DNA of 54,617 bases, from assembly GCA_028724525.1 (NCBI GenBank), contig JAQYCV010000023.1, positions 1 through 54,617 on the forward strand, given 5' to 3'. The stretch is from Clostridiales bacterium (GTDB lineage Bacteria; Bacillota; Clostridia; Saccharofermentanales; DTU023). The notes under the pieces are model-generated. The model ran no database searches and had not been told where the DNA came from. It saw only the letters and a program-made list of their open reading frames with translations. Below, in pieces: positions 1-54,617 of this stretch (position 1 is its first letter; every line of letters begins with the position of its first letter). The position numbers and the translations under genes were made by a program.

Positions 1-29
1 AAAAAGCTCCCAGTCTGTTGACTAGGAGC
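1..29 (-). terminator. Rho-independent terminator after tRNA-Ala
   Basis: On the minus strand a 10-bp stem (GCTCCTAGTC / GACTGGGAGC, one G-T pair) closes an AACA loop and is followed directly by TTTTT. It lies 4 nt beyond the CCA end of tRNA-Ala and fits an intrinsic terminator. The T-run reaches the window edge. Confidence 0.9.
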
Positions 30-33
30 CTGT

Positions 34-109
34 TGGTGGAGAATAGGGGAATCGAACCCCTGGCCTCTTGAATGCCATTCAAGCGCTCTCCCATCTGAGC
101 TAATTCCCC
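34..109 (-). tRNA. tRNA-Ala, anticodon GGC
   Basis: A full cloverleaf can be drawn on the minus strand. The acceptor stem is GGGGAAT/ATTCTCC with discriminator A and an encoded CCA. The D arm is GCTC...GAGC. The anticodon stem CTTGA/TCAAG holds the loop ATGGCAT (anticodon GGC, alanine), and the T arm is AGGGG-TTCGATT-CCCCT. Length is 76 nt including CCA. It has its own promoter (163-190) and terminator (1-29), so it looks like a single-tRNA unit. Confidence 0.96.
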
Positions 110-162
110 ACATCCTTCTGCGTAGGTTTTACCTTAAGCAAAATTCCGCGAGAACATTAGCT

Positions 163-190
163 ATTGTATCAGGGTCCGAGATATTGTCAA
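163..190 (-). promoter_or_regulatory. Sigma-A-type promoter for tRNA-Ala
   Basis: Minus strand: -35 TTGACA (185-190), 16-bp spacer, -10 TACAAT (163-168). The start should fall about 45 nt upstream of the mature tRNA 5' end. This is a near-consensus housekeeping promoter. Confidence 0.8.
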
Positions 191-251
191 GCCCTAAAAG
201 TATTTGTCGGACGAATAAACAATTATCTTATTATGATTTTTAAGTATTGCA

Positions 252-287
252 TTTATGAAAAGTAGGTAAATCCTTGATTTTCATAAA
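252..287 (-). terminator. AT-rich hairpin downstream of the unknown membrane protein gene
   Basis: A perfect 10-bp inverted repeat (TTTATGAAAA / TTTTCATAAA) with a 16-nt loop lies about 35 nt past the stop codon at 323. The stem is AT-rich and has no clean T-run after it, so termination is possible but weak. Confidence 0.35.
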
Positions 288-322
288 GACCTCGCCTGAA
301 ACGCCACATCTGGCATCTTTGC

Positions 323-1993
323 TTATTTACCCTTGGGCAGGTCTATCACCGTGCCATCAATCGCATTCAGGGTTAAAAATGAATTATGTGGGTTTCGCTC
401 ATGCCGGAAAAGCAACTTATCATCCGCTCCCTCGTAAACCAGGCTTTTGCTGCCGTAAAAGTTCCAAACCGGAACGATCGTGCCCAGCAAGGGATCATCC
501 TGATCCAGAATACGGTAGGGGGAAAGAGTGGCATATTCAATATTAAGCTCTACCTTATCCTGCGGTCCTCGTGTTTTGGTCATAAGGTCCTCTTGCGTGC
601 GAACTAACATATTCTCCGCCAGAGACAGGATCTCATCTTCAGGCAAGAGTTGGGCCTCCGAACTAATTTCTTCAGTTACTTCCATGGGCGAATTGTAACT
701 TAAGGTAACCAAGCCATCTGCTCCCAGGGAAAAAACCAGTGACTCAAAGTTCCAGGGTGCCATTAACTTATCCATAGAGGCATCCTCATCCAAGAGAAAA
801 GGCATATCCGCAATACCATAAATATTGTAGGCAAAGGTATGGTTAGCGACACTGGGATAATAAATAAATCTCCATACTGGTGTCAGGTAACGCACATCAT
901 AAAAAAGTTTTCCCGCAATTTGGTCATGTGCTTGAGAGGGTAAGGACCTATAAGTCGCTACCATAGCAGCATCTTGGTAGGCTAATTGTAAATGCTCTAG
1001 GCCCAAGGCTTTAACCAGGTCATTAGCCTTTTGCAAAGCCTCCTCCCTTGACCATTGAGGAACAGCAGAAGTAAGCGTGGCGTCAAATTCTCGATCAGGA
1101 GATTCCTCAATCCGCTGTGCCAGCTCACTAAAGTCCTCCGCGCTCTCCACTCCACTCGGCAGGAGATAATTACTCAGATAATAATGCGCTATATCCCCTT
1201 GTGCCAAGGGACTAATCTTTTCGGCCTCTTCCCGGCTAAGTTCGTGTCCGTAAGGGAATAGAGTTATGCCAAGTGTATCCAGCCGGTAGCAGAAATTGTT
1301 CACAGGGTAGCTAGTCTTTTGATAAGTTAAGGAAAAATAATTAAACCCCTTGGGTTGATTAACCTTTAACAGGCTATATCCACCTTTACCTTTAGCAGCA
1401 AGTGTGAAATGATCAGGATCTTCTTGTTGCAACTTATGAGCATAGTCTAGGTAAGAATCATACCTTGCTGTATCCTCGCGATTGTTGGGGTCCCAAATTT
1501 CCACACCCTCTAGGCCACTGGCTTGAAGCCTGCGCAATTCCGCCAGATAACCCTCATGGCCTCCAGACTCATCTTCCATCTTTTGACGTTCTTCTAGTTC
1601 TTCAATGCGGTCTTCCACATTAGCCAGTTCCTCTTGCATGGTAATCAGTTTTGCGGGATAGAGGGTAAGGTCACTCATATAAAGTTCAAGAAAGTTATCA
1701 ATAAAATCCTGGCTAATGGGCTGTCCTTGCACACGCAGGACAGGATAAGGGCCAGTTTCTCTTTGCAATTCCGGGTGAAAATTAATAGTGACCCGGCCAT
1801 CTTCTGAGCTAAGCACTTGGTTGGCTTTAGGTCCTGTGGCTTCGGGCTCTTCCTGGGCTTCTGTCACCCTTAGATTCATGGGAGCTAGTAGAAAGGCACT
1901 TAAAATTGCCAGGCTCAGCAAGATAATACTCAAAGCTCGTCTCTTCTTAAGGTTTCTCTTACAAAAGCTAAGGTGTTCAGTTAAATAAGTCAT
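323..1993 (-). CDS. Membrane-anchored extracytoplasmic protein of unknown function
   Basis: A 556-residue protein that I do not recognise. The N-terminus carries basic residues followed by one hydrophobic segment (about residues 20-38), consistent with a signal anchor or uncleaved signal, so most of the chain should be outside the cytoplasm. Residues about 103-140 are charged and probably coiled-coil. Two stretches (PVWRFIYYPS near 370; PVWNFYGS, then LTLNAIDGTVID at the C-terminus) resemble the pattern of extracytoplasmic sensor-associated domains such as the YycH/YycI class, but this is only a likeness. The start is supported by AGAAAGAAGGA 7 nt upstream of ATG. It follows the histidine kinase gene by 101 bp on the same strand, which suggests a three-gene signalling unit in which this protein could be a sensor accessory or a target. 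Confidence 0.75.
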   Translation of the reverse strand: MTYLTEHLSFCKRNLKKRRALSIILLSLAILSAFLLAPMNLRVTEAQEEPEATGPKANQVLSSEDGRVTINFHPELQRETGPYPVLRVQGQPISQDFIDNFLELYMSDLTLYPAKLITMQEELANVEDRIEELEERQKMEDESGGHEGYLAELRRLQASGLEGVEIWDPNNREDTARYDSYLDYAHKLQQEDPDHFTLAAKGKGGYSLLKVNQPKGFNYFSLTYQKTSYPVNNFCYRLDTLGITLFPYGHELSREEAEKISPLAQGDIAHYYLSNYLLPSGVESAEDFSELAQRIEESPDREFDATLTSAVPQWSREEALQKANDLVKALGLEHLQLAYQDAAMVATYRSLPSQAHDQIAGKLFYDVRYLTPVWRFIYYPSVANHTFAYNIYGIADMPFLLDEDASMDKLMAPWNFESLVFSLGADGLVTLSYNSPMEVTEEISSEAQLLPEDEILSLAENMLVRTQEDLMTKTRGPQDKVELNIEYATLSPYRILDQDDPLLGTIVPVWNFYGSKSLVYEGADDKLLFRHERNPHNSFLTLNAIDGTVIDLPKGK

Positions 1994-2094
1994 AATTTAA
2001 TCCTTCTTTCTGCCGGCAAGTATAGTTTGCAGTATCAGTCAGCCTTTGTGATTAAGCTTGACTTAAGTCTTCCTAGTCCTCACTTATAGTTCCC

Positions 2095-3615
2095 TTAATT
2101 GAAGCTAACAGTGGCTGTAAAACCTCGGCCTTCTCCACTAGAAAAGTCTAACTGCCAGCCATAGTGCAGGCAAATCTTATCTACCAATGCTAGGCCCAAG
2201 CCCAGATGCTGCCCAGGCTTCTGATCATGAGTACCTGTGGTGGCACGAAAAAAGTAAGTCTTAAGTTGGCGGAGCTCTTCCGGCAGCAGGCCTGGTCCCG
2301 GATCGTAGACCCTTAGCCGGCCCTGGTCAGCGGAAATCTTGATGATACGCTTGTCAGGCTCCAAATCCTGGACCGCTTCACAAGCATTGTCCAGGAGATT
2401 GCTTAAAATCTGTTTCAGCAAAGTAGGGTTAGCTTGAATGGTTTCTGGCTTAATTATTTCTAGCTCAATTTGGCAGCCCTGCTCTTGATACAGAGGTATA
2501 ACCTGCTCCAGAAAATCTGCCAGGAAACTTTCCAGCTCGAGTTCTTGGCTGGGTAATCCTTCCGGGTTGAAGTAGAGTTGCATGAGACGCTCCCTTATGG
2601 AATCTAAGTGGCTGGCCGCTTCCCACAGATAAGCCAAAGAACGCTCCTTGTCCGCCGCTGTGAGTTCCGCCTCTTTAAGGAGGCTTAAGTGCAAGAGCAT
2701 ACTAGCCAAGGGGGTTTTGTATTCGTGGTTTAAAGATTGGATAAAGTGGTCCTGACGTTCATTTTCACGCAAAAGGGCTTGTCGCTGAGCTTCTAACTCC
2801 TCAGCCATGCGATTAAAGGTATTGCCTAAAGCTTGAGTTTCTCTTGATCCCCTGAGGGCTAAAGGCCTAAATTCTTGACTTCTACCATACTGGTCACTGA
2901 CCTGCGCAAGTAGTTTTAGGTCTTTGGTCAGGCGATTCGCCCAGACTTGACCCAGCAAAATCACTAGAGCAAGCAGGGGTAGAGCGTAGCCAGCAAAGGA
3001 GAGCAGGAGATTGTGCAGCTGCTGGTGCAGGCTATTTAAGGGGCGCGTCGTTTCCAAATAAAAGTATTGGTCTTCAACCTTTATGAGCTGCCAAGCCTTA
3101 AGGCTAGTGGTCTGCCCAGATTTGACCAGCCACATACTCGCCGTATGTTGAGCCTTATCTGGCACAGGTACTTGATAGGCTGCCCATTTTCCTTCCAACT
3201 CATCTGTCGGCTCATCTGTGACGTAGCGTAATTTGGCCAGTTCTAAGCTGCTTTGTTTGAGCAGATAATCCAACTGGACAAAAAGTTCTCTGTCTCCTGT
3301 GGGAATAAGATTATGCGCAGGCTTGGCCTCCGCAGGAGTCAGCTCTTCCCTTCTTGTAAAATTACCCTGCAAGCGCTCCGCTTGCGGACTGGCCTCAAGA
3401 ATTTTAGCGCCCTTCTCCCCACGCGTCGATCCAGAACTATGCGTTAAGGTAAGCGGAGTTTTCTGAATCAGGGCGATAAACTGGTCAGCTTGTAATACAT
3501 TTTCTCGGGTGAGGAGTTCTGCCTCTGACGCGAGGCTTTGTGTATAAAAATTGCGGGCCACCAACAGTATAGCCAAGCCATATGCCAGGAGAAATATACC
3601 TGACATGGCTGCCAC
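2095..3615 (-). CDS. Membrane sensor histidine kinase (partner of the adjacent OmpR-type regulator)
   Basis: A membrane-bound two-component kinase. Counted from GTG at 3615, it shows a first membrane segment (1-20), an extracytoplasmic sensor region of about 180 residues, a second membrane segment (about 204-224), a HAMP-like linker, and a HisKA H-box LNHEYKTPL with the phosphorylated His near 297. An N-box (NLLDNACEAV), a G1 box (DPGPGL) and a G2 box (GLGLALVDK) follow, ending with FTATVSFN. All catalytic motifs are intact. The 5' end is uncertain: upstream of the membrane segment the frame has no ATG/GTG/TTG with a good ribosome binding site until it is deep inside the response regulator gene. 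Candidates are GTG 3615, ATG 3606, a non-canonical ATA at 3651 or ATG 3759. Translation is probably coupled to the regulator, whose stop is at 3641. Confidence 0.88.
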   Translation of the reverse strand: MAAMSGIFLLAYGLAILLVARNFYTQSLASEAELLTRENVLQADQFIALIQKTPLTLTHSSGSTRGEKGAKILEASPQAERLQGNFTRREELTPAEAKPAHNLIPTGDRELFVQLDYLLKQSSLELAKLRYVTDEPTDELEGKWAAYQVPVPDKAQHTASMWLVKSGQTTSLKAWQLIKVEDQYFYLETTRPLNSLHQQLHNLLLSFAGYALPLLALVILLGQVWANRLTKDLKLLAQVSDQYGRSQEFRPLALRGSRETQALGNTFNRMAEELEAQRQALLRENERQDHFIQSLNHEYKTPLASMLLHLSLLKEAELTAADKERSLAYLWEAASHLDSIRERLMQLYFNPEGLPSQELELESFLADFLEQVIPLYQEQGCQIELEIIKPETIQANPTLLKQILSNLLDNACEAVQDLEPDKRIIKISADQGRLRVYDPGPGLLPEELRQLKTYFFRATTGTHDQKPGQHLGLGLALVDKICLHYGWQLDFSSGEGRGFTATVSFN

Positions 3616-3640
3616 CAGCTTATTTTTAAATCTTACAGGC

Positions 3641-4360
3641 TTACCCTTTATGGTCTTCTTCCAAGAAATGCGAAGACCGTAGGATAAAGCCCAGACGTCC
3701 TTGGGTTTCGATGAAATCTGGGTCACCAGTCTTCTGCCTGACCTGGCGCAGGTGCACATTAAACGTGTTGGGATCTCCAATGTAGTCCTCGCCCCAAATA
3801 GCATCCAAGCATTCCTGCTTGGACCAAGTGTGATCAGGGTGGAGAACAAAAAAGTGTACGATATCGTATTCCAATGGGGTTAAATTAAGTCTACAGTCAT
3901 GATAGACAACCTCTTTGCTCAATCGATTAAGACACAAGGAGCCCATGTTTATAACATTCGCTGTCTCCTGCATACGACTCAGGATCTTCTCAATCCTGGT
4001 CAGGAGCCTTAAGGGGTGAAAGGGTTTAATGAGGTAATCCTCTATCCCCAGATCAAAGCCTTTAAGTTCAGATTGGATATCCGTTCGGGCTGTGATGATA
4101 ATCACAGGAATATCTCGGGTGCGGCAGGCCTGGGTAACTTCAAAGCCAGATTTTCCCGGCAACATGAGATCAATTACTGCTAAATCATAACTGCAAGACT
4201 CTTGTGTCAAAGCCTGCAGGGCTGCCCTGCCATCCTGGTAAAGGTCACAGCTATAGTTAGACAGGATTAAAATACTTTCTAAACCTGAACGAATACCCGG
4301 ATCATCTTCTACCAATAAAATGCGGGCTTGAGAGCCTGGCTTGCTTAAACTCGAGTACAA
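3641..4360 (-). CDS. OmpR/PhoB-family response regulator
   Basis: A 239-residue DNA-binding response regulator. The receiver domain (about 12-125) shows the acidic pair VEDD, the phospho-acceptor Asp64 in VIDLMLPG, Thr90 in IIITAR and Lys112 in IKPF. The C-terminal winged helix (about 140-232) carries LTPLEYDIVHFF, the recognition region NTFNVHLRQVRQK and the wing GRLGFIL, as expected for the family. The start is TTG at 4360, chosen because a strong AGGGAGGGAG lies just upstream. It precedes and probably overlaps the kinase gene, giving a canonical regulator-kinase pair. The signal sensed is not evident. The gene lies directly downstream of the repeat block 4553-5536. Confidence 0.93.
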   Translation of the reverse strand: MYSSLSKPGSQARILLVEDDPGIRSGLESILILSNYSCDLYQDGRAALQALTQESCSYDLAVIDLMLPGKSGFEVTQACRTRDIPVIIITARTDIQSELKGFDLGIEDYLIKPFHPLRLLTRIEKILSRMQETANVINMGSLCLNRLSKEVVYHDCRLNLTPLEYDIVHFFVLHPDHTWSKQECLDAIWGEDYIGDPNTFNVHLRQVRQKTGDPDFIETQGRLGFILRSSHFLEEDHKG

Positions 4361-4405
4361 ATCTCCCTCCCTGGGGTTTCCAATTATTCTAAAAAGTACA
4401 AGTTT

Positions 4406-4414
4406 AATATAGCA
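4406..4414 (-). promoter_or_regulatory. Candidate extended -10 promoter for the two-component operon
   Basis: Minus strand TGCTATATT (extended -10 TGn plus TATATT), about 45 nt upstream of the TTG start of the response regulator. No convincing -35 is seen. The stretch 4415-4552 upstream holds no other feature I can support. Confidence 0.45.
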
Positions 4415-4552
4415 TGTGTAAGGAGTGGTAAGTTTAAGAAGTCCTTATGATAGCAAACTGCGCAAGAGTTAATTTCCAAAGTAAACAGGACACTCCGTAT
4501 AGACAGCTAAAGCAAAAACAGTATTTCTTTGCTGGGGGGCAGGAGAAGTTCT

Positions 4553-4993
4553 TGTGAAAAGCGAAGAAGTCAGCTTTCACAAATTATTCTATCTTCAGCT
4601 TGTCAACCAATTACCTGTGGAAGTCACGCATGCCATCCGTCACAGGCTACCCTGCCCTTAGTTTTCAGCCAATTAACTGTGGAAATCGCGGAAGTCATTT
4701 TTCACAGGCCTTCCGCCCTTACTTATTTGGCCAAAATTCATGTGAAATAAATCATTCTAGCATTCCACCGTAAATTTGGCTTATCCAGCCATGCCAGAAT
4801 TCTTGTGAAACAAATCAATATGCTATTTCACCACATTTTTTCTTAATCTGGTCTGGGCCAAATTATTGTGAATCAAGCTATTATCACATTTCCCCGTAAT
4901 TATGGGGTTTTTGCCCCCGCCCGAAGGCCTGTGAAATGAGCAAATGAAATAATCCACCAAATTTGCGATTCTATGGGCCGGCTTGACCAGGCC
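4553..4993. repeat. Degenerate 63-bp tandem repeat array (about 7 units)
   Basis: The core TGTGAAA or TGTGGAA recurs at 4553, 4616, 4678, 4741, 4804, 4867 and 4930, giving spacings of 63, 62, 63, 63, 63 and 63; a related GGCCTGAAA follows 64 bp later at about 4990. Similarity runs across the whole unit: each core is usually preceded by CCAAATT-like bases, and a TTTCACA-like element lies about 22-30 nt after it in units 1-3 and 5. Several units can therefore fold, for example TTGTGAAA/TTTCACAA in unit 1, CCTGTG/CACAGG in unit 2 and CTGTGGAAA/TTTTCACAG in unit 3. Units are clearly diverged, so this is an old tandem duplication. No gene lies within it. Confidence 0.85.
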
Positions 4994-4995
4994 TG

Positions 4996-5184
4996 AAAAA
5001 GGTTGGCAAAGTGCGGATTTGGTGGATTTGCCAACCAAAATCTACCGCCAAACCAGCCCAGCCGGCCCGAAAAAGGTTGGCAAAGTGCGGATTCGGCGGA
5101 CTTGCCAACCTAAATTTACTGCTAAGCCGGAGCGGCAGGGCCGAAAAAGGTTGGCAAAGTGCGGATTTGGTGGATTTGCCAACC
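4996..5184. repeat. Three 74-bp tandem units, each with a 10-bp stem hairpin and T-tract on the minus strand
   Basis: GGTTGGCAAA...TTTGCCAACC hairpins occupy 5001-5036, 5075-5110 and 5149-5184, exactly 74 bp apart. Copies 1 and 3 have perfect 10-bp stems and the same 16-nt interior; copy 2 has changes in the interior and the last stem pair. Each is preceded by GAAAAA, so on the minus strand each hairpin is followed by TTTTTC, the layout of an intrinsic terminator. The 38-nt spacers between hairpins are less conserved (about two thirds identical by eye). A 12-bp inverted copy of the interior (AATCCACCAAAT) lies at 4951-4962. The period of 74 is not a multiple of three, which argues against coding. 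Confidence 0.9.
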
Positions 5185-5276
5185 AATGCCGTCTAGCAAA
5201 AGCAGCTTAAGAAAAAAATAAAGGAAGGCAATTACAAATTTACACACTATTGGGGACTTGACTTCAACTTTCCGGA

Positions 5277-5464
5277 TTTTCTTACAAGTTTGCAGATAAT
5301 ATACATCTCGTTCCACTTTTTCCTCTTTGAAATGTATAAAAGTCGCAGACAAAGTGTATATTTGTATAAATTAAGCCCTTTTAGGCCTATTTTGAGGGGA
5401 AAAAACGGGCTAACCGGACTTTCATAGAATTTCGGCGTACAAAAGCTGCAAACTTGTAAGAAAA
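5277..5464. repeat. 188-bp element bounded by a perfect 19-bp inverted repeat
   Basis: TTTTCTTACAAGTTTGCAG (5277-5295) and its exact reverse complement (5446-5464) bound a 150-nt AT-rich interior without a plausible gene. Outside the perfect 19 bp the arms continue with imperfect similarity (TCAACTTTCC on the left against the complement of GGAAGTTGGA on the right). The structure could be a miniature inverted-repeat element or a long RNA hairpin. I see no clear flanking target-site duplication and no transposase. Confidence 0.75.
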
Positions 5465-5536
5465 ATGAGGAAGTTGGATGTACTGAGTGAGAGAGTGGGA
5501 TGAGCTAGTAAAAGAATGAGGAAGTTGGATGTACTG
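5464..5536. repeat. 22-bp direct repeat (two copies, 51 bp apart)
   Basis: AATGAGGAAGTTGGATGTACTG occurs at 5464-5485 and 5515-5536 with no mismatch. The first copy abuts the right arm of the inverted-repeat element, so the second copy may mark a duplicated element end or a remnant of a second copy. Confidence 0.8.
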
Positions 5537-5543
5537 CATAAGG

Positions 5544-5571
5544 GCCAGGAGGGCTGACCGGCCCTCCTGGC
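5544..5571 (-). terminator. Strong hairpin downstream of pheT
   Basis: A perfect 11-bp GC-rich stem GCCAGGAGGGC / GCCCTCCTGGC with a 6-nt loop lies 35 nt past the pheT stop. The tract after it on the minus strand is CCTTATGC, not a clear T-run, but stem strength and position favour termination of the pheST transcript. Confidence 0.6.
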
Positions 5572-5606
5572 TTAACTTGCAGGAGTAGTTGGTCAGAGCA
5601 GGGGCT

Positions 5607-8036
5607 TTATTCTCGCAGTTCTGCCCCTAAAGCATGCGTCAGGGTGTTGAGTAAGGCCTTGCGCTTCGCCTCAATTTCCTCCGCGGTCATAGTTCCGTCT
5701 TCCTTACCAAATTGTGCACGGAAGGTCAAAGATTTTTTGCCTTCACCAATTTTTTCTGACCGGTATTCGTCTATAAACTCTAGGTGACGAACTTTCTTGC
5801 TCAGGAACTGTTCGATCTTGGCCCAAGATAAGTCCTCGGGACAAATGATGGAAAAGTCCATGTCGACCAGGGGGAAGTGGGGTAGGTCTTGATAGTTCTG
5901 CGCATCAGGGAGCACCTTTTGAATAGCTCGATAATCGAGTTCTAAAATGGCTAGGTCACCCCGTTTGAAGCCCAGTTCCGTCTTGGCAAAGGCTGAAAGC
6001 AGAGCCATATTGCCCAAGATTTCGTCGTTTGCCCCCAAGATATTGACATAAGCTTCGGGGTCAGCCCAGGCAGGTTTAAGCTTTTGCTCTAGGCGGAAGT
6101 CTTGGATACGGAGAGCCCTAGGCATGGCTTCTAGCACGCCTTTGAGCCGGCGGAAGAGCGACCAGGCATCCTGACCGAAAGCCAAAGCTGCCATATGCAT
6201 AGGGGTATCCGGCAGGAGTTCTCCGTGCGCGCTGGGCTGCTTTTCTGGGCCAGACTGTAAGAAAACCTGGCTGCAGGTAAAGATAGCAAATTCTGGGTAA
6301 TAGCGTTCATTATCCTTGGCGGCCTTCAAGAGTGCAGGTACCAGGGAAACATTCAAATACCGTTCTTCTGGGCTGGGAGGGCTTGAAATCGCCACGCTTT
6401 GCGCATTGGGCAGGCCACAAACCTTTTGGTATTCCACAGAAGTCCAGGGGTAAAGGATGACCTCGCGGAAGCCCGCTCGGTAGGCTAAAAATTCTCGGAC
6501 TTCCCTATCCAGATCGTAGCGGTTTTCTACCACTGCTGAGTCTAAAGTGATCTGGGGCGGGATAGAGGTAAAGTTTTCATATCCCATCATCCGGGCAAGC
6601 TCTTCAACGATATCTGCTTCCAGGCCCACATCCCCGGTAGCCCGCCAGGCAGGTACTCCGACCTCAAGCTTATCCCCTGTCGCTTTGAGGCTAAAGCCCA
6701 GAGGCGCCAGCAACTTCTGCATCTCTTCCGGGCTGAGCGCTTTACCCAAGCGGTCCCTGACACGCTGCAGGCTACAAGTTACAGTCAAGGGGTTAGGTTC
6801 GGCTTTCTGGGTGTCTTCATAAGCGACTATTTTTGCCTGGGGTTGGTAGGTGCGCAAGAGGTCTTGCCACAAACCGAGCGTCTGGTCAATCCTTGCCGTA
6901 TCAAGTCCTTTTTCATTACGGCTGGCAGCATCCGTGTGAATGTCATACTTCTGGGCCGTATGACGGACAAGTCCTGGGTTAAAGTTGGCGATTTCTAGTA
7001 CAACAGCGGAGGTATCCGCATAGATGGAATCCTCCTTGCCTCCCTTGATCCCCGCTAGTCCAATGGCCTCTTGGTCATTGGCAATGACCAGACTATCTGG
7101 GCCTAAGGTCAATTCTGTATCGTCCAAGAGGGTCAGCTTCTCTCCGGTCTTGGCCCTACGGACTTGTATACCCTCGCCTACTTTAGACCGATCATAGGCA
7201 TGATTGGGCTGGCCCGTGGCTAGCATGAGATAGTTGGACAGGTCGACCAGAAGATTGTGAACAGACAAGCCCAAAACATGCAAGGTGCGTTGGAGTTCAA
7301 AGGGAGAGGGCCCATTTTCAAGGCCTGTCCAGACGCTAGCGTTAAAGCGAGGACAATCCGCCGGGTCCTCAATTTTGAGAGCGTAGCCCTCTAGGCCTTC
7401 TGGCTTTTCAAACTCGGGCAAGGGCTTAAGCTCCGTACCATAAATGGCGGCTAATTCTCTCGCCAAACCATAATGGCCCCATAGGTCAGGACGATTTGTG
7501 AGGGACTTATTATCTATTTCTAAAATCCAGTCCTCCAGCCCTAAAAGCTCGCCGATAGGCTGGCCCGCCTTTGCTCCAGGGAATTCAGTCAAGTCTAGGA
7601 TGATGCCATCCTCTTCTGCAGGGAACAAGCCTTCTAAAGATAGCTCAGCAGAGGCACAAATCATGCCCCGCGATTCTACACCACGCAGTTTTGAGTCTTT
7701 GATTTCGACAGGCTCACCTTCACCATGCCAGCGGACAAAGGAGCCTTCCATGGCCAAGGCTATTAATTCTCCTACATAGAGGTTAGTCCCTCCGCAGACG
7801 ATCTGCAGAACACCAGAGTCTCCCGCATCGACCTGACAAATTCGCAATTTATCAGCATTGGGGTGAGGGTTAACTTCTAAGATCTTACCAACGACCACCT
7901 TATCCAGGTCATGGGCAGGATTACGCCAGCCCTCCACCTCTACAGTCCGCATGGTAAGGTCATAGGCCAACTGTTCCATTGTCAGATCTTCAGGTAATTC
8001 TGTATATTCTTTAAGCCAATTCAGTGAAACGAGCAT
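5607..8036 (-). CDS. pheT: Phenylalanine-tRNA ligase beta subunit
   Basis: The 809-residue beta chain of cytoplasmic (alpha-beta)2 phenylalanyl-tRNA synthetase, which charges tRNA-Phe. Domains visible: N-terminal MLVSLNWLKEY; an EMAP/OB tRNA-binding domain (about 45-155, VVGKILEVNPHPNADKLRIC); B3/B4 editing region (about 210-385); B5 domain (about 400-475, GLEADIVEELARMMGYENF); a synthetase-like core; and the C-terminal ferredoxin-fold anticodon-binding domain (about 715-809, HFPLVDMDFSIICP). Length is normal for bacteria. It starts 14 nt after pheS stops, so the two subunits are co-expressed. The start is conserved in the family. Confidence 0.97.
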   Translation of the reverse strand: MLVSLNWLKEYTELPEDLTMEQLAYDLTMRTVEVEGWRNPAHDLDKVVVGKILEVNPHPNADKLRICQVDAGDSGVLQIVCGGTNLYVGELIALAMEGSFVRWHGEGEPVEIKDSKLRGVESRGMICASAELSLEGLFPAEEDGIILDLTEFPGAKAGQPIGELLGLEDWILEIDNKSLTNRPDLWGHYGLARELAAIYGTELKPLPEFEKPEGLEGYALKIEDPADCPRFNASVWTGLENGPSPFELQRTLHVLGLSVHNLLVDLSNYLMLATGQPNHAYDRSKVGEGIQVRRAKTGEKLTLLDDTELTLGPDSLVIANDQEAIGLAGIKGGKEDSIYADTSAVVLEIANFNPGLVRHTAQKYDIHTDAASRNEKGLDTARIDQTLGLWQDLLRTYQPQAKIVAYEDTQKAEPNPLTVTCSLQRVRDRLGKALSPEEMQKLLAPLGFSLKATGDKLEVGVPAWRATGDVGLEADIVEELARMMGYENFTSIPPQITLDSAVVENRYDLDREVREFLAYRAGFREVILYPWTSVEYQKVCGLPNAQSVAISSPPSPEERYLNVSLVPALLKAAKDNERYYPEFAIFTCSQVFLQSGPEKQPSAHGELLPDTPMHMAALAFGQDAWSLFRRLKGVLEAMPRALRIQDFRLEQKLKPAWADPEAYVNILGANDEILGNMALLSAFAKTELGFKRGDLAILELDYRAIQKVLPDAQNYQDLPHFPLVDMDFSIICPEDLSWAKIEQFLSKKVRHLEFIDEYRSEKIGEGKKSLTFRAQFGKEDGTMTAEEIEAKRKALLNTLTHALGAELRE

Positions 8037-8050
8037 ACTACTTCCCTCCC

Positions 8051-9088
8051 CTAGTCAAATTGTTCTAAGAAGCGCAAATCACCGCTATGGAAAAGCCGGA
8101 CATCCGGAATACCATACCGCATCATGGCGAGACGCTCCAAGCCAATATCGATGTAAAAACCTGTCCATTCGTCGGGATCTAGGCCGGCCGCCCGCAGTAC
8201 ATTAGGATGGGGAGTCCCTCCGGGCATCACTTCTATCCAGCCTACATGCTTGCAAAGAGGGCATCCTTTGCCTCCACACTGCACACACTGCATATCAATT
8301 TCAAAGCCGGGTTCAACAAAGGGAAAGAAGCCAGCCCGCATGCGGGTATTAATCTTACGTCCAAAGACCTTTTGCAGGATGGTAGAGATTAAGAGCTGGC
8401 CAGAGGCAAAGGGGAATTGCTTATCGACAATTAAGGCCTCATATTGAAAGAAGGCCCGCTCATGACGAGCATCCGTACTCTCATTGCGATACACACGGCC
8501 AGGATAGACAAAACGTGCAGGCGCTCCATGTTCTTGCAAATAGCGGACACTCGCACCCGTAAGGTGGGGCCTAAGGCACAGGCGGTCCGCACCTTTTTTT
8601 TGGTCAGTCCCTTCCAGCCAATAGGTATCCATAGTTTCCCGAGCAGGATGGTCAGGCGGGAAATTGAGCATATCAAAAGCAAATAGCTCTGAGCTGACCT
8701 CCCCTTCGCCCGCGATTTCAAAATTTAAGGACTTGAAGGCATCATTCAACTCATAGGTGATGGCGGTAATGGGGTGAAGACCTCCCGTAGCCAGAGGGAG
8801 GCCAGGCTGAGTAAGGTCGGGGCGGTAAGGAAGGATGGTACGGGCCCGCAGCAAGTCATCAGATTTTTGATCCATAGCGGTTTGAAGCTGGTCTTTAACC
8901 TGATTGGAGAGCTGGCCCATTTCTTTTCTTTGCCCAGGGTCCAGACTGCCCAAGCCTTTCAAAATTTGCGTCAGGCTGCCTTTGCGGCCCATGACTTCTT
9001 GCTTAATATCTGCTAGTTCCTCGCTGCTTGAGGCAGCGGCAATACGTTCCAGGCTTTCCTGAGCTAGCTTTTCAATAGCGTCCCTCAT
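8051..9088 (-). CDS. pheS: Phenylalanine-tRNA ligase alpha subunit
   Basis: The catalytic alpha chain of phenylalanyl-tRNA synthetase (345 residues), forming phenylalanyl-adenylate and transferring Phe to tRNA. An N-terminal coiled-coil precedes the class II core with motif 2 (HLTGASVRYLQEH, VYRNESTDARHERAFFQYE) and motif 3 (GLERLAMMRYGIPDVRLFHSGDLRFLEQF). A C-x-x-C pair set (CVQCGGKGCPLC) is also present in the C-terminal half. I place the start at ATG 9088 because AGGAG sits 6 nt upstream; an upstream in-frame ATG at 9133 has no such site. It lies about 120 bp after asparaginase, separated from it by a hairpin. No T-box specifier or antiterminator was recognised upstream. Confidence 0.96.
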   Translation of the reverse strand: MRDAIEKLAQESLERIAAASSSEELADIKQEVMGRKGSLTQILKGLGSLDPGQRKEMGQLSNQVKDQLQTAMDQKSDDLLRARTILPYRPDLTQPGLPLATGGLHPITAITYELNDAFKSLNFEIAGEGEVSSELFAFDMLNFPPDHPARETMDTYWLEGTDQKKGADRLCLRPHLTGASVRYLQEHGAPARFVYPGRVYRNESTDARHERAFFQYEALIVDKQFPFASGQLLISTILQKVFGRKINTRMRAGFFPFVEPGFEIDMQCVQCGGKGCPLCKHVGWIEVMPGGTPHPNVLRAAGLDPDEWTGFYIDIGLERLAMMRYGIPDVRLFHSGDLRFLEQFD

Positions 9089-9165
9089 CCTTAACTCCTT
9101 CTCAACAAAGAGGATCCTGCGACCCTCCTTCATACGATATCTTGATAAATAACTTGATTATTTTA

Positions 9166-9199
9166 ACAGACTGGACTAGCAGGGGCTAGTTGAGTCTGT
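9166..9199 (-). terminator. Hairpin between asparaginase gene and pheS
   Basis: Minus strand ACAGACT-CA-ACTAG / CTAGT-CC-AGTCTGT: 7 + 5 bp with a 2x2 internal loop and a 6-nt apical loop, followed by TAAAATAATC. It sits 10 nt past the asparaginase stop and is a plausible partial terminator separating that unit from pheST. Confidence 0.5.
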
Positions 9200-9208
9200 C
9201 TTCGAGAC

Positions 9209-10234
9209 CTAGTCCAGCAGGACCAGATCTTGCGGCTCACTGCGGGGCGAGAGTTCGTCGCAGACATTTTTTTCAATCAAGCGCCGAATCTCACCTAGGT
9301 CACGGGTTTGGCCCAAAGCCCACATCAGCTTGACTAGGGCAGCTTCTGTTGTCATATCATTGCCAGAAATAACACCCACCGATGAGGCTTGTTCCCCGAT
9401 ACCATAAACATCAAGGTTGACGCCATCATAAGGACATTGGGAAATTAAAACCACCGGGATTTTAAGTTCTTCATTAAAGCGTTTTAGCCCATCAGCCATC
9501 CCACGGTTAAGATTAGAAATCCCCCCGGTGCCAAAGCCCTCAATAAGGAGGCCATGGTAATCATCCTGGCCAATATAGTCCAGCAAAGCCGGACTCGTCG
9601 CAGGGCTAAGCTTCAAGAGAAAGACATTGTCGTCCAAACCGCTATACAGGGGTTTGCCCCCGGTCTGAATTTTCGCCTGATGCTCCCGCACAAACCGGCC
9701 CTGGTCAATGCGGCCTAGGTAGGGATAGTTACGGGAGACGTAGGCATCCCAGTTTTTGGAATACATCTTAAAGGCGCGAGAACCATGGATGACCTTGTGG
9801 TTAAACACAATCTGCACACCGGGATCAGCTTGGCTGGCCACAATAAAGGCATCTATAAGATTAGCTGGCGCGTCAGAGTTCTCAGCCGCCAAGGGAATTT
9901 GGGCTCCGGTTAAGACGATGGGAATTTTGAGGTCAGACAACATAAAAGACAGGGCCGCGGCCGTGTAGCACATAGTATCTGTCCCATGCGTCACTACAAT
10001 CCCATCGTAAGTCCTTGCAGCTCGGTGACAAGCCCGCGCCAGCGTCTGCCAGTCTGTGGGCGTCATCTCCGAGCTGTCAATATTCATGATTTGATGGACT
10101 GCAACATCCTCATAGTGGGCTAGCTCCGGAACATAGCGGAGAAGTTCATCTCCCGAAAGTCCCGGAACATAACCCTTATTACTGGGGACACAAGCTATGG
10201 TCCCCCCTGTCGCAAGCAGGCAGAGCTTTTTCAT
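9209..10234 (-). CDS. ansA: L-asparaginase, type I (cytoplasmic)
   Basis: A 341-residue asparaginase hydrolysing L-asparagine to aspartate and ammonia. Both active-site threonine motifs are intact: ATGGTIACVP at residues 8-17 and THGTDTM near 82-88, with downstream LTGAQIP. There is no signal peptide, consistent with the cytoplasmic type I class. It begins 2 nt after ridA ends and has little of a ribosome binding site of its own, so its translation is probably coupled to ridA. A role in nitrogen or aspartate supply is inferred from the family. The symbol ansA is by family resemblance only. Confidence 0.94.
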   Translation of the reverse strand: MKKLCLLATGGTIACVPSNKGYVPGLSGDELLRYVPELAHYEDVAVHQIMNIDSSEMTPTDWQTLARACHRAARTYDGIVVTHGTDTMCYTAAALSFMLSDLKIPIVLTGAQIPLAAENSDAPANLIDAFIVASQADPGVQIVFNHKVIHGSRAFKMYSKNWDAYVSRNYPYLGRIDQGRFVREHQAKIQTGGKPLYSGLDDNVFLLKLSPATSPALLDYIGQDDYHGLLIEGFGTGGISNLNRGMADGLKRFNEELKIPVVLISQCPYDGVNLDVYGIGEQASSVGVISGNDMTTEAALVKLMWALGQTRDLGEIRRLIEKNVCDELSPRSEPQDLVLLD

Positions 10235-10236
10235 GT

Positions 10237-10611
10237 CTAGAGGCTAGCGATACAATCAATTTCGATCGCTGCACCCTTAGGCAAGGCCGAGACCTGAAGG
10301 CAGACACGTGCCGGATAGTCTCCAGAAAAGTATGAGCCATAAACGTCATTGACCTGGGCAAAATCTGCCAGATCAGTCAGATAGATCGTAAATTTAGCGG
10401 CTTTATCGAGGCTAGAACCAGCGCCGTCGAGAATGGCCTTGATGTTGTCCATGCAGTTACGGCAGGCTTGTTTGATATCTTGAGTTTCCAGTTGACCATC
10501 TTTAATGGGAAGTTGGCCAGAAACAAAAACTAGATTGCCTGCTACATTGGCATGGCTGTAGGGGCCAATCGCGGCAGGGGCTTGGGGGACATTGATAGCT
10601 TCTTTAGACAT
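10237..10611 (-). CDS. ridA: RidA-family enamine/imine deaminase
   Basis: A 124-residue RidA/YjgF family protein. The family hydrolyses reactive enamine and imine intermediates, such as those from PLP-dependent dehydratases, to ketoacids and ammonia. The diagnostic elements are present: AIGPYSHA, LVFVSGQLP, and the C-terminal PARVCLQVSALPKGAAIEIDCIA with the substrate-carboxylate-binding Arg. Length is typical. An AGGAGGAATTT ribosome binding site precedes ATG 10611. Pairing with asparaginase suggests an amino-acid catabolism unit. Confidence 0.95.
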   Translation of the reverse strand: MSKEAINVPQAPAAIGPYSHANVAGNLVFVSGQLPIKDGQLETQDIKQACRNCMDNIKAILDGAGSSLDKAAKFTIYLTDLADFAQVNDVYGSYFSGDYPARVCLQVSALPKGAAIEIDCIASL

Positions 10612-10648
10612 AAATTCCTCCTAAAAATGCTGAGCAGACAAACTCCTT

Positions 10649-10685
10649 GAATATGCGTACACAAGACGGATCCGGAGGCATATTC
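10649..10685 (-). promoter_or_regulatory. Inverted repeat upstream of ridA
   Basis: GAATATGC (10649-10656) and GCATATTC (10678-10685) form an 8-bp inverted repeat 38 nt upstream of the ridA start. It could be an operator or a leader hairpin; no clear -35/-10 pair was found around it. Confidence 0.35.
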
Positions 10686-10759
10686 TCAAAACTGTCACTC
10701 AATACATATGACTTAGTGTTATTTTAGCCTCGCCCTTCAGGCCTTTCAAGTAAAAGCAA

Positions 10760-10781
10760 AAATCGCCCCGAAGGGCGATTT
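10760..10781 (-). terminator. Terminator after the zinc-ribbon gene
   Basis: Minus strand AAATCGCCC-TTCG-GGGCGATTT followed by TTTGCTTTT: a 9-bp stem with a stable TTCG tetraloop and a T-rich tail. It lies 54 nt past the stop of the small zinc-ribbon gene and isolates it from ridA. Confidence 0.85.
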
Positions 10782-10834
10782 GGGGACTTAAGTGTTAGAC
10801 ACAAGGGTAATTATAACCCCTACCCTTTAGGGAC

Positions 10835-11005
10835 TTAGTCGCGGTAGTTGTCGTGTTGACGGCGCTGTTGCTTTTTAGCTTTGCGGCAAGCAGGGCAGCG
10901 AACAGGGTCATTTTCAAAACCTTTTTCGCGGTAAAATTCTTGCTCACCTTCAGTGAAGACGAATTCGGCGCCGCAGTCTTTGCACTGCAAAATTTTGTCT
11001 GGCAT
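10835..11005 (-). CDS. Small zinc-ribbon protein (zf-trcl type)
   Basis: A 56-residue protein translated from ATG 11005 to TAA 10835, beginning MPDKILQCKDCGAEF. Two CxxC pairs (CKDC and CPAC) separated by about 29 residues should bind one zinc ion; the segment between them (FTEGEQEFYREKGF) and the basic tail (RKAKKQQRRQ) match the small treble-clef or zinc-ribbon proteins (zf-trcl class) common in Firmicutes, whose role is unknown. An AAGGAGG site lies 9 nt upstream. The gene has its own promoter (11096-11104) and terminator (10760-10781), so it is monocistronic. The ribosome binding site is part of an 11-bp inverted repeat. Confidence 0.88.
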   Translation of the reverse strand: MPDKILQCKDCGAEFVFTEGEQEFYREKGFENDPVRCPACRKAKKQQRRQHDNYRD

Positions 11006-11017
11006 CTATCAAGGCCT

Positions 11018-11077
11018 CCTTATTTGATTTGCTCTGTTTTATCTCACTGTGTCTGAAACCTGAGGGATCAAATAAGG
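11018..11077 (-). promoter_or_regulatory. Leader hairpin that can mask the ribosome binding site of the zinc-ribbon gene
   Basis: In the 5' leader, CCTTATTTGAT (RNA 5' arm, 11077-11067) pairs perfectly over 11 bp with ATCAAATAAGG (3' arm, 11028-11018), enclosing 38 nt. The 3' arm includes the first GG of the AAGGAGG Shine-Dalgarno sequence. The structure would limit ribosome access when formed. Confidence 0.65.
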
Positions 11078-11095
11078 GATAAATGAAGCACTCGG

Positions 11096-11104
11096 ATTAT
11101 AGCA
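11096..11104 (-). promoter_or_regulatory. Extended -10 promoter for the zinc-ribbon gene
   Basis: Minus strand TGCTATAAT: a consensus -10 with TGn extension. A possible -35 TTGCTT sits 19 bp upstream. The predicted leader of about 80 nt contains the hairpin 11018-11077. Confidence 0.7.
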
Positions 11105-11170
11105 TAATTTGTATGAAAAAAAGCAAATCTTTGAATTGATCAACAGGACAAAGTCTAAACCCAAATGACT

Positions 11171-11204
11171 ACTTCCCTGCCCATGAGGATATAGGCAGGG
11201 AAGT
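11171..11204 (-). terminator. Hairpin at the end of the ABC transporter operon
   Basis: A perfect 11-bp stem ACTTCCCTGCC / GGCAGGGAAGT with a 12-nt loop lies about 45 nt past the last permease gene. The tract after it is AGTCATTTGG, so it lacks a clean T-run; position still favours an operon terminator. Confidence 0.55.
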
Positions 11205-11246
11205 TCTTAAGTCTTGGCACGTATTCCGTCTGAAAACTAGCAACAA

Positions 11247-12398
11247 TTAGGCTTTAGCTTCAGCTTCAGTATTTGCCAGTTTTTCTTTAGCCTTTTGATG
11301 GTGAAGTGCTTTACGTTCTTCTTCTGCAGCCTTCTTCCTAGAGTAAGCATGCATAACCAGGGCCAAGGCAACAACACCATAGGAGATAAATGAACGGAAA
11401 TACTCACCAATGGCCGGGTTGCCTGTAAGATTCTTACCCGCATTAGGCATTACTATAAACATGAGATGGAAGAGGATAACACCAATTAAGGCGTTAGGAA
11501 TGGTAGCCGAGGCGACTGATGCACCACCAATTAAGAGGGCAGCAGCAGCGAAGAGTGAGGTTTGGTCTGTACCATTATAGGTATTCATAGTCCCTATATT
11601 CTGTAGGTAAATGAGCTGACCAAGCATCGCCATTACGGTAGAAATGATAATAGATTGCAGACGAATCTTGTCTACCTTCATGCCTGCACTATCCGCTACC
11701 CGTTGACTTTGGCCGACCGCCTTCATATCATGGCCGATTTTTGTCTTCTTAAACCAGACGACAAACACACAAACCAAAGCAATGACAATATAGGTCGCGA
11801 TAGGGATATTCAGCGGACGCATAATACCTGGAATCTTAAATTTAATGTTCCACAGATTATCTAAGGCACCCTTAGTAGCCAGAGGAATGGAGTTTTTAAT
11901 ACCATAACCGCGAGACAAAAGAATATCCTTATTTTGAATGGGGATCAAACCACCCATAATATAGAGCACGACGAACTGATAGATACCAGAGATCAGGAAA
12001 GCCAAGATCATGGAGCTGATCATTTCCCGGCCTTTGGCTTTATTCATCACAGAACCAGCAAACCATCCGAGCAAAATCGCAAAAGGCAAGCCGATTAGGG
12101 CCGAGAGCAACATACCAGGGATCCCACCTACAAAAAAGTTTTGCGAGATGATAATCCCGATTTGTGCCGCCATGGCGCCCAGGGAAATGGCAAAGTTAAT
12201 ACCCATACCAGCCAGAATAGGGATAATCAAAGAAACGGCAAGGAAAGTATCCCGGGCGAATCTTGCGAGAATTTCCCCGATTAAGTGGGCTGAAGAGAAG
12301 CCGGAAAGAGGAATAGCCAGGGCAATTATAACGATGAAAAGCAAGGGTACCATGGCCTGGCGGAGGGTACTTCGCCAATCAATTTTCTTATTAAGCAT
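11247..12398 (-). CDS. ABC transporter permease (BPD_transp_2 / sugar-nucleoside type), second permease
   Basis: A 383-residue polytopic membrane protein with about 8-10 hydrophobic segments, of the branched permease family used by ribose, nucleoside and BMP-type importers. Recognisable elements are an EAA-like cytoplasmic loop (GHDMKAVGQSQRVADSAGMKVDKIRLQSIIIST) and the glycine-rich stretch AAAALLIGGASVASATIPNALIG typical of this family. The C-terminus is a charged cytoplasmic tail rich in Lys, Glu and Ala (from about residue 350). It overlaps the preceding permease gene by 8 bp, so the two are translationally coupled and likely form a heterodimeric channel. Confidence 0.9.
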   Translation of the reverse strand: MLNKKIDWRSTLRQAMVPLLFIVIIALAIPLSGFSSAHLIGEILARFARDTFLAVSLIIPILAGMGINFAISLGAMAAQIGIIISQNFFVGGIPGMLLSALIGLPFAILLGWFAGSVMNKAKGREMISSMILAFLISGIYQFVVLYIMGGLIPIQNKDILLSRGYGIKNSIPLATKGALDNLWNIKFKIPGIMRPLNIPIATYIVIALVCVFVVWFKKTKIGHDMKAVGQSQRVADSAGMKVDKIRLQSIIISTVMAMLGQLIYLQNIGTMNTYNGTDQTSLFAAAALLIGGASVASATIPNALIGVILFHLMFIVMPNAGKNLTGNPAIGEYFRSFISYGVVALALVMHAYSRKKAAEEERKALHHQKAKEKLANTEAEAKA

Positions 12399-13482
12399 CT
12401 TTCTTTCCTTTCCTCGTCAGTGCAATGATGATGAGGCCGTTAGTGATGATCATACGAATGACCTCAGACATATCAAGCTTAATGGCACTATTAATAACGG
12501 ACGGTGTTAGGGTTAATACCCCCTGGAAGAGGAAGGTACCAAGGATAACGTTGGTTATGCTGGCTTTATTAAGCGATGCACCGCCCAAGAGTATGGCCGC
12601 CACCGTGGGAAAGGTAAAGAACTGCGGTGCCGTGTAGAACTGAGCAAAACCATAAGTCTGTCCGTAGATAATCATTCCAATGGCAGCAATGGAGGTGCTC
12701 AGCACTACGGAAGACATCCGCATCTTCTTGATGTTGATACCACCAGCCATGGCATAGATGGGGTTGGAACCGACCGCAGTCATAGCTGTACCCGTCTTGG
12801 ACCGGAAGAAAAGCCACATCAAAAGTGCTAAGAAAGCAAAAAGTAATAGCGTACCGACCGGAATCTTGAATTCTTGGGGGGTCCATTGACCATTCAAGTA
12901 TTCATGGATTGTCAGGACGACTCCCCTACCAGGTTTACCCGGCCAGTCATCAAAAACATGGAGCCAGTGGTTATCCAAACTGATCGTGACCCGTAAGCCT
13001 TCGCCTGCATAGCCTTGAACACTCGAGGGGTTTTTGAAAGGCAGAGTCAACCACATCATATTCATAAAATAGATAATGGCGTAGCCGACATATGTTGCAA
13101 TCACCATCTCATCACCGCGAATACGGTTGAGAATAAATCCATACAACATACCCAAAATGGCACCAATCAGGGCACCCAAGAGCATAGCTAAGATGAAACC
13201 TTTAGCTCCAGGAAGTTTGTATTCCCAAATAATGGCCTCCGCTAGAAGGCCTGAGACTAGCCCCAGGGGCACACCAAAGTTCAGGCCGCAACCGGATTGA
13301 ATCATGGGAACCATGGATAAAACTAATACAGCGTTCATGGCGAAGCGGGTCAGCATATCATTTAAGGAAGCCACCCGACTGACACCAAACACCGGGGCAA
13401 TCAAGAGTAAGGCCACCAGGAAGATCAAAATAATCATCCTGGCGCGGCCAAAGCCCTGGATAGCGTGTTTAATTTTTGTCAT
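12391..13482 (-). CDS. ABC transporter permease (BPD_transp_2 / sugar-nucleoside type), first permease
   Basis: A 363-residue integral membrane subunit, paralogous to the product of the next gene. It shows multiple hydrophobic helices, an extracytoplasmic insert of about 80 residues (near 125-205) after the fourth or so helix, the cytoplasmic coupling loop RSKTGTAMTAVGSNPIYAMA, and the family glycine-rich segment TVAAILLGGASLNKASI. Its ATG overlaps the stop of the ATPase gene (ATGA). Substrate cannot be read from the permeases alone. Confidence 0.9.
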   Translation of the reverse strand: MTKIKHAIQGFGRARMIILIFLVALLLIAPVFGVSRVASLNDMLTRFAMNAVLVLSMVPMIQSGCGLNFGVPLGLVSGLLAEAIIWEYKLPGAKGFILAMLLGALIGAILGMLYGFILNRIRGDEMVIATYVGYAIIYFMNMMWLTLPFKNPSSVQGYAGEGLRVTISLDNHWLHVFDDWPGKPGRGVVLTIHEYLNGQWTPQEFKIPVGTLLLFAFLALLMWLFFRSKTGTAMTAVGSNPIYAMAGGINIKKMRMSSVVLSTSIAAIGMIIYGQTYGFAQFYTAPQFFTFPTVAAILLGGASLNKASITNVILGTFLFQGVLTLTPSVINSAIKLDMSEVIRMIITNGLIIIALTRKGKKDA

Positions 13483-15074
13483 GATGCACTCTCCTCAAGT
13501 TTTTCGCCGGACATCAAGAGGCCAAATTTGGCAGATGATTCGGTAGCCGGTAAGATGGCGGCAATCTCGCCCTCGTCTACTACAGCAATACGGCCCGCAA
13601 CAGAACGGAGTTCCTCAAGCTCTGAAGACACTATAACAATGGTTGTGCCATTGTCGCGGTTATATTTTTTCAAGGCTTCTAGAACTAATTCTTTAGCACC
13701 TACATCAATGCCACGAGTCGGCTCAGAGACTAAGAGGAGCTTGGGTTGCATACAGAATGCCTTAGCCAAGCAGATTTTTTGCTGGTTACCGCCAGACAGG
13801 TTCTTGACCAGCTGATCGGGACCAGTACATTTAATTTCGAGTTCTTCAATGTACTTTTCAGCAATCTCTGTCATTTTTTTCTCGTCACGTAAGTTAAAGA
13901 ACAAGAATTTTTTGAGTCCAAGGTTCTGAATCTGCATCGCATTAAAGCAAATGTTCCACGAAATAGGCTCATCTAAGAGCAGGCCTACACCTCTCCGATC
14001 TTCGGAAACAAAGGCTATGCCCATCTCTTGTGCCGCTCTGGGGTTGTTTAGGGGGACTTCTTTACCCTGGAAAATAATTTTTCCAAGTGTAGGATAAATT
14101 CCCATAATCCCATTAGAGATACCCAGCTTGCCTTGGCCTGCTAGGCCAGCAATGCCTAAGATCTCACCCTCATATACCGTTAGGTTTACACCATCCACGG
14201 CCTCACCAGGCATGTCCACAAAGAGGTTCTTGAGCTCTAGGATGACGTCTCCATTAGGCTCATATCCCTTTGCATCATGGGCATTTTGGGTATCCATATC
14301 GACGTCGCGCCCCGTCATTAAGCTAGCAATTTCGGGTATGGTAATGTCATCCTTGTCCGCGTCCGCCACGATCAGGCCGTCGCGCATAACCACAACCTGG
14401 TCACACACTTCCATGACTTCACGGAGACGGTGAGAAATAAAGATAATACTGATACCGCTCGCTGACAACTTACGCATTGCTGTCAGCAAGAGTTCAGCTT
14501 CAGACTCGGTTAAGACGGCGGTAGGCTCATCCAAAATCAAGAGCTTAACTTTCTCTTTATTGATTTCGCGGGCAATTTCCAAAAATTGCTTGTAACCTAC
14601 GGGCAACTCTCCCACCATGTTATGAGAGTCTAATTCAATTTCCAGTTTATCAATAGATTCCTGGGCACTTTCATGCATCGTGGGTGCATCTATTTTGTCC
14701 AGTTTCATCTGACGGGTAATTTTCGAAATAGTATTGGGTTTGGTTGGTTCACGGTTAAGCATAACGTTTTCTGCTGCCGTAAAACCTGGTATCAAAGAAA
14801 ATTCCTGATGAACCATACCAATACCGGCCTCTAGAGCATCTGACGTATTTTGGAATTTTACGACCTGACCGTCAATAAGAATTTCTCCTTCATAGCCACC
14901 CGTATCCTGGATGACTGGCATGCCGAAGATGATGTTCATCAGGGTAGATTTGCCTGCGCCATTTTCACCGCACAAGGCTAAGACCTTTCCAGCATCCAAA
15001 GAAAACGAAATATCTTTTAGAACGACATTGCCGCTAAAATCCTTGCTAACATTTCGTACTTCAAGCAAGGCCAT
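13479..15074 (-). CDS. ABC transporter ATP-binding protein, tandem-domain (RbsA/MglA type)
   Basis: A 531-residue protein with two ABC domains in one chain, energising the adjacent permease pair. Domain 1 has an intact Walker A (GENGAGKST, near residue 40) and Walker B (LLILDEPTAVL), but its signature is degenerate (VGYKQFLEIA in place of LSGGQ). Domain 2 has a degenerate Walker A (GLAGQGKLG) but a good signature (LSGGNQQK) and Walker B region (LLLVSEPTRGIDVG). This asymmetry is typical of the sugar/nucleoside class. Start ATG 15074 is preferred over a GTG two codons upstream because AGAGGTG is better spaced for it. Confidence 0.93.
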   Translation of the reverse strand: MALLEVRNVSKDFSGNVVLKDISFSLDAGKVLALCGENGAGKSTLMNIIFGMPVIQDTGGYEGEILIDGQVVKFQNTSDALEAGIGMVHQEFSLIPGFTAAENVMLNREPTKPNTISKITRQMKLDKIDAPTMHESAQESIDKLEIELDSHNMVGELPVGYKQFLEIAREINKEKVKLLILDEPTAVLTESEAELLLTAMRKLSASGISIIFISHRLREVMEVCDQVVVMRDGLIVADADKDDITIPEIASLMTGRDVDMDTQNAHDAKGYEPNGDVILELKNLFVDMPGEAVDGVNLTVYEGEILGIAGLAGQGKLGISNGIMGIYPTLGKIIFQGKEVPLNNPRAAQEMGIAFVSEDRRGVGLLLDEPISWNICFNAMQIQNLGLKKFLFFNLRDEKKMTEIAEKYIEELEIKCTGPDQLVKNLSGGNQQKICLAKAFCMQPKLLLVSEPTRGIDVGAKELVLEALKKYNRDNGTTIVIVSSELEELRSVAGRIAVVDEGEIAAILPATESSAKFGLLMSGEKLEESAS

Positions 15075-15103
15075 AAGCACCTCTTTCTATACGCTTGTTT
15101 CTA

Positions 15104-15135
15104 AAAAGCCCTGCTCCAGTTTGGGCAGGGCTTTT
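15104..15135 (-). terminator. Intra-operon terminator between binding-protein gene and ATPase gene
   Basis: Minus strand AAAAGCCCTGC-(10 nt)-GCAGGGCTTTT followed by TAG: an 11-bp stem whose 3' arm supplies the T-tract. It stands between the binding protein gene (stop 15191) and the ATPase gene (start 15074). Partial read-through would make more binding protein than membrane subunits. Confidence 0.85.
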
Positions 15136-15190
15136 GAACGCATTATTGTTCAAGGATGAAAATCAAAGGACAAATAGCACGAACAAACGA

Positions 15191-16519
15191 CTAATTGCCT
15201 TCGGGTTCCGCTTCGGCTTCCAGTTCTTCCTGGGTCTTAACTTCGTAAGCCATTTCACGATACTTCTGTGGTACCTCTACTTCATCCAGGCCTAAGAAGC
15301 CTTTATCGAAGACATAGAGATCCTGAGAGACAAGGTAGAAGTTTTTCCAGGGTTCAGGCTCATCGCCCGTGGTATTCATGAAGTAACCACCGGTCCACTT
15401 ACAACCAGGAGTGTACTCTTCAAAGCAAGCGAGAATATCTTCTGGCTTGAAGGTCTCAGTTTCCGGATCCTTCTCATACTCGCCTTCAACAACCCGCTTA
15501 CCAAATTCACCTAAACCAGCAGTGCAGGTAAAGCCAAAAGAGTAGGCCCAAGTACCCATATGTTCGCCACCGCCAGCTTTAACGACGGCCTCTTCAACCT
15601 TCTTTAAAATGGCCGGCCAGTCACCAGCAACATCTTTGAGCTCAATGCCAAAGGCACCAGGATAGCCCATGAGGGGACTAGGAAGGTCCGCTTCAATAAA
15701 GAAAGCTCCGAGTTCAGCGACTTTTTTCAACATAGGCTCAGTCTCTGCATCATTGGTGCAGAAGAAAGCCGTATCCGTCCCATATTTATCTACCCAAGCA
15801 TTCATGTGCTCGAGGATAAATTGTTGAGCGCCTGGAATACCAATATCAGACATGGGGTCAGGTGCAGTCTCATCAGCAAAGTCAATACCCAGTTCTTCGC
15901 AAGCTGCGGCTAAAATGGCATGGCGCTGAGCCATAATTTCTTGACTTAAGTGACGAGGGAAAGATACGTGAACAAAAGTCTTTGCGCCTAATTCTTTAGC
16001 AGCATAGGGCATAAGGTAACCCTGGCCAACTTTATCAACGGATACGCAGTAGTCTGCGGCAGGGGTAATGACGGTTGGGTCTTCATGAGACTCACCCGCT
16101 AAAAGCAGGATATCATCACGGAATTCGCGAATCTGATTGAAAGCGGCAGCTGTGCCAGGAACAGCTTGGTTGACCACAATAACCTTCATGAGAGGGTCAT
16201 CAGCCAGACCAACAATTTGAGAGATTGTCGTTTCTTGCTCAGACATAAAGTTGTCGGGATAGGTCAGGTGAGTAATCATACCACCTGATTTACTGTCACC
16301 ATACCGGCGGATTAATTCTTCTGCACCACGCAGGTCATCTTCACTCTGCGAAACAGTACCAGTTACCAGGCCAATATGGAATTCAGCTTCAGTGCCGTCC
16401 CAGTCTGGAACATCCTTAAGAGATTTGGCCTCTTCTTCTTCAGCAAACATGAGCGTTGGGGCCGCGAAAACACCTAGTAATAGGACTAGGGCTAACAGCA
16501 GGCTGATTCTCTTCTTCAT
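15191..16519 (-). CDS. Secreted substrate-binding protein, DUF3798 type
   Basis: A 442-residue exported protein. After the signal peptide (KKRISLLLALVLLLGVFAAP, cleavage likely near MFAEEE) come FHIGLVTGTVSQSEDDLRGA and YGDSKSGG, which I recognise as the DUF3798 family, related to periplasmic binding proteins. No lipobox Cys is present, so attachment to the membrane is not obvious. The acidic C-terminus (QEELEAEAEPEGN) is unusual. It is first in the operon with an ATPase and two permeases. Start ATG 16519 is chosen for GGAGG 6 nt upstream and for the signal peptide; an upstream ATG at 16564 lacks both. Ligand is unknown; sugar, nucleoside or nicotinate-like compounds are guesses. Confidence 0.85.
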   Translation of the reverse strand: MKKRISLLLALVLLLGVFAAPTLMFAEEEEAKSLKDVPDWDGTEAEFHIGLVTGTVSQSEDDLRGAEELIRRYGDSKSGGMITHLTYPDNFMSEQETTISQIVGLADDPLMKVIVVNQAVPGTAAAFNQIREFRDDILLLAGESHEDPTVITPAADYCVSVDKVGQGYLMPYAAKELGAKTFVHVSFPRHLSQEIMAQRHAILAAACEELGIDFADETAPDPMSDIGIPGAQQFILEHMNAWVDKYGTDTAFFCTNDAETEPMLKKVAELGAFFIEADLPSPLMGYPGAFGIELKDVAGDWPAILKKVEEAVVKAGGGEHMGTWAYSFGFTCTAGLGEFGKRVVEGEYEKDPETETFKPEDILACFEEYTPGCKWTGGYFMNTTGDEPEPWKNFYLVSQDLYVFDKGFLGLDEVEVPQKYREMAYEVKTQEELEAEAEPEGN

Positions 16520-16599
16520 AATGTACCTCCATAATATATTTTTGCATTTCGCATATTTATGCATCTATCTAGCTAAGAGCGAAACACAAGCTTTCACAG

Positions 16600-16629
16600 A
16601 TATTACAACAGAGTTAAAGATATTGTCAA
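16600..16629 (-). promoter_or_regulatory. Sigma-A promoter for the DUF3798 ABC transporter operon
   Basis: Minus strand -35 TTGACA (16624-16629), 18-bp spacer, -10 TAATAT (16600-16605). The leader of about 75 nt holds the palindrome GCATATTTATGC (16551-16562), a possible operator between start site and ribosome binding site. Confidence 0.75.
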
Positions 16630-16794
16630 TCAGTCGCACAATTTATTTGACTGTTCGGGGCATCTTTTTAGTGTTTCTATCTAGCATTTGTAGTGTTAGT
16701 AATTTTGCATGATTTTTAATACATTTTATGCTTATCATCCCACTTATAATTTAAGAAGAAGTTGAATATAAAGCATCCGTGAGGCATCTAGATT

Positions 16795-18276
16795 TTATGC
16801 GTGAGCAGAACCTGCCTGGTCAGCAAGCATCTTCTCCTTGAGTTCCCAAAGGTCATAGGACAAATCAACATAGTAGATTTGGGGATTTTCAAAACGTCGG
16901 ATGGAATCCCAGAGTCTTGCCAACTCCGCTTGACAACGCTGTCTCGCCGCCTCCAGGCCACCACTCTCATACACATATTCACCTTTAACAAAGATGGGCT
17001 TGAGCATCTTGACTGCTTCAAAATTGGTCAGTGTCTTCTGTTTCCAGGTATGGAGGGGATCAAAGATCGTATAGGGATGAATGGATTCAATCTCCTCGCC
17101 TTCCAAGCTAATGAGGTCGGCTAGAGCATAACCGGTTTCCTTGTCATAGAAACGCCACACCTCTTTGCTACCAGGGTTAGTAATTTTTTCTGGATTATCC
17201 GAGAATTTCATACGGGCCAGGGGTTTACCATCCTGATAAACTGCGGACAACTTATATACCCCACCGAAAACCGGCTCGGACTTAGAAGTAATGAGGCGCT
17301 CCCCTACCCCAAAGGAATTTACTTCCGCACCTTGGCGTAAGATCTCCTGAATGGTGTATTCATCCATGGAATTGGACAGGGTGATACCGCAGTCCTCCAA
17401 ACCATTAGCATCCAACATTTTCCGGGCTTCCATACTCAGATAGGTCAGGTCACCAGAGTCAATGCGGATAGCCCGGAGTCTCTTCCCCATGGGTTCCAAG
17501 ACTTCCTTAGCGATACGGATCGCATTGGGAACACCAGAGTGCAGAGTATTGTAAGTATCTACTAAGAGCTGGCAGTTATCCGGGTAGTTGAGGGCATAAG
17601 CCTTAAAGGCTTCATACTCCGTAGGAAAGCATTGAACCCAGGAGTGGGCCATAGTTCCTAGGGGCAGAATGCCGAATTGCTGGCCTGCCAAAGTACAGGA
17701 AGTGCCAGCAACACCCCCAATATAAGCCGCACGGGCTCCCATGACAGAGGCATCATAACCCTGAGCCCGGCGGGCACCAAATTCCATAACCGGTCTGCCC
17801 TGGGCAGCTCGCACAATCCGGGTAGACTTGGTTGCAATCAAAGATTGATGATTAATGGTGAGGAGCAACATCGTTTCTACCATTTGAGCCTGAGGCAAAG
17901 GCCCTCTGACCTTTACAATCGGTTCACCAGGAAAGATAGGCATACCCTCCTCAAAGGCCCAAACATCACAAGCAAATTTAAAGTGGGCGAGGTAGTTTAA
18001 AAACTCTTCAGAAAATGTGTTGAGCGACCGGAGATAGGCGATATCTTCACTAGAAAAACTTAAGTTGGCTAGATAATCAATTGCTTGCTCCAGACCAGCC
18101 ATAATGGCATATCCGCCATTTTCGGGAACAGAACGGAAGAAAAGATCAAAAATAACAATTTGATCTTTCAAGCCTAATTGTAAATAACCATTGGACATGG
18201 TTAGCTCATAAAAGTCTGTTAGCATAGAAACATTGCGTTCGCTAAGACTAAATTTAGATGAAGAATGATTCGTCAT
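16795..18276 (-). CDS. pncB: Nicotinate phosphoribosyltransferase
   Basis: A 493-residue enzyme of NAD salvage, joining nicotinate and PRPP (with ATP) to give nicotinate mononucleotide. The N-terminus MLTDFYELTMSNGYLQ, the middle EFGARRAQGYDASVMGARAAYIGG, the conserved THSW-like segment MAHSWVQCFPTEYEAF and the C-terminal IRIDSGDLTYLS and FGVGERL are family hallmarks. Length fits the bacterial type. The ribosome binding site upstream of ATG 18276 is weak. It is flanked by truA and the DUF3798 transporter; the transporter has its own promoter, so co-regulation is not proven. Confidence 0.96.
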   Translation of the reverse strand: MTNHSSSKFSLSERNVSMLTDFYELTMSNGYLQLGLKDQIVIFDLFFRSVPENGGYAIMAGLEQAIDYLANLSFSSEDIAYLRSLNTFSEEFLNYLAHFKFACDVWAFEEGMPIFPGEPIVKVRGPLPQAQMVETMLLLTINHQSLIATKSTRIVRAAQGRPVMEFGARRAQGYDASVMGARAAYIGGVAGTSCTLAGQQFGILPLGTMAHSWVQCFPTEYEAFKAYALNYPDNCQLLVDTYNTLHSGVPNAIRIAKEVLEPMGKRLRAIRIDSGDLTYLSMEARKMLDANGLEDCGITLSNSMDEYTIQEILRQGAEVNSFGVGERLITSKSEPVFGGVYKLSAVYQDGKPLARMKFSDNPEKITNPGSKEVWRFYDKETGYALADLISLEGEEIESIHPYTIFDPLHTWKQKTLTNFEAVKMLKPIFVKGEYVYESGGLEAARQRCQAELARLWDSIRRFENPQIYYVDLSYDLWELKEKMLADQAGSAHA

Positions 18277-18349
18277 GATTTGTCATAACCAGCTTTCTTT
18301 GTTTGATCTATTTTATGCTTTTGCCATTGAAATAGCCAATTAAAAAGCC

Positions 18350-19222
18350 TTAGACAAGGCGGATTTGCTGCCAGAGGCTTGACCGATCCGCCTGGACTAG
18401 GACCTGATAATCGTCTAAACCATCTCCCCCAAAAACCGGCTGAGGATAAAAAACCCGCTCCAAACAGAGGCCTTGGGCTGGCATGGTCTTGCCCAGAATT
18501 TTGCGATTTTTTTGTAGCAGAGCCTCCTGGACAGCCCCAAGATCTAATTTACCCTGGCCTACATAGCTGAGAGTCCCTGCCAAAATCCTCACCTGATGAT
18601 AGAGGAAGGCCGGACCTAAACATACCATGTTAAGAACAGGACTTTGAGGATCCGGTATAATTTCTAAGCGGTCCAGCCTTCTTAGAGTCTTGCGAACAAC
18701 CGAGCCTTGATCCATAAAGGCAGTAAAATCATGGTCTCCACATAAATAATCCGCCACCTCCTGCATGGCTACGAGGTCCAATTTTTGAGGCAGGTGGCAG
18801 GTCAGATGAGCTAAGAGAGCAGAGCCTGACTGATGATTAAAAAAACGATAAACATAGAGTTTGCCACAGGCCTTATGTCGCGCATTAAAGTCGGGAGTAA
18901 CAGCTTTTATATCCCGCACGCGAATAGTATCCGGCAAGTAGGCGTTGAGGGCACGGGGCAGGCGGTCTGGAGGGATGGCGGACCGGGTAGCAAAGTTTGA
19001 AACATGTCCCCGGGCCGAAACGCCCGCATCTGTACGAGAGGATCCCTGAAAGTGTAGGTCTTCTCCCGTGAGTTCATGCCAAGCGGTACGCAAAGTCGCC
19101 TGCACGGTCAAGGCATTGGCCTGATCTTGCCAGCCATGAAATCCTGCACCCGTGTACGCCAACAAGAGAGCATAGTATTTCAGAGGATGATCTGTGAACT
19201 TTATCTGACCTGTGTGTCCCAT
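18350..19222 (-). CDS. truA: tRNA pseudouridine(38-40) synthase
   Basis: A 290-residue enzyme that isomerises uridines 38-40 in the anticodon arm of tRNAs to pseudouridine. The catalytic Asp lies in GSSRTDAGVSARGHVSNF; further motifs are YTGAGFHGWQ near the N-terminus, NARHKACGKLYVYRF and FLYHQVRILAGTLSYVGQGKL. Start ATG 19222 is chosen because the sequence upstream of it is not conserved and AGGGAT lies about 7 nt before it; the gene then overlaps ecfT by 22 bp. truA after ecfT is the usual Firmicutes order, but rplM and rpsI, which often follow, are absent here. Confidence 0.95.
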   Translation of the reverse strand: MGHTGQIKFTDHPLKYYALLLAYTGAGFHGWQDQANALTVQATLRTAWHELTGEDLHFQGSSRTDAGVSARGHVSNFATRSAIPPDRLPRALNAYLPDTIRVRDIKAVTPDFNARHKACGKLYVYRFFNHQSGSALLAHLTCHLPQKLDLVAMQEVADYLCGDHDFTAFMDQGSVVRKTLRRLDRLEIIPDPQSPVLNMVCLGPAFLYHQVRILAGTLSYVGQGKLDLGAVQEALLQKNRKILGKTMPAQGLCLERVFYPQPVFGGDGLDDYQVLVQADRSSLWQQIRLV

Positions 19223-20019
19223 ACTACTATCCCTATTAGCGAGGCCATAAAAATTAGGAAGAAGATCCAATCCTGCGTTTGCAGAAGCAGGGGGTGAAGT
19301 TTACCGCGGCGGATATCGGAGCGGTAGGCTCTGGCTTCCATAGCTTCTGCCAAAACTTCTGCTTGGCGGAAAGAAGAAATAAAAAGAGGGACCATAACTG
19401 CAACCAGGCCCTTCAAGCGAAGGAGCAAACCACCCGTATCATAGTTGGCTCCACGTGAAGATTGAGCCTTCATTAGATTATCCGTTTCAGCCATTAAACT
19501 AGGAATATAGCGCAGGGCGATAGACATCATCATACCCATATCTTGAACTGGCAAACCCAGCTTACTTAAGGGAGACAAGAGGCTAGTGATGGCGTTGCTC
19601 AGTTCCATAGCAGTAGTCGTCAGGCTTAAGAAAAGGTTAGAGACAAAAATTAAAGCCGATATCCTCAAGGTCATCACCCAGGCATTGGTCAAACTCTGCT
19701 GAGAAATTTTCAAGAAGCGCCAGTGAAATATCAAGGGATCACCCGCTTCCGTGACAAAAAGATTGATTAAGAAAGCTAAGATGAGGAGGGGTAGGAGAGG
19801 TTTCAACGTAGCCAGAGCCTCCCGCAAGTGAATTTTGGATAAGCTAAGACAAATGACTGCTAATAAGTTTAGAGCTAAGATACCCCAAGGAGATTTTGTG
19901 ATAATCACCACTATAATAAAGGCTAATAAAGCGAGAAACTTCATGCGGGGATCCCGCTTATGAAGAAAAGAATCAAGGGCAATATATTGGCCAAAATTTG
20001 TATTTTCAAACATACCCAT
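19201..20019 (-). CDS. ecfT: ECF transporter T component
   Basis: The 272-residue membrane scaffold of an energy-coupling-factor importer. About five to six hydrophobic segments are visible, followed by the two coupling-helix motifs with the Ala-Arg-Gly/Ala signature: AQSSRGA (near 185) and AMEARAY (near 229), which contact the two ATPase domains. The gene begins 1 nt after the fused ATPase gene ends. No S component (vitamin-binding subunit) is in the window, as expected of a group II module serving several unlinked S proteins. Confidence 0.95.
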   Translation of the reverse strand: MGMFENTNFGQYIALDSFLHKRDPRMKFLALLAFIIVVIITKSPWGILALNLLAVICLSLSKIHLREALATLKPLLPLLILAFLINLFVTEAGDPLIFHWRFLKISQQSLTNAWVMTLRISALIFVSNLFLSLTTTAMELSNAITSLLSPLSKLGLPVQDMGMMMSIALRYIPSLMAETDNLMKAQSSRGANYDTGGLLLRLKGLVAVMVPLFISSFRQAEVLAEAMEARAYRSDIRRGKLHPLLLQTQDWIFFLIFMASLIGIVVWDTQVR

Positions 20020-20020
20020 G

Positions 20021-21814
20021 CTACGCCTCTTCTAGGCCTTCATTTCCAAGGGCTAAGGCCGATTGAAGCTGGCTACTAGCCTCCTGGAGGCTCATAAAAT
20101 TCAGGTCTAGACCTGAAGCCTGAGATAAATTATGAGAAAAGCGAAGACTGGCCGGCAGAGCCAGACCCGACTGAGCGAGAAGGTCTGCTTGACTAAAAAT
20201 GATCTCAGGCTTATCAATCGCCAAGATTCTACCCTGGGCCATAACAGCAATACGGTCTGCTAAATAGGCCGCATCCTCCATATTATGGGTAACCATCACG
20301 ATGGTCTTGCCCTTACGATTGAGGGCCTTAATTTCATCTAGCATCGCCTGCCGAGCTAGGGGGTCTAGGCCAGCCGCCGGCTCATCTAAAACTAAGACTT
20401 CAGGCTGCATGGCTAAAACACCTGCGATAGCAACCCGCCGTTGCTGACCACCTGATAACTCAAAGGGAGACCGGTCCAAAAGATCAGGATCCAAGTCCAG
20501 TAGCTCTGCAACTTCTCGGATCCGGGCACTAATCTCTTCTTCAGCTAATTTTTGTTGACGCAAGCCAAATGCAATATCCTCCGCTACGGTCTCTGCAAAG
20601 AGCTGTTTCTCCGGATATTGGAAAACCAGGCCAACCAATTGGCGAATTTTGATCAGATCTTCCTTAACCCGGCTGTCGTAACCCAAAACCTTTACCCAGC
20701 CTGTCTGCGCTCTATATATACCATTTAGGTGAGAAATCAGGGTGGATTTGCCAGAACCTGAATGCCCACAAAGCACAAAGATCTCTCCCTGCCGGATCTG
20801 TAGATTAATCTCATGTAGGACCTGCTGAGGCCTGCTAGATTTAGGGTTATAGCTATAGGATAGATCTTTTATTTCAATAAAGGACTCTTGTGTTGGGCTA
20901 GCAGAGGGCTCTTGATCCACTAGGAGGCCCTCCTTGCCAAGACTAGATAATTTACCTGTATCCATCAGCTTTATTAAATCAGCTAAATTATTTGCGAGAT
21001 CTTCTGCCGTTTCTGGATAAGCTAAAGCAGGAACCCAAGGCAAAAGTTCGTGATAGAGTCCTAAATAGAAGGGTAAGACTAAATTTTCTTGTGTTAAGCG
21101 GTCGGGTTGCGCGAAGATCTCACGGGGACTGCCAGACAGAACTAGCTTGCCACGACTTAGGACAAAAACTTGGTCGGCCCGCATTGCCTCTTCCATATTG
21201 TGAGTAATATTGATGAGGGTGAGACCTTCCGTCCGGCAAAGCTCAGTTACAAAATCCATCAAATCCTGAGCAGCCTGGGGATCCAGCATAGAGGTTGATT
21301 CATCTAAAACCAGGCAGGTCGGATGCATGGCCAATACGCCGGCCACACTTAACTTTTGCTTTTGACCGCCCGATAAGTGTTGAGGCGACATTTTGGCATA
21401 AGGGGTCAAGCCCACTCTAGCTAAGGCATCCTGAACACGGGACTGAATCTCTGTCGTTGATAGACCCAGGTTTTCAGGGCCAAAAGCGACATCTTCCTCA
21501 AGACTAGAGGCCACAATCTGATCGTCAGGATTTTGAAAAACCATGCCACAAGTTCTACGGATCTCGTAAACCGCCTCCATGCTGGAAGCTGTAAGGCCTG
21601 CTATAGAGACCTGACCTTGGTCAGGCAAAATAAGGGCATTGCATAGCCGAGCAAAAGTAGACTTACCAGACCCATTATGGCCAATAATAGCAACATGCTG
21701 GCCCCGCCTAACCGCTAAACTTAAATCTTCTATGGCGCGAATTTCTTGTTGATCTGATTGGTAAGCAAAGCTTACATCAGTGAAACAAACCATATCCTTA
21801 GACAGATTAGTCAA
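20021..21814 (-). CDS. ECF transporter ATPase, EcfA1-EcfA2 fused in one chain
   Basis: A 597-residue protein holding two complete ABC domains, normally separate ecfA1 and ecfA2 products. Domain 1 (about 8-240): Walker A GHNGSGKST 45-53, Q-loop VFQNPDDQ, LSGGQ 147-151, Walker B CLVLDESTSMLDP. A linker of about 70 residues (240-310) follows. Domain 2 (about 312-545): Walker A GHSGSGKST 350-358, Q-loop VFQYPEKQLF, LSGGQ 453-457, Walker B VLVLDEPAAGLDP. Both sites look catalytically intact, and the Q-loops match A1 and A2 types respectively. The likely start is TTG 21814 with AAGGGAAGAAG upstream; ATG 21793 is an alternative. No stop codon interrupts the linker. Gene order after rplQ and before ecfT is that of standard ecfA1-ecfA2. 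Confidence 0.93.
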   Translation of the reverse strand: MTNLSKDMVCFTDVSFAYQSDQQEIRAIEDLSLAVRRGQHVAIIGHNGSGKSTFARLCNALILPDQGQVSIAGLTASSMEAVYEIRRTCGMVFQNPDDQIVASSLEEDVAFGPENLGLSTTEIQSRVQDALARVGLTPYAKMSPQHLSGGQKQKLSVAGVLAMHPTCLVLDESTSMLDPQAAQDLMDFVTELCRTEGLTLINITHNMEEAMRADQVFVLSRGKLVLSGSPREIFAQPDRLTQENLVLPFYLGLYHELLPWVPALAYPETAEDLANNLADLIKLMDTGKLSSLGKEGLLVDQEPSASPTQESFIEIKDLSYSYNPKSSRPQQVLHEINLQIRQGEIFVLCGHSGSGKSTLISHLNGIYRAQTGWVKVLGYDSRVKEDLIKIRQLVGLVFQYPEKQLFAETVAEDIAFGLRQQKLAEEEISARIREVAELLDLDPDLLDRSPFELSGGQQRRVAIAGVLAMQPEVLVLDEPAAGLDPLARQAMLDEIKALNRKGKTIVMVTHNMEDAAYLADRIAVMAQGRILAIDKPEIIFSQADLLAQSGLALPASLRFSHNLSQASGLDLNFMSLQEASSQLQSALALGNEGLEEA

Positions 21815-21900
21815 GTCTTCTTCCCTTCAAAACAGATCATAAGCCAAGCCACTCCAGTTTCAGTTGACCAGACCGGGGGTAGGCACTAGGCAGGTTTAGA

Positions 21901-21926
21901 AAAGGGCATCTCAAGAGATGCCCTTT
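21901..21926 (-). terminator. Hairpin closing the ribosomal protein supercluster
   Basis: A perfect 11-bp stem AAAGGGCATCT / AGATGCCCTTT with a 4-nt loop, 37 nt past the rplQ stop; the 3' arm ends in TTT. It probably terminates most alpha-operon transcripts before the ECF genes. Confidence 0.75.
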
Positions 21927-21963
21927 AATCAAAAATAATCTTATTAGGCTGTACGAGGTAAAA

Positions 21964-22488
21964 CTAGACGAGTTCCAGTCTAACCATATGGGCACCGTCG
22001 CCACGGCGAGCGCCTAATTTAACGATTCGCGTATAACCGCCCTGCCGCTCTTGATAACGGGGAGCAATTTCATTAAAGAGATGGTTGACAGTATTCAGAC
22101 GTTTGCCATTCTCATCCTTCATCTCATACATATAGGCCAGCATTTGGCGTCTGGCGGCCAGACGAGAGGGATGGTCAACCTGAACCAGCTTACTAGCCAC
22201 TTCACGCTGTACGACGTCATAATGAGCGCCAGACTTAGAAGAACGGGACTCCAAGAGTTTCTTGCCCTTCCCATCTAATTTGGCAGTAGAAACTTTGACC
22301 TCTTTACTGTCATAGTTCTTATGTTCTTTAATTGCTAGGGTAATAAGACGCTCGGCAATCTTTTGCACTTCCTCAGCACGAGCTTCTGTAGTCGTCAAAT
22401 GTCCATGAACAATAAAGGACGTGACTTGATTCTTTAAAATAGCACGTCTTTGGTCAGACTTACGACTAAGCTTTCTGTATCCAGACAT
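21964..22488 (-). CDS. rplQ: Large subunit ribosomal protein L17 with internal insertion
   Basis: A 174-residue L17, which sits near the peptide exit region of the 50S subunit. The ends match the family ([36 protein letters not shown]), but the usual length is about 115-130. The extra about 50 residues lie between roughly 57 and 108, rich in Lys and Ser and ending before [14 protein letters not shown]. It is the last gene of the alpha operon, 29 nt after rpoA. Confidence 0.96.
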
Positions 22489-22517
22489 TTATATCTTCCT
22501 CCAACGCGGGGGTCCGC

Positions 22518-23474
22518 TTACTCTTCAGTTTCTTTTGCTAATTCCAGACCTAGTTCGTCCAGTTTTAGAATAACTTCTTCCAAGGACTTTTTGCCCAAAT
22601 TTCTTACCTTCATCATATCTTCTTCAGTACGCGCAATCAGGTCACCTACTGAGTTGATATTAGCCCTTTTCAGGCAATTGAAGGTGCGGACAGAGAAGTC
22701 CAAATCTTCAATGATCGTATCGTGTTCCTTGTTATGTACATCTTCAATGGGCTCTTCCACTTCAACTTTAGAGAGAGCATCATGATCCAGTACGGTAAAA
22801 GGCTTCAGATGTTCAATTAAATGCTTAGCTGCGTAAGACAAAGCATCTGTGCTATTAACAGTACCATCCGTTTGGATCTCCAAAATCAGACGATCAAAGT
22901 CTGTATTCTGACCTACGCGGGTATTTTCAACCGTATAGTTGACCTTCCGCACAGGGTTAAAGATCGAATCGATCGGAATAACCCCAATAGGTTGATGGGG
23001 CCATTTATTATCTTCGGCACTGTTGTAACCGACACCTTGAGCAAAGGTGAATTCCAGATAGACATCCGCATCACCATTCAGGTGGCAGATAAACTGGTCA
23101 GGATTCATAATCTCTAATTCTTCATCATGCTCAATATCGCCGGCCTTAACGACACCTTCTTGACCTTTTTTAGCCTGGAAATGTACAGTTTTGGGACCAT
23201 CAGTATGGACACGGGCCCTAATTCCCTTGACATTCAGGATGACTTCAGTCATATCCTCAATCACACCGGGAATAGTAGAAAACTCATGATAAACGTCTTC
23301 TACACGGAGGGCAGTTACTGCAGCTCCTGGCAGGGAGGACAAGAGAACACGCCGCAAGGCATTGCCTAGGGTTGTACCATAGCCTCTTTCCAAGGGCTCA
23401 AAACTATATTTGCCGTAGAAACCATCGTCACTATGTTTTAGGCATTCGATAGTTGGAACTCTTACTTCTAACAC
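22518..23474 (-). CDS. rpoA: DNA-directed RNA polymerase alpha subunit
   Basis: A 318-residue alpha subunit that nucleates assembly of RNA polymerase. The N-terminal dimerisation domain shows ERGYGTTLGNALRRVLLSSLPG; an acidic linker precedes the C-terminal domain (about 245-310, LKRANINSVGDLIARTEEDMMKVRNLGKKSL), which binds UP elements and activators. Start is GTG 23474 with AAGGAGG 5 nt upstream. It follows rpsD by 94 nt, a gap that contains a hairpin. Confidence 0.97.
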   Translation of the reverse strand: MLEVRVPTIECLKHSDDGFYGKYSFEPLERGYGTTLGNALRRVLLSSLPGAAVTALRVEDVYHEFSTIPGVIEDMTEVILNVKGIRARVHTDGPKTVHFQAKKGQEGVVKAGDIEHDEELEIMNPDQFICHLNGDADVYLEFTFAQGVGYNSAEDNKWPHQPIGVIPIDSIFNPVRKVNYTVENTRVGQNTDFDRLILEIQTDGTVNSTDALSYAAKHLIEHLKPFTVLDHDALSKVEVEEPIEDVHNKEHDTIIEDLDFSVRTFNCLKRANINSVGDLIARTEEDMMKVRNLGKKSLEEVILKLDELGLELAKETEE

Positions 23475-23527
23475 TTTGGCCTCCTTATCTGGCTGGGTGC
23501 TTACAAATAATCTTAGATTCTAGAATA

Positions 23528-23583
23528 CTCTACTCCAAGCCCGATGGGCGCTGAGTCGAGTGTTGAGACTATTTGGAGTAGAG
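23528..23583 (-). promoter_or_regulatory. Long-stem hairpin spanning the rpsD stop codon
   Basis: CTCTACTCCAA (last codons of rpsD, 23583-23573 on the minus strand) pairs perfectly over 11 bp with TTGGAGTAGAG (23538-23528). The 34-nt loop contains a further GCCC/GGGC mini-stem. After it comes TATTCTAGAATC, not a T-run. It could act as an RNA processing site, an attenuator, or a protein-binding site between rpsD and rpoA. Confidence 0.55.
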
Positions 23584-24186
23584 CTCGACGATTAAGGTTT
23601 CTTCAACGTTCAGGTCAACTTCTTCTCTGGAAGGTAGACTGACAACCTTGCCGCTGAGCTGGTCTACATTCATTTCCAACCACTTGGGCACCATGCTAGA
23701 GGCCTCTAAATCCGTAAAAGGCAGAAGTTTACGAGAATTCTCACGTACTGTGATGACATCTCCCTCATTTAAGGTTGCAGAAGCGATATCTAAACGGCTA
23801 CCATTTACATCGAAATGGCCATGTGTAACCAATTGACGGGCCTGAGCACGAGATTCTGCAAAGCCAAGTCGGTAAACTACATTGTCCATACGACGCTCTA
23901 AGAGCTGGAGGAGGTTTTCACCTGTAATGCCAGGCATCTTTTCCGCACGTGCATAGGTCTTGCGGAATTGATTTTCTAAGACGCCATAGAAACGTTTTGT
24001 CTTCTGTTTAGCACGCAATTGGCGTCCATATTCGGATTCCTTGCGTCTTCTCCCCTGATTTTGACCAGGAGCACCTTTGCGACGGACCATTGCACACTTA
24101 TTGGAGTAGCAACGATCACCCTTAAGGAACAATTTATCATTTTCACGCCTGCAGAGACGGCAGGCAGCATCAGTATATTTAGCCAT
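23569..24186 (-). CDS. rpsD: Small subunit ribosomal protein S4
   Basis: A 205-residue primary 16S-binding protein that initiates 30S assembly and is an autogenous repressor in several bacteria. The N-terminal [23 protein letters not shown] is the zinc-binding (C+) form. The S4 RNA-binding domain follows ([31 protein letters not shown]). Normal length. It sits between rpsK (11 nt) and rpoA. Confidence 0.97.
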
Positions 24187-24197
24187 TCTATACTCCT

Positions 24198-24605
24198 TTA
24201 AACTCTACGACGCTTGGGAGGGCGGCATCCATTATGAGGAATAGGCGTGACGTCACGAATGACAGTAATTTCCAAGCCGACAGTGGCCAAAGCACGGATG
24301 GCGGATTCACGTCCTGCGCCAGGACCCTTGACATTAACTTCTACAGTACGTAAACCATGCTCCATAGCCTGCTTTGCAGCAGATTCTGAAGACAGCTGAG
24401 CAGCAAAGGCCGTAGACTTCCGAGAGCCTTTCATACCCTGAGCGCCAGCGGAGGACCAGGAAATGACGTTGCCCTGCATGTCCGTAATGGTAACAATCGT
24501 ATTGTTAAAAGTAGAATGGATATGGGCAATGCCCTGATCTATATTTTTGCGGTCTCTTCTTCTTACGCGACCGCCTTTACCTGATTTTCTCGGATTCTTA
24601 GACAT
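24198..24605 (-). CDS. rpsK: Small subunit ribosomal protein S11
   Basis: A 135-residue protein of the 30S platform near the E site. Recognised by [38 protein letters not shown] and the C-terminal [16 protein letters not shown]. The basic N-terminal tail ([20 protein letters not shown]) is typical. It follows rpsM by 12 nt. Confidence 0.97.
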
Positions 24606-24617
24606 ATCATCCTCCTA

Positions 24618-24983
24618 CTATTTCTTTCTCTTGGCTAAGTTGCCTGGGCCCTTGCGGGTTCTGGCATTAGTCTTAGTCCGCTGTCCACGTACAGGAAGGC
24701 CCATACGATGGCGGCGTCCCCGATAAGAGCCAATCTCTTGTAGACGTTTGATGTTCATTGCCACTTCACGTCTGAGGTCGCCTTCTACATGGTAGGAGTG
24801 ATCAATAGTATCTCTAATTTTAGAAATTTCATCATCGCTTAAATCCTTAACCAGCGTATCAGGGTTGATGTCACATTCGGAAAGGATTTTATTAGACATG
24901 GTCCGGCCAATGCCATAAATATAAGTTAGGCCGATTTCCACGCGCTTATCGTTGGGTAAGTCTACCCCGGCTATACGTGCCAT
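24618..24983 (-). CDS. rpsM: Small subunit ribosomal protein S13
   Basis: A 121-residue head protein of the 30S subunit that contacts the 50S subunit and the P-site tRNA through its basic tail. [25 protein letters not shown] and the C-terminal [14 protein letters not shown] are diagnostic. First gene of the alpha block; a 236-bp gap precedes it. Confidence 0.97.
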
Positions 24984-25219
24984 TAAGTTACCTCCATCAA
25001 TCTAGGTGTTGGTTTTGTTTGTTAATGATCTATATCTATATGGCAAACACGAATGTTAGGAAACAACAATCCAAGATTGATGCAGCCGCATCCCTGTTTC
25101 GTGTGCTTAAATTTTGCGAAAGTCTTAGATCATGGACTATCGCTAGCCCCGGATTTTTTTCGGCACCGGGAGAGGCAAGGTATAATCTGCCGAGCCTCAG
25201 CCTAGGCTTAAAAATGCGT
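24984..25219 (-). promoter_or_regulatory. 236-bp intergenic leader before rpsM
   Basis: In a cluster with mostly 0-60 nt gaps, this is the longest. It contains short inverted repeats (for example GATGC-GGCT-GCATC) and the palindrome GCCTAGGC just after rpmJ. I see no gene and only a weak promoter candidate (TTGCCA, 16 bp, TAACAA) close to the ribosome binding site. It probably carries a promoter or autoregulatory leader for rpsM-rpsK-rpsD-rpoA-rplQ. Confidence 0.4.
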
Positions 25220-25333
25220 TTAGCCTTGACGCTGTTTGTGCTTGGGATCGGAGCAAATTACCATAACCCGACCATGGCGCTTAATAATACGACATTTGTC
25301 ACACATCTTTTTTACGGAAGGTCTTACCTTCAT
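25220..25333 (-). CDS. rpmJ: Large subunit ribosomal protein L36
   Basis: The complete 37-residue L36, starting [14 protein letters not shown]. Its Cys/His set (CDKC, C, H in [20 protein letters not shown]) is the zinc-binding C+ form. L36 binds 23S rRNA near the L7/L12 stalk base. It sits between infA and rpsM, its standard position. A GGGGGTAGCACT sequence precedes the start. Confidence 0.96.
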
Positions 25334-25443
25334 AGTGCTACCCCCTTCTTTCACAAAATTAAAGCACACAAAACTATCGCGGTTTTGCGCGTACCCATCC
25401 ATTATAGGGAAAACTTTCTACTTTGCAAGGCCTAAAGCAATAT

Positions 25444-25662
25444 TTATTTAGATCTCCAAGTGATTCGACCTTTGGTGAGATCATATGGAGATAACTCTAG
25501 GGTGACCTTATCACCTGTTAGAATCTTAATGTAGTGCTGACGTAGTTTACCTGACAGGTGTGCCGTGACAATATGCCCGTTTTCCAATTCAACTTTAAAA
25601 ATAGTATTGGGCAGAGTCTCGACAACCACACCTTGTACTTCTATCAAATCTTCTCTAGCCAT
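25444..25662 (-). CDS. infA: Translation initiation factor IF-1
   Basis: A 72-residue S1/OB-fold protein that binds the 30S A site during initiation. The sequence [19 protein letters not shown]...[36 protein letters not shown] matches the family at full length. Start ATG 25662 has GGAG 5 nt upstream; the longer in-frame extension to 25728 is not conserved and overlaps map. It is 22 nt after map. Confidence 0.97.
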
Positions 25663-25684
25663 AAAAACTCCTTTACGAAATAAA

Positions 25685-26455
25685 CTAAGGCCTGGTCCGT
25701 TCCAGGCAAGTGAGAATTTCTGGTCCATCCTCTCGGATCACTACCGTATTCTCATAATGAGCGGCCGCTTGGCCATCTCTCGTGACAATGGTCCAATCGT
25801 CATCCTCTAAGACGATGTGGGGCGATCCCAGAGTCACCATAGGTTCAACTGCAATGACCATACCCGCTTGCAAGCGGGGACCCTTTCCAGCATGACCATA
25901 ATTAAGGATTTCTGGGTCTTCATGTAAATCTCGACCCACGCCATGGCCGCTCAACTCCTTAACAATGCCAAAGCCCTGGCTTTCACAATGTGTTTGAATG
26001 GCGTGAGAAATATCCCCAATCCTCTTCCCTTGCTGCGCTTGTGCAATGCCTATCCAAAAGGATTCCTCAGTAACACGCACCAGTTTTTCTACAGCAGGAT
26101 CGACATTACCGCAAAGGAAAGTGCGAGCTGCGTCCGAGTGAAAGCCATCTAAGTAAGAGCCTACATCCACTGAGACAATATCACCATCTCTAAGGATGCG
26201 GTCTTTCCGTGGTATGCCGTGTACCACTTCATCATTAATAGAAATACAGGCGGAAGCAGGAAAAGGGGGATCACCATAATGTAGAAAAGAGGGCCTGGCT
26301 CCATGTTTAACAATAGTCTCATAAACAATTTGGTCTAGGTCCCAGGTAGAAATACCAGGCTTGATCCAAGGTTTAATAACTGCAAAGATCTCTGCCGTGA
26401 TAGCGCAGGCAGCTTTAATCTTTTCAATCTCATCTGGTGTTTTGATAATAATCAA
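25685..26455 (-). CDS. map: Methionine aminopeptidase, type I
   Basis: A 256-residue metallo-enzyme removing the N-terminal Met from nascent proteins. The pita-bread fold ligands are in [18 protein letters not shown] (two Asp), [15 protein letters not shown] (His), VIAVEPMVT (Glu) and the late Glu in [10 protein letters not shown]. No N-terminal zinc finger, as in other bacterial type I enzymes. It follows adk by 1 nt and precedes infA, the usual spc-end arrangement. Confidence 0.96.
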
Positions 26456-26456
26456 A

Positions 26457-27110
26457 CTATTCAGATCCTTTCTCTAGTTGATCTAAAAGAATTTCTAAAG
26501 CTATAGCAGGTGAAGCAGAATTGTCTACTTTCAGTAACAATCCCCCATCTTGATAATATTGAATTAAGGGCTTGGTATTCTCCTCATAAACCTCTAAACG
26601 ATGGCGAACGACCTCTTCTTTATCATCTTCACGGACTATAAGAGTCCCCCCACACTTATTGCAAATACCCTCTTTTTGAGGAGCTTGTTGTAAAAGATTA
26701 AAAATGGCTCCACATTGCGAACAGGTTACACGTGAGGACAAGCGTTTAATAATGACCTCCTGATCCACATCAACAAGAACAACATGGTCCAAAGGCGTAT
26801 CTAGCCGAGCCAAAAGTTGGTCTAAAAACTTTGCTTGCGCCAAGGTGCGCGGATAACCGTCTAAAATATAGCCATTCGATAAGTCTCCTTGCTCAAGTCT
26901 ATTTTCGAGCATAGAGTTGATCAGGCTTTCAGGTACAAGCTTGCCCTGCTTAACATAATCGTTTGCTTCTTTGCCCAAGTCACTGCCCGCTTTAATTTCT
27001 TCCCGCAAGATAGCACCGGTTGAAATATGAACAAGATCCGCATGATCGGCCAAAAGCTCCGCTAAAGTTCCCTTGCCTGCCCCTGGCGCGCCCAAAAAGA
27101 TTAAACGCAT
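26457..27110 (-). CDS. adk: Adenylate kinase, zinc-containing lid
   Basis: A 217-residue enzyme equilibrating ATP + AMP and 2 ADP. The P-loop is GAPGAGKGT near the N-terminus; DGYPRTLAQA binds AMP. The lid carries four Cys (CSQC and CNKC, about 18 residues apart), the structural zinc site common in Gram-positive enzymes. Start ATG 27110 with GAGG about 8 nt upstream. A 165-bp gap with a hairpin separates it from secY. Confidence 0.96.
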   Translation of the reverse strand: MRLIFLGAPGAGKGTLAELLADHADLVHISTGAILREEIKAGSDLGKEANDYVKQGKLVPESLINSMLENRLEQGDLSNGYILDGYPRTLAQAKFLDQLLARLDTPLDHVVLVDVDQEVIIKRLSSRVTCSQCGAIFNLLQQAPQKEGICNKCGGTLIVREDDKEEVVRHRLEVYEENTKPLIQYYQDGGLLLKVDNSASPAIALEILLDQLEKGSE

Positions 27111-27230
27111 ATGTAAACCTCCACAGCTTCAATTGTTAGCATTACATTAATTCTAATTTTGTCTTAAACAGCAAGAAAAGCCAAGGCCGCGCCAAAGCGT
27201 TGCCTCGCTTTTCTGTCATTTAAGCAAAGA

Positions 27231-27256
27231 CTGCCCCTGGCCAAGGCCAGAGGCAG
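27231..27256 (-). terminator. GC-rich hairpin between secY and adk
   Basis: Minus strand CTGCCTCTGGCC-TT-GGCCAGGGGCAG: 12 bp with one mismatch, 20 nt past the secY stop, followed by TCTTTGCTT. It could be a partial terminator. No clear promoter for adk-map-infA was found in the remaining gap. Confidence 0.5.
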
Positions 27257-27275
27257 CTGTAGATTTCCTGAAAGC

Positions 27276-28577
27276 TTAGTCAAGGAAACCCTTGTAGTGT
27301 CTCATCATGAGTTGAGCTTCTAACTGGTTCACCATGTCTAAAGCGACACCAACGATAATCATAACGCCGGTACCACCAAACCAGAGGGCTTGGCTAGTAC
27401 CTGTAGCGAAGCTAAGAATCGTAGGCAACAGGACTATAACTGTTAGGAAGAGTGCTTCAAACCATGAGAGTTTATTAGCAGACGCCTTGATATAGTCAGC
27501 AGTCGGTTTGCCAGGACGAATGCCAGGGATAAAGCCACCATTCTTCTGCAAGTTCTTAGAGATATCTACCGGATTAAAGGAGATAGAAGAATAGAAGAAA
27601 GTAAAGCCTAAAATCATCAAGGCATAAATAATGTAGTAAGAGACATGCTGGTTAAAGTTCAGGAAGAACTGAGCAATCTTACCTGTCCCGCCGGTCATAC
27701 CGGCTATAGTAGAAGGCATCATCAATACGGACACTGCAAAGATAACGGGCAGAACGCCGGATTGGTTTACCTTAATGGGCAGATAGGAGGATTGGCCTCC
27801 ATAAACTTTACGGCCAATGACCTTCTTAGCATACTGAACAGGGATTCTGCGTTCGGAAGTAGAAATGTAAACTACAAGTCCAATAACAAAGACGAAGAAG
27901 GCAACAACACCAAGCACTGTAAGCACAGCGACAAAGATGCTGCCACCGCCTAAGCGCCAAGCAGAAACGCTTCTCCAGAGAAGCTGAACGGTATAAGGAA
28001 TGCGGCTAATAATACCGATGGAAATGATAATAGACGTACCATTACCAATACCACGTTTATTAATTTGCTCCGCCAGCCACATAATAAAAGCAGAACCTGC
28101 AGTAAAGCTCAAAATAACCACAAAGGCATTAAGCCAAGCAGGTAAAGCATTAATGGCAGCAACTTTAGTTGCATTCCAGTAAAAGAAGGACATCAAGAGG
28201 GCAAGACCAATAGCAAAATACCGGGTGTATTGCTGGATCTTTTTGCGGCCAGATTCACCTTCATCTTGCAAATTCTGAAGTGCAGGAATGATGACAACTA
28301 AGAGTTGCATAATAATGGAGGCATTAATATAGGGTTGAATACCTAAAGAAAGTATAGAAACCTGATTTAAAGCACCCCCAGAGAAGATGTTCAAAAAGGA
28401 ACCCAGTTGACCTAGACGGCCCAGCAGCTCGTTAAAAGCTACTGAGCTGATACCAGGCACTGGGACATGGGTACCCAGACGAAAAATCAAGACCGCAAAA
28501 AGTGTGAAAAAGATTTTCCGCCGGATATCCTCTACCCGCCAGGCGTTTTTAAATGTTGTGAAAATACCGCCACCCAT
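27276..28577 (-). CDS. secY: Preprotein translocase subunit SecY
   Basis: A 433-residue, ten-helix channel protein of the general secretion translocon. Family motifs are the plug region (GGALNQVSILSLGIQPYINASIIMQLL), the EDEGESGRKKIQQYTRY-like cytoplasmic loop (NLQDEGESGRKKIQ) and the large loop SERRIPVQYAKKVIGRKVYGG. Start ATG 28577 has AGGAGG upstream. It starts 3 nt after rplO, the canonical place. Confidence 0.97.
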   Translation of the reverse strand: MGGGIFTTFKNAWRVEDIRRKIFFTLFAVLIFRLGTHVPVPGISSVAFNELLGRLGQLGSFLNIFSGGALNQVSILSLGIQPYINASIIMQLLVVIIPALQNLQDEGESGRKKIQQYTRYFAIGLALLMSFFYWNATKVAAINALPAWLNAFVVILSFTAGSAFIMWLAEQINKRGIGNGTSIIISIGIISRIPYTVQLLWRSVSAWRLGGGSIFVAVLTVLGVVAFFVFVIGLVVYISTSERRIPVQYAKKVIGRKVYGGQSSYLPIKVNQSGVLPVIFAVSVLMMPSTIAGMTGGTGKIAQFFLNFNQHVSYYIIYALMILGFTFFYSSISFNPVDISKNLQKNGGFIPGIRPGKPTADYIKASANKLSWFEALFLTVIVLLPTILSFATGTSQALWFGGTGVMIIVGVALDMVNQLEAQLMMRHYKGFLD

Positions 28578-28580
28578 GGG

Positions 28581-29030
28581 TTAAACCTCCTCGGCCGTTC
28601 CACCAGCCTTTGCAATTTTTTCCTTGGCTGACGCGGTGTAAGCAACAGCTTTTACTGTCAGAGATTTGTTCAGATCTCCGTTACCCAATACTTTCAGGCC
28701 ATCACAGCGCTTGGGCACATGAATTAAGCCGGCTTCCTTAATAGCCTGTAAATCAACAGTAGAGCCATCCGCAAAATCATTTAATTGTTCAACATTAACG
28801 AGAACATATTGTTTGGCGAAAGGTTTGTTGTTAAAGCCACGCTTGGGGAGACGACGATAAATAGGCATTTGACCGCCTTCAAAGGCTAAGCCAGTGCCGC
28901 CACCAGACCGAGCTTTTTGGCCCTTATGGCCTCTGCCAGCAGTCTTTCCGTTGCCAGTACCATGGCCACGGCCCTTACGCCAGGCCTTGGGCCGGGAGCC
29001 CGCGCTGGGGAAAAGATCATTAATTTTCAT
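28581..29030 (-). CDS. rplO: Large subunit ribosomal protein L15
   Basis: A 149-residue 23S-binding protein with the Gly/Arg/Lys-rich N-terminal extension (GRGHGTGNGKTAGRGHKGQKARSG) that reaches into the subunit core and a C-terminal globular part (LKVLGNGDLNKSLTVKA). Its start overlaps the rpmD stop by 1 nt. Confidence 0.97.
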   Translation of the reverse strand: MKINDLFPSAGSRPKAWRKGRGHGTGNGKTAGRGHKGQKARSGGGTGLAFEGGQMPIYRRLPKRGFNNKPFAKQYVLVNVEQLNDFADGSTVDLQAIKEAGLIHVPKRCDGLKVLGNGDLNKSLTVKAVAYTASAKEKIAKAGGTAEEV

Positions 29031-29230
29031 TATCTAGCCTCCTCTTCAACTTCAACTTCTTCTACTAAAACGAGATGGCTAACTTTATTGCACATGCCTC
29101 TGATGGCAGCATTGTCTTCATGCAAGACCTGCTCATTAATTTTGCCCAGGCCAAGTGCCTGCAGATTAGCGAGTTGCTTCTTGGTGCACTTATTGCTAGA
29201 CCTAACTTGGGTTACTAATAACTGTTTCAC
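29030..29230 (-). CDS. rpmD: Large subunit ribosomal protein L30
   Basis: A 66-residue L30: [52 protein letters not shown]. Recognised by the SxNKCTKKQxANLxALGL core and [12 protein letters not shown]. A short acidic tail ([10 protein letters not shown]) is extra relative to most 58-60-residue homologues. Confidence 0.95.
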
Positions 29231-29241
29231 GTTCGCCCTCC

Positions 29242-29919
29242 TTAGCTAATAATCTCTTTGACAGTTTTGCCGCGCTTTTTAGCTATTTCTTCAATAGAAT
29301 TTAAGCTCTTTAAGCCTTCAAATGCGGCATTTACCATATTGTTAGGATTATTACTGCCTAAAGATTTCGTACGAACATCTTTAATACCGGCTAAGTCACA
29401 AATAGCACGGATAGGGCCACCAGCGATTACCCCGGTACCTTCAGGAGCAGGCTTTAAAATAACCTTACCACCGCCGAATACGCCAGTAATCTCGTGAGGG
29501 ATTGTCGTGCCAGAAATAGGCACCTGGATCATATTCTTGCGGGCATCCTCAGAAGCTTTACGAATAGCATCTGGAACTTCACCAGCTTTACCTGTTCCCT
29601 TCCCCACTCTGCCTTCACCGTCTCCAGCTATGACTAAAGCAGTAAAGCGATAGTTTCTACCACCTTTTACGGTTTTGGCAACACGACCAATGTGGATGAC
29701 CTCATCCTTAATGGGATCTTTCTTCTCTTCCCGTCTACGGCCGCCGCGGTCATTTCTGCGCCTACGGTTATTGCGAGGGTTATTGCCACGAGAGGTTCTT
29801 GAATCTCTCATATCACGGTCTTGATCCGCATTGCCCCTAGGAGCTTGGTCTGCAGATGTATTAGCCTCTTGCAGGTTGATATCTTCCTGTACAAGGTTTT
29901 CTTGCATATTTTCTTGCAT
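29242..29919 (-). CDS. rpsE: Small subunit ribosomal protein S5 with long disordered N-terminus
   Basis: A 225-residue S5, a protein of the 30S subunit implicated in decoding accuracy. The core from about residue 70 is standard ([51 protein letters not shown]). Before it lie about 60 additional residues: an acidic, Gln/Asn-rich start followed by an Arg/Asn/Gly-rich stretch ([19 protein letters not shown]). ATG 29919 has AGGAGG upstream, so the extension appears to be translated. Such tails occur in some Clostridia; the role is unknown. Confidence 0.95.
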
Positions 29920-29930
29920 CTCTCTTCCTC

Positions 29931-30293
29931 CTAGAATTTCAGCCCAGCTTCGCGAGCAGCATCAGCTAGAGCAGCTACACGGCCATGATAGATATAACCA
30001 GAACGGTCAAATACGACTTCTTCGATACCAGCCTTTAAGGCACGTTCAGCAATGGATTGACCCACTTGCTTAGCAGCTTCTGTATTAGCTCCAGACTTAC
30101 CCTTGTACTCAGGCTCTAAAGAAGAAGCGAAAGCCAAAGTGGTATGCGTTTCATCGTTAATGATCTGGGCGTAAATATGGGCATTTGAACGAAAGACAGA
30201 GAGCCTGGGCCGTTCAGCAGTACCAGAAACTTTTTTACGAACGCGTTCTTGTTTTCTCTTGCGAATGACGTTCCTAGAAATTTTCTTAATCAT
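29931..30293 (-). CDS. rplR: Large subunit ribosomal protein L18
   Basis: A 120-residue 5S rRNA-binding protein. Diagnostic: [38 protein letters not shown] and the C-terminal [26 protein letters not shown]. Start has AAGGAAG upstream; 18 nt after rplF. Confidence 0.97.
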
Positions 30294-30311
30294 CTTGCTA
30301 TCTTCCTTTCA

Positions 30312-30848
30312 TTAGGCACCAGTCTTGCCTTCTTTGAGGCGTACGACTTCATCAGCATAGCGGATGCCCTTACCCTTATAGGGTTCGGGAGGACGGACAG
30401 CACGGATCTTGGCGGCAGTTTCCCCTACCAGCTGCTTATCAGCACCCTTAATGATAATTTCGGTGGGCTTAGTCAGTTCAAAAGTAATGCCCTCAGGGGC
30501 TTGCATTTCAACAGTATGAGAAAGGCCAACGGTCAAAACCAGATCCTTACCTTTAAGCTCTGCTTTATAACCGACTCCTTCGATTCTCAAGGTTTTGGAA
30601 AAACCCTGGTCTAGTCCAACGATCATGTTATGGATCAGAGCGCGGTACAAACCATGTAATGCGCGAACTTCCTTGGCATCACTATGACGGCTTAAAACAA
30701 TATGGCCGTCCTTTTGTTCAAAATTGATCCTCGGGTCAATGGCTTGGCTAAGTTTATCCTTACCCTTGCTGACAGTGCAGACATGGTTTTCAAACTTAAC
30801 CTCAATGCCCTGAGGAACAGCAATAGGCATTCTTCCTATACGAGACAT
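30312..30848 (-). CDS. rplF: Large subunit ribosomal protein L6
   Basis: A 178-residue protein near the sarcin-ricin loop and factor-binding site. Two L6 repeats are visible; SRIGRMPIAVPQGIEV at the start and RPPEPYKGKGIRYADEVVRLKEGKTG at the end are diagnostic. It follows rpsH by 49 nt. Confidence 0.97.
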   Translation of the reverse strand: MSRIGRMPIAVPQGIEVKFENHVCTVSKGKDKLSQAIDPRINFEQKDGHIVLSRHSDAKEVRALHGLYRALIHNMIVGLDQGFSKTLRIEGVGYKAELKGKDLVLTVGLSHTVEMQAPEGITFELTKPTEIIIKGADKQLVGETAAKIRAVRPPEPYKGKGIRYADEVVRLKEGKTGA

Positions 30849-30897
30849 TCTATCCTCCTGCTCTTAAGATTACAGCCTTAAAGGCCTTTTCAGAGTT

Positions 30898-31293
30898 TTA
30901 CCAAATGTAAGCGAGTACTTCGCCACCAACATTTTGCTTGCGTGCGCTTCTATCGGTCATAACACCTTTAGAAGTTGAAACAATGGCTATACCAAGGCCA
31001 TTTAAAACCTTTGGCATATTCTGCGCGTCAGCATAGACCCGCAGGCCGGGGCGAGAAATTCTTTTAATGCCTTGAATGACATTCTTATGATCGTGATATT
31101 TCAGTGTGATCTTAAGTTGGCCTTGGACACCTTCATCCAAGACTTCCATAGATTCAATATAACCTTCATCGACCAAAATCTGTCCAACAGCAGCCTTCAG
31201 CTTGGAGGCAGGAACTGTGCATGTTTCATGACCGGCAGAACCGGCATTGCGGATACGAGTCAGCATATCAGCGATTGGGTCTGTAATTTGCAT
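30898..31293 (-). CDS. rpsH: Small subunit ribosomal protein S8
   Basis: A 131-residue 16S central-domain binder; S8 is the spc-operon autoregulator in E. coli, unproven here. [13 protein letters not shown] at the N-terminus, [10 protein letters not shown] and [26 protein letters not shown] at the C-terminus fit the family. Confidence 0.97.
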
Positions 31294-31304
31294 ATCTACC
31301 TCCC

Positions 31305-31490
31305 TTACCAGCTAGCCTTGTGTACGCCCGGAATCTGACCTTTATAGGCTAATTCACGGAAGCAGAGTCGGCAAATCCCGAACTTGCGCATATAAGCCCG
31401 AGGGCGGCCACAAATTTGGCAGCGATTATGCTGTCTGGTGGAAAACTTGGGTTCTTGTTGAGCTTTTACAATTTTTGAAGTTTTAGCCAT
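31305..31490 (-). CDS. rpsZ: Small subunit ribosomal protein S14, zinc-binding type
   Basis: A 61-residue S14 of the short type with CQIC and CRLC pairs holding zinc, and [33 protein letters not shown] at the end. It sits in the head of the 30S subunit. The short form is the usual one in Gram-positive bacteria. It is 12 nt after rplE. Confidence 0.97.
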
Positions 31491-31502
31491 TTTCTACTCC
31501 CT

Positions 31503-32045
31503 CTACTTACGGAAAGGCATGCCCAGCCCAGTCAGCAACGCTTTGCCTTCTTCATCCGTTTCCGCCGTGGTGACAATCGCGATATCCATGCCACGAATCT
31601 TATCAATCGAATCGTAGTCAACTTCTGGGAAAATCAGCTGCTCTTTTGCGCCAAGGGCATAGTTGCCGCGGCCATCAAAAGAGTTGGGGTTGATACCACG
31701 GAAGTCACGCGTACGAGGCAGTGCTATAGAAATAAGCTTGTCAAGGAACTCATACATTCTTTCGCCACGCAAGGTGACTTTAACACCAATATTCATTCCT
31801 TCTCTGAGCTTAAAGTTAGCAACGGACTTGCGGGCCTTAATGACGACAGGAGCTTGACCAGAAATTGTTCTCAGTACATCCATAGAAGCTTCGATCGCTT
31901 TGGCATTTTCACGTGCATCGCCAACACCCATATTGAGAACAATTTTCTCTAGTTTGGGAACTTGCATCACGGATTTATACTGAAAACGTTCCTGTAAGGC
32001 AGGTACGACTTCATCTTTATATTTTTCGTATAATCTGTTTTCCAT
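31503..32045 (-). CDS. rplE: Large subunit ribosomal protein L5
   Basis: A 180-residue 5S rRNA-binding protein of the central protuberance. Diagnostic: [44 protein letters not shown] and [19 protein letters not shown]. Full length; 12 nt after rplX. Confidence 0.97.
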
Positions 32046-32057
32046 ACTTACCTCTCA

Positions 32058-32396
32058 CTACTTAGCCTTACGGACTGTTTCGATTTCCGCATTACAAGAT
32101 TTGCAATAGCGGACCTTGTCCCCATTATCCAAAAAACGGTAGCCAGTCTTAGAAGGCTTCTTGCACTTGGGGCATACCAACATGACCTTGGAGGCATTGA
32201 TGGCCGCTTCCTTCTTAACCAGTCCGCCAGTATTCAGGCGCATATCGGGCTTTTGGTGCTTAGTAATAATATTGACACCTTCTACGACTACCCGGTTATT
32301 CTTGGGATCAACCTTAAGAACCTTACCAGTTTTGCCGGCATCCTTACCATTGAGGACGAAGACATTGTCATTAACTTTTACATGTACTTTTGCCAT
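32058..32396 (-). CDS. rplX: Large subunit ribosomal protein L24 with zinc-ribbon tail
   Basis: A 112-residue assembly-initiator protein of the 50S subunit. A KOW domain (VLNGKDAGKTGKVLKVDPKNNRVVVEGVN) is followed by a C-terminal CPKC...CKSC pair set about 20 residues apart that should bind zinc, a common Gram-positive form. Confidence 0.96.
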   Translation of the reverse strand: MAKVHVKVNDNVFVLNGKDAGKTGKVLKVDPKNNRVVVEGVNIITKHQKPDMRLNTGGLVKKEAAINASKVMLVCPKCKKPSKTGYRFLDNGDKVRYCKSCNAEIETVRKAK

Positions 32397-32408
32397 AGTT
32401 TCCTCCTC

Positions 32409-32777
32409 TTATAGCACTTCCGGAGCCAGAGAGAGAATGCGCATATAGTTCTTCTCACGCAATTCTCTGGCTATGGGTCCAAAAATACGAGTGCCTTGAG
32501 GGGTATTGTCATCTTTCAAGATAACCGCAGCGTTCTCATCAAAGCGAATAAGAGAACCGTCACTGCGGCGCACACCCTTTTTGGTACGCACGATAACAGC
32601 CTTAACGACGTCACCTTTTTTCACAACGCCCCCGGGCGATGCTTCTTTAACCGAGCAGACAATTACATCACCGATATTGGCATACTTGCGTTTAGACCCA
32701 CCGAGGACCTTAATGCATTGTAATTGTTTGGCACCGGTATTATCTGCAGATTTTAAATAACTTTGTACTTGAATCAT
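32409..32777 (-). CDS. rplN: Large subunit ribosomal protein L14
   Basis: A 122-residue protein at the subunit interface. [40 protein letters not shown] and [26 protein letters not shown] are near-invariant family segments. Full length, 14 nt after rpsQ. Confidence 0.97.
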
Positions 32778-32791
32778 ACTGCTGCCTCCGA

Positions 32792-33046
32792 CTACTTAGC
32801 CTTCTCGATGATTTTCTCCACCCGCCAGTTTTTATCTTTACTGAGGGGCCGAGTTTCCATAATACGTACGGTATCACCAATGCCACATTCGTTATTTTCG
32901 TCATGGGCTTTAAAGCGAGTGGTACGTTTAACATATCTCTTATACAAACGATGCTGAACGCGGTCAGTAACTTCAACGACCACGGTTTTATCCATTTTGT
33001 CAGAGACAACGAGGCCGGTACGAGTTTTTCTAATATTTCTTTCCAT
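32792..33046 (-). CDS. rpsQ: Small subunit ribosomal protein S17
   Basis: An 84-residue OB-fold 16S-binding protein: [24 protein letters not shown] and [23 protein letters not shown]. Two ATG codons are adjacent (33049 and 33046); the second is chosen because the AGGTGG site is only one base from the first. Confidence 0.95.
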
Positions 33047-33058
33047 CATTCCACCTCA

Positions 33059-33256
33059 CTATGCCTTGGCGATTTCCCGTTCCTTGATTACAGTTTTAAC
33101 CCGAGCAATATCGCGTTTAACAGATTTCAACTGTAAAGGATTATCTAATTGGTTGGTTGCGTGTTGAAATCTCAGCTTAAAAAGCTCTTCCTTGAGATCT
33201 AAAAGCTCTTGATCGAGCTCAGCAACGCTTTTATTGCGTAAATCTTTAGCTTTCAT
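33059..33256 (-). CDS. rpmC: Large subunit ribosomal protein L29
   Basis: A 65-residue helical-hairpin protein near the exit tunnel, a docking site for nascent-chain factors. [31 protein letters not shown] and [26 protein letters not shown] match the family. Start ATG 33256 overlaps the last 11 nt of rplP, implying coupled translation; a longer in-frame upstream extension is not conserved. Confidence 0.95.
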
Positions 33257-33818
33257 CACTAGCGTCCTCCGCATTATCAGTATCTTCAGCCTCATGATGA
33301 GCGCCTTCGTGAGCTTCAGCTTCTTGAGCTGCGGCATCAGCCTCTTCTAAGGATTCAATTACATCAGCTTGAACTTCAGCAAACTTAGCGTATTCTTCGG
33401 CAGTCAGCTGTCTATCACTCTGGATAAAACGGCACTTAATGGGCAGTTTGTGGCTAGCCAGACGGAAAGCCTCTTTAGCTGTTTCTTCCGGTACACCCGC
33501 TAACTCAAAGAGCACACGGTTAGGCTTTACAACAGCTACCCAGTACTCCGGAGAACCTTTACCGGAACCCATCCTGGTTTCAGCCGGTTGTGAGGTAACA
33601 GGCTTATCAGGGAAAACTTTAATCCAGACCGTACCACCTCTACGGAGATAGCGGTTGATAGCAACACGAGCAGCTTCAATCTGAGCAGAGGTAAGCCAGC
33701 AAGGTTCGAGAGCCTGAAGGCCGTACTGGCCATAGCTCACCTTATTGCCGCGAGTGGCCTTACCCTTCATACGGCCCCGCTGCTGTTTTCTATATTTAAC
33801 TCTCTTGGGTAATAACAT
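33246..33818 (-). CDS. rplP: Large subunit ribosomal protein L16 with acidic C-terminal tail
   Basis: A 190-residue L16, which contacts A-site tRNA and finishes 50S assembly. Residues 1-138 are standard ([46 protein letters not shown]). Usual length is 135-145; the additional about 50 residues (EEYAKFAEV...[15 protein letters not shown]) are rich in Glu, Asp, Ala and His, net acidic and probably disordered. The tail is in frame and its end overlaps the start of rpmC. Confidence 0.96.
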
Positions 33819-34487
33819 CTAGGCCTCTCCTTCCATAGCTGTTTGGGCCTTGGGCACAGGGATAATTTCTCCCTTATAAACCCATACTTTGACGCCTAAA
33901 CGGCCATACTGAGTGTGTGCTTCCGCAAAGCCATAATCAATATCTGCCCGCAGGGTATGTAGAGGAATTGTGCCTTCGTGATATTGCTCGGTACGAGCAA
34001 TTTCTGCACCGCCCAGACGGCCAGAGCACATCGTCTTAATGCCGCGAACACCAGTTTTCATTGCATTATTAATGGCCTGCTTCATGGCCCGGCGGAAAGA
34101 CACGCGGTCTTCTAGCTGACGGGCAATATTTTCGGCAACTAATTGTGCATCGCTGTCAGGATTCTTAATCTCTTTGACATTAACAAAGAAATTACGTCCA
34201 AACTTTTTATTCAGCTTCTTCTTCAAAGCATCAATTTCAGCACCTTGTCGGCCAATTACCAGGCCAGGTTTAGAAGTAGAAACAGTGATGACAACCTTAT
34301 CTTCGCCTTCGCGCTCAATCTCCAGGCGGGCAACACCTGTATTAGCCAGCTGAGATTCAACAAACTTGCGAATTTGATAGTCCTCTACGAGGAAGCGGGA
34401 AAAATCTTTTTTGTTGGCATACCAGCGGGTGTCCCAATCCTTGATAACACCTACTCTAAAACCGTGGGGATTAACTTTCTGACCCAT
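33819..34487 (-). CDS. rpsC: Small subunit ribosomal protein S3
   Basis: A 222-residue head protein lining the mRNA entry channel. [24 protein letters not shown], the KH domain [16 protein letters not shown] and the C-terminal [31 protein letters not shown] are diagnostic. Directly abuts rplP. Confidence 0.97.
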
Positions 34488-34496
34488 ACTTACCTC

Positions 34497-34973
34497 CTAG
34501 GCTCTTTCTTTCACTACAGCAGTAATGTGGCATGTTCTCTTGTTGATCCGACTGGCATAGCCCTTACCCATAGCTTTCCAGCGCTTGAGAATGGGGCCTG
34601 GACGGGCAGAGATTTCCGCAACATAGAGCTGATTGCTGTCTAAGCCATTATTGTTGACAGCATTGGCCTCTGCTGAGTTGAGCAACTTGAGGATAACAGG
34701 GGCAGCTGCTCTGTTGGTATAAGTCAAAATAGCCTTAGCTTCAGCCAGATCCTTACCTCTTACAAGGTCACACACCAGAGCAGCTTTACTAGTTGACATC
34801 CGAATGTGAGATTGGGTAGCTCTGCCTTCATCTTTACCGATGCCCAAGATCTTCTTTTCTTTCTTGGTAAGTACAGGCTTCTTCTGAAATCTTTTTTGAA
34901 TTTTATGGTAATCTGCTAGGATCTCTTCGCGCTTTTCGAGGAGCTCCTGTTTACTCATTGCTTTCTTTGCCAT
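34497..34973 (-). CDS. rplV: Large subunit ribosomal protein L22 with N-terminal extension
   Basis: A 158-residue L22; the family is usually about 110. The core starts near residue 52 (ATQSHIRMSTSKAALVCDLVRGKDLAEA) and includes the tunnel-lining beta-hairpin loop (ARPGPILKRWKAMGKGYASRINKRTCHI). The first about 48 residues are Lys/Glu-rich and predicted helical (KQELLEKREEILADYHKI; FQKKPVLTKKEKKIL). A ribosome binding site precedes ATG 34973, so the extension appears real. Confidence 0.95.
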   Translation of the reverse strand: MAKKAMSKQELLEKREEILADYHKIQKRFQKKPVLTKKEKKILGIGKDEGRATQSHIRMSTSKAALVCDLVRGKDLAEAKAILTYTNRAAAPVILKLLNSAEANAVNNNGLDSNQLYVAEISARPGPILKRWKAMGKGYASRINKRTCHITAVVKERA

Positions 34974-34989
34974 TTAGCTTCCTCCGATC

Positions 34990-35262
34990 CTAGACACCTT
35001 TTTCAGATCTAGCATGTGATCTGAAAGTACGGGTGGGAGCAAACTCACCCAGCTTATGTCCGACCATTTCTTCTGTGATATAAACGGGCACATGTTTGCG
35101 ACCATCATGGACAGCAATAGTATGTCCAACCATTTCAGGGAAGATGGTAGAAGAGCGAGACCATGTTTTCAGAACTTTTTGCTCATTCTTTGCGTTCATG
35201 TCGAGAATACGCTGCATCAGCTTTTCTTCAACATAAAATCCTTTTTTTGATGAACGGCTCAT
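34990..35262 (-). CDS. rpsS: Small subunit ribosomal protein S19
   Basis: A 90-residue head protein that pairs with S13. [61 protein letters not shown] match the family throughout. Confidence 0.97.
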
Positions 35263-35276
35263 ACGTGTCTATCCTC

Positions 35277-36104
35277 CTACTTCTTCCTGCGACGGATAAT
35301 GAACTTATCCGAAGGCTTATTATGCTTACGGGTTTTCTTACCGCGGGTAGGTTTACCCCAAGGAGACATGGGGCTAGGCATACCGATGGGGTTTCTACCT
35401 TCACCACCACCGTGGGGGTGATCAACGGGGTTCATGACCTTACCGCGAACCTTAGGACGGCAACCCATGTGACGGACACGGCCAGCTTTACCCAGGGTAA
35501 TGTTCTCGTGTTCAATATTGCCCACAATGCCTACTGTGGCACGGCAGCTTTGTAAAACCATGCGGTATTCGCCTGAAGGCAGACGTAACTGCGCATAACG
35601 GCCTTCTTTAGCCATGAGTTGGGCAGACGAACCAGCAGAGCGGACGATTTGTCCACCACGGCCGGGCTTGAGCTCGACGCAGTGTACCAAGGTACCTACG
35701 GGAATGGATCTCAGAGGCATGCAGTTACCGGGAACGGGGTCCACGGCTTCACCAGAAATCACAGTCTGACCAACCGTAATACCGTGAGGGGCTAAGATAT
35801 ACGATTTAGCGCCATCTGCATAGTGCAGGAGAGCCAAGTTAGCAGACCGGTTTGGATCATACTCTAAAGCAGCTACCTTGGCCGGAATATCATCTTTGGA
35901 GCGGTTCCATTCAATGACCCTGTATTTACGGCGATTGCCGCCGCCACGGCGTCTAACAGTAATACGTCCATAATTGTTGCGCCCACTATTCTGCTTGCGC
36001 ACTTTAAGAAGTGATGCTTCGGGCTTCTTTCCTGAAAGTTCAGAGAAGTCGGCCGTGGTCATTTCCCTACGTGCGGGAGAAGTGGGTCGATAGCTTTTTG
36101 CCAT
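35277..36104 (-). CDS. rplB: Large subunit ribosomal protein L2
   Basis: A 275-residue protein essential for peptidyl-transferase centre assembly. [24 protein letters not shown] and the C-terminal [20 protein letters not shown], with the conserved His near the catalytic region, are intact. 29 nt after rplW. Confidence 0.97.
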
Positions 36105-36133
36105 TTTACTCTACTCCTTCTCTTGGGGACGAC

Positions 36134-36484
36134 TTAATGGCCGAACCCGAATTCTTCAATCGTATTGTTGTATTTCTTACCAGTGCTGGTCACCTTGCCA
36201 CCCTTAGCCAAATAAGTTTCTGCTTGAGGATCGGTATCGATGGTGACGATAGCCTTTTTGTAACCAGGTGTCCGTCCGCTATTAAGACCTACACGTTTAG
36301 TTTTACCTAAAACATTTCTTGTATTAACCTTTAGGACTTTGACATTAAACAGTTCTTCACAGGCTTGGCGAATTTGCGGCTTAGTAGCCTTAGGCGCTAC
36401 CTTAAAGGTGTATTTGCCAGCATAGGTATTCATAGTTGACCGTTCAGTGATGATCGGTGCAATGATGATGTCGTGGGGATTCAT
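36134..36484 (-). CDS. rplW: Large subunit ribosomal protein L23
   Basis: A 116-residue exit-tunnel rim protein and trigger factor/SRP docking site. [49 protein letters not shown] is diagnostic. About 15 residues longer at the C-terminus than many homologues. Overlaps the rplD stop by 1 nt. Confidence 0.96.
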
Positions 36485-37107
36485 TAGGCATATACCTCCT
36501 CTAATTTACGGATGCTCGCCTCAGTCATGAGAACCTTGTCGTGTTTAAGCAGGTCGTAAACATTGATGGTATTGACATACTCTACTGTCACGCCAGGAAT
36601 GTTGCGCGCAGAAAGCTCAACAACTTTATTCTTAGCGTCCAAAATGACCAGAGTTGACTTATCAAGCTTAAGATTGTTCAAAAGCGTGGCCATGGTCTTA
36701 GTCTTGACTTCTTGCAGGGTAAGCTCATCTAATACCAACATCTTCTCCCCTTGAGCACAAGCAGACAAGGCAGATTTCAGAGCCTGTCTTCTCATTTTCT
36801 TGGGCATCACTTTGCGATAAGAACGCGACAGGGGGCCAAAGGTAACACCACCACCAATTTTCAGGGGTGAACGGATAGAACCCTGACGAGCCCGGCCAGT
36901 TCCCTTTTGTCTATATGGCTTACGACCGCCGCCACGAACCTCAGAACGATCCTTAGTCTTATGGGTTCCCTGGCGCTTGTTAGCCAGCTGCATCACTACT
37001 GCACGGTGCAGCAAATCTTGATTGGGCTCCAGAGCAAAGAGTTCATCGGATACTTCAATGTCACCCTTGCGTTCGCCCGTCATTGAATATAAATCTAATT
37101 TTGCCAT
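36484..37107 (-). CDS. rplD: Large subunit ribosomal protein L4
   Basis: A 207-residue protein whose loop lines the exit tunnel ([31 protein letters not shown]). L4 is the S10-operon autorepressor in gamma-proteobacteria; whether it acts on the leader at 38120-38369 here is untested. Confidence 0.97.
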
Positions 37108-37125
37108 TCTAATTACCTCTTACGC

Positions 37126-37749
37126 CTAATTAGCCTTGACGGTTTCGCGAATTTCCAAGAGGTTATTACGAGATCCGGGAACGGAACCCTTAACCACTAG
37201 AATGTTGCGCTCGCCATCAACCATGACTACGTCTAGGTTCTGCACGGTAACCCGCTCATTACCCATCTGACCAGGAAGTTTTTGGCCCTTATGGACTTTA
37301 GCAGGCGTAGCGGACGAACCCAGAGAACCAGAGGAACGGTGGTACTTGGAACCATGAGCTACCGGTCCACGGGAGAAATTGTGGCGCTTGATGCCGCCAG
37401 CATAACCCTTACCTTTAGAGCTACCAGAAATGTCTACGCGGCAACCTGCTTCAAACATTTCAGCAACATTGATCACCTGGCCAATCTCATAATCTTCATC
37501 GGTCTGGAATTCACGCATATGGCGCATGGGTTTTAGGTCATGCTTAGCAAATTGACCCTGGTCTGGCTTGTTGGCCTTCTTCACTTCTTCATAAGCCACT
37601 TTGATTGCTTCATACCCATCGTTTTCGGTCGTTTTCTTATGTACAACCGTGAGAGGTCCGCAATCTATGACGGTGACAGGAATGGCGTTACCAGACTCAT
37701 CAAAGATCTGGGTCATGCCTGCCTTTCTACCTAACATTAATTTACTCAT
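37126..37749 (-). CDS. rplC: Large subunit ribosomal protein L3
   Basis: A 207-residue 23S-binding assembly initiator. MLGRKAGMTQIFDESGNAIPVTVI, SSKGKGYAGGIKRHNFSRGPVAHGSKYHRSSGSLG are diagnostic. Preceded by a 58-nt gap after rpsJ. Confidence 0.97.
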   Translation of the reverse strand: MSKLMLGRKAGMTQIFDESGNAIPVTVIDCGPLTVVHKKTTENDGYEAIKVAYEEVKKANKPDQGQFAKHDLKPMRHMREFQTDEDYEIGQVINVAEMFEAGCRVDISGSSKGKGYAGGIKRHNFSRGPVAHGSKYHRSSGSLGSSATPAKVHKGQKLPGQMGNERVTVQNLDVVMVDGERNILVVKGSVPGSRNNLLEIRETVKAN

Positions 37750-37807
37750 TTTTATTCCTCCTGCTTATTGGTTCACCTTATAATATGAACATGAGCGGTT
37801 TTGCCGA

Positions 37808-38119
37808 TTAGATCTTGATTTCAATATTGACACCGGCTGGCATCTCGAGTTTCATGAGGGCTTCCATGGTCTTATTATTGGGAGCCAGGATATCGATTAG
37901 ACGTTTGTGAGTCCTGAGCTCAAACTGTTCCCGGGAATCTTTGTTGACGTGGGGAGACCGGAGAATAGTATAAATTTCTTTCTCTGTAGGCAGAGGGATT
38001 GGGCCAGATACAATAGCTCCAGACCGCTTGGCGGATTCCACAATTCTACCGGCGCTCTCATCTAAGACCTGATGATCAAAGGCCTTGAGGCGAATTCTGA
38101 TTTTTTGATTTACAGACAT
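37808..38119 (-). CDS. rpsJ: Small subunit ribosomal protein S10
   Basis: A 103-residue protein, also known as transcription antitermination partner Nus[32 protein letters not shown] and [23 protein letters not shown] match the family. First gene of the supercluster; AGGAGG precedes ATG 38119. Transcribed from the promoter at 38376-38404. Confidence 0.97.
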
Positions 38120-38369
38120 ATTTCCTCCTGTTATTCAAAGTTCACAACTCATCCGGGTGTTTCTTTTATCTACAAGATAAAACCCAGACGCTTCATCTTT
38201 CTGACGCATGCGCTGGGTTATTGTTACCCTCATCATGCTGCGTGTAAACTCACCCGCCTCTGTGGGCGGACTACTCAGTCTAAGTTACCCGCCGAAGAAG
38301 CGCAGCGGCTCTTGACGGCAATCTCAGACTTCATGGTTATGTGCTCGCAAGCAGAGCTCTCGAGCGACA
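38120..38369 (-). promoter_or_regulatory. Long structured leader of the S10 operon
   Basis: About 250 nt separate the predicted transcription start from rpsJ. The leader contains GC-rich inverted repeats (for example CCGCCCACAGAGGCGGG around 38263-38280) and the terminator-like hairpin 38181-38219. No gene is present. The further 130 bp from the promoter to the trpS stop (38405-38534) are AT-rich with no recognised feature. Confidence 0.55.
38181..38219 (-). terminator. Terminator-like hairpin (candidate attenuator) in the S10 leader
   Basis: RNA strand AACCCAG-CGC...GCG-T-CTGGGTT followed by TTATCTTG: a 10-bp stem with one bulged base and a U-rich tail, about 60 nt upstream of the rpsJ start. 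A terminator inside the leader of a ribosomal protein operon suggests attenuation. Confidence 0.55.
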
Positions 38370-38375
38370 GCGGTT

Positions 38376-38404
38376 AGTATAACCGACTTTACGAGGCTCT
38401 GCAA
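38376..38404 (-). promoter_or_regulatory. Sigma-A promoter of the S10 operon
   Basis: Minus strand -35 TTGCAG (38399-38404), 17-bp spacer, -10 TATACT (38376-38381). Near-consensus and placed to transcribe the whole ribosomal protein block. Confidence 0.8.
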
Positions 38405-38534
38405 GCCTTATTGTCTATTTCTTTGAGTTTTTAGGCTCTTATTTTTATTATTTGCAGAGTTTTGTTAATGTGCACAGAAATTCTTTTCGCAGAATAACAA
38501 GGCTCTACATCTTGCAAGGTGGCTAGATTTAGTC

Positions 38535-39572
38535 TTAATAAATTAAGCTCATGACGGCCTTGAGCTCGTCTAAAGTTTGACGGGCAAGGGCAGAGGCTTT
38601 TTCTGAATTTTCCTTGAGCATTTTAAGGATTTGATCTTGCTCTTTCTCGTACTCTGCTCGGCGGGTCCGGATTGGGGTTAAGAGATCTTGCATGACCTCC
38701 AGAAGATGGCGTTTAACCTTGACATCTCCAAGGCCTCCTCGCCGATAATGATCAGCCATAGCCTGAACTAAGTCTTGGTCAGGATCAAAGGCTTTTAAGT
38801 AGGTAAAAACTGGGTTTCCTTCGACTTTGCCCGGGTCTTCCACGCGGAGATGGCCAGGGTCAGTAAACATGCCCATGACTTTATTTGTCACGGTCTTCTC
38901 ATCATCAGACAGATAAATGCAATTGCCAATAGTCTTAGACATCTTAGCTCCCCCATCTGTACCGGGTAAACGCCCCGTCTTAGAGATGATCGCCTCGCAT
39001 TCCCGTAAGACCTCCGCCTTATATGTGTAGTTAATAGATCGCACAATTTCGTTCGTTTGTTCGATCATGGGTAACTGGTCGTTACCAACCGGCACCAGGT
39101 TAGCCCGGAAGGCGGTGATATCTGCCGCCTGGCTGACAGGATAGTTCAAGAAGCCAATAGGTACAGTTTCCCCAAAACCCTTTTGTTGCATTTCATTCTT
39201 GACTGTGGGGTTACGCTTTAAGCGGGCCAGCGAGACAAAGTTCATGTAGAGGGCAGTGAGTTCGGTGAGCTCTGGCACTAAAGACTGGATAAAGATGGTG
39301 GATTTATCAGGATCCAGGCCCACAGCCAGGTAGTCAATTGCTAGTTGCATGACAGACTGGCTGACCGCTTCCCCACCCTCTGCGTGGTCTGTCAGGGCCT
39401 GCATGTCAGCAATCATAATGAAGTTATGATCATACTTATCTTGAAATTCCAAACGCTTCTGAATGGAGCCGGCATAATGGCCAATGTGCAAGCGGCCGGA
39501 GGGACGGTCACCTGTGAGCACGATATCCCCTAAATGATCAAAGCTCCTTGAGCTCTTTGCATGTTCTGCCAT
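38535..39572 (-). CDS. trpS: Tryptophan-tRNA ligase
   Basis: A 345-residue class I synthetase charging tRNA-Trp. The HIGH motif is RLHIGHY (near residue 27) and the KMSKS motif is [26 protein letters not shown] and [12 protein letters not shown] are TrpRS-specific. Length is normal. No T-box or trp leader was seen in the 49-nt gap after ctpA, so it is probably read from the ftsE-ctpA side. Confidence 0.97.
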
Positions 39573-39621
39573 AAAAAATCTCCCTATCTATGCTATCTGT
39601 AACTCTAGTACGGAATGCGAC

Positions 39622-41019
39622 TTAGTTCAAATAATTTTCCTGGATATAGGTTAAGGCTGTCTGGAGTTGCGTGTCTTCCGCATGGTCCAGCTGGCCTAAG
39701 GGCAGGCCGGCCAATTCTTTATCCAGGCTAACCTCAATCTGCGGTTTGAGGCCCTCCCCATCCACACAATCACCATTAGGCAGATAATAATGGAAATTTG
39801 TAATCTGCAAGGCCGAACCATCTGTCAATTCTCTGGTAATGGTACCCACACCCTTACCAAAGGATTGTTCACCAATCAGAACTGCCTTGTCATAGTCTCT
39901 TAAGCAACCAGAAAAGAGTTCGCTAGCAGATGCAGAATATTTATTGATTAGAACAGCGTATTTCCATTCTTCAGGAACACCTGTCTTGGCTTTGGAAGTC
40001 CAATCTTCCTCATAGTCCTGGCCATCCGCCCGGCCCTTAGCAACCGCCAGAGTTCCTGCTGGAAGAAGGTAGTCTAGCATCTTAGTCACTTCAAAGACAT
40101 AGCCACCACCATTGTTGCGGACATCAAAGATAATGGACTGAACGCCCTGCTTTTTAAAGGCATCAATAGCCTTAATAAAGTTATCTGCCACACCAGAATT
40201 AAACTCCAGTATGCGGATGTAACCTACTTCCGGGCTCAGAAGTTCGGACTTCAGGTTGGCATTTTCTACCTTTCCCCTCGTTACTTCTAAGGTATAAGTC
40301 TGGTTATCACTAGGCCGAAATACCTCTACAGTCACAGTGGATCCGCTGGGACCTCGTACTTCTGCCGCTAGACTTGTGACATCGGAAAAATCAGAAACGC
40401 TTTTCCCGTTGACACTCATAAAACGGTCACCGATACGCAAGCCCGCTTGAGCTGCCGGTGAATCATCGAATATGTCAGAAATGAGATAAAAATCGTCCTG
40501 TTTAGAAACCTGGGCCCCAATTCCCGAATACTCGCCCTGCATAGAGTCTTGCATAGCCGAATATTCTTCCTGATCAAGGTAAAAAGTATAGGGCGATTCC
40601 ATCTCGTCCAAGAGGCCAGCATACATGGCCTCCACGAGCTCAGCATCGGTCAGTTCACGAAAATAATCATTTTTTAAGGTATCATAAATTAACTGCAATT
40701 TCTGCAGCTGCTTGAGCGTTTCTGGATCAGGATCTTGCAGGTTCATGGCTGGCAAAACCAGGCGAGAGATCTGTGACTGATCTTTCAAGCTAGGTCTCTG
40801 CAAACTCAGCTGTCTATTTACAAAAAACTGCGGCAAGATGTAGCTAGCAGCAACTACCAAAATGAGCAAAACTGCTAGGCTACTTAAGAGCCAAGTCTTC
40901 CGCTTTTGACCACCTGCTTGTTCAGCTGGCTGAGGGGGGACAGAAGAATTAGAAGAGGGTTGCTGGTCAAGATTCTGGTGAAGATCAGCCTGGGATGATT
41001 GATGATCTAGCTTAGCCAT
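39622..41019 (-). CDS. ctpA: Carboxyl-terminal processing protease (S41), membrane anchored
   Basis: A 465-residue serine protease acting outside the membrane. A polar Gln/Ser-rich N-terminus (1-40) precedes one membrane segment (about 42-65). A PDZ domain (about 165-245, GIGAQVSKQDDFYLIS; SPAAQAGLRIGDRFMSVNG) is followed by the S41 catalytic region: FDVRNNGGGYV, the Ser/Lys dyad in KYSASASELFSG and EQSFGKGVG. In this operon, after an M23 peptidase and FtsEX, a likely role is turnover of secreted cell-wall hydrolases, inferred from context. Confidence 0.94.
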   Translation of the reverse strand: MAKLDHQSSQADLHQNLDQQPSSNSSVPPQPAEQAGGQKRKTWLLSSLAVLLILVVAASYILPQFFVNRQLSLQRPSLKDQSQISRLVLPAMNLQDPDPETLKQLQKLQLIYDTLKNDYFRELTDAELVEAMYAGLLDEMESPYTFYLDQEEYSAMQDSMQGEYSGIGAQVSKQDDFYLISDIFDDSPAAQAGLRIGDRFMSVNGKSVSDFSDVTSLAAEVRGPSGSTVTVEVFRPSDNQTYTLEVTRGKVENANLKSELLSPEVGYIRILEFNSGVADNFIKAIDAFKKQGVQSIIFDVRNNGGGYVFEVTKMLDYLLPAGTLAVAKGRADGQDYEEDWTSKAKTGVPEEWKYAVLINKYSASASELFSGCLRDYDKAVLIGEQSFGKGVGTITRELTDGSALQITNFHYYLPNGDCVDGEGLKPQIEVSLDKELAGLPLGQLDHAEDTQLQTALTYIQENYLN

Positions 41020-41042
41020 ATTGATACTCCTTGTTTAATGCC

Positions 41043-42296
41043 CTAATAGAGGTAAAGGCGGGGATCTACAGGCGAGCCTCCGACTTGAATTTCAAAGTGT
41101 AGGTGTGGACCATTGGCCAAGCCAGTCGAACCGATAGCACCAACAACATCGCCTGCGTTGACCGTTTGTCCTACGGATACATATATCTCGTTTAAGTGGC
41201 AATACATGGTCATGATGCCCCCACCAATATCGATTTGCACGGTATTACCACCGTACTCCATCCAGCTCGCATAAATGACCGTGCCAGGGGCAGCCGCAAC
41301 AGCTGGTGCTCCATAATCAGCGGCAAAATCAATACCGGTATGGAAGTCATTAATGCCCATTTCCGGTATCGATCGAGGACCAAATTCTGAAGTTACACCA
41401 TCAGTCTGAGGACAAGGCCAGCAAAAGCCATTACCAGAATATGAATTACCTACCGAAGGAGGTGCCTGCTGAGGAGGCGTAGCCTCACTTTCAGCTTGCT
41501 CTCCTAAGCTCGCAAGGTATTCCTCTTCCGCTAGACGCCTATTGGCCTCGTCAATTTCCATCTGAAGTTGGAAATGGTCATTTGAAAAGCCCTCAATGCT
41601 ATCCGCCAGATTCTGCATTTGGGCATCTAGATTGGCCATGTTGAATTGGTAGTCCGCTAAATCCTGTTCAATAGCAGACTTATCTTCCTTGATGGATTGC
41701 AAGAGACGGTTATATTCCTCAAGCTGCTTCTCCGTTTGGGCTTTCTGTTCTTGCAATTTATCTCGCTGCTCCCGCATGCGCGCTAGGTCCTGCTCATCGG
41801 CGTCAGAAATCATTTTCATGAAACGCAAAGTTGTAAAATAGGATTCTAGAGAATCAGATTCCAGAAGGATTTCCAGCTGAGATTTCTTTTGCAGGCTATA
41901 CATACCTTCAATTCGGGCAAAATAAAGTGCTTTATGGCTTTCATATTGGCGGATGGCTACCTCTAAACTACGTTCCAAGGACTGTTTAATCCGCGTAATA
42001 GAAGCGACCTGCTCAACCTGTTTTTCATAGAGGGCCTGCTGTTCCTCTGACCGCTCTAAAAGCCAGGAAAGATCTGTATCGGCCAAGTCTTGCTGGGATT
42101 TAAATAAAGCCAGCTCTTCCTTAGCAGACTCCCACTGTGATTCTAGGTCTGCTTGTTCTGCCATTAATCTATCTAACTCAGCCTGACTATCAAAAGCAAC
42201 CACTCCCTGCGCTGGTAAGCACAAGAGGAGTAATAGGCAAGTAGCTAAAACGCCAGAAAGCAAAGATAAAAATTGTTTAAGAAATTTTTTACGCAT
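41043..42296 (-). CDS. Secreted coiled-coil M23 peptidase (EnvC/PcsB-like murein hydrolase or activator)
   Basis: A 417-residue exported protein. After a signal peptide (about 1-32) comes a long coiled coil (about 35-260: Glu/Gln/Lys-rich, e.g. LDRLMAEQADLESQWESAKEE), a low-complexity linker, and a C-terminal LytM/M23 domain (about 300-417). The zinc-ligand motifs look intact (HTGIDFAADYGAP; GPHLHFEIQ), with YCHL between, so it may be an active endopeptidase, not just an activator. It starts 49 nt after ftsX; FtsEX typically controls such a coiled-coil hydrolase at the septum. Confidence 0.92.
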   Translation of the reverse strand: MRKKFLKQFLSLLSGVLATCLLLLLCLPAQGVVAFDSQAELDRLMAEQADLESQWESAKEELALFKSQQDLADTDLSWLLERSEEQQALYEKQVEQVASITRIKQSLERSLEVAIRQYESHKALYFARIEGMYSLQKKSQLEILLESDSLESYFTTLRFMKMISDADEQDLARMREQRDKLQEQKAQTEKQLEEYNRLLQSIKEDKSAIEQDLADYQFNMANLDAQMQNLADSIEGFSNDHFQLQMEIDEANRRLAEEEYLASLGEQAESEATPPQQAPPSVGNSYSGNGFCWPCPQTDGVTSEFGPRSIPEMGINDFHTGIDFAADYGAPAVAAAPGTVIYASWMEYGGNTVQIDIGGGIMTMYCHLNEIYVSVGQTVNAGDVVGAIGSTGLANGPHLHFEIQVGGSPVDPRLYLY

Positions 42297-42345
42297 GATT
42301 CACCCTATCGATCGCCATCAAAAAAGCTTAAAGGTTTAGGATCGG

Positions 42346-43230
42346 CTATACACGAATATATCGTTTGACTGAGAAATAGGAAGTTAATCCCCCCACCAAA
42401 AGCCCTAAAACAAGCACAACGAGAATGACCGGCAAGGCCAGCTGGCTGACCGGGAGCAGGCTGTCTGCAATAAAGCCTGCCTCAATTCTTTTGAGCAAGA
42501 AGTGATAGGCGGATAAAATGACAGCCAGGCTCAATACAGATGCGATGAGAGAGACAAAAAGGCCTTCAATTACAAAAGGAATATGAATATATAAATCCGT
42601 TGCCCCCATTGTTTTCATGATACTGAGTTCATTAGATCGCGACAGAGCGATGATACGAATCATGTTATTAATCACCATCACGGAAACAATTAAAAGGATC
42701 AGAAAGACCACAAAAGAAACAAGGCTGACGGTTTGAATGGCACTTTCCAGTGTAGACATAAGCGCTGTTTCCATCATGACATCATATACCCCAGGATATT
42801 GCATCACTTCAGACTTAAAAGCTTGACCTAATTGTGGATCTTTAAGGCGGAGGAGAATAGTCCAAGGAATATGTTTCTCATAATCAAATTCATCAAAAAG
42901 CCCATCTTTATCCATGAGTTTGATAAAATCCGCCATATTATCCGCTGGGCTCATAACTTTGTATTCGACAATATTCTCATTGGCATCAAATTGCTTGGCT
43001 AAATTGACAACGGACTCAGAGTCAACACCTAGCTCAAACTGAATTTCCACAGGAGGGATTTCCCCTGCTTCTTTGAGGACAGCATTAGCATTGAAAGCAA
43101 ACACGACAAAAGACGCTAAAAGGCTCAACATGATGAGCATGGTCGTAATAGATAAAATTAAAACCATTGGATGGCGTTTCAAGCCAATAAAGCCATCACT
43201 GATGGCATAGCGTAAACCTTTATTTCCCAT
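42346..43230 (-). CDS. ftsX: Cell division ABC transporter permease-like protein FtsX
   Basis: A 294-residue membrane protein with four predicted helices: one near 22-45, an extracytoplasmic loop (about 46-165), then three helices (near 172-198, 222-250, 265-285). It transmits ATP hydrolysis by FtsE across the membrane to a cell-wall hydrolase. Family elements: RYAISDGFIGLKRHPMVLILSI and RSNELSIMKTMGATDLYIHIPFVIEG. Begins 2 nt after ftsE. Confidence 0.95.
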   Translation of the reverse strand: MGNKGLRYAISDGFIGLKRHPMVLILSITTMLIMLSLLASFVVFAFNANAVLKEAGEIPPVEIQFELGVDSESVVNLAKQFDANENIVEYKVMSPADNMADFIKLMDKDGLFDEFDYEKHIPWTILLRLKDPQLGQAFKSEVMQYPGVYDVMMETALMSTLESAIQTVSLVSFVVFLILLIVSVMVINNMIRIIALSRSNELSIMKTMGATDLYIHIPFVIEGLFVSLIASVLSLAVILSAYHFLLKRIEAGFIADSLLPVSQLALPVILVVLVLGLLVGGLTSYFSVKRYIRV

Positions 43231-43232
43231 AG

Positions 43233-44288
43233 CTAGTAGATCTTCTCCTCTTGAAGCTTCTGCGTCTGATCAAGCTTCTCCCCCACCCTGTCTGGGGGCC
43301 TCTGTCCGTGCTTCCCATGCGGATGTGTTTTGGGGCGCATCACTTGCGGCTTAACCCGGCGCTTGCGCCGGTCAGAATCTTCCGCAATACGCTTTTCTAA
43401 AGCAGAGATATCCAGGGCAGGATCAGAGTCAGGACTAGAAGCCTCAAGCGGTTTAAGGCTAGGTGTCCAGTCTTCTTTCTGGTCATGCTTAGGCGCATAT
43501 TGGGACCGTAAGCTGTTGTTGAAATCCGAAGTCTGCGCCTGGTTATCCTCCATTAAACGACGCATCTCTTCGGAAACTTGAGGCTTGACTGAAACAAAGT
43601 TTTTGGAGAAGTCTTCTTCCACCCGAGGGGGATCGTCACGGGTCACCCGACCATTGCGGAGTTCAATAACCCGTTTATTCATCTTTTTAACAGTTGCTAA
43701 ATCATGGGTGCAAGCAATAACAGTCGTTCCCGCCCGATTGATTTCATCCAGGAGAGCCATAATAGCTTCACCATTTTCCCGGTCAAGATTGCCGGTAGGC
43801 TCATCAGCCAAGATAAGCCGAGGGTTATTGACCATGGCGCGCGCTACACCTACACGCTGAGCCTCCCCCCCAGATAGTTCACTAGGATAGAAATCTCCTT
43901 TATTGCGGAGGCCAACTACAGAGAGAACCATTGGCACACGCCGTTCAATAACATCCACAGGTGCACCCACAATTTCCATAGCAAAGGCTACATTTTCATA
44001 AACTGTTTTCGAATCGATCAAGCGGAAATCCTGAAAAATAAGACCAATCTTGCGTCTTAAATAGGGTACAAGTTTCTGCTTCATACGAGAAACATCAAAA
44101 TTATCTAAAACGACAGTGCCCGATGTTGGACGTTCTTCGCAAGTCAAAAGCTTAATGACCGTAGACTTCCCAGCCCCAGATTCACCAATGAGAAAAACAA
44201 ATTCGCCTGCATCAATGGAAAAATTGGCTTGATGCAGGGCATGCACTCCTCGCGAGTAGCTTTTAGAAACGTCAATAAATTCTATCAA
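43233..44288 (-). CDS. ftsE: Cell division ATP-binding protein FtsE with long C-terminal tail
   Basis: A 351-residue ABC ATPase; the family norm is about 225-230. The ATPase core (1-222) is complete: Walker A GESGAGKST (35-43), Q-loop LIFQDFRLI, signature LSGGEAQRV, Walker B LILADEPTGNLD, H-loop CTHDL. Residues about 225-351 form a hydrophilic, Pro/Asp/Lys/Arg-rich tail (for example DRRKRRVKPQ, THPHGKHGQRPPDRVGEK) with no domain I recognise. Start is TTG 44288 preceded by AGAGGTAAG. Partner of FtsX in the next gene. Confidence 0.94.
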   Translation of the reverse strand: MIEFIDVSKSYSRGVHALHQANFSIDAGEFVFLIGESGAGKSTVIKLLTCEERPTSGTVVLDNFDVSRMKQKLVPYLRRKIGLIFQDFRLIDSKTVYENVAFAMEIVGAPVDVIERRVPMVLSVVGLRNKGDFYPSELSGGEAQRVGVARAMVNNPRLILADEPTGNLDRENGEAIMALLDEINRAGTTVIACTHDLATVKKMNKRVIELRNGRVTRDDPPRVEEDFSKNFVSVKPQVSEEMRRLMEDNQAQTSDFNNSLRSQYAPKHDQKEDWTPSLKPLEASSPDSDPALDISALEKRIAEDSDRRKRRVKPQVMRPKTHPHGKHGQRPPDRVGEKLDQTQKLQEEKIY

Positions 44289-44311
44289 GTTCTTACCTCT
44301 ATTCTCAGCAC

Positions 44312-44333
44312 GGTAAGACCCAGAGGTCTTACC
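44312..44333 (-). promoter_or_regulatory. Hairpin across the stop codon of the PucR/CdaR-type gene
   Basis: GGTAAGACC / GGTCTTACC, a perfect 9-bp stem with a 4-nt loop that includes the TAA stop and ends 23 nt before ftsE. No T-run follows. Possibly an mRNA-stabilising or processing structure. Confidence 0.35.
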
Positions 44334-45426
44334 AATGCTTGTCTAGGGTTTGAGCCTCATCCTTTTGTTGTAAAGATTCCAGGTACTTGTAGACCATGGA
44401 GGCAAGTTTAAAGAGCACAGCGTCTTCAAAGGTACGGAGGTCTAAGCCCGTTATCTTTTGAACCTTATCTAAACGATAGACAAGGGTATTCCTATGGACA
44501 AATAATTGACGAGAGGTCTCAGAACCATTGAGGTTGTTCTCAAAAAACTTCTCAATGGTTAAAAGTGTTTCAGGATCTAAGGCTTCATAGGTGTCAGGCG
44601 CAAAAACTTCCGACAAGAACATCTCACATAAGGTCCGAGGTAGCTGGTATATCAGGCGGCCCAAGCCGAGACGCTTGTACCACATGATGCGCTCCTCTTC
44701 TTCGAAAATCGACCCGACTGTCAGGGCTAAAGCAGCTTGACGGTATGAGGAGGCGGTATCTTTTAAATGCTCAGCAGGCAATCCGATACCAATCGTAACA
44801 TTCCGCCCCTCTCCTTCGAAAGTAGCAATCAATGCCTTGCTGGCCTCATCAATATAGGCCTCATCATGCTTTGATAAAGAGGCCAAAACCACAACCGTAT
44901 GCTCATCAACTGGCAGGATGCAATCTTCAGAGCTAGCAAAATGAGACTTGATAAACTCTGTGCAAGTAGCATCACAGCTTTCGCCAAAGCTCAGTAAGAG
45001 AACTTGACGACTGAGGAAGTAATCAATCTTCAGCTCCCTAGCTTTTAAGGGAATATCCCCCGGCAATTCATTCTCCAGGAGCACATTCTTCAAGAAAGAA
45101 GAGCGCTCATCATTGAGGTCACGACCGTCATAGGCGGTTTCTACGGCACGAGACAAAAGGATAAGCAAATCTTTTGCAGCTGGGTCTTCACCTTCGGCGT
45201 AGAAAATAGCTTTTTTATTATCGACCAGGTCAACCGCCATGAAGGTTAACCCTTGGAAACGGACGGCATCGTCTGTTTCTAGAGCCCTGCGCGCGCCATC
45301 TAGCGCCCCTTCACCATATTTAGCGTTAAGAGAGGCAATTTGCTCGGAATCTTGATCCAGGATAACACCCAGTTCGCGTTCCAGACTTTGGGCTATCTCG
45401 TTTACGATTTTTTTAATCTTTTCCAT
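44329..45426 (-). CDS. PucR/CdaR-type transcriptional regulator
   Basis: A 365-residue protein with an N-terminal sensory region I cannot classify, a central GGDEF-like or CdaR middle region (about 130-255, SRQVLLLSFGES; VTIGIGLPAEH; YRQAALALTVG) and a C-terminal PucR helix-turn-helix (about 300-355: FFENNLNGSETSRQLFVHRNTLVYRLDKVQKITGLDL, the family HTH_30 pattern). Its location directly ahead of ftsE suggests regulation of the division/hydrolase operon or simple co-transcription; targets are unknown. A hairpin separates it from fhs. Confidence 0.87.
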   Translation of the reverse strand: MEKIKKIVNEIAQSLERELGVILDQDSEQIASLNAKYGEGALDGARRALETDDAVRFQGLTFMAVDLVDNKKAIFYAEGEDPAAKDLLILLSRAVETAYDGRDLNDERSSFLKNVLLENELPGDIPLKARELKIDYFLSRQVLLLSFGESCDATCTEFIKSHFASSEDCILPVDEHTVVVLASLSKHDEAYIDEASKALIATFEGEGRNVTIGIGLPAEHLKDTASSYRQAALALTVGSIFEEEERIMWYKRLGLGRLIYQLPRTLCEMFLSEVFAPDTYEALDPETLLTIEKFFENNLNGSETSRQLFVHRNTLVYRLDKVQKITGLDLRTFEDAVLFKLASMVYKYLESLQQKDEAQTLDKHW

Positions 45427-45463
45427 AAAAATACCTTTCCCAAATTGTACCTGAGTCAGATGG

Positions 45464-45489
45464 AGACTGGGGTATGAAAACCCCAGTCT
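45464..45489 (-). terminator. Hairpin after fhs
   Basis: A perfect 10-bp stem AGACTGGGGT / ACCCCAGTCT with a 6-nt loop, 31 nt past the fhs stop. The tract after it is CCATCTG, so a T-run is lacking; likely a terminator of modest strength. Confidence 0.55.
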
Positions 45490-45520
45490 GTATTGCCGAT
45501 GTCTTACATTCAGATTACGT

Positions 45521-47191
45521 TTAGAACAAACCGTGGATATTCCCTGCGCTGTCTACATCAATATTTTCAGCTGAGGGAACCTTGGGCAGTCCAGGCATGG
45601 TCATGATTTCGCCCGTAAGAGCAACCAGGAAGCCAGCACCAGCAGAAACCCGCACATTGCGTACGGTGAGGGTAAAGCCAGAAGGCGCGCCTAAGAGAGT
45701 AGGATCATCCGAGAAGGAATACTGGGTCTTGGCCATACAAATAGGCAGGTTACCAAAGCCCATCTCGACAGCTTCTCTAATTTGCCGTCTTGCACCAGCC
45801 GTAATTTCAACTGCAGATGCCCCATAGACTTTCTTGGCAATATCTTCAATCTTTTGGGCAGGATCTTCATCCAGGTCGTAAGCAAAGTGGATGGGTTTTT
45901 CTTGATCGCAGAGCTCTACAACTTTTTCCGCCAAGGCCATACCGCCTTCACCGCCCTTGCCCCAAACTTCGGATAGGACAACTTCTACGCCATATTGCTT
46001 GGTCAGCTCGCGGATGGTTTCGAGTTCCTTTTCTGTATCCGTCGGGAAGCGGTTAATGGCAACAACTACGTTGCTGTTAAAGACCTGCTGTAGGTTCTGA
46101 ATATGCTTTTCCAGGTTGGGCATACCCTTCTTGAGAGCATCAATATCCTCATTATTAAGATTCTTGAGGTCAGCACCACCATGGTGTTTCAAAGCACGGA
46201 CAGTTGCTACAATAACAACAACCGCAGGGTTGAGTCCGGCCGCCCGGCATTTAATATCCAAGAATTTCTCTGCCCCTAGGTCAGCACCGAAGCCTGCCTC
46301 AGTGACAGCGTAGTCAGCGCTTTGCATGGCCAGTTTTGTTGCCATGACAGAGTTACAGCCATGAGCAATGTTAGCAAATGGACCACCGTGGACAAAAGCA
46401 GGTGTTCCTTCCAGAGTTTGAACCAGGTTGGGCTGGAGGGCATCCTTTAGAAGCGCCGTCATAGCACCCTGGGCCTTAAGGTCAGCGCAGGTAACAGGCT
46501 TCTTATCATTGGTATAAGCAACGATCATCCGGCCTAAACGAGCTTCCAAGTCTTCCAAGGAAGTTGCCAGGCAGAAGGCTGCCATAACTTCAGAAGCAAC
46601 CGTAATATCAAAATGGTCCTCACGTGTAATGCCATCTCCGCGTTTGCCGAGACCAATCACGATGTTGCGCAATTGCCGATCGTTCATGTCTACGCAACGA
46701 TTCCAAACGATGCGTCTAGTGTCGATATTCAAGGCATTGCCTTGGTGGATATGGTTGTCCAACATAGCGGCTAAAAGGTTATTGGCCGCACCAATGGCGT
46801 GGAAGTCACCGGTGAAGTGCAAGTTCAGATTTTCCATGGGGACAACTTGCGCGTATCCACCACCTGCGGCACCACCCTTAACACCAAAAACAGGGCCGAG
46901 AGAGGGCTCACGCAAGGCCACCGCAGCTCTCTTACCAATTCTGCGCAGACCATCGCCCAAACCAACAGTTGTTGTAGTTTTACCCTCGCCAGCAGGAGTT
47001 GGGTTAATAGCAGTCACCAAAATTAATTTAGCCTTACTTTCCTCCTGCTTGATAGCAGAGAAGGGTACTTTAGCCATGTAATGGCCATAAGGAATGATCT
47101 CATCCGGGTTGAGACCGGCCCGTTCTGCAATATTGCCGATCGGTTCTAGAGTGGCCTCTTGGGCGATTTCGATGTCAGACTTGTAGGACAT
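45521..47191 (-). CDS. fhs: Formate-tetrahydrofolate ligase
   Basis: A 556-residue enzyme forming 10-formyl-tetrahydrofolate from formate, THF and ATP; a one-carbon entry point for purine and formyl-Met-tRNA synthesis and part of the methyl branch of acetogenesis. P-loop [50 protein letters not shown] and PLCMAK-like [15 protein letters not shown] are family signatures. Start ATG 47191 with GGAGG upstream; 23 nt after the Crp-type regulator, so co-transcribed. No other Wood-Ljungdahl genes are in the window, so acetogenesis cannot be inferred. Confidence 0.97.
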
Positions 47192-47214
47192 GTTTTTACC
47201 TCCGCAATGTCAAA

Positions 47215-47943
47215 TTAGAAGTCTTCTAACTCTTGGCCAGCAGATAGTTCCTTTAAGTCAAGCAGCCAAATAACTCTGCCGGCCACTTTTATCAATCCAT
47301 CTTCTTCCATGCTGATGAGTTCACGCGACAAGGAAGGGCGGGGCATAGCTAAAAGCTTGGCCACCATAGCCTTGCTGACAGGTAACTCAACAGCAGGAGT
47401 AGATACAATTTGCAGCTCATTTTTAAGGCTGGTTCCCTTTTCCTCCAATTGGTCACGTAAAAGATCAATTAAGTAGGCTGAAATTTTACGTCGGAGACTC
47501 CGCTGGGACAGCAGGTTGATCCTGCGATCTTGCTCATAGATGGTGTCAGAAAGGGAAGCCAGAATATTGCTCAAGAGCTGAGGAGATTGAGCAATCATCT
47601 CAAGAACTTTTTGCCGCGAAATAAAGAGGTACTTACCATTTGTAGCAGCCTCAAGACTAGACTGGTAAAAGCGACGGGTGCCGAAAAATAGGCTCTCACC
47701 AAAGGTATCACCTTCGCCAAGTAAGTTGAGGGTAGAATAATCGCCATTAGGCGAGGTCATCAAGAGGGCAGCTTGACCTTCGACAATAACAATCAGGCCC
47801 TCACAGCGATCGCCTTCTTGCACGATGAGATCGCCCTTCCAGAACACTTCTAGCTTGGAATTCTCACAATAACTACGGTAAATTTTCTGGTCTAAACCCT
47901 GAAAAAGTGCCGTCTTGCGCAGAATATCGCATATTCGCTTCAA
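47215..47943 (-). CDS. Crp/Fnr-family transcriptional regulator
   Basis: A 242-residue regulator. An N-terminal cyclic-nucleotide-binding fold (about 8-120: IVQEGDRCEGLIVIVEGQAALL; LLGEGDTFGESLFFG) is followed by a dimerisation helix and a C-terminal winged HTH (about 165-228: LPVSKAMVAKLLAMPRPSLSRELISMEEDGLIKV). No N-terminal Cys cluster for an Fe-S centre, so it is not a classical Fnr; the effector is unknown. The open frame extends upstream through tRNA-Leu, but those residues (MVELADTLDLGSS...) are a read-through of the tRNA. I place the start at TTG 47943 because GAGAGG lies 6 nt upstream. It is only 35 nt from the tRNA and 23 nt from fhs. Confidence 0.88.
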   Translation of the reverse strand: MKRICDILRKTALFQGLDQKIYRSYCENSKLEVFWKGDLIVQEGDRCEGLIVIVEGQAALLMTSPNGDYSTLNLLGEGDTFGESLFFGTRRFYQSSLEAATNGKYLFISRQKVLEMIAQSPQLLSNILASLSDTIYEQDRRINLLSQRSLRRKISAYLIDLLRDQLEEKGTSLKNELQIVSTPAVELPVSKAMVAKLLAMPRPSLSRELISMEEDGLIKVAGRVIWLLDLKELSAGQELEDF

Positions 47944-47978
47944 GTTGAACCTCTCATCCTTGCCACGCAGCAAACAGT

Positions 47979-48063
47979 TGGTGCGGATGACAGGACTCGA
48001 ACCTGCATGCTTTGGGGCACTGGAACCTAAATCCAGCGTGTCTGCCAATTCCACCACATCCGC
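47979..48063 (-). tRNA. tRNA-Leu, anticodon UAG
   Basis: An 85-nt class II tRNA with encoded CCA. Acceptor GCGGATG / CATCCGC, discriminator A; D arm with TGGTGGAATTGGCAGACA; anticodon stem CTGGA/TCCAG around loop TTTAGGT (anticodon TAG, reads CUA and CUG-type leucine codons); long variable arm GTGCCCCAAAGCATG-like; T arm with GGTTCGAGTCC. No terminator separates it from the regulator gene downstream. Confidence 0.96.
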
Positions 48064-48162
48064 ATAGCTGACCCATTGATTTTAACTAATAAAGCAGGTA
48101 AAAGTAAAGGGCTAAGCCAGCATTATTTTAGTAACATTGCACAAGCAGGGCCAAGTAGTAGC

Positions 48163-49983
48163 CTATTCGTCAAGTTTAAGCACTGAGAGGAAAGCCTCTT
48201 GGGGAATATCTACAGACCCTACGGACCGCATGCGTTTTTTACCCTCTTTTTGTTTTTCTAAGAGTTTCTTTTTACGGCTGATATCTCCCCCATAGCACTT
48301 GGCTAGAACGTCCTTGCGATAGGCCCGGACGGTTTCCCGAGCAATTACCTTACCGCCGATGCTTGCCTGGACAGGCACCTCAAATTGATGACGGGGAATA
48401 TTATTCTTCAGTTTTTCCACAATTCTCCGAGCGCGCGGATAGGCTTTTTCCCGGTCAATAATAAAGCTTAAGGCATCGACAACTTCACCATTAATGACAA
48501 TATCCAATTTAATCAAGTCTCCCTGGCTATAGTCCAGGAAATGATAAGAAAGGGAGGCATAGCCCCGTGACCGCGATTTGAGCGCATCAAAGAAATCGTA
48601 AATAATCTCATTTAAGGGCATGTCGTAATGGAGTTCAACGATCCGCTTGTCCAAATACTGCATGTCTTTAAAGTTACCACGACGGTCTTGGCACAACTCC
48701 ATAATGTTGCCCACATATTCCGTCGGGGTCATGATATTGGCCCGGACTATAGGCTCTTGAATACCTGCGATTTTATCTGCAGGGGGCATATCACTGGGAT
48801 TCTGTAAATCAATAATAGAACCGTCAGTCAGTTGAATTTTGTAAACCACCGAAGGAGCGGTCGAAATCAAGTCAAGATCATATTCACGTGACAAACGTTC
48901 TTGAATAATCTCATAGTGGAGAAGGCCAAGAAAGCCGCAACGGAAGCCAAAGCCTAAGGCTGCCGAGGTTTCTGGTTCAAAAGATAAGGCTGCATCGTTG
49001 AGCTGAAGCTTTTCCAGGGCCTCACGTAGCGCGTTATAGTCTGCTCCATCCACAGGATAGAGACCGCAAAAAACCATCTGCTGGACTGGCTCATAGCCCG
49101 GTAGAGCGTGGGCAGCCGGTCGGTCCACAAGAGTGACCGTGTCCCCTACCCGGGTATCTTGCACATTCTTAATGGAGGCGGCAATATAGCCCACCTCTCC
49201 CGCTAGAAGTTCCTGTCGGCTATGAATACGGCCGGGACTGAAGACGCCAAGCTCCACGACCTCAAACTGGGTCTTGGAGTGCATCAGCAAAATCTCCTGA
49301 CCCAGACGCAACTTGCCCTCCTTGATTTGCACGTGAAGAATGACTCCTTTATAGGGGTCATATTCTGAGTCAAAGATTAAAGCTTGGAGCGGAGCATCAG
49401 CAGGTGCCTCCTCCGGGGGCGGCAAATGCTGGACAATACCTTCTAGGACGGCGGGAATATTCACGTTATTCTTAGCCGAAATAGCAGGAGCATAAGAGGC
49501 ATCAATACCAATAACCTCTTCGATTTCATCCCGCACTTCCTCCGGCCGGGCTGCTGGCAGGTCAATTTTATTAATTACGGGTAGGATTTCTAAATCAGCA
49601 TCAATCGCTAAATAAGCATTTGCCAGCGTTTGAGCCTCAACACCCTGGGCTGCATCTACCACCAGGATGGCGCCATCGCAGGCAGCCAGGGTTCGGGAAA
49701 CTTCATAGTTAAAATCCACATGTCCCGGGGTATCAATTAAGTTAAAAAGGTAGGTCTCCCCGTCCTCTGCCTTATAGTTAAAGCTGGCCGCACGGGCCTT
49801 AATGGTAATACCACGCTCACGCTCCAAATCCATATTATCGAGCAATTGATTTTGCATTTCACGTGAGGCAATGGCCCCACAGTTCTCAATAATGCGGTCA
49901 GCCAAGGTAGACTTACCATGGTCGATGTGGGCAATGATGCAGAAGTTACGGATATGGGAAATTCTTTCAGATTCAGTGGACAT
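48163..49983 (-). CDS. lepA: Elongation factor 4 (LepA), ribosome back-translocation GTPase
   Basis: A 606-residue translational GTPase. G1 [10 protein letters not shown] near residue 18, G2/G3 region RGITIKARA and [15 protein letters not shown]4 NKIDLP, then domains II, III and V and the LepA-specific C-terminal domain ([43 protein letters not shown]). Full length. GAGG upstream of ATG 49983; 21 nt after lepB. Confidence 0.97.
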
Positions 49984-50004
49984 TAAGCCTCTTTCTTATT
50001 GAGC

Positions 50005-50697
50005 CTATTTGGGTACACCCATGCTGTCAAAGGGATAGAAACGGACTAAGAGTTTGCCGAGGATAGCGGACTGAGGAACAGGCCCATAGTAACGACTATC
50101 TGTAGAATTGTTGCGGTTGTCGCCCAAGACATAATACTCATTTTCCCCCAGCTTTAGCTTACTAAAGCGCAGATCCCGCGCCACTGTTTTGAGCTGAGGA
50201 TCAAGGAAGGGCTGGTCTAGTTCCTGGCCATTAATGTATACTTTTCCGTCCTTGAGCTCGACCTCTTCTCCTGGCAAACCTATCACACGCTTGATCACCC
50301 GGTTTGGATGGTCCGTTTCAACCCAATGGGTATCAAGCGTAATGATATCAAAGCGATGGATAGCGCCAAAATACCGCGTCACTTTTTCCACAAAAAGTTC
50401 ATCCCCATCGTGTAGGGTAGGTACCATGGACTCACCCTTGACCGTGTTTCTTTGGATCACGAATTGAGTTAGCAGGAGGGCCAAGACTAAGACAATGAGG
50501 AAGGTCTTCACATAATCTAAGGCCTCTGTAAGGAAGTCCATTTTTCGCTGCGACTTCTCCTGGTCAGCAGTCTGGACTTCTTCCCCACTTTTATCCTCGG
50601 GGGCAGGCTGAAGATCCGGCTGATCAAAGTCCGTTTTATCCATCTCTTCAACTTCAGCCCCCGGGCCTTGCGTATTCAAATCATTTTGTGGAGTCAA
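50005..50697 (-). CDS. lepB: Signal peptidase I
   Basis: A 230-residue membrane protease cleaving signal peptides on the outer face. After an acidic, Gln/Asp-rich cytoplasmic tail of about 60 residues comes one membrane segment (TFLIVLVLALLLTQFVI), then the catalytic Ser in GESMVPTLHDGD, the Lys in NRVIKRVIGLPGE and the box YVLGDNRNNSTDSR. Start is taken as TTG 50697 because AAAGGAGG lies 8 nt upstream; an in-frame GTG at 50730 would put that sequence inside the gene. Placed between aspS and lepA. Confidence 0.94.
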   Translation of the reverse strand: MTPQNDLNTQGPGAEVEEMDKTDFDQPDLQPAPEDKSGEEVQTADQEKSQRKMDFLTEALDYVKTFLIVLVLALLLTQFVIQRNTVKGESMVPTLHDGDELFVEKVTRYFGAIHRFDIITLDTHWVETDHPNRVIKRVIGLPGEEVELKDGKVYINGQELDQPFLDPQLKTVARDLRFSKLKLGENEYYVLGDNRNNSTDSRYYGPVPQSAILGKLLVRFYPFDSMGVPK

Positions 50698-50745
50698 AAT
50701 ATAGTCCTCCTTTGCATAAGTAGCGGGCACGAGGCCCTGTCAAGC

Positions 50746-52557
50746 CTAATTTCGTTCTGAGTCCTCAAGCTTGTCTTTGGCAACTTGGGGCAGGATGCCC
50801 AAGCCAAGCTCTGCTAACTGGGCAGGATCTACGTTTGAAGGGCATCCAGACATGAGGTCAGAAGAGTTCTGTACCTTGGGGAAGGCTATGACATCCCGAA
50901 TATTATCGGATCCGCACAGCAACATGGTGAGACGGTCCAAGCCCAAGGCAATACCTGCATGGGGTGGCACTCCATATTCAAAGGCTTTCAGTAAGAAACC
51001 AAAGCGGCGTTGGGCCTCATCCTGGGGAATACCCAGCAAATCAAAGATTCGAGCTTGCAGGACAGGATCAAAAATACGCAAGGAGCCCGAACCCAGTTCA
51101 TAACCGTTTATCACCATGTCATAGGCATTGGCCCGCCAGGCAATGGGTTCCTTGTTGGGATCATTCAAGTCTTCTTCTAAAGGCATGGTAAAGGGGTGGT
51201 GGGCTGCGACCAGGCGGTCTTCTTCTGCGCTATATTCAAACATGGGGAAGTGAATAATCCAGAGGGGGGCCCATTGGTTCTTATCTATAAGATCCAATTC
51301 TCTGCCTATCTCCAGTCGTAGTCTGCCCAAGATTTCAAGGGCCTTGTATTTTTCGTCCGCAATTAGGAGGAAGAGGTCACCTTGGTCTGCGCCACAGCGG
51401 TCCGCAAGTTTGGCCATAAAGTCAGGACCCAAAAACTTGGTCGCTGAACCGCGTAAAGGTTCTTCATAAGACATCCAGACTAAGCCTTTAGCTCCATGGT
51501 CTTGTGCAAACTTGCTCAATTCATCCAGCCGACGGCGTTTGTATTGAGAGCCTCCGGGGACCGCAATCGCTCCTACAATCCCCCCATCTGCTACGGCAGA
51601 GGAGAAAACCTTAAAATCGGTCTCCGCAGCCAAGTCAGAGATATCATGGATCTCCATACCAAAGCGGATATCAGGCTTATCGGATCCATAACGTTCCATG
51701 GCTTCATCCCAAGACATGCGGGGCAAGGGCAATTGGACTTCCACACCCGCTTGATCATCCAGCAAGTCATGGATATAACGCTCAACGAGTTCCCGCACGT
51801 CTTCTGCAGAGACAAAACTCATTTCTAAGTCAATTTGAGTAAATTCTGGCTGCCGATCTGCCCGCAAGTCTTCATCACGGAAGCAACGGGCCAGTTGCAT
51901 GTAGCGATCATAACCTGCCACCATGAGGAGTTGCTTAAAGAGCTGCGGGGATTGGGGCAGGGCAAAAAATTCACCAGGGAAAATCCGAGAGGGTACAAGG
52001 TAATCGCGGGCACCTTCCGGAGTAGACTTAATCAAGGTCGGTGTTTCTATTTCGAGAAAACCCTCTTGACTAAACCAATTACGGGTAAAGTGGGCAATTT
52101 CATGCCGCTTGATCAGATTATGTTGCAGGCGTGGCCGACGAAGATCTAGATAACGGTATTCTAAGCGTAAGGCCTCACGTGCCTGGTCTCCCCCCTCATC
52201 CACATAGAAAGGTGGGGTCTTGGATTCTGAGAGAATACGGAGGTCATGGACGTGGAGCTCATAGGCACCAGTTGGCATATCCGGATTGGGGTCCTGACGC
52301 TTGCGAAAAGTCCCCACACAGGCTAAAACATATTCTGCTCTGACTTTTTGAGCCTTAACAAGCGTCTCAGCACCAGATTCTTCATCAATAACCAGCTGCA
52401 ATTCGCCCGATCGGTCACGTAAAGTCAAAAAAACAATTTTGCCCAGGTCCCTTTGAAGGTGGCACCAACCCATAAGAGTTAACTCTTGACCCAGATTTGC
52501 TTCAGAAACTTCGGCTACACGCATGCTACGCTTTAAGCCGGCCATACTTTCACTCAT
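50746..52557 (-). CDS. aspS: Aspartate-tRNA ligase (bacterial type with GAD insertion)
   Basis: A 603-residue class II synthetase. N-terminal OB anticodon-binding domain (VAEVSEANLGQELTLMGWCHLQRDLGKIVFLTLRDRSG), motif 1 region FLEIETPTLIKSTPEGARDYLVPSR, motif 2 ARCFRDEDLRADRQPEFTQIDLEMSF, the bacterial GAD insertion (about 300-420) and motif 3 GIALGLDRLTMLLCGSDNIRDVIAFPK. Whether it also charges tRNA-Asn is not decidable without gatCAB or asnS. GAGG upstream of ATG 52557. Confidence 0.96.
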   Translation of the reverse strand: MSESMAGLKRSMRVAEVSEANLGQELTLMGWCHLQRDLGKIVFLTLRDRSGELQLVIDEESGAETLVKAQKVRAEYVLACVGTFRKRQDPNPDMPTGAYELHVHDLRILSESKTPPFYVDEGGDQAREALRLEYRYLDLRRPRLQHNLIKRHEIAHFTRNWFSQEGFLEIETPTLIKSTPEGARDYLVPSRIFPGEFFALPQSPQLFKQLLMVAGYDRYMQLARCFRDEDLRADRQPEFTQIDLEMSFVSAEDVRELVERYIHDLLDDQAGVEVQLPLPRMSWDEAMERYGSDKPDIRFGMEIHDISDLAAETDFKVFSSAVADGGIVGAIAVPGGSQYKRRRLDELSKFAQDHGAKGLVWMSYEEPLRGSATKFLGPDFMAKLADRCGADQGDLFLLIADEKYKALEILGRLRLEIGRELDLIDKNQWAPLWIIHFPMFEYSAEEDRLVAAHHPFTMPLEEDLNDPNKEPIAWRANAYDMVINGYELGSGSLRIFDPVLQARIFDLLGIPQDEAQRRFGFLLKAFEYGVPPHAGIALGLDRLTMLLCGSDNIRDVIAFPKVQNSSDLMSGCPSNVDPAQLAELGLGILPQVAKDKLEDSERN

Positions 52558-52673
52558 GATAATTCCTCTATTTCTCTACTAAATACTTAGCACTAGTATT
52601 GTACCCAGCATCTAGGCACATGCAAGAGCTAACAAGATAAACTTCAAACAAGCGCTGTTACACTTTTATGCCA

Positions 52674-53930
52674 TTAAAGCTGTTGGAGCAAAAACTGGAC
52701 AAGCTCATCAAAACTCATTTCAAACTCTTCTCCGTCCGCCATGCGTTTGATGGTCGCGTTCATCCTTGCCGCCTCCTCTTCGCCAAAGACCATAAGATAA
52801 GTGGCGCCCATACGATTGGCATGTTTAAGCTGGGCTTTAAAAGACCTGCCTAAGATGTCAGCTTCTGCATGGATGCCAGCTGACCGCAAGCGATAGGCAA
52901 AAGCAGAAGCTTGATCCTGGTAAGCTGGGAAGGATGCGATAAAAATCTGAGCTTCCTGATCGGGCTGAGGCAAGAGGTCTTGGGCTTCAAGCTCCAAAAG
53001 CAGGCGCTCTACACCCAGGGCAAAACCTACAGCCGGTGTGGCCTGGCCACCCAACTCCTCCACCAGGCCATCATAGCGGCCGCCACCACAGATAGTCCCC
53101 TGGCTTCCCACATTATCGGAGATAAACTCGAAAACGGTTCGTGTGTAATAGTCTAGGCCCCGAACAATTCGCTTGTTAACGGTATAGGGTATCGCATAGA
53201 AGTCCAAAAGGCGAAGGAGTTCTTCCCAGTGGTCTTGGCAGCTCGGACACAGAGTATCTAAGGGAGCAGGAGCATCCTGAGTAATAGCCTGGCAAGCTTC
53301 TTGCTTGCAATCCAGAATCCGCATAGGGTTAATTTCAAAACGCTTCTGGCAGTCTTCACAGAGGTCCCCTAAATGCGGGCGCAAATAATCGCGTAGTTGG
53401 TCTAGATAGGCTGGCCGACAGTCTGGACAGCCGATAGAGTTTAACTGCAGGCTGATATCGTTCATCCCCAATTCCGAGAAAAAGAGCCAGAGCAGGCTAA
53501 TGATTTCTGCATCGGCACTAGGCTCCGCAGAACCAAAGCACTCACAGCCCAACTGGGCAAATTCCCGATAACGACCCTTCTGCATTTTTTCATAACGGAA
53601 GGCTGAAATAAGGTAAAAGAGTTTCTGCGGCGAAGGCAGAGAGGCAAGACCGTGTTCAAGATAGGCCCTGACAACCCCAGCGGTTCCCTCCGGTCGGAGG
53701 GTCATGGCCCGGCCACCCTTGTCTTCAAAATTATACATCTCTTTGCGGACTACATCGGTCGCATCCCCTACTCCACGGGCAAATAGTTCTGTTTGCTCAA
53801 AGGTCGGTGTGCGGATTTCGCCATAAGAAAAACGCTCACACAGCTCGCGAAACTTCGCCTCCACCTTCTGCCAGACCTGGCTATCAGGCGGGAGCACATC
53901 CTTGGTTCCACGAGGGGCCGTATAATTCAT
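52674..53930 (-). CDS. hisS: Histidine-tRNA ligase
   Basis: A 418-residue class II synthetase. PRGTKDVLPPDS, motif 2 FRYEKMQKGRYREFAQLGCE, the HisA/HisB-type boxes RGLDYYTRTVFEF and GGGRYDGLVEELGG, and motif 3 AVGFALGVERLLLEL are intact; the C-terminal anticodon-binding domain follows. Between them a Cys-rich insertion (CPDC, CEDC, two further Cys, CPSC, near 170-235) may bind zinc, seen in some Firmicutes. Start ATG 53930 (MNYTAPRGTKD) has GGAGG upstream; a longer TTG start at 53954 is less likely. Confidence 0.96.
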   Translation of the reverse strand: MNYTAPRGTKDVLPPDSQVWQKVEAKFRELCERFSYGEIRTPTFEQTELFARGVGDATDVVRKEMYNFEDKGGRAMTLRPEGTAGVVRAYLEHGLASLPSPQKLFYLISAFRYEKMQKGRYREFAQLGCECFGSAEPSADAEIISLLWLFFSELGMNDISLQLNSIGCPDCRPAYLDQLRDYLRPHLGDLCEDCQKRFEINPMRILDCKQEACQAITQDAPAPLDTLCPSCQDHWEELLRLLDFYAIPYTVNKRIVRGLDYYTRTVFEFISDNVGSQGTICGGGRYDGLVEELGGQATPAVGFALGVERLLLELEAQDLLPQPDQEAQIFIASFPAYQDQASAFAYRLRSAGIHAEADILGRSFKAQLKHANRMGATYLMVFGEEEAARMNATIKRMADGEEFEMSFDELVQFLLQQL

Positions 53931-53964
53931 ATCTAATACCTCCAAGCTTCTCAACTATTTGCTA

Positions 53965-53973
53965 AGTATAGCA
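53965..53973 (-). promoter_or_regulatory. Extended -10 promoter for hisS
   Basis: Minus strand TGCTATACT, consensus-like -10 with TGn, about 35 nt upstream of the hisS ATG. No good -35. A T-box leader is excluded by the short distance. Confidence 0.6.
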
Positions 53974-54041
53974 GATTAGCCTGGCAGTCGTAGAGGTAAA
54001 GACAACGCTTAAGCCCGTTCTGTCTCATTCGCACTTGCTTA

Positions 54042-54050
54042 TGCTACAAT
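54042..54050 (+). promoter_or_regulatory. Extended -10 promoter for the DtxR-family gene
   Basis: Plus strand TGCTACAAT, divergent from the hisS promoter. The -35 (TCTCAT, 16 bp further from the hexamer) is poor. The predicted leader is about 80 nt and includes the hairpin 54060-54106. Confidence 0.55.
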
Positions 54051-54059
54051 TGATTCAAC

Positions 54060-54106
54060 CCCTCTTAAGCCTGCCATATCATTAGTTTTTTCCGGCTAAA
54101 AGAGGG
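54060..54106 (+). promoter_or_regulatory. Hairpin in the leader of the DtxR-family gene
   Basis: CCCTCTTAAGCC (54060-54071) and GGCTAAAAGAGGG (54094-54106) pair over 11 bp with a mismatch and a bulge. The next bases are CAAT, so it is not a terminator. Just downstream, AGGATAATCCT (54113-54123) is a 5-bp inverted repeat next to the ribosome binding site and could be an operator. Confidence 0.45.
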
Positions 54107-54137
54107 CAATAAAGGATAATCCTAACAGGAGCAATAT

Positions 54138-54563
54138 ATGAATTTACAAGAATCTGGCGAAATGTATTTGGAAACCCTTTATATTTTAAGTAAAGACCAA
54201 GATATTGTGCGGTCTATAGACCTTGCCAATGCTATGGGCTACTCCAAGCCTTCTATCTCCAGGGCCGTTCACAACTTACAAGACCAAGGCTTTTTAACTA
54301 TGGGCGAGGACGGCCGCTTAGAGCTGACGGACAAGGGCTTGGGAGTTGCCCAGACTATCTTTGATCGACATGTTTTCTTCTCTAATTATTTTATAGCAAT
54401 TGGTGTAGAGCCCCGCAAGGCAATTGAGGATGCTTGTAGCCTTGAGCATGTCATTTCTCAGGAAACCTATGAGCACATGAAGAAACACATTAACACCGTT
54501 ATGGAATGGGACAACAAAGACCACTACACAGCCTATTTAAAAAATAAACAGGCCTTTCTGTAA
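54138..54563 (+). CDS. DtxR/MntR-family metal-dependent repressor
   Basis: A 141-residue metalloregulator, the only plus-strand gene. The N-terminal winged HTH (about 5-65) includes the recognition part NAMGYSKPSISRAVHNLQDQGFL; the dimerisation and metal-binding domain follows. There is no SH3-like third domain. Candidate metal ligands are Met9, His78, Cys100, Glu103 and His104 in the EDACSLEH motif; a Met plus Cys at these places matches DtxR/IdeR (iron) more than B. subtilis MntR (Asp8, Glu99), hinting at Fe(II) sensing. AGGAG lies 7 nt before ATG 54138. Possible autoregulation through nearby palindromes is inferred. Confidence 0.93.
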   Translation: MNLQESGEMYLETLYILSKDQDIVRSIDLANAMGYSKPSISRAVHNLQDQGFLTMGEDGRLELTDKGLGVAQTIFDRHVFFSNYFIAIGVEPRKAIEDACSLEHVISQETYEHMKKHINTVMEWDNKDHYTAYLKNKQAFL

Positions 54564-54597
54564 GGCATTATGGTTTTAGAAAAGTACCTGCAAAAAT

Positions 54598-54617
54598 GCC
54601 CTGTCAGCTGACAGGGC
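54598..54617. terminator. Palindromic hairpin at the right edge
   Basis: GCCCTGTCAG-CTGACAGGGC is a perfect 20-bp palindrome 35 nt past the DtxR-family stop, preceded by AAAAAT. It is probably a bidirectional terminator; any following T-run is outside the window. Confidence 0.65.

Follow-up and report, generated by a model that had tools for sequence, protein, structure and literature searches.

The window analysed here is a 54,617-nt stretch of the genome of a Clostridiales bacterium (contig JAQYCV010000023.1, hereafter C23), which carries an array of seven degenerate 62-63-bp units, here called family A, with pheT and a response regulator gene (3641-4360) as its neighbours. The block that holds the array, originally described as 1.2 kb of gene-free DNA, also contains a separate array with a 74-bp period (4990-5186) and a MITE-like inverted-repeat element (5265-5476), which belong to two other repeat families, B and C (Table 1). 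The seven TGTG cores named in the original prediction are found in the letters at the positions given for them (the dyad starts in Table 1), and they follow one another at steps of 63, 62, 63, 63, 63 and 63 bp. The palindrome claimed for the units is also present, with the correction that the conserved part is a 29-bp dyad, TGTGRAA-N15-TTYCACA, whose 15-bp spacer is fixed.

Table 1. Repeat features of the window and family-A loci in the remainder of the genome.
Feature	Position	Strand	Basis or remark
Family-A array, seven 62-63-bp units	4545..4989	+	lag self-identity, unit search, dyad spacing
Dyad 1, TGTGAAA-N15-TTTCACA	4553..4581	.	exact genome pattern match
Dyad 2, TGTGGAA-N15-CGTCACA, two mismatches	4616..4644	.	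spacing 63
Dyad 3, TGTGGAA-N15-TTTCACA	4678..4706	.	spacing 62; exact genome pattern match
Dyad 4, TGTGAAA-N15-TTCCACC	4741..4769	.	spacing 63
Dyad 5, TGTGAAA-N15-TTTCACC	4804..4832	.	spacing 63
Dyad 6, TGTGAAT-N15-TTTCCCC, decayed	4867..4895	.	spacing 63
Dyad 7, TGTGAAA-N15-ATCCACC, decayed	4930..4958	.	spacing 63
Family-B element: three dyads GGTTGGCAA-N18-TTGCCAACC at 74 bp, then conserved right end finishing in TTACACACTATTGGGGACTTGA	4990..5262	+	separate repeat family, not A
Family-C MITE-like element: 40-bp terminal inverted repeats, 78% complementary	5265..5476	.	many genome copies; not part of A
Family-A array, window	C23:4553-4958		
Family-A array C10a	C10:42.2-42.6 kb		
Family-A array C10b	C10:53.1-53.4 kb		
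Family-A array C3	C3:10.9-11.1 kb		
Family-A array C47	C47:23.5-23.9 kb		
Family-A array C33a	C33:1.3-1.8 kb		
Family-A array C33b	C33:41.4-41.8 kb (L151)		
Family-A array C33c	C33:122.5-123.0 kb (L153)		
Family-A array C17	C17:14.3-14.9 kb		
Family-A solitary dyad	C16:15143-15171		

The spacing of the units has been kept despite the drift of their sequence, as originally proposed. Shifted by 63 bp, 4553-4993 has a self-identity of 0.47, whereas the best lag (20-119) in dinucleotide-preserving shuffles has a 95% null of 0.34 and a maximum, over 300 of them, of 0.35; the periodicity of the array is therefore not a product of chance. The same lag of 63 comes out best at four further loci of the genome, of which C10 barely exceeds its null. 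A check by tandem-repeat finder (TRF) detects just the best two units (4599-4724, period 62), because the remaining units have drifted.

Searching the bacterium's own genome, a single draft of 1.76 Mb in 47 contigs that is 94% (93.9%) complete, by BLAST of the window region and then with a model built from 28 units, we find about 60 family-A dyads on seven contigs, grouped into nine arrays except for one solitary site, and all 10 of these loci are intergenic. Five of the arrays (window, C10b, C3, C47 and C33a) are paralogous, with their units in the same order, and were copied from one another; the C10b and C3 copies also have the right flank in common. By eye, we saw no ends common to all nine arrays. 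Within arrays the units align best in a single orientation, and the units of an array probably go back to duplication.

What has been conserved in these copies is the sites. Between equivalent units of the five paralogous arrays the half-sites are 87.5% identical, the loops 66.5% and the linkers 59.4%, and within arrays off-site identity falls to 0.37 versus 0.78 in the half-sites, with length nonetheless kept. Information in the profile of 55 dyads peaks symmetrically at -16 to -8, 0 and +8 to +16, with an almost purely A/T dyad centre and a weaker flanking A(-20)/T(+20), giving an extended site of about 41 bp, A-N3-C-Y-TGTGRAA-N15-TTYCACA-R-G-N3-T. The DnaA box is TTATNCACA, and we set it aside since positions 2 and 3 differ in the profile and A9 is often C. 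The probable origin of the units of one array by duplication would also suit a neutral relic of an old tandem duplication in which the spacing persists by chance, but spacing held at an off-site identity of 0.37 in several array lineages, together with half-sites conserved above background, makes such a relic barely credible.

The internal geometry of the dyad is equally strict. With any spacer from 5 to 34 bp allowed, the own genome gives 22 exact matches, of which 21 have N15 and a single one N16, whereas each of the 37 remaining genomes of the family has 0-3 exact matches, with scattered spacers. Dyad-to-dyad steps number 50 in total; 44 of them measure 61-64 bp, five 52 bp and one 50 bp, and none falls at 53-60 bp. 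The best-fit period of the dyad spacings is 10.45 bp, by which 52 and 63 bp are five and six turns, respectively, and the single 50-bp step is off helical phase. The 52-bp steps occur in three arrays (C10a, C33b and C33c) with no clear homology or detectable shared sequence among their linkers; steps inside an array are not independent, being in part duplicates of each other, and the 52-bp steps represent about three events only, as C33b and C33c carry a 115-bp higher-order repeat (63+52). Helical phase judged from the values 63 and 52 alone is not significant (P about 0.12), and length kept without sequence is the stronger argument. Half-sites lie two turns apart and dyads five or six, so that all sites would fall on one face of the DNA. 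Such an alignment of protein sites at whole-turn spacing was part of the original prediction, and the step lengths, the 10.45-bp fit, the fixed N15, the site profile and the drift elsewhere all argue for it.

Inverted arms may also be read as a row of RNA hairpins, the other possibility raised at the outset, be it a regulatory or stabilising RNA or a series of tandem terminators, and some C17 units do terminate in GGCTTTTT. Single units do keep complementary arms by different sequences, as had been claimed, but across 28 units (alignment with shuffles) and 59 units (per-position tests) there is no excess over independent variation of the columns. At the R/Y position, 30 Watson-Crick pairs are observed versus 32.2 expected (37 versus 38.6 with G-T allowed), and over one third of the units are without a Watson-Crick match. 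No measure of whole-stem pair counts in the 28 units rises above shuffles, and RNAalifold predicts zero pairs on the aligned units. The slight pairing excess that is seen resides in a few near-invariant positions and in the outer T/G-A/C pair of the half-site (z 2.4), and can be explained by the relatedness of the arrays. Either strand does have a somewhat better fold than its shuffles (z about -2.1), though this is expected of any palindrome, and in neither does the fold amount to a row of hairpins; the loops would be 15 nt long. Family A has no Rfam match above the gathering score, the terminator search gives chance-level matches only, and the arrays are oriented variously relative to neighbouring genes. 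We accordingly rejected a structured RNA and regard transcription as a hairpin row as very improbable. With neither covariation nor a hairpin row, the dyads look like two half-sites read independently on duplex DNA, and the independent change of R and Y on the two sides fits such a readout.

A protein that reads these half-sites could in principle be the adjacent response regulator, whose gene lies about 190 bp downstream of the array, or a regulator of the Rex/CRP type, given that the half-site TTGTGAA is identical to that of Rex. OmpR-type regulators usually bind direct repeats. The same dyads occur at nine further loci beside unrelated genes, and no relative of the regulator (3641-4360) exceeds 37% identity in the 24 related genomes that were searched, so that with only distant paralogues among 25 genomes there is no orthologous regulator locus to compare. 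The Rex operator, TTGTGAA-N4-TTCACAA, has the same half-site letters 11 bp apart rather than 22 (PMC6391272), whereas family-A 7-mers are separated by N15 instead of N4, one turn more, in arrays and next to unrelated genes. An operator array of either kind is thus very improbable, and the response regulator, originally suggested for a gel-shift test, is an unlikely binder; since the other arrays adjoin unrelated genes, the adjacency of the two-component system is incidental.

Indeed, the neighbours of the ten loci have no common theme. Named from reading translations (Pfam was run on the window proteins only), they include, besides those of the window, an L28-like ribosomal protein gene, a surface protein with a glycine dehydrogenase subunit, an ATPase, an Rnf-type subunit, an ABC ATPase and a DinB-like polymerase. 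A simple ORF caller, applied to nine of the loci, places three between convergent genes and none in a divergent gap, against a background of long gaps that are co-directional in 46 cases, divergent in 18 and convergent in 8; the pattern is suggestive only. The GC skew of the array-bearing contigs is too weak to place the arrays relative to the replication origin.

The distribution of family A is narrow. The search of other genomes proposed for the unit finds the array in none of the 187 others in the order, two congeners included, and comparison with plasmids, phages and IMG/VR gives no match. The original statement that no described family matches agrees with our search of the families described in Rfam, and the open-access literature yielded no description of such arrays. 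One genome of another genus of the order (G119) has 10 exact dyad matches, but to a different, near-identical palindrome; this near-perfect palindrome, TGTGAAAAGGGGACGTGTCACTTTTCACA with variants, is dispersed over 10 places and has a REP-like look.

Extragenic position, restriction to a species, multiple copies and a modular build are also the marks of a non-autonomous interspersed repeat (REP/BIME, BOX or MITE-like), mobile or once mobile, in which the dyads would be recognition sites of a transposase. The shared unit order of the five arrays copied from one another, the presence of repeat families B, C and D around the arrays and the lack of any locus in a divergent gap speak for such an element. 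Like REP/BIME sequences, family A is extragenic, palindromic, species-specific, multi-copy and clustered with regular spacing, but it has no GTAG head, no alternating orientation and no excess of compensatory changes (PMC2817692). The Y1 tyrosine transposase (PF01797, RAYT) has no match in the 93.9%-complete genome, with control genomes positive. BOX elements of Streptococcus pneumoniae are likewise intergenic modular repeats, whose tandem middle units vary in number (PMC3049150), but inspection by eye shows no boxA/boxC-like ends shared by the family-A arrays, and it is sites rather than RNA stems that these conserve. Nor are shared termini seen among the remaining four arrays, and the half-sites are better conserved than the rest of the copies. 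On balance we consider an interspersed repeat of this kind unlikely, if still a serious contender.

The reading that we prefer, at a probability of roughly 0.6, is that the array is a cluster of operator-like dyad sites for one putative sequence-specific protein that reads duplex DNA. Each 29-bp dyad would accommodate a symmetric dimer or tetramer with extended contacts over about 41 bp, whose two DNA-binding units, on half-sites with centres 22 bp apart, would be separated by about two helical turns across the A/T-rich centre. With adjacent dyads 52 or 63 bp apart, or five or six whole turns, the bound molecules would be aligned on one face, where they could touch each other or wrap the DNA. 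The sites, their strict geometry inside and between dyads, the drift of the remaining sequence, the dispersal over intergenic arrays and the lack of covariation are observed; the binding of a protein, its symmetry and its cooperativity are inferred.

We do not file family A as a member of the sopC, NikR, REP/BIME, BOX, Rex or RNA families; it is a variant of multi-site arrays. NikR is not known to use phased arrays. The NikR operator, an inverted repeat that ends in GTATGA half-sites and is bound by a tetramer of the ribbon-helix-helix type, resembles the family-A dyad in geometry only, having half-sites about two turns apart, a less-conserved centre and nearly the same footprint (PMC4486848), but the half-sites GTATGA/TCATAC are not those of the family-A profile. 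In the sopC (parS-F) centromere of the F plasmid, SopB/ParB-F binds the 16-bp inverted repeats found in twelve repeats of 43 bp (PMC6238139). The sopC and family-A arrays are both tandem inverted-repeat sites at near-constant spacing for a dimeric protein, which in family A is putative, but the site and period differ, and a single plasmid locus contrasts with about nine degenerate chromosomal arrays.

Because the neighbours are unrelated and none of the loci was found in a divergent gap, a nucleoprotein locus for structuring or segregating the chromosome is favoured over gene-specific control and is the most likely role, albeit one held at clearly less than even odds; the main alternative to that role is a non-autonomous repeat that uses the same sites, which is possible. 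Absence from two congeners is not what is usually seen when a host function is conserved, and it agrees equally well with a system that is selfish or evolves fast. If a protein does line up on the arrays, its rule of site, internal gap and whole-turn step can be searched for in other genomes, and family A would be a dispersed, multi-locus counterpart of plasmid centromere arrays and a case in which geometry outlasts sequence. The results also carry a warning that degenerate palindromic arrays should not be called RNA hairpins without a covariation test. A speculative and rather doubtful extension is that the genus has several orthogonal chromosomal families of phased sites (A at 52/63 bp, B at 73-74 bp, and D at 31/61 bp here and 72/82 bp in a congener), each with its own fast-changing DNA-binding protein, which would organise or segregate the chromosome as an undescribed system.

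The other repeat families have features of their own. Family B has a 36-bp dyad in one to three copies at 73-74 bp, and some copies have a left-end inverted match to the right end TTACACACTATTGGGGACTTGA; it recurs at C1:24676, C16:62759, C33:126492, C14:53843, C22:30383, C5:85302, C19:40872 and other loci. An IS256 transposase considered as its parent was rejected, being a single gene whose flanks (L209) are without B or C ends. Family C is about 217 bp long with terminal inverted repeats of 30-40 bp (CAACTTTCCGGATTTTCTTACAAGTTTGCA) and occupies about a dozen loci besides the window. Family D is a 17-bp site, CAYCCATTANYTGCARA, with 134 matches in the own genome (e.g., L193:9886-10044, L203:2232-2389 and L158:1854-2011) and 78 in the congener G001 (e.g., L181:16401-16878), none in the other congener and, elsewhere in the order, just two stray one-mismatch matches. 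Its spacings are 34 (inverted), 31, 31 and 61 bp in the own genome and 72 and 82-83 bp in G001; that is, one site with differing spacings, again near whole turns. At L181:16401-17070 of the congener, near a contig end, the site forms a head-to-head array with four sites per strand in succession. Finally, AAAAATGAGGAAGTTGGATGTACTG occurs at 5461-5536 of the window as two 25-bp direct copies 51 bp apart, and at C3 (L010:2860-2967) the motif is found in about four tandem copies with a 28-bp period.
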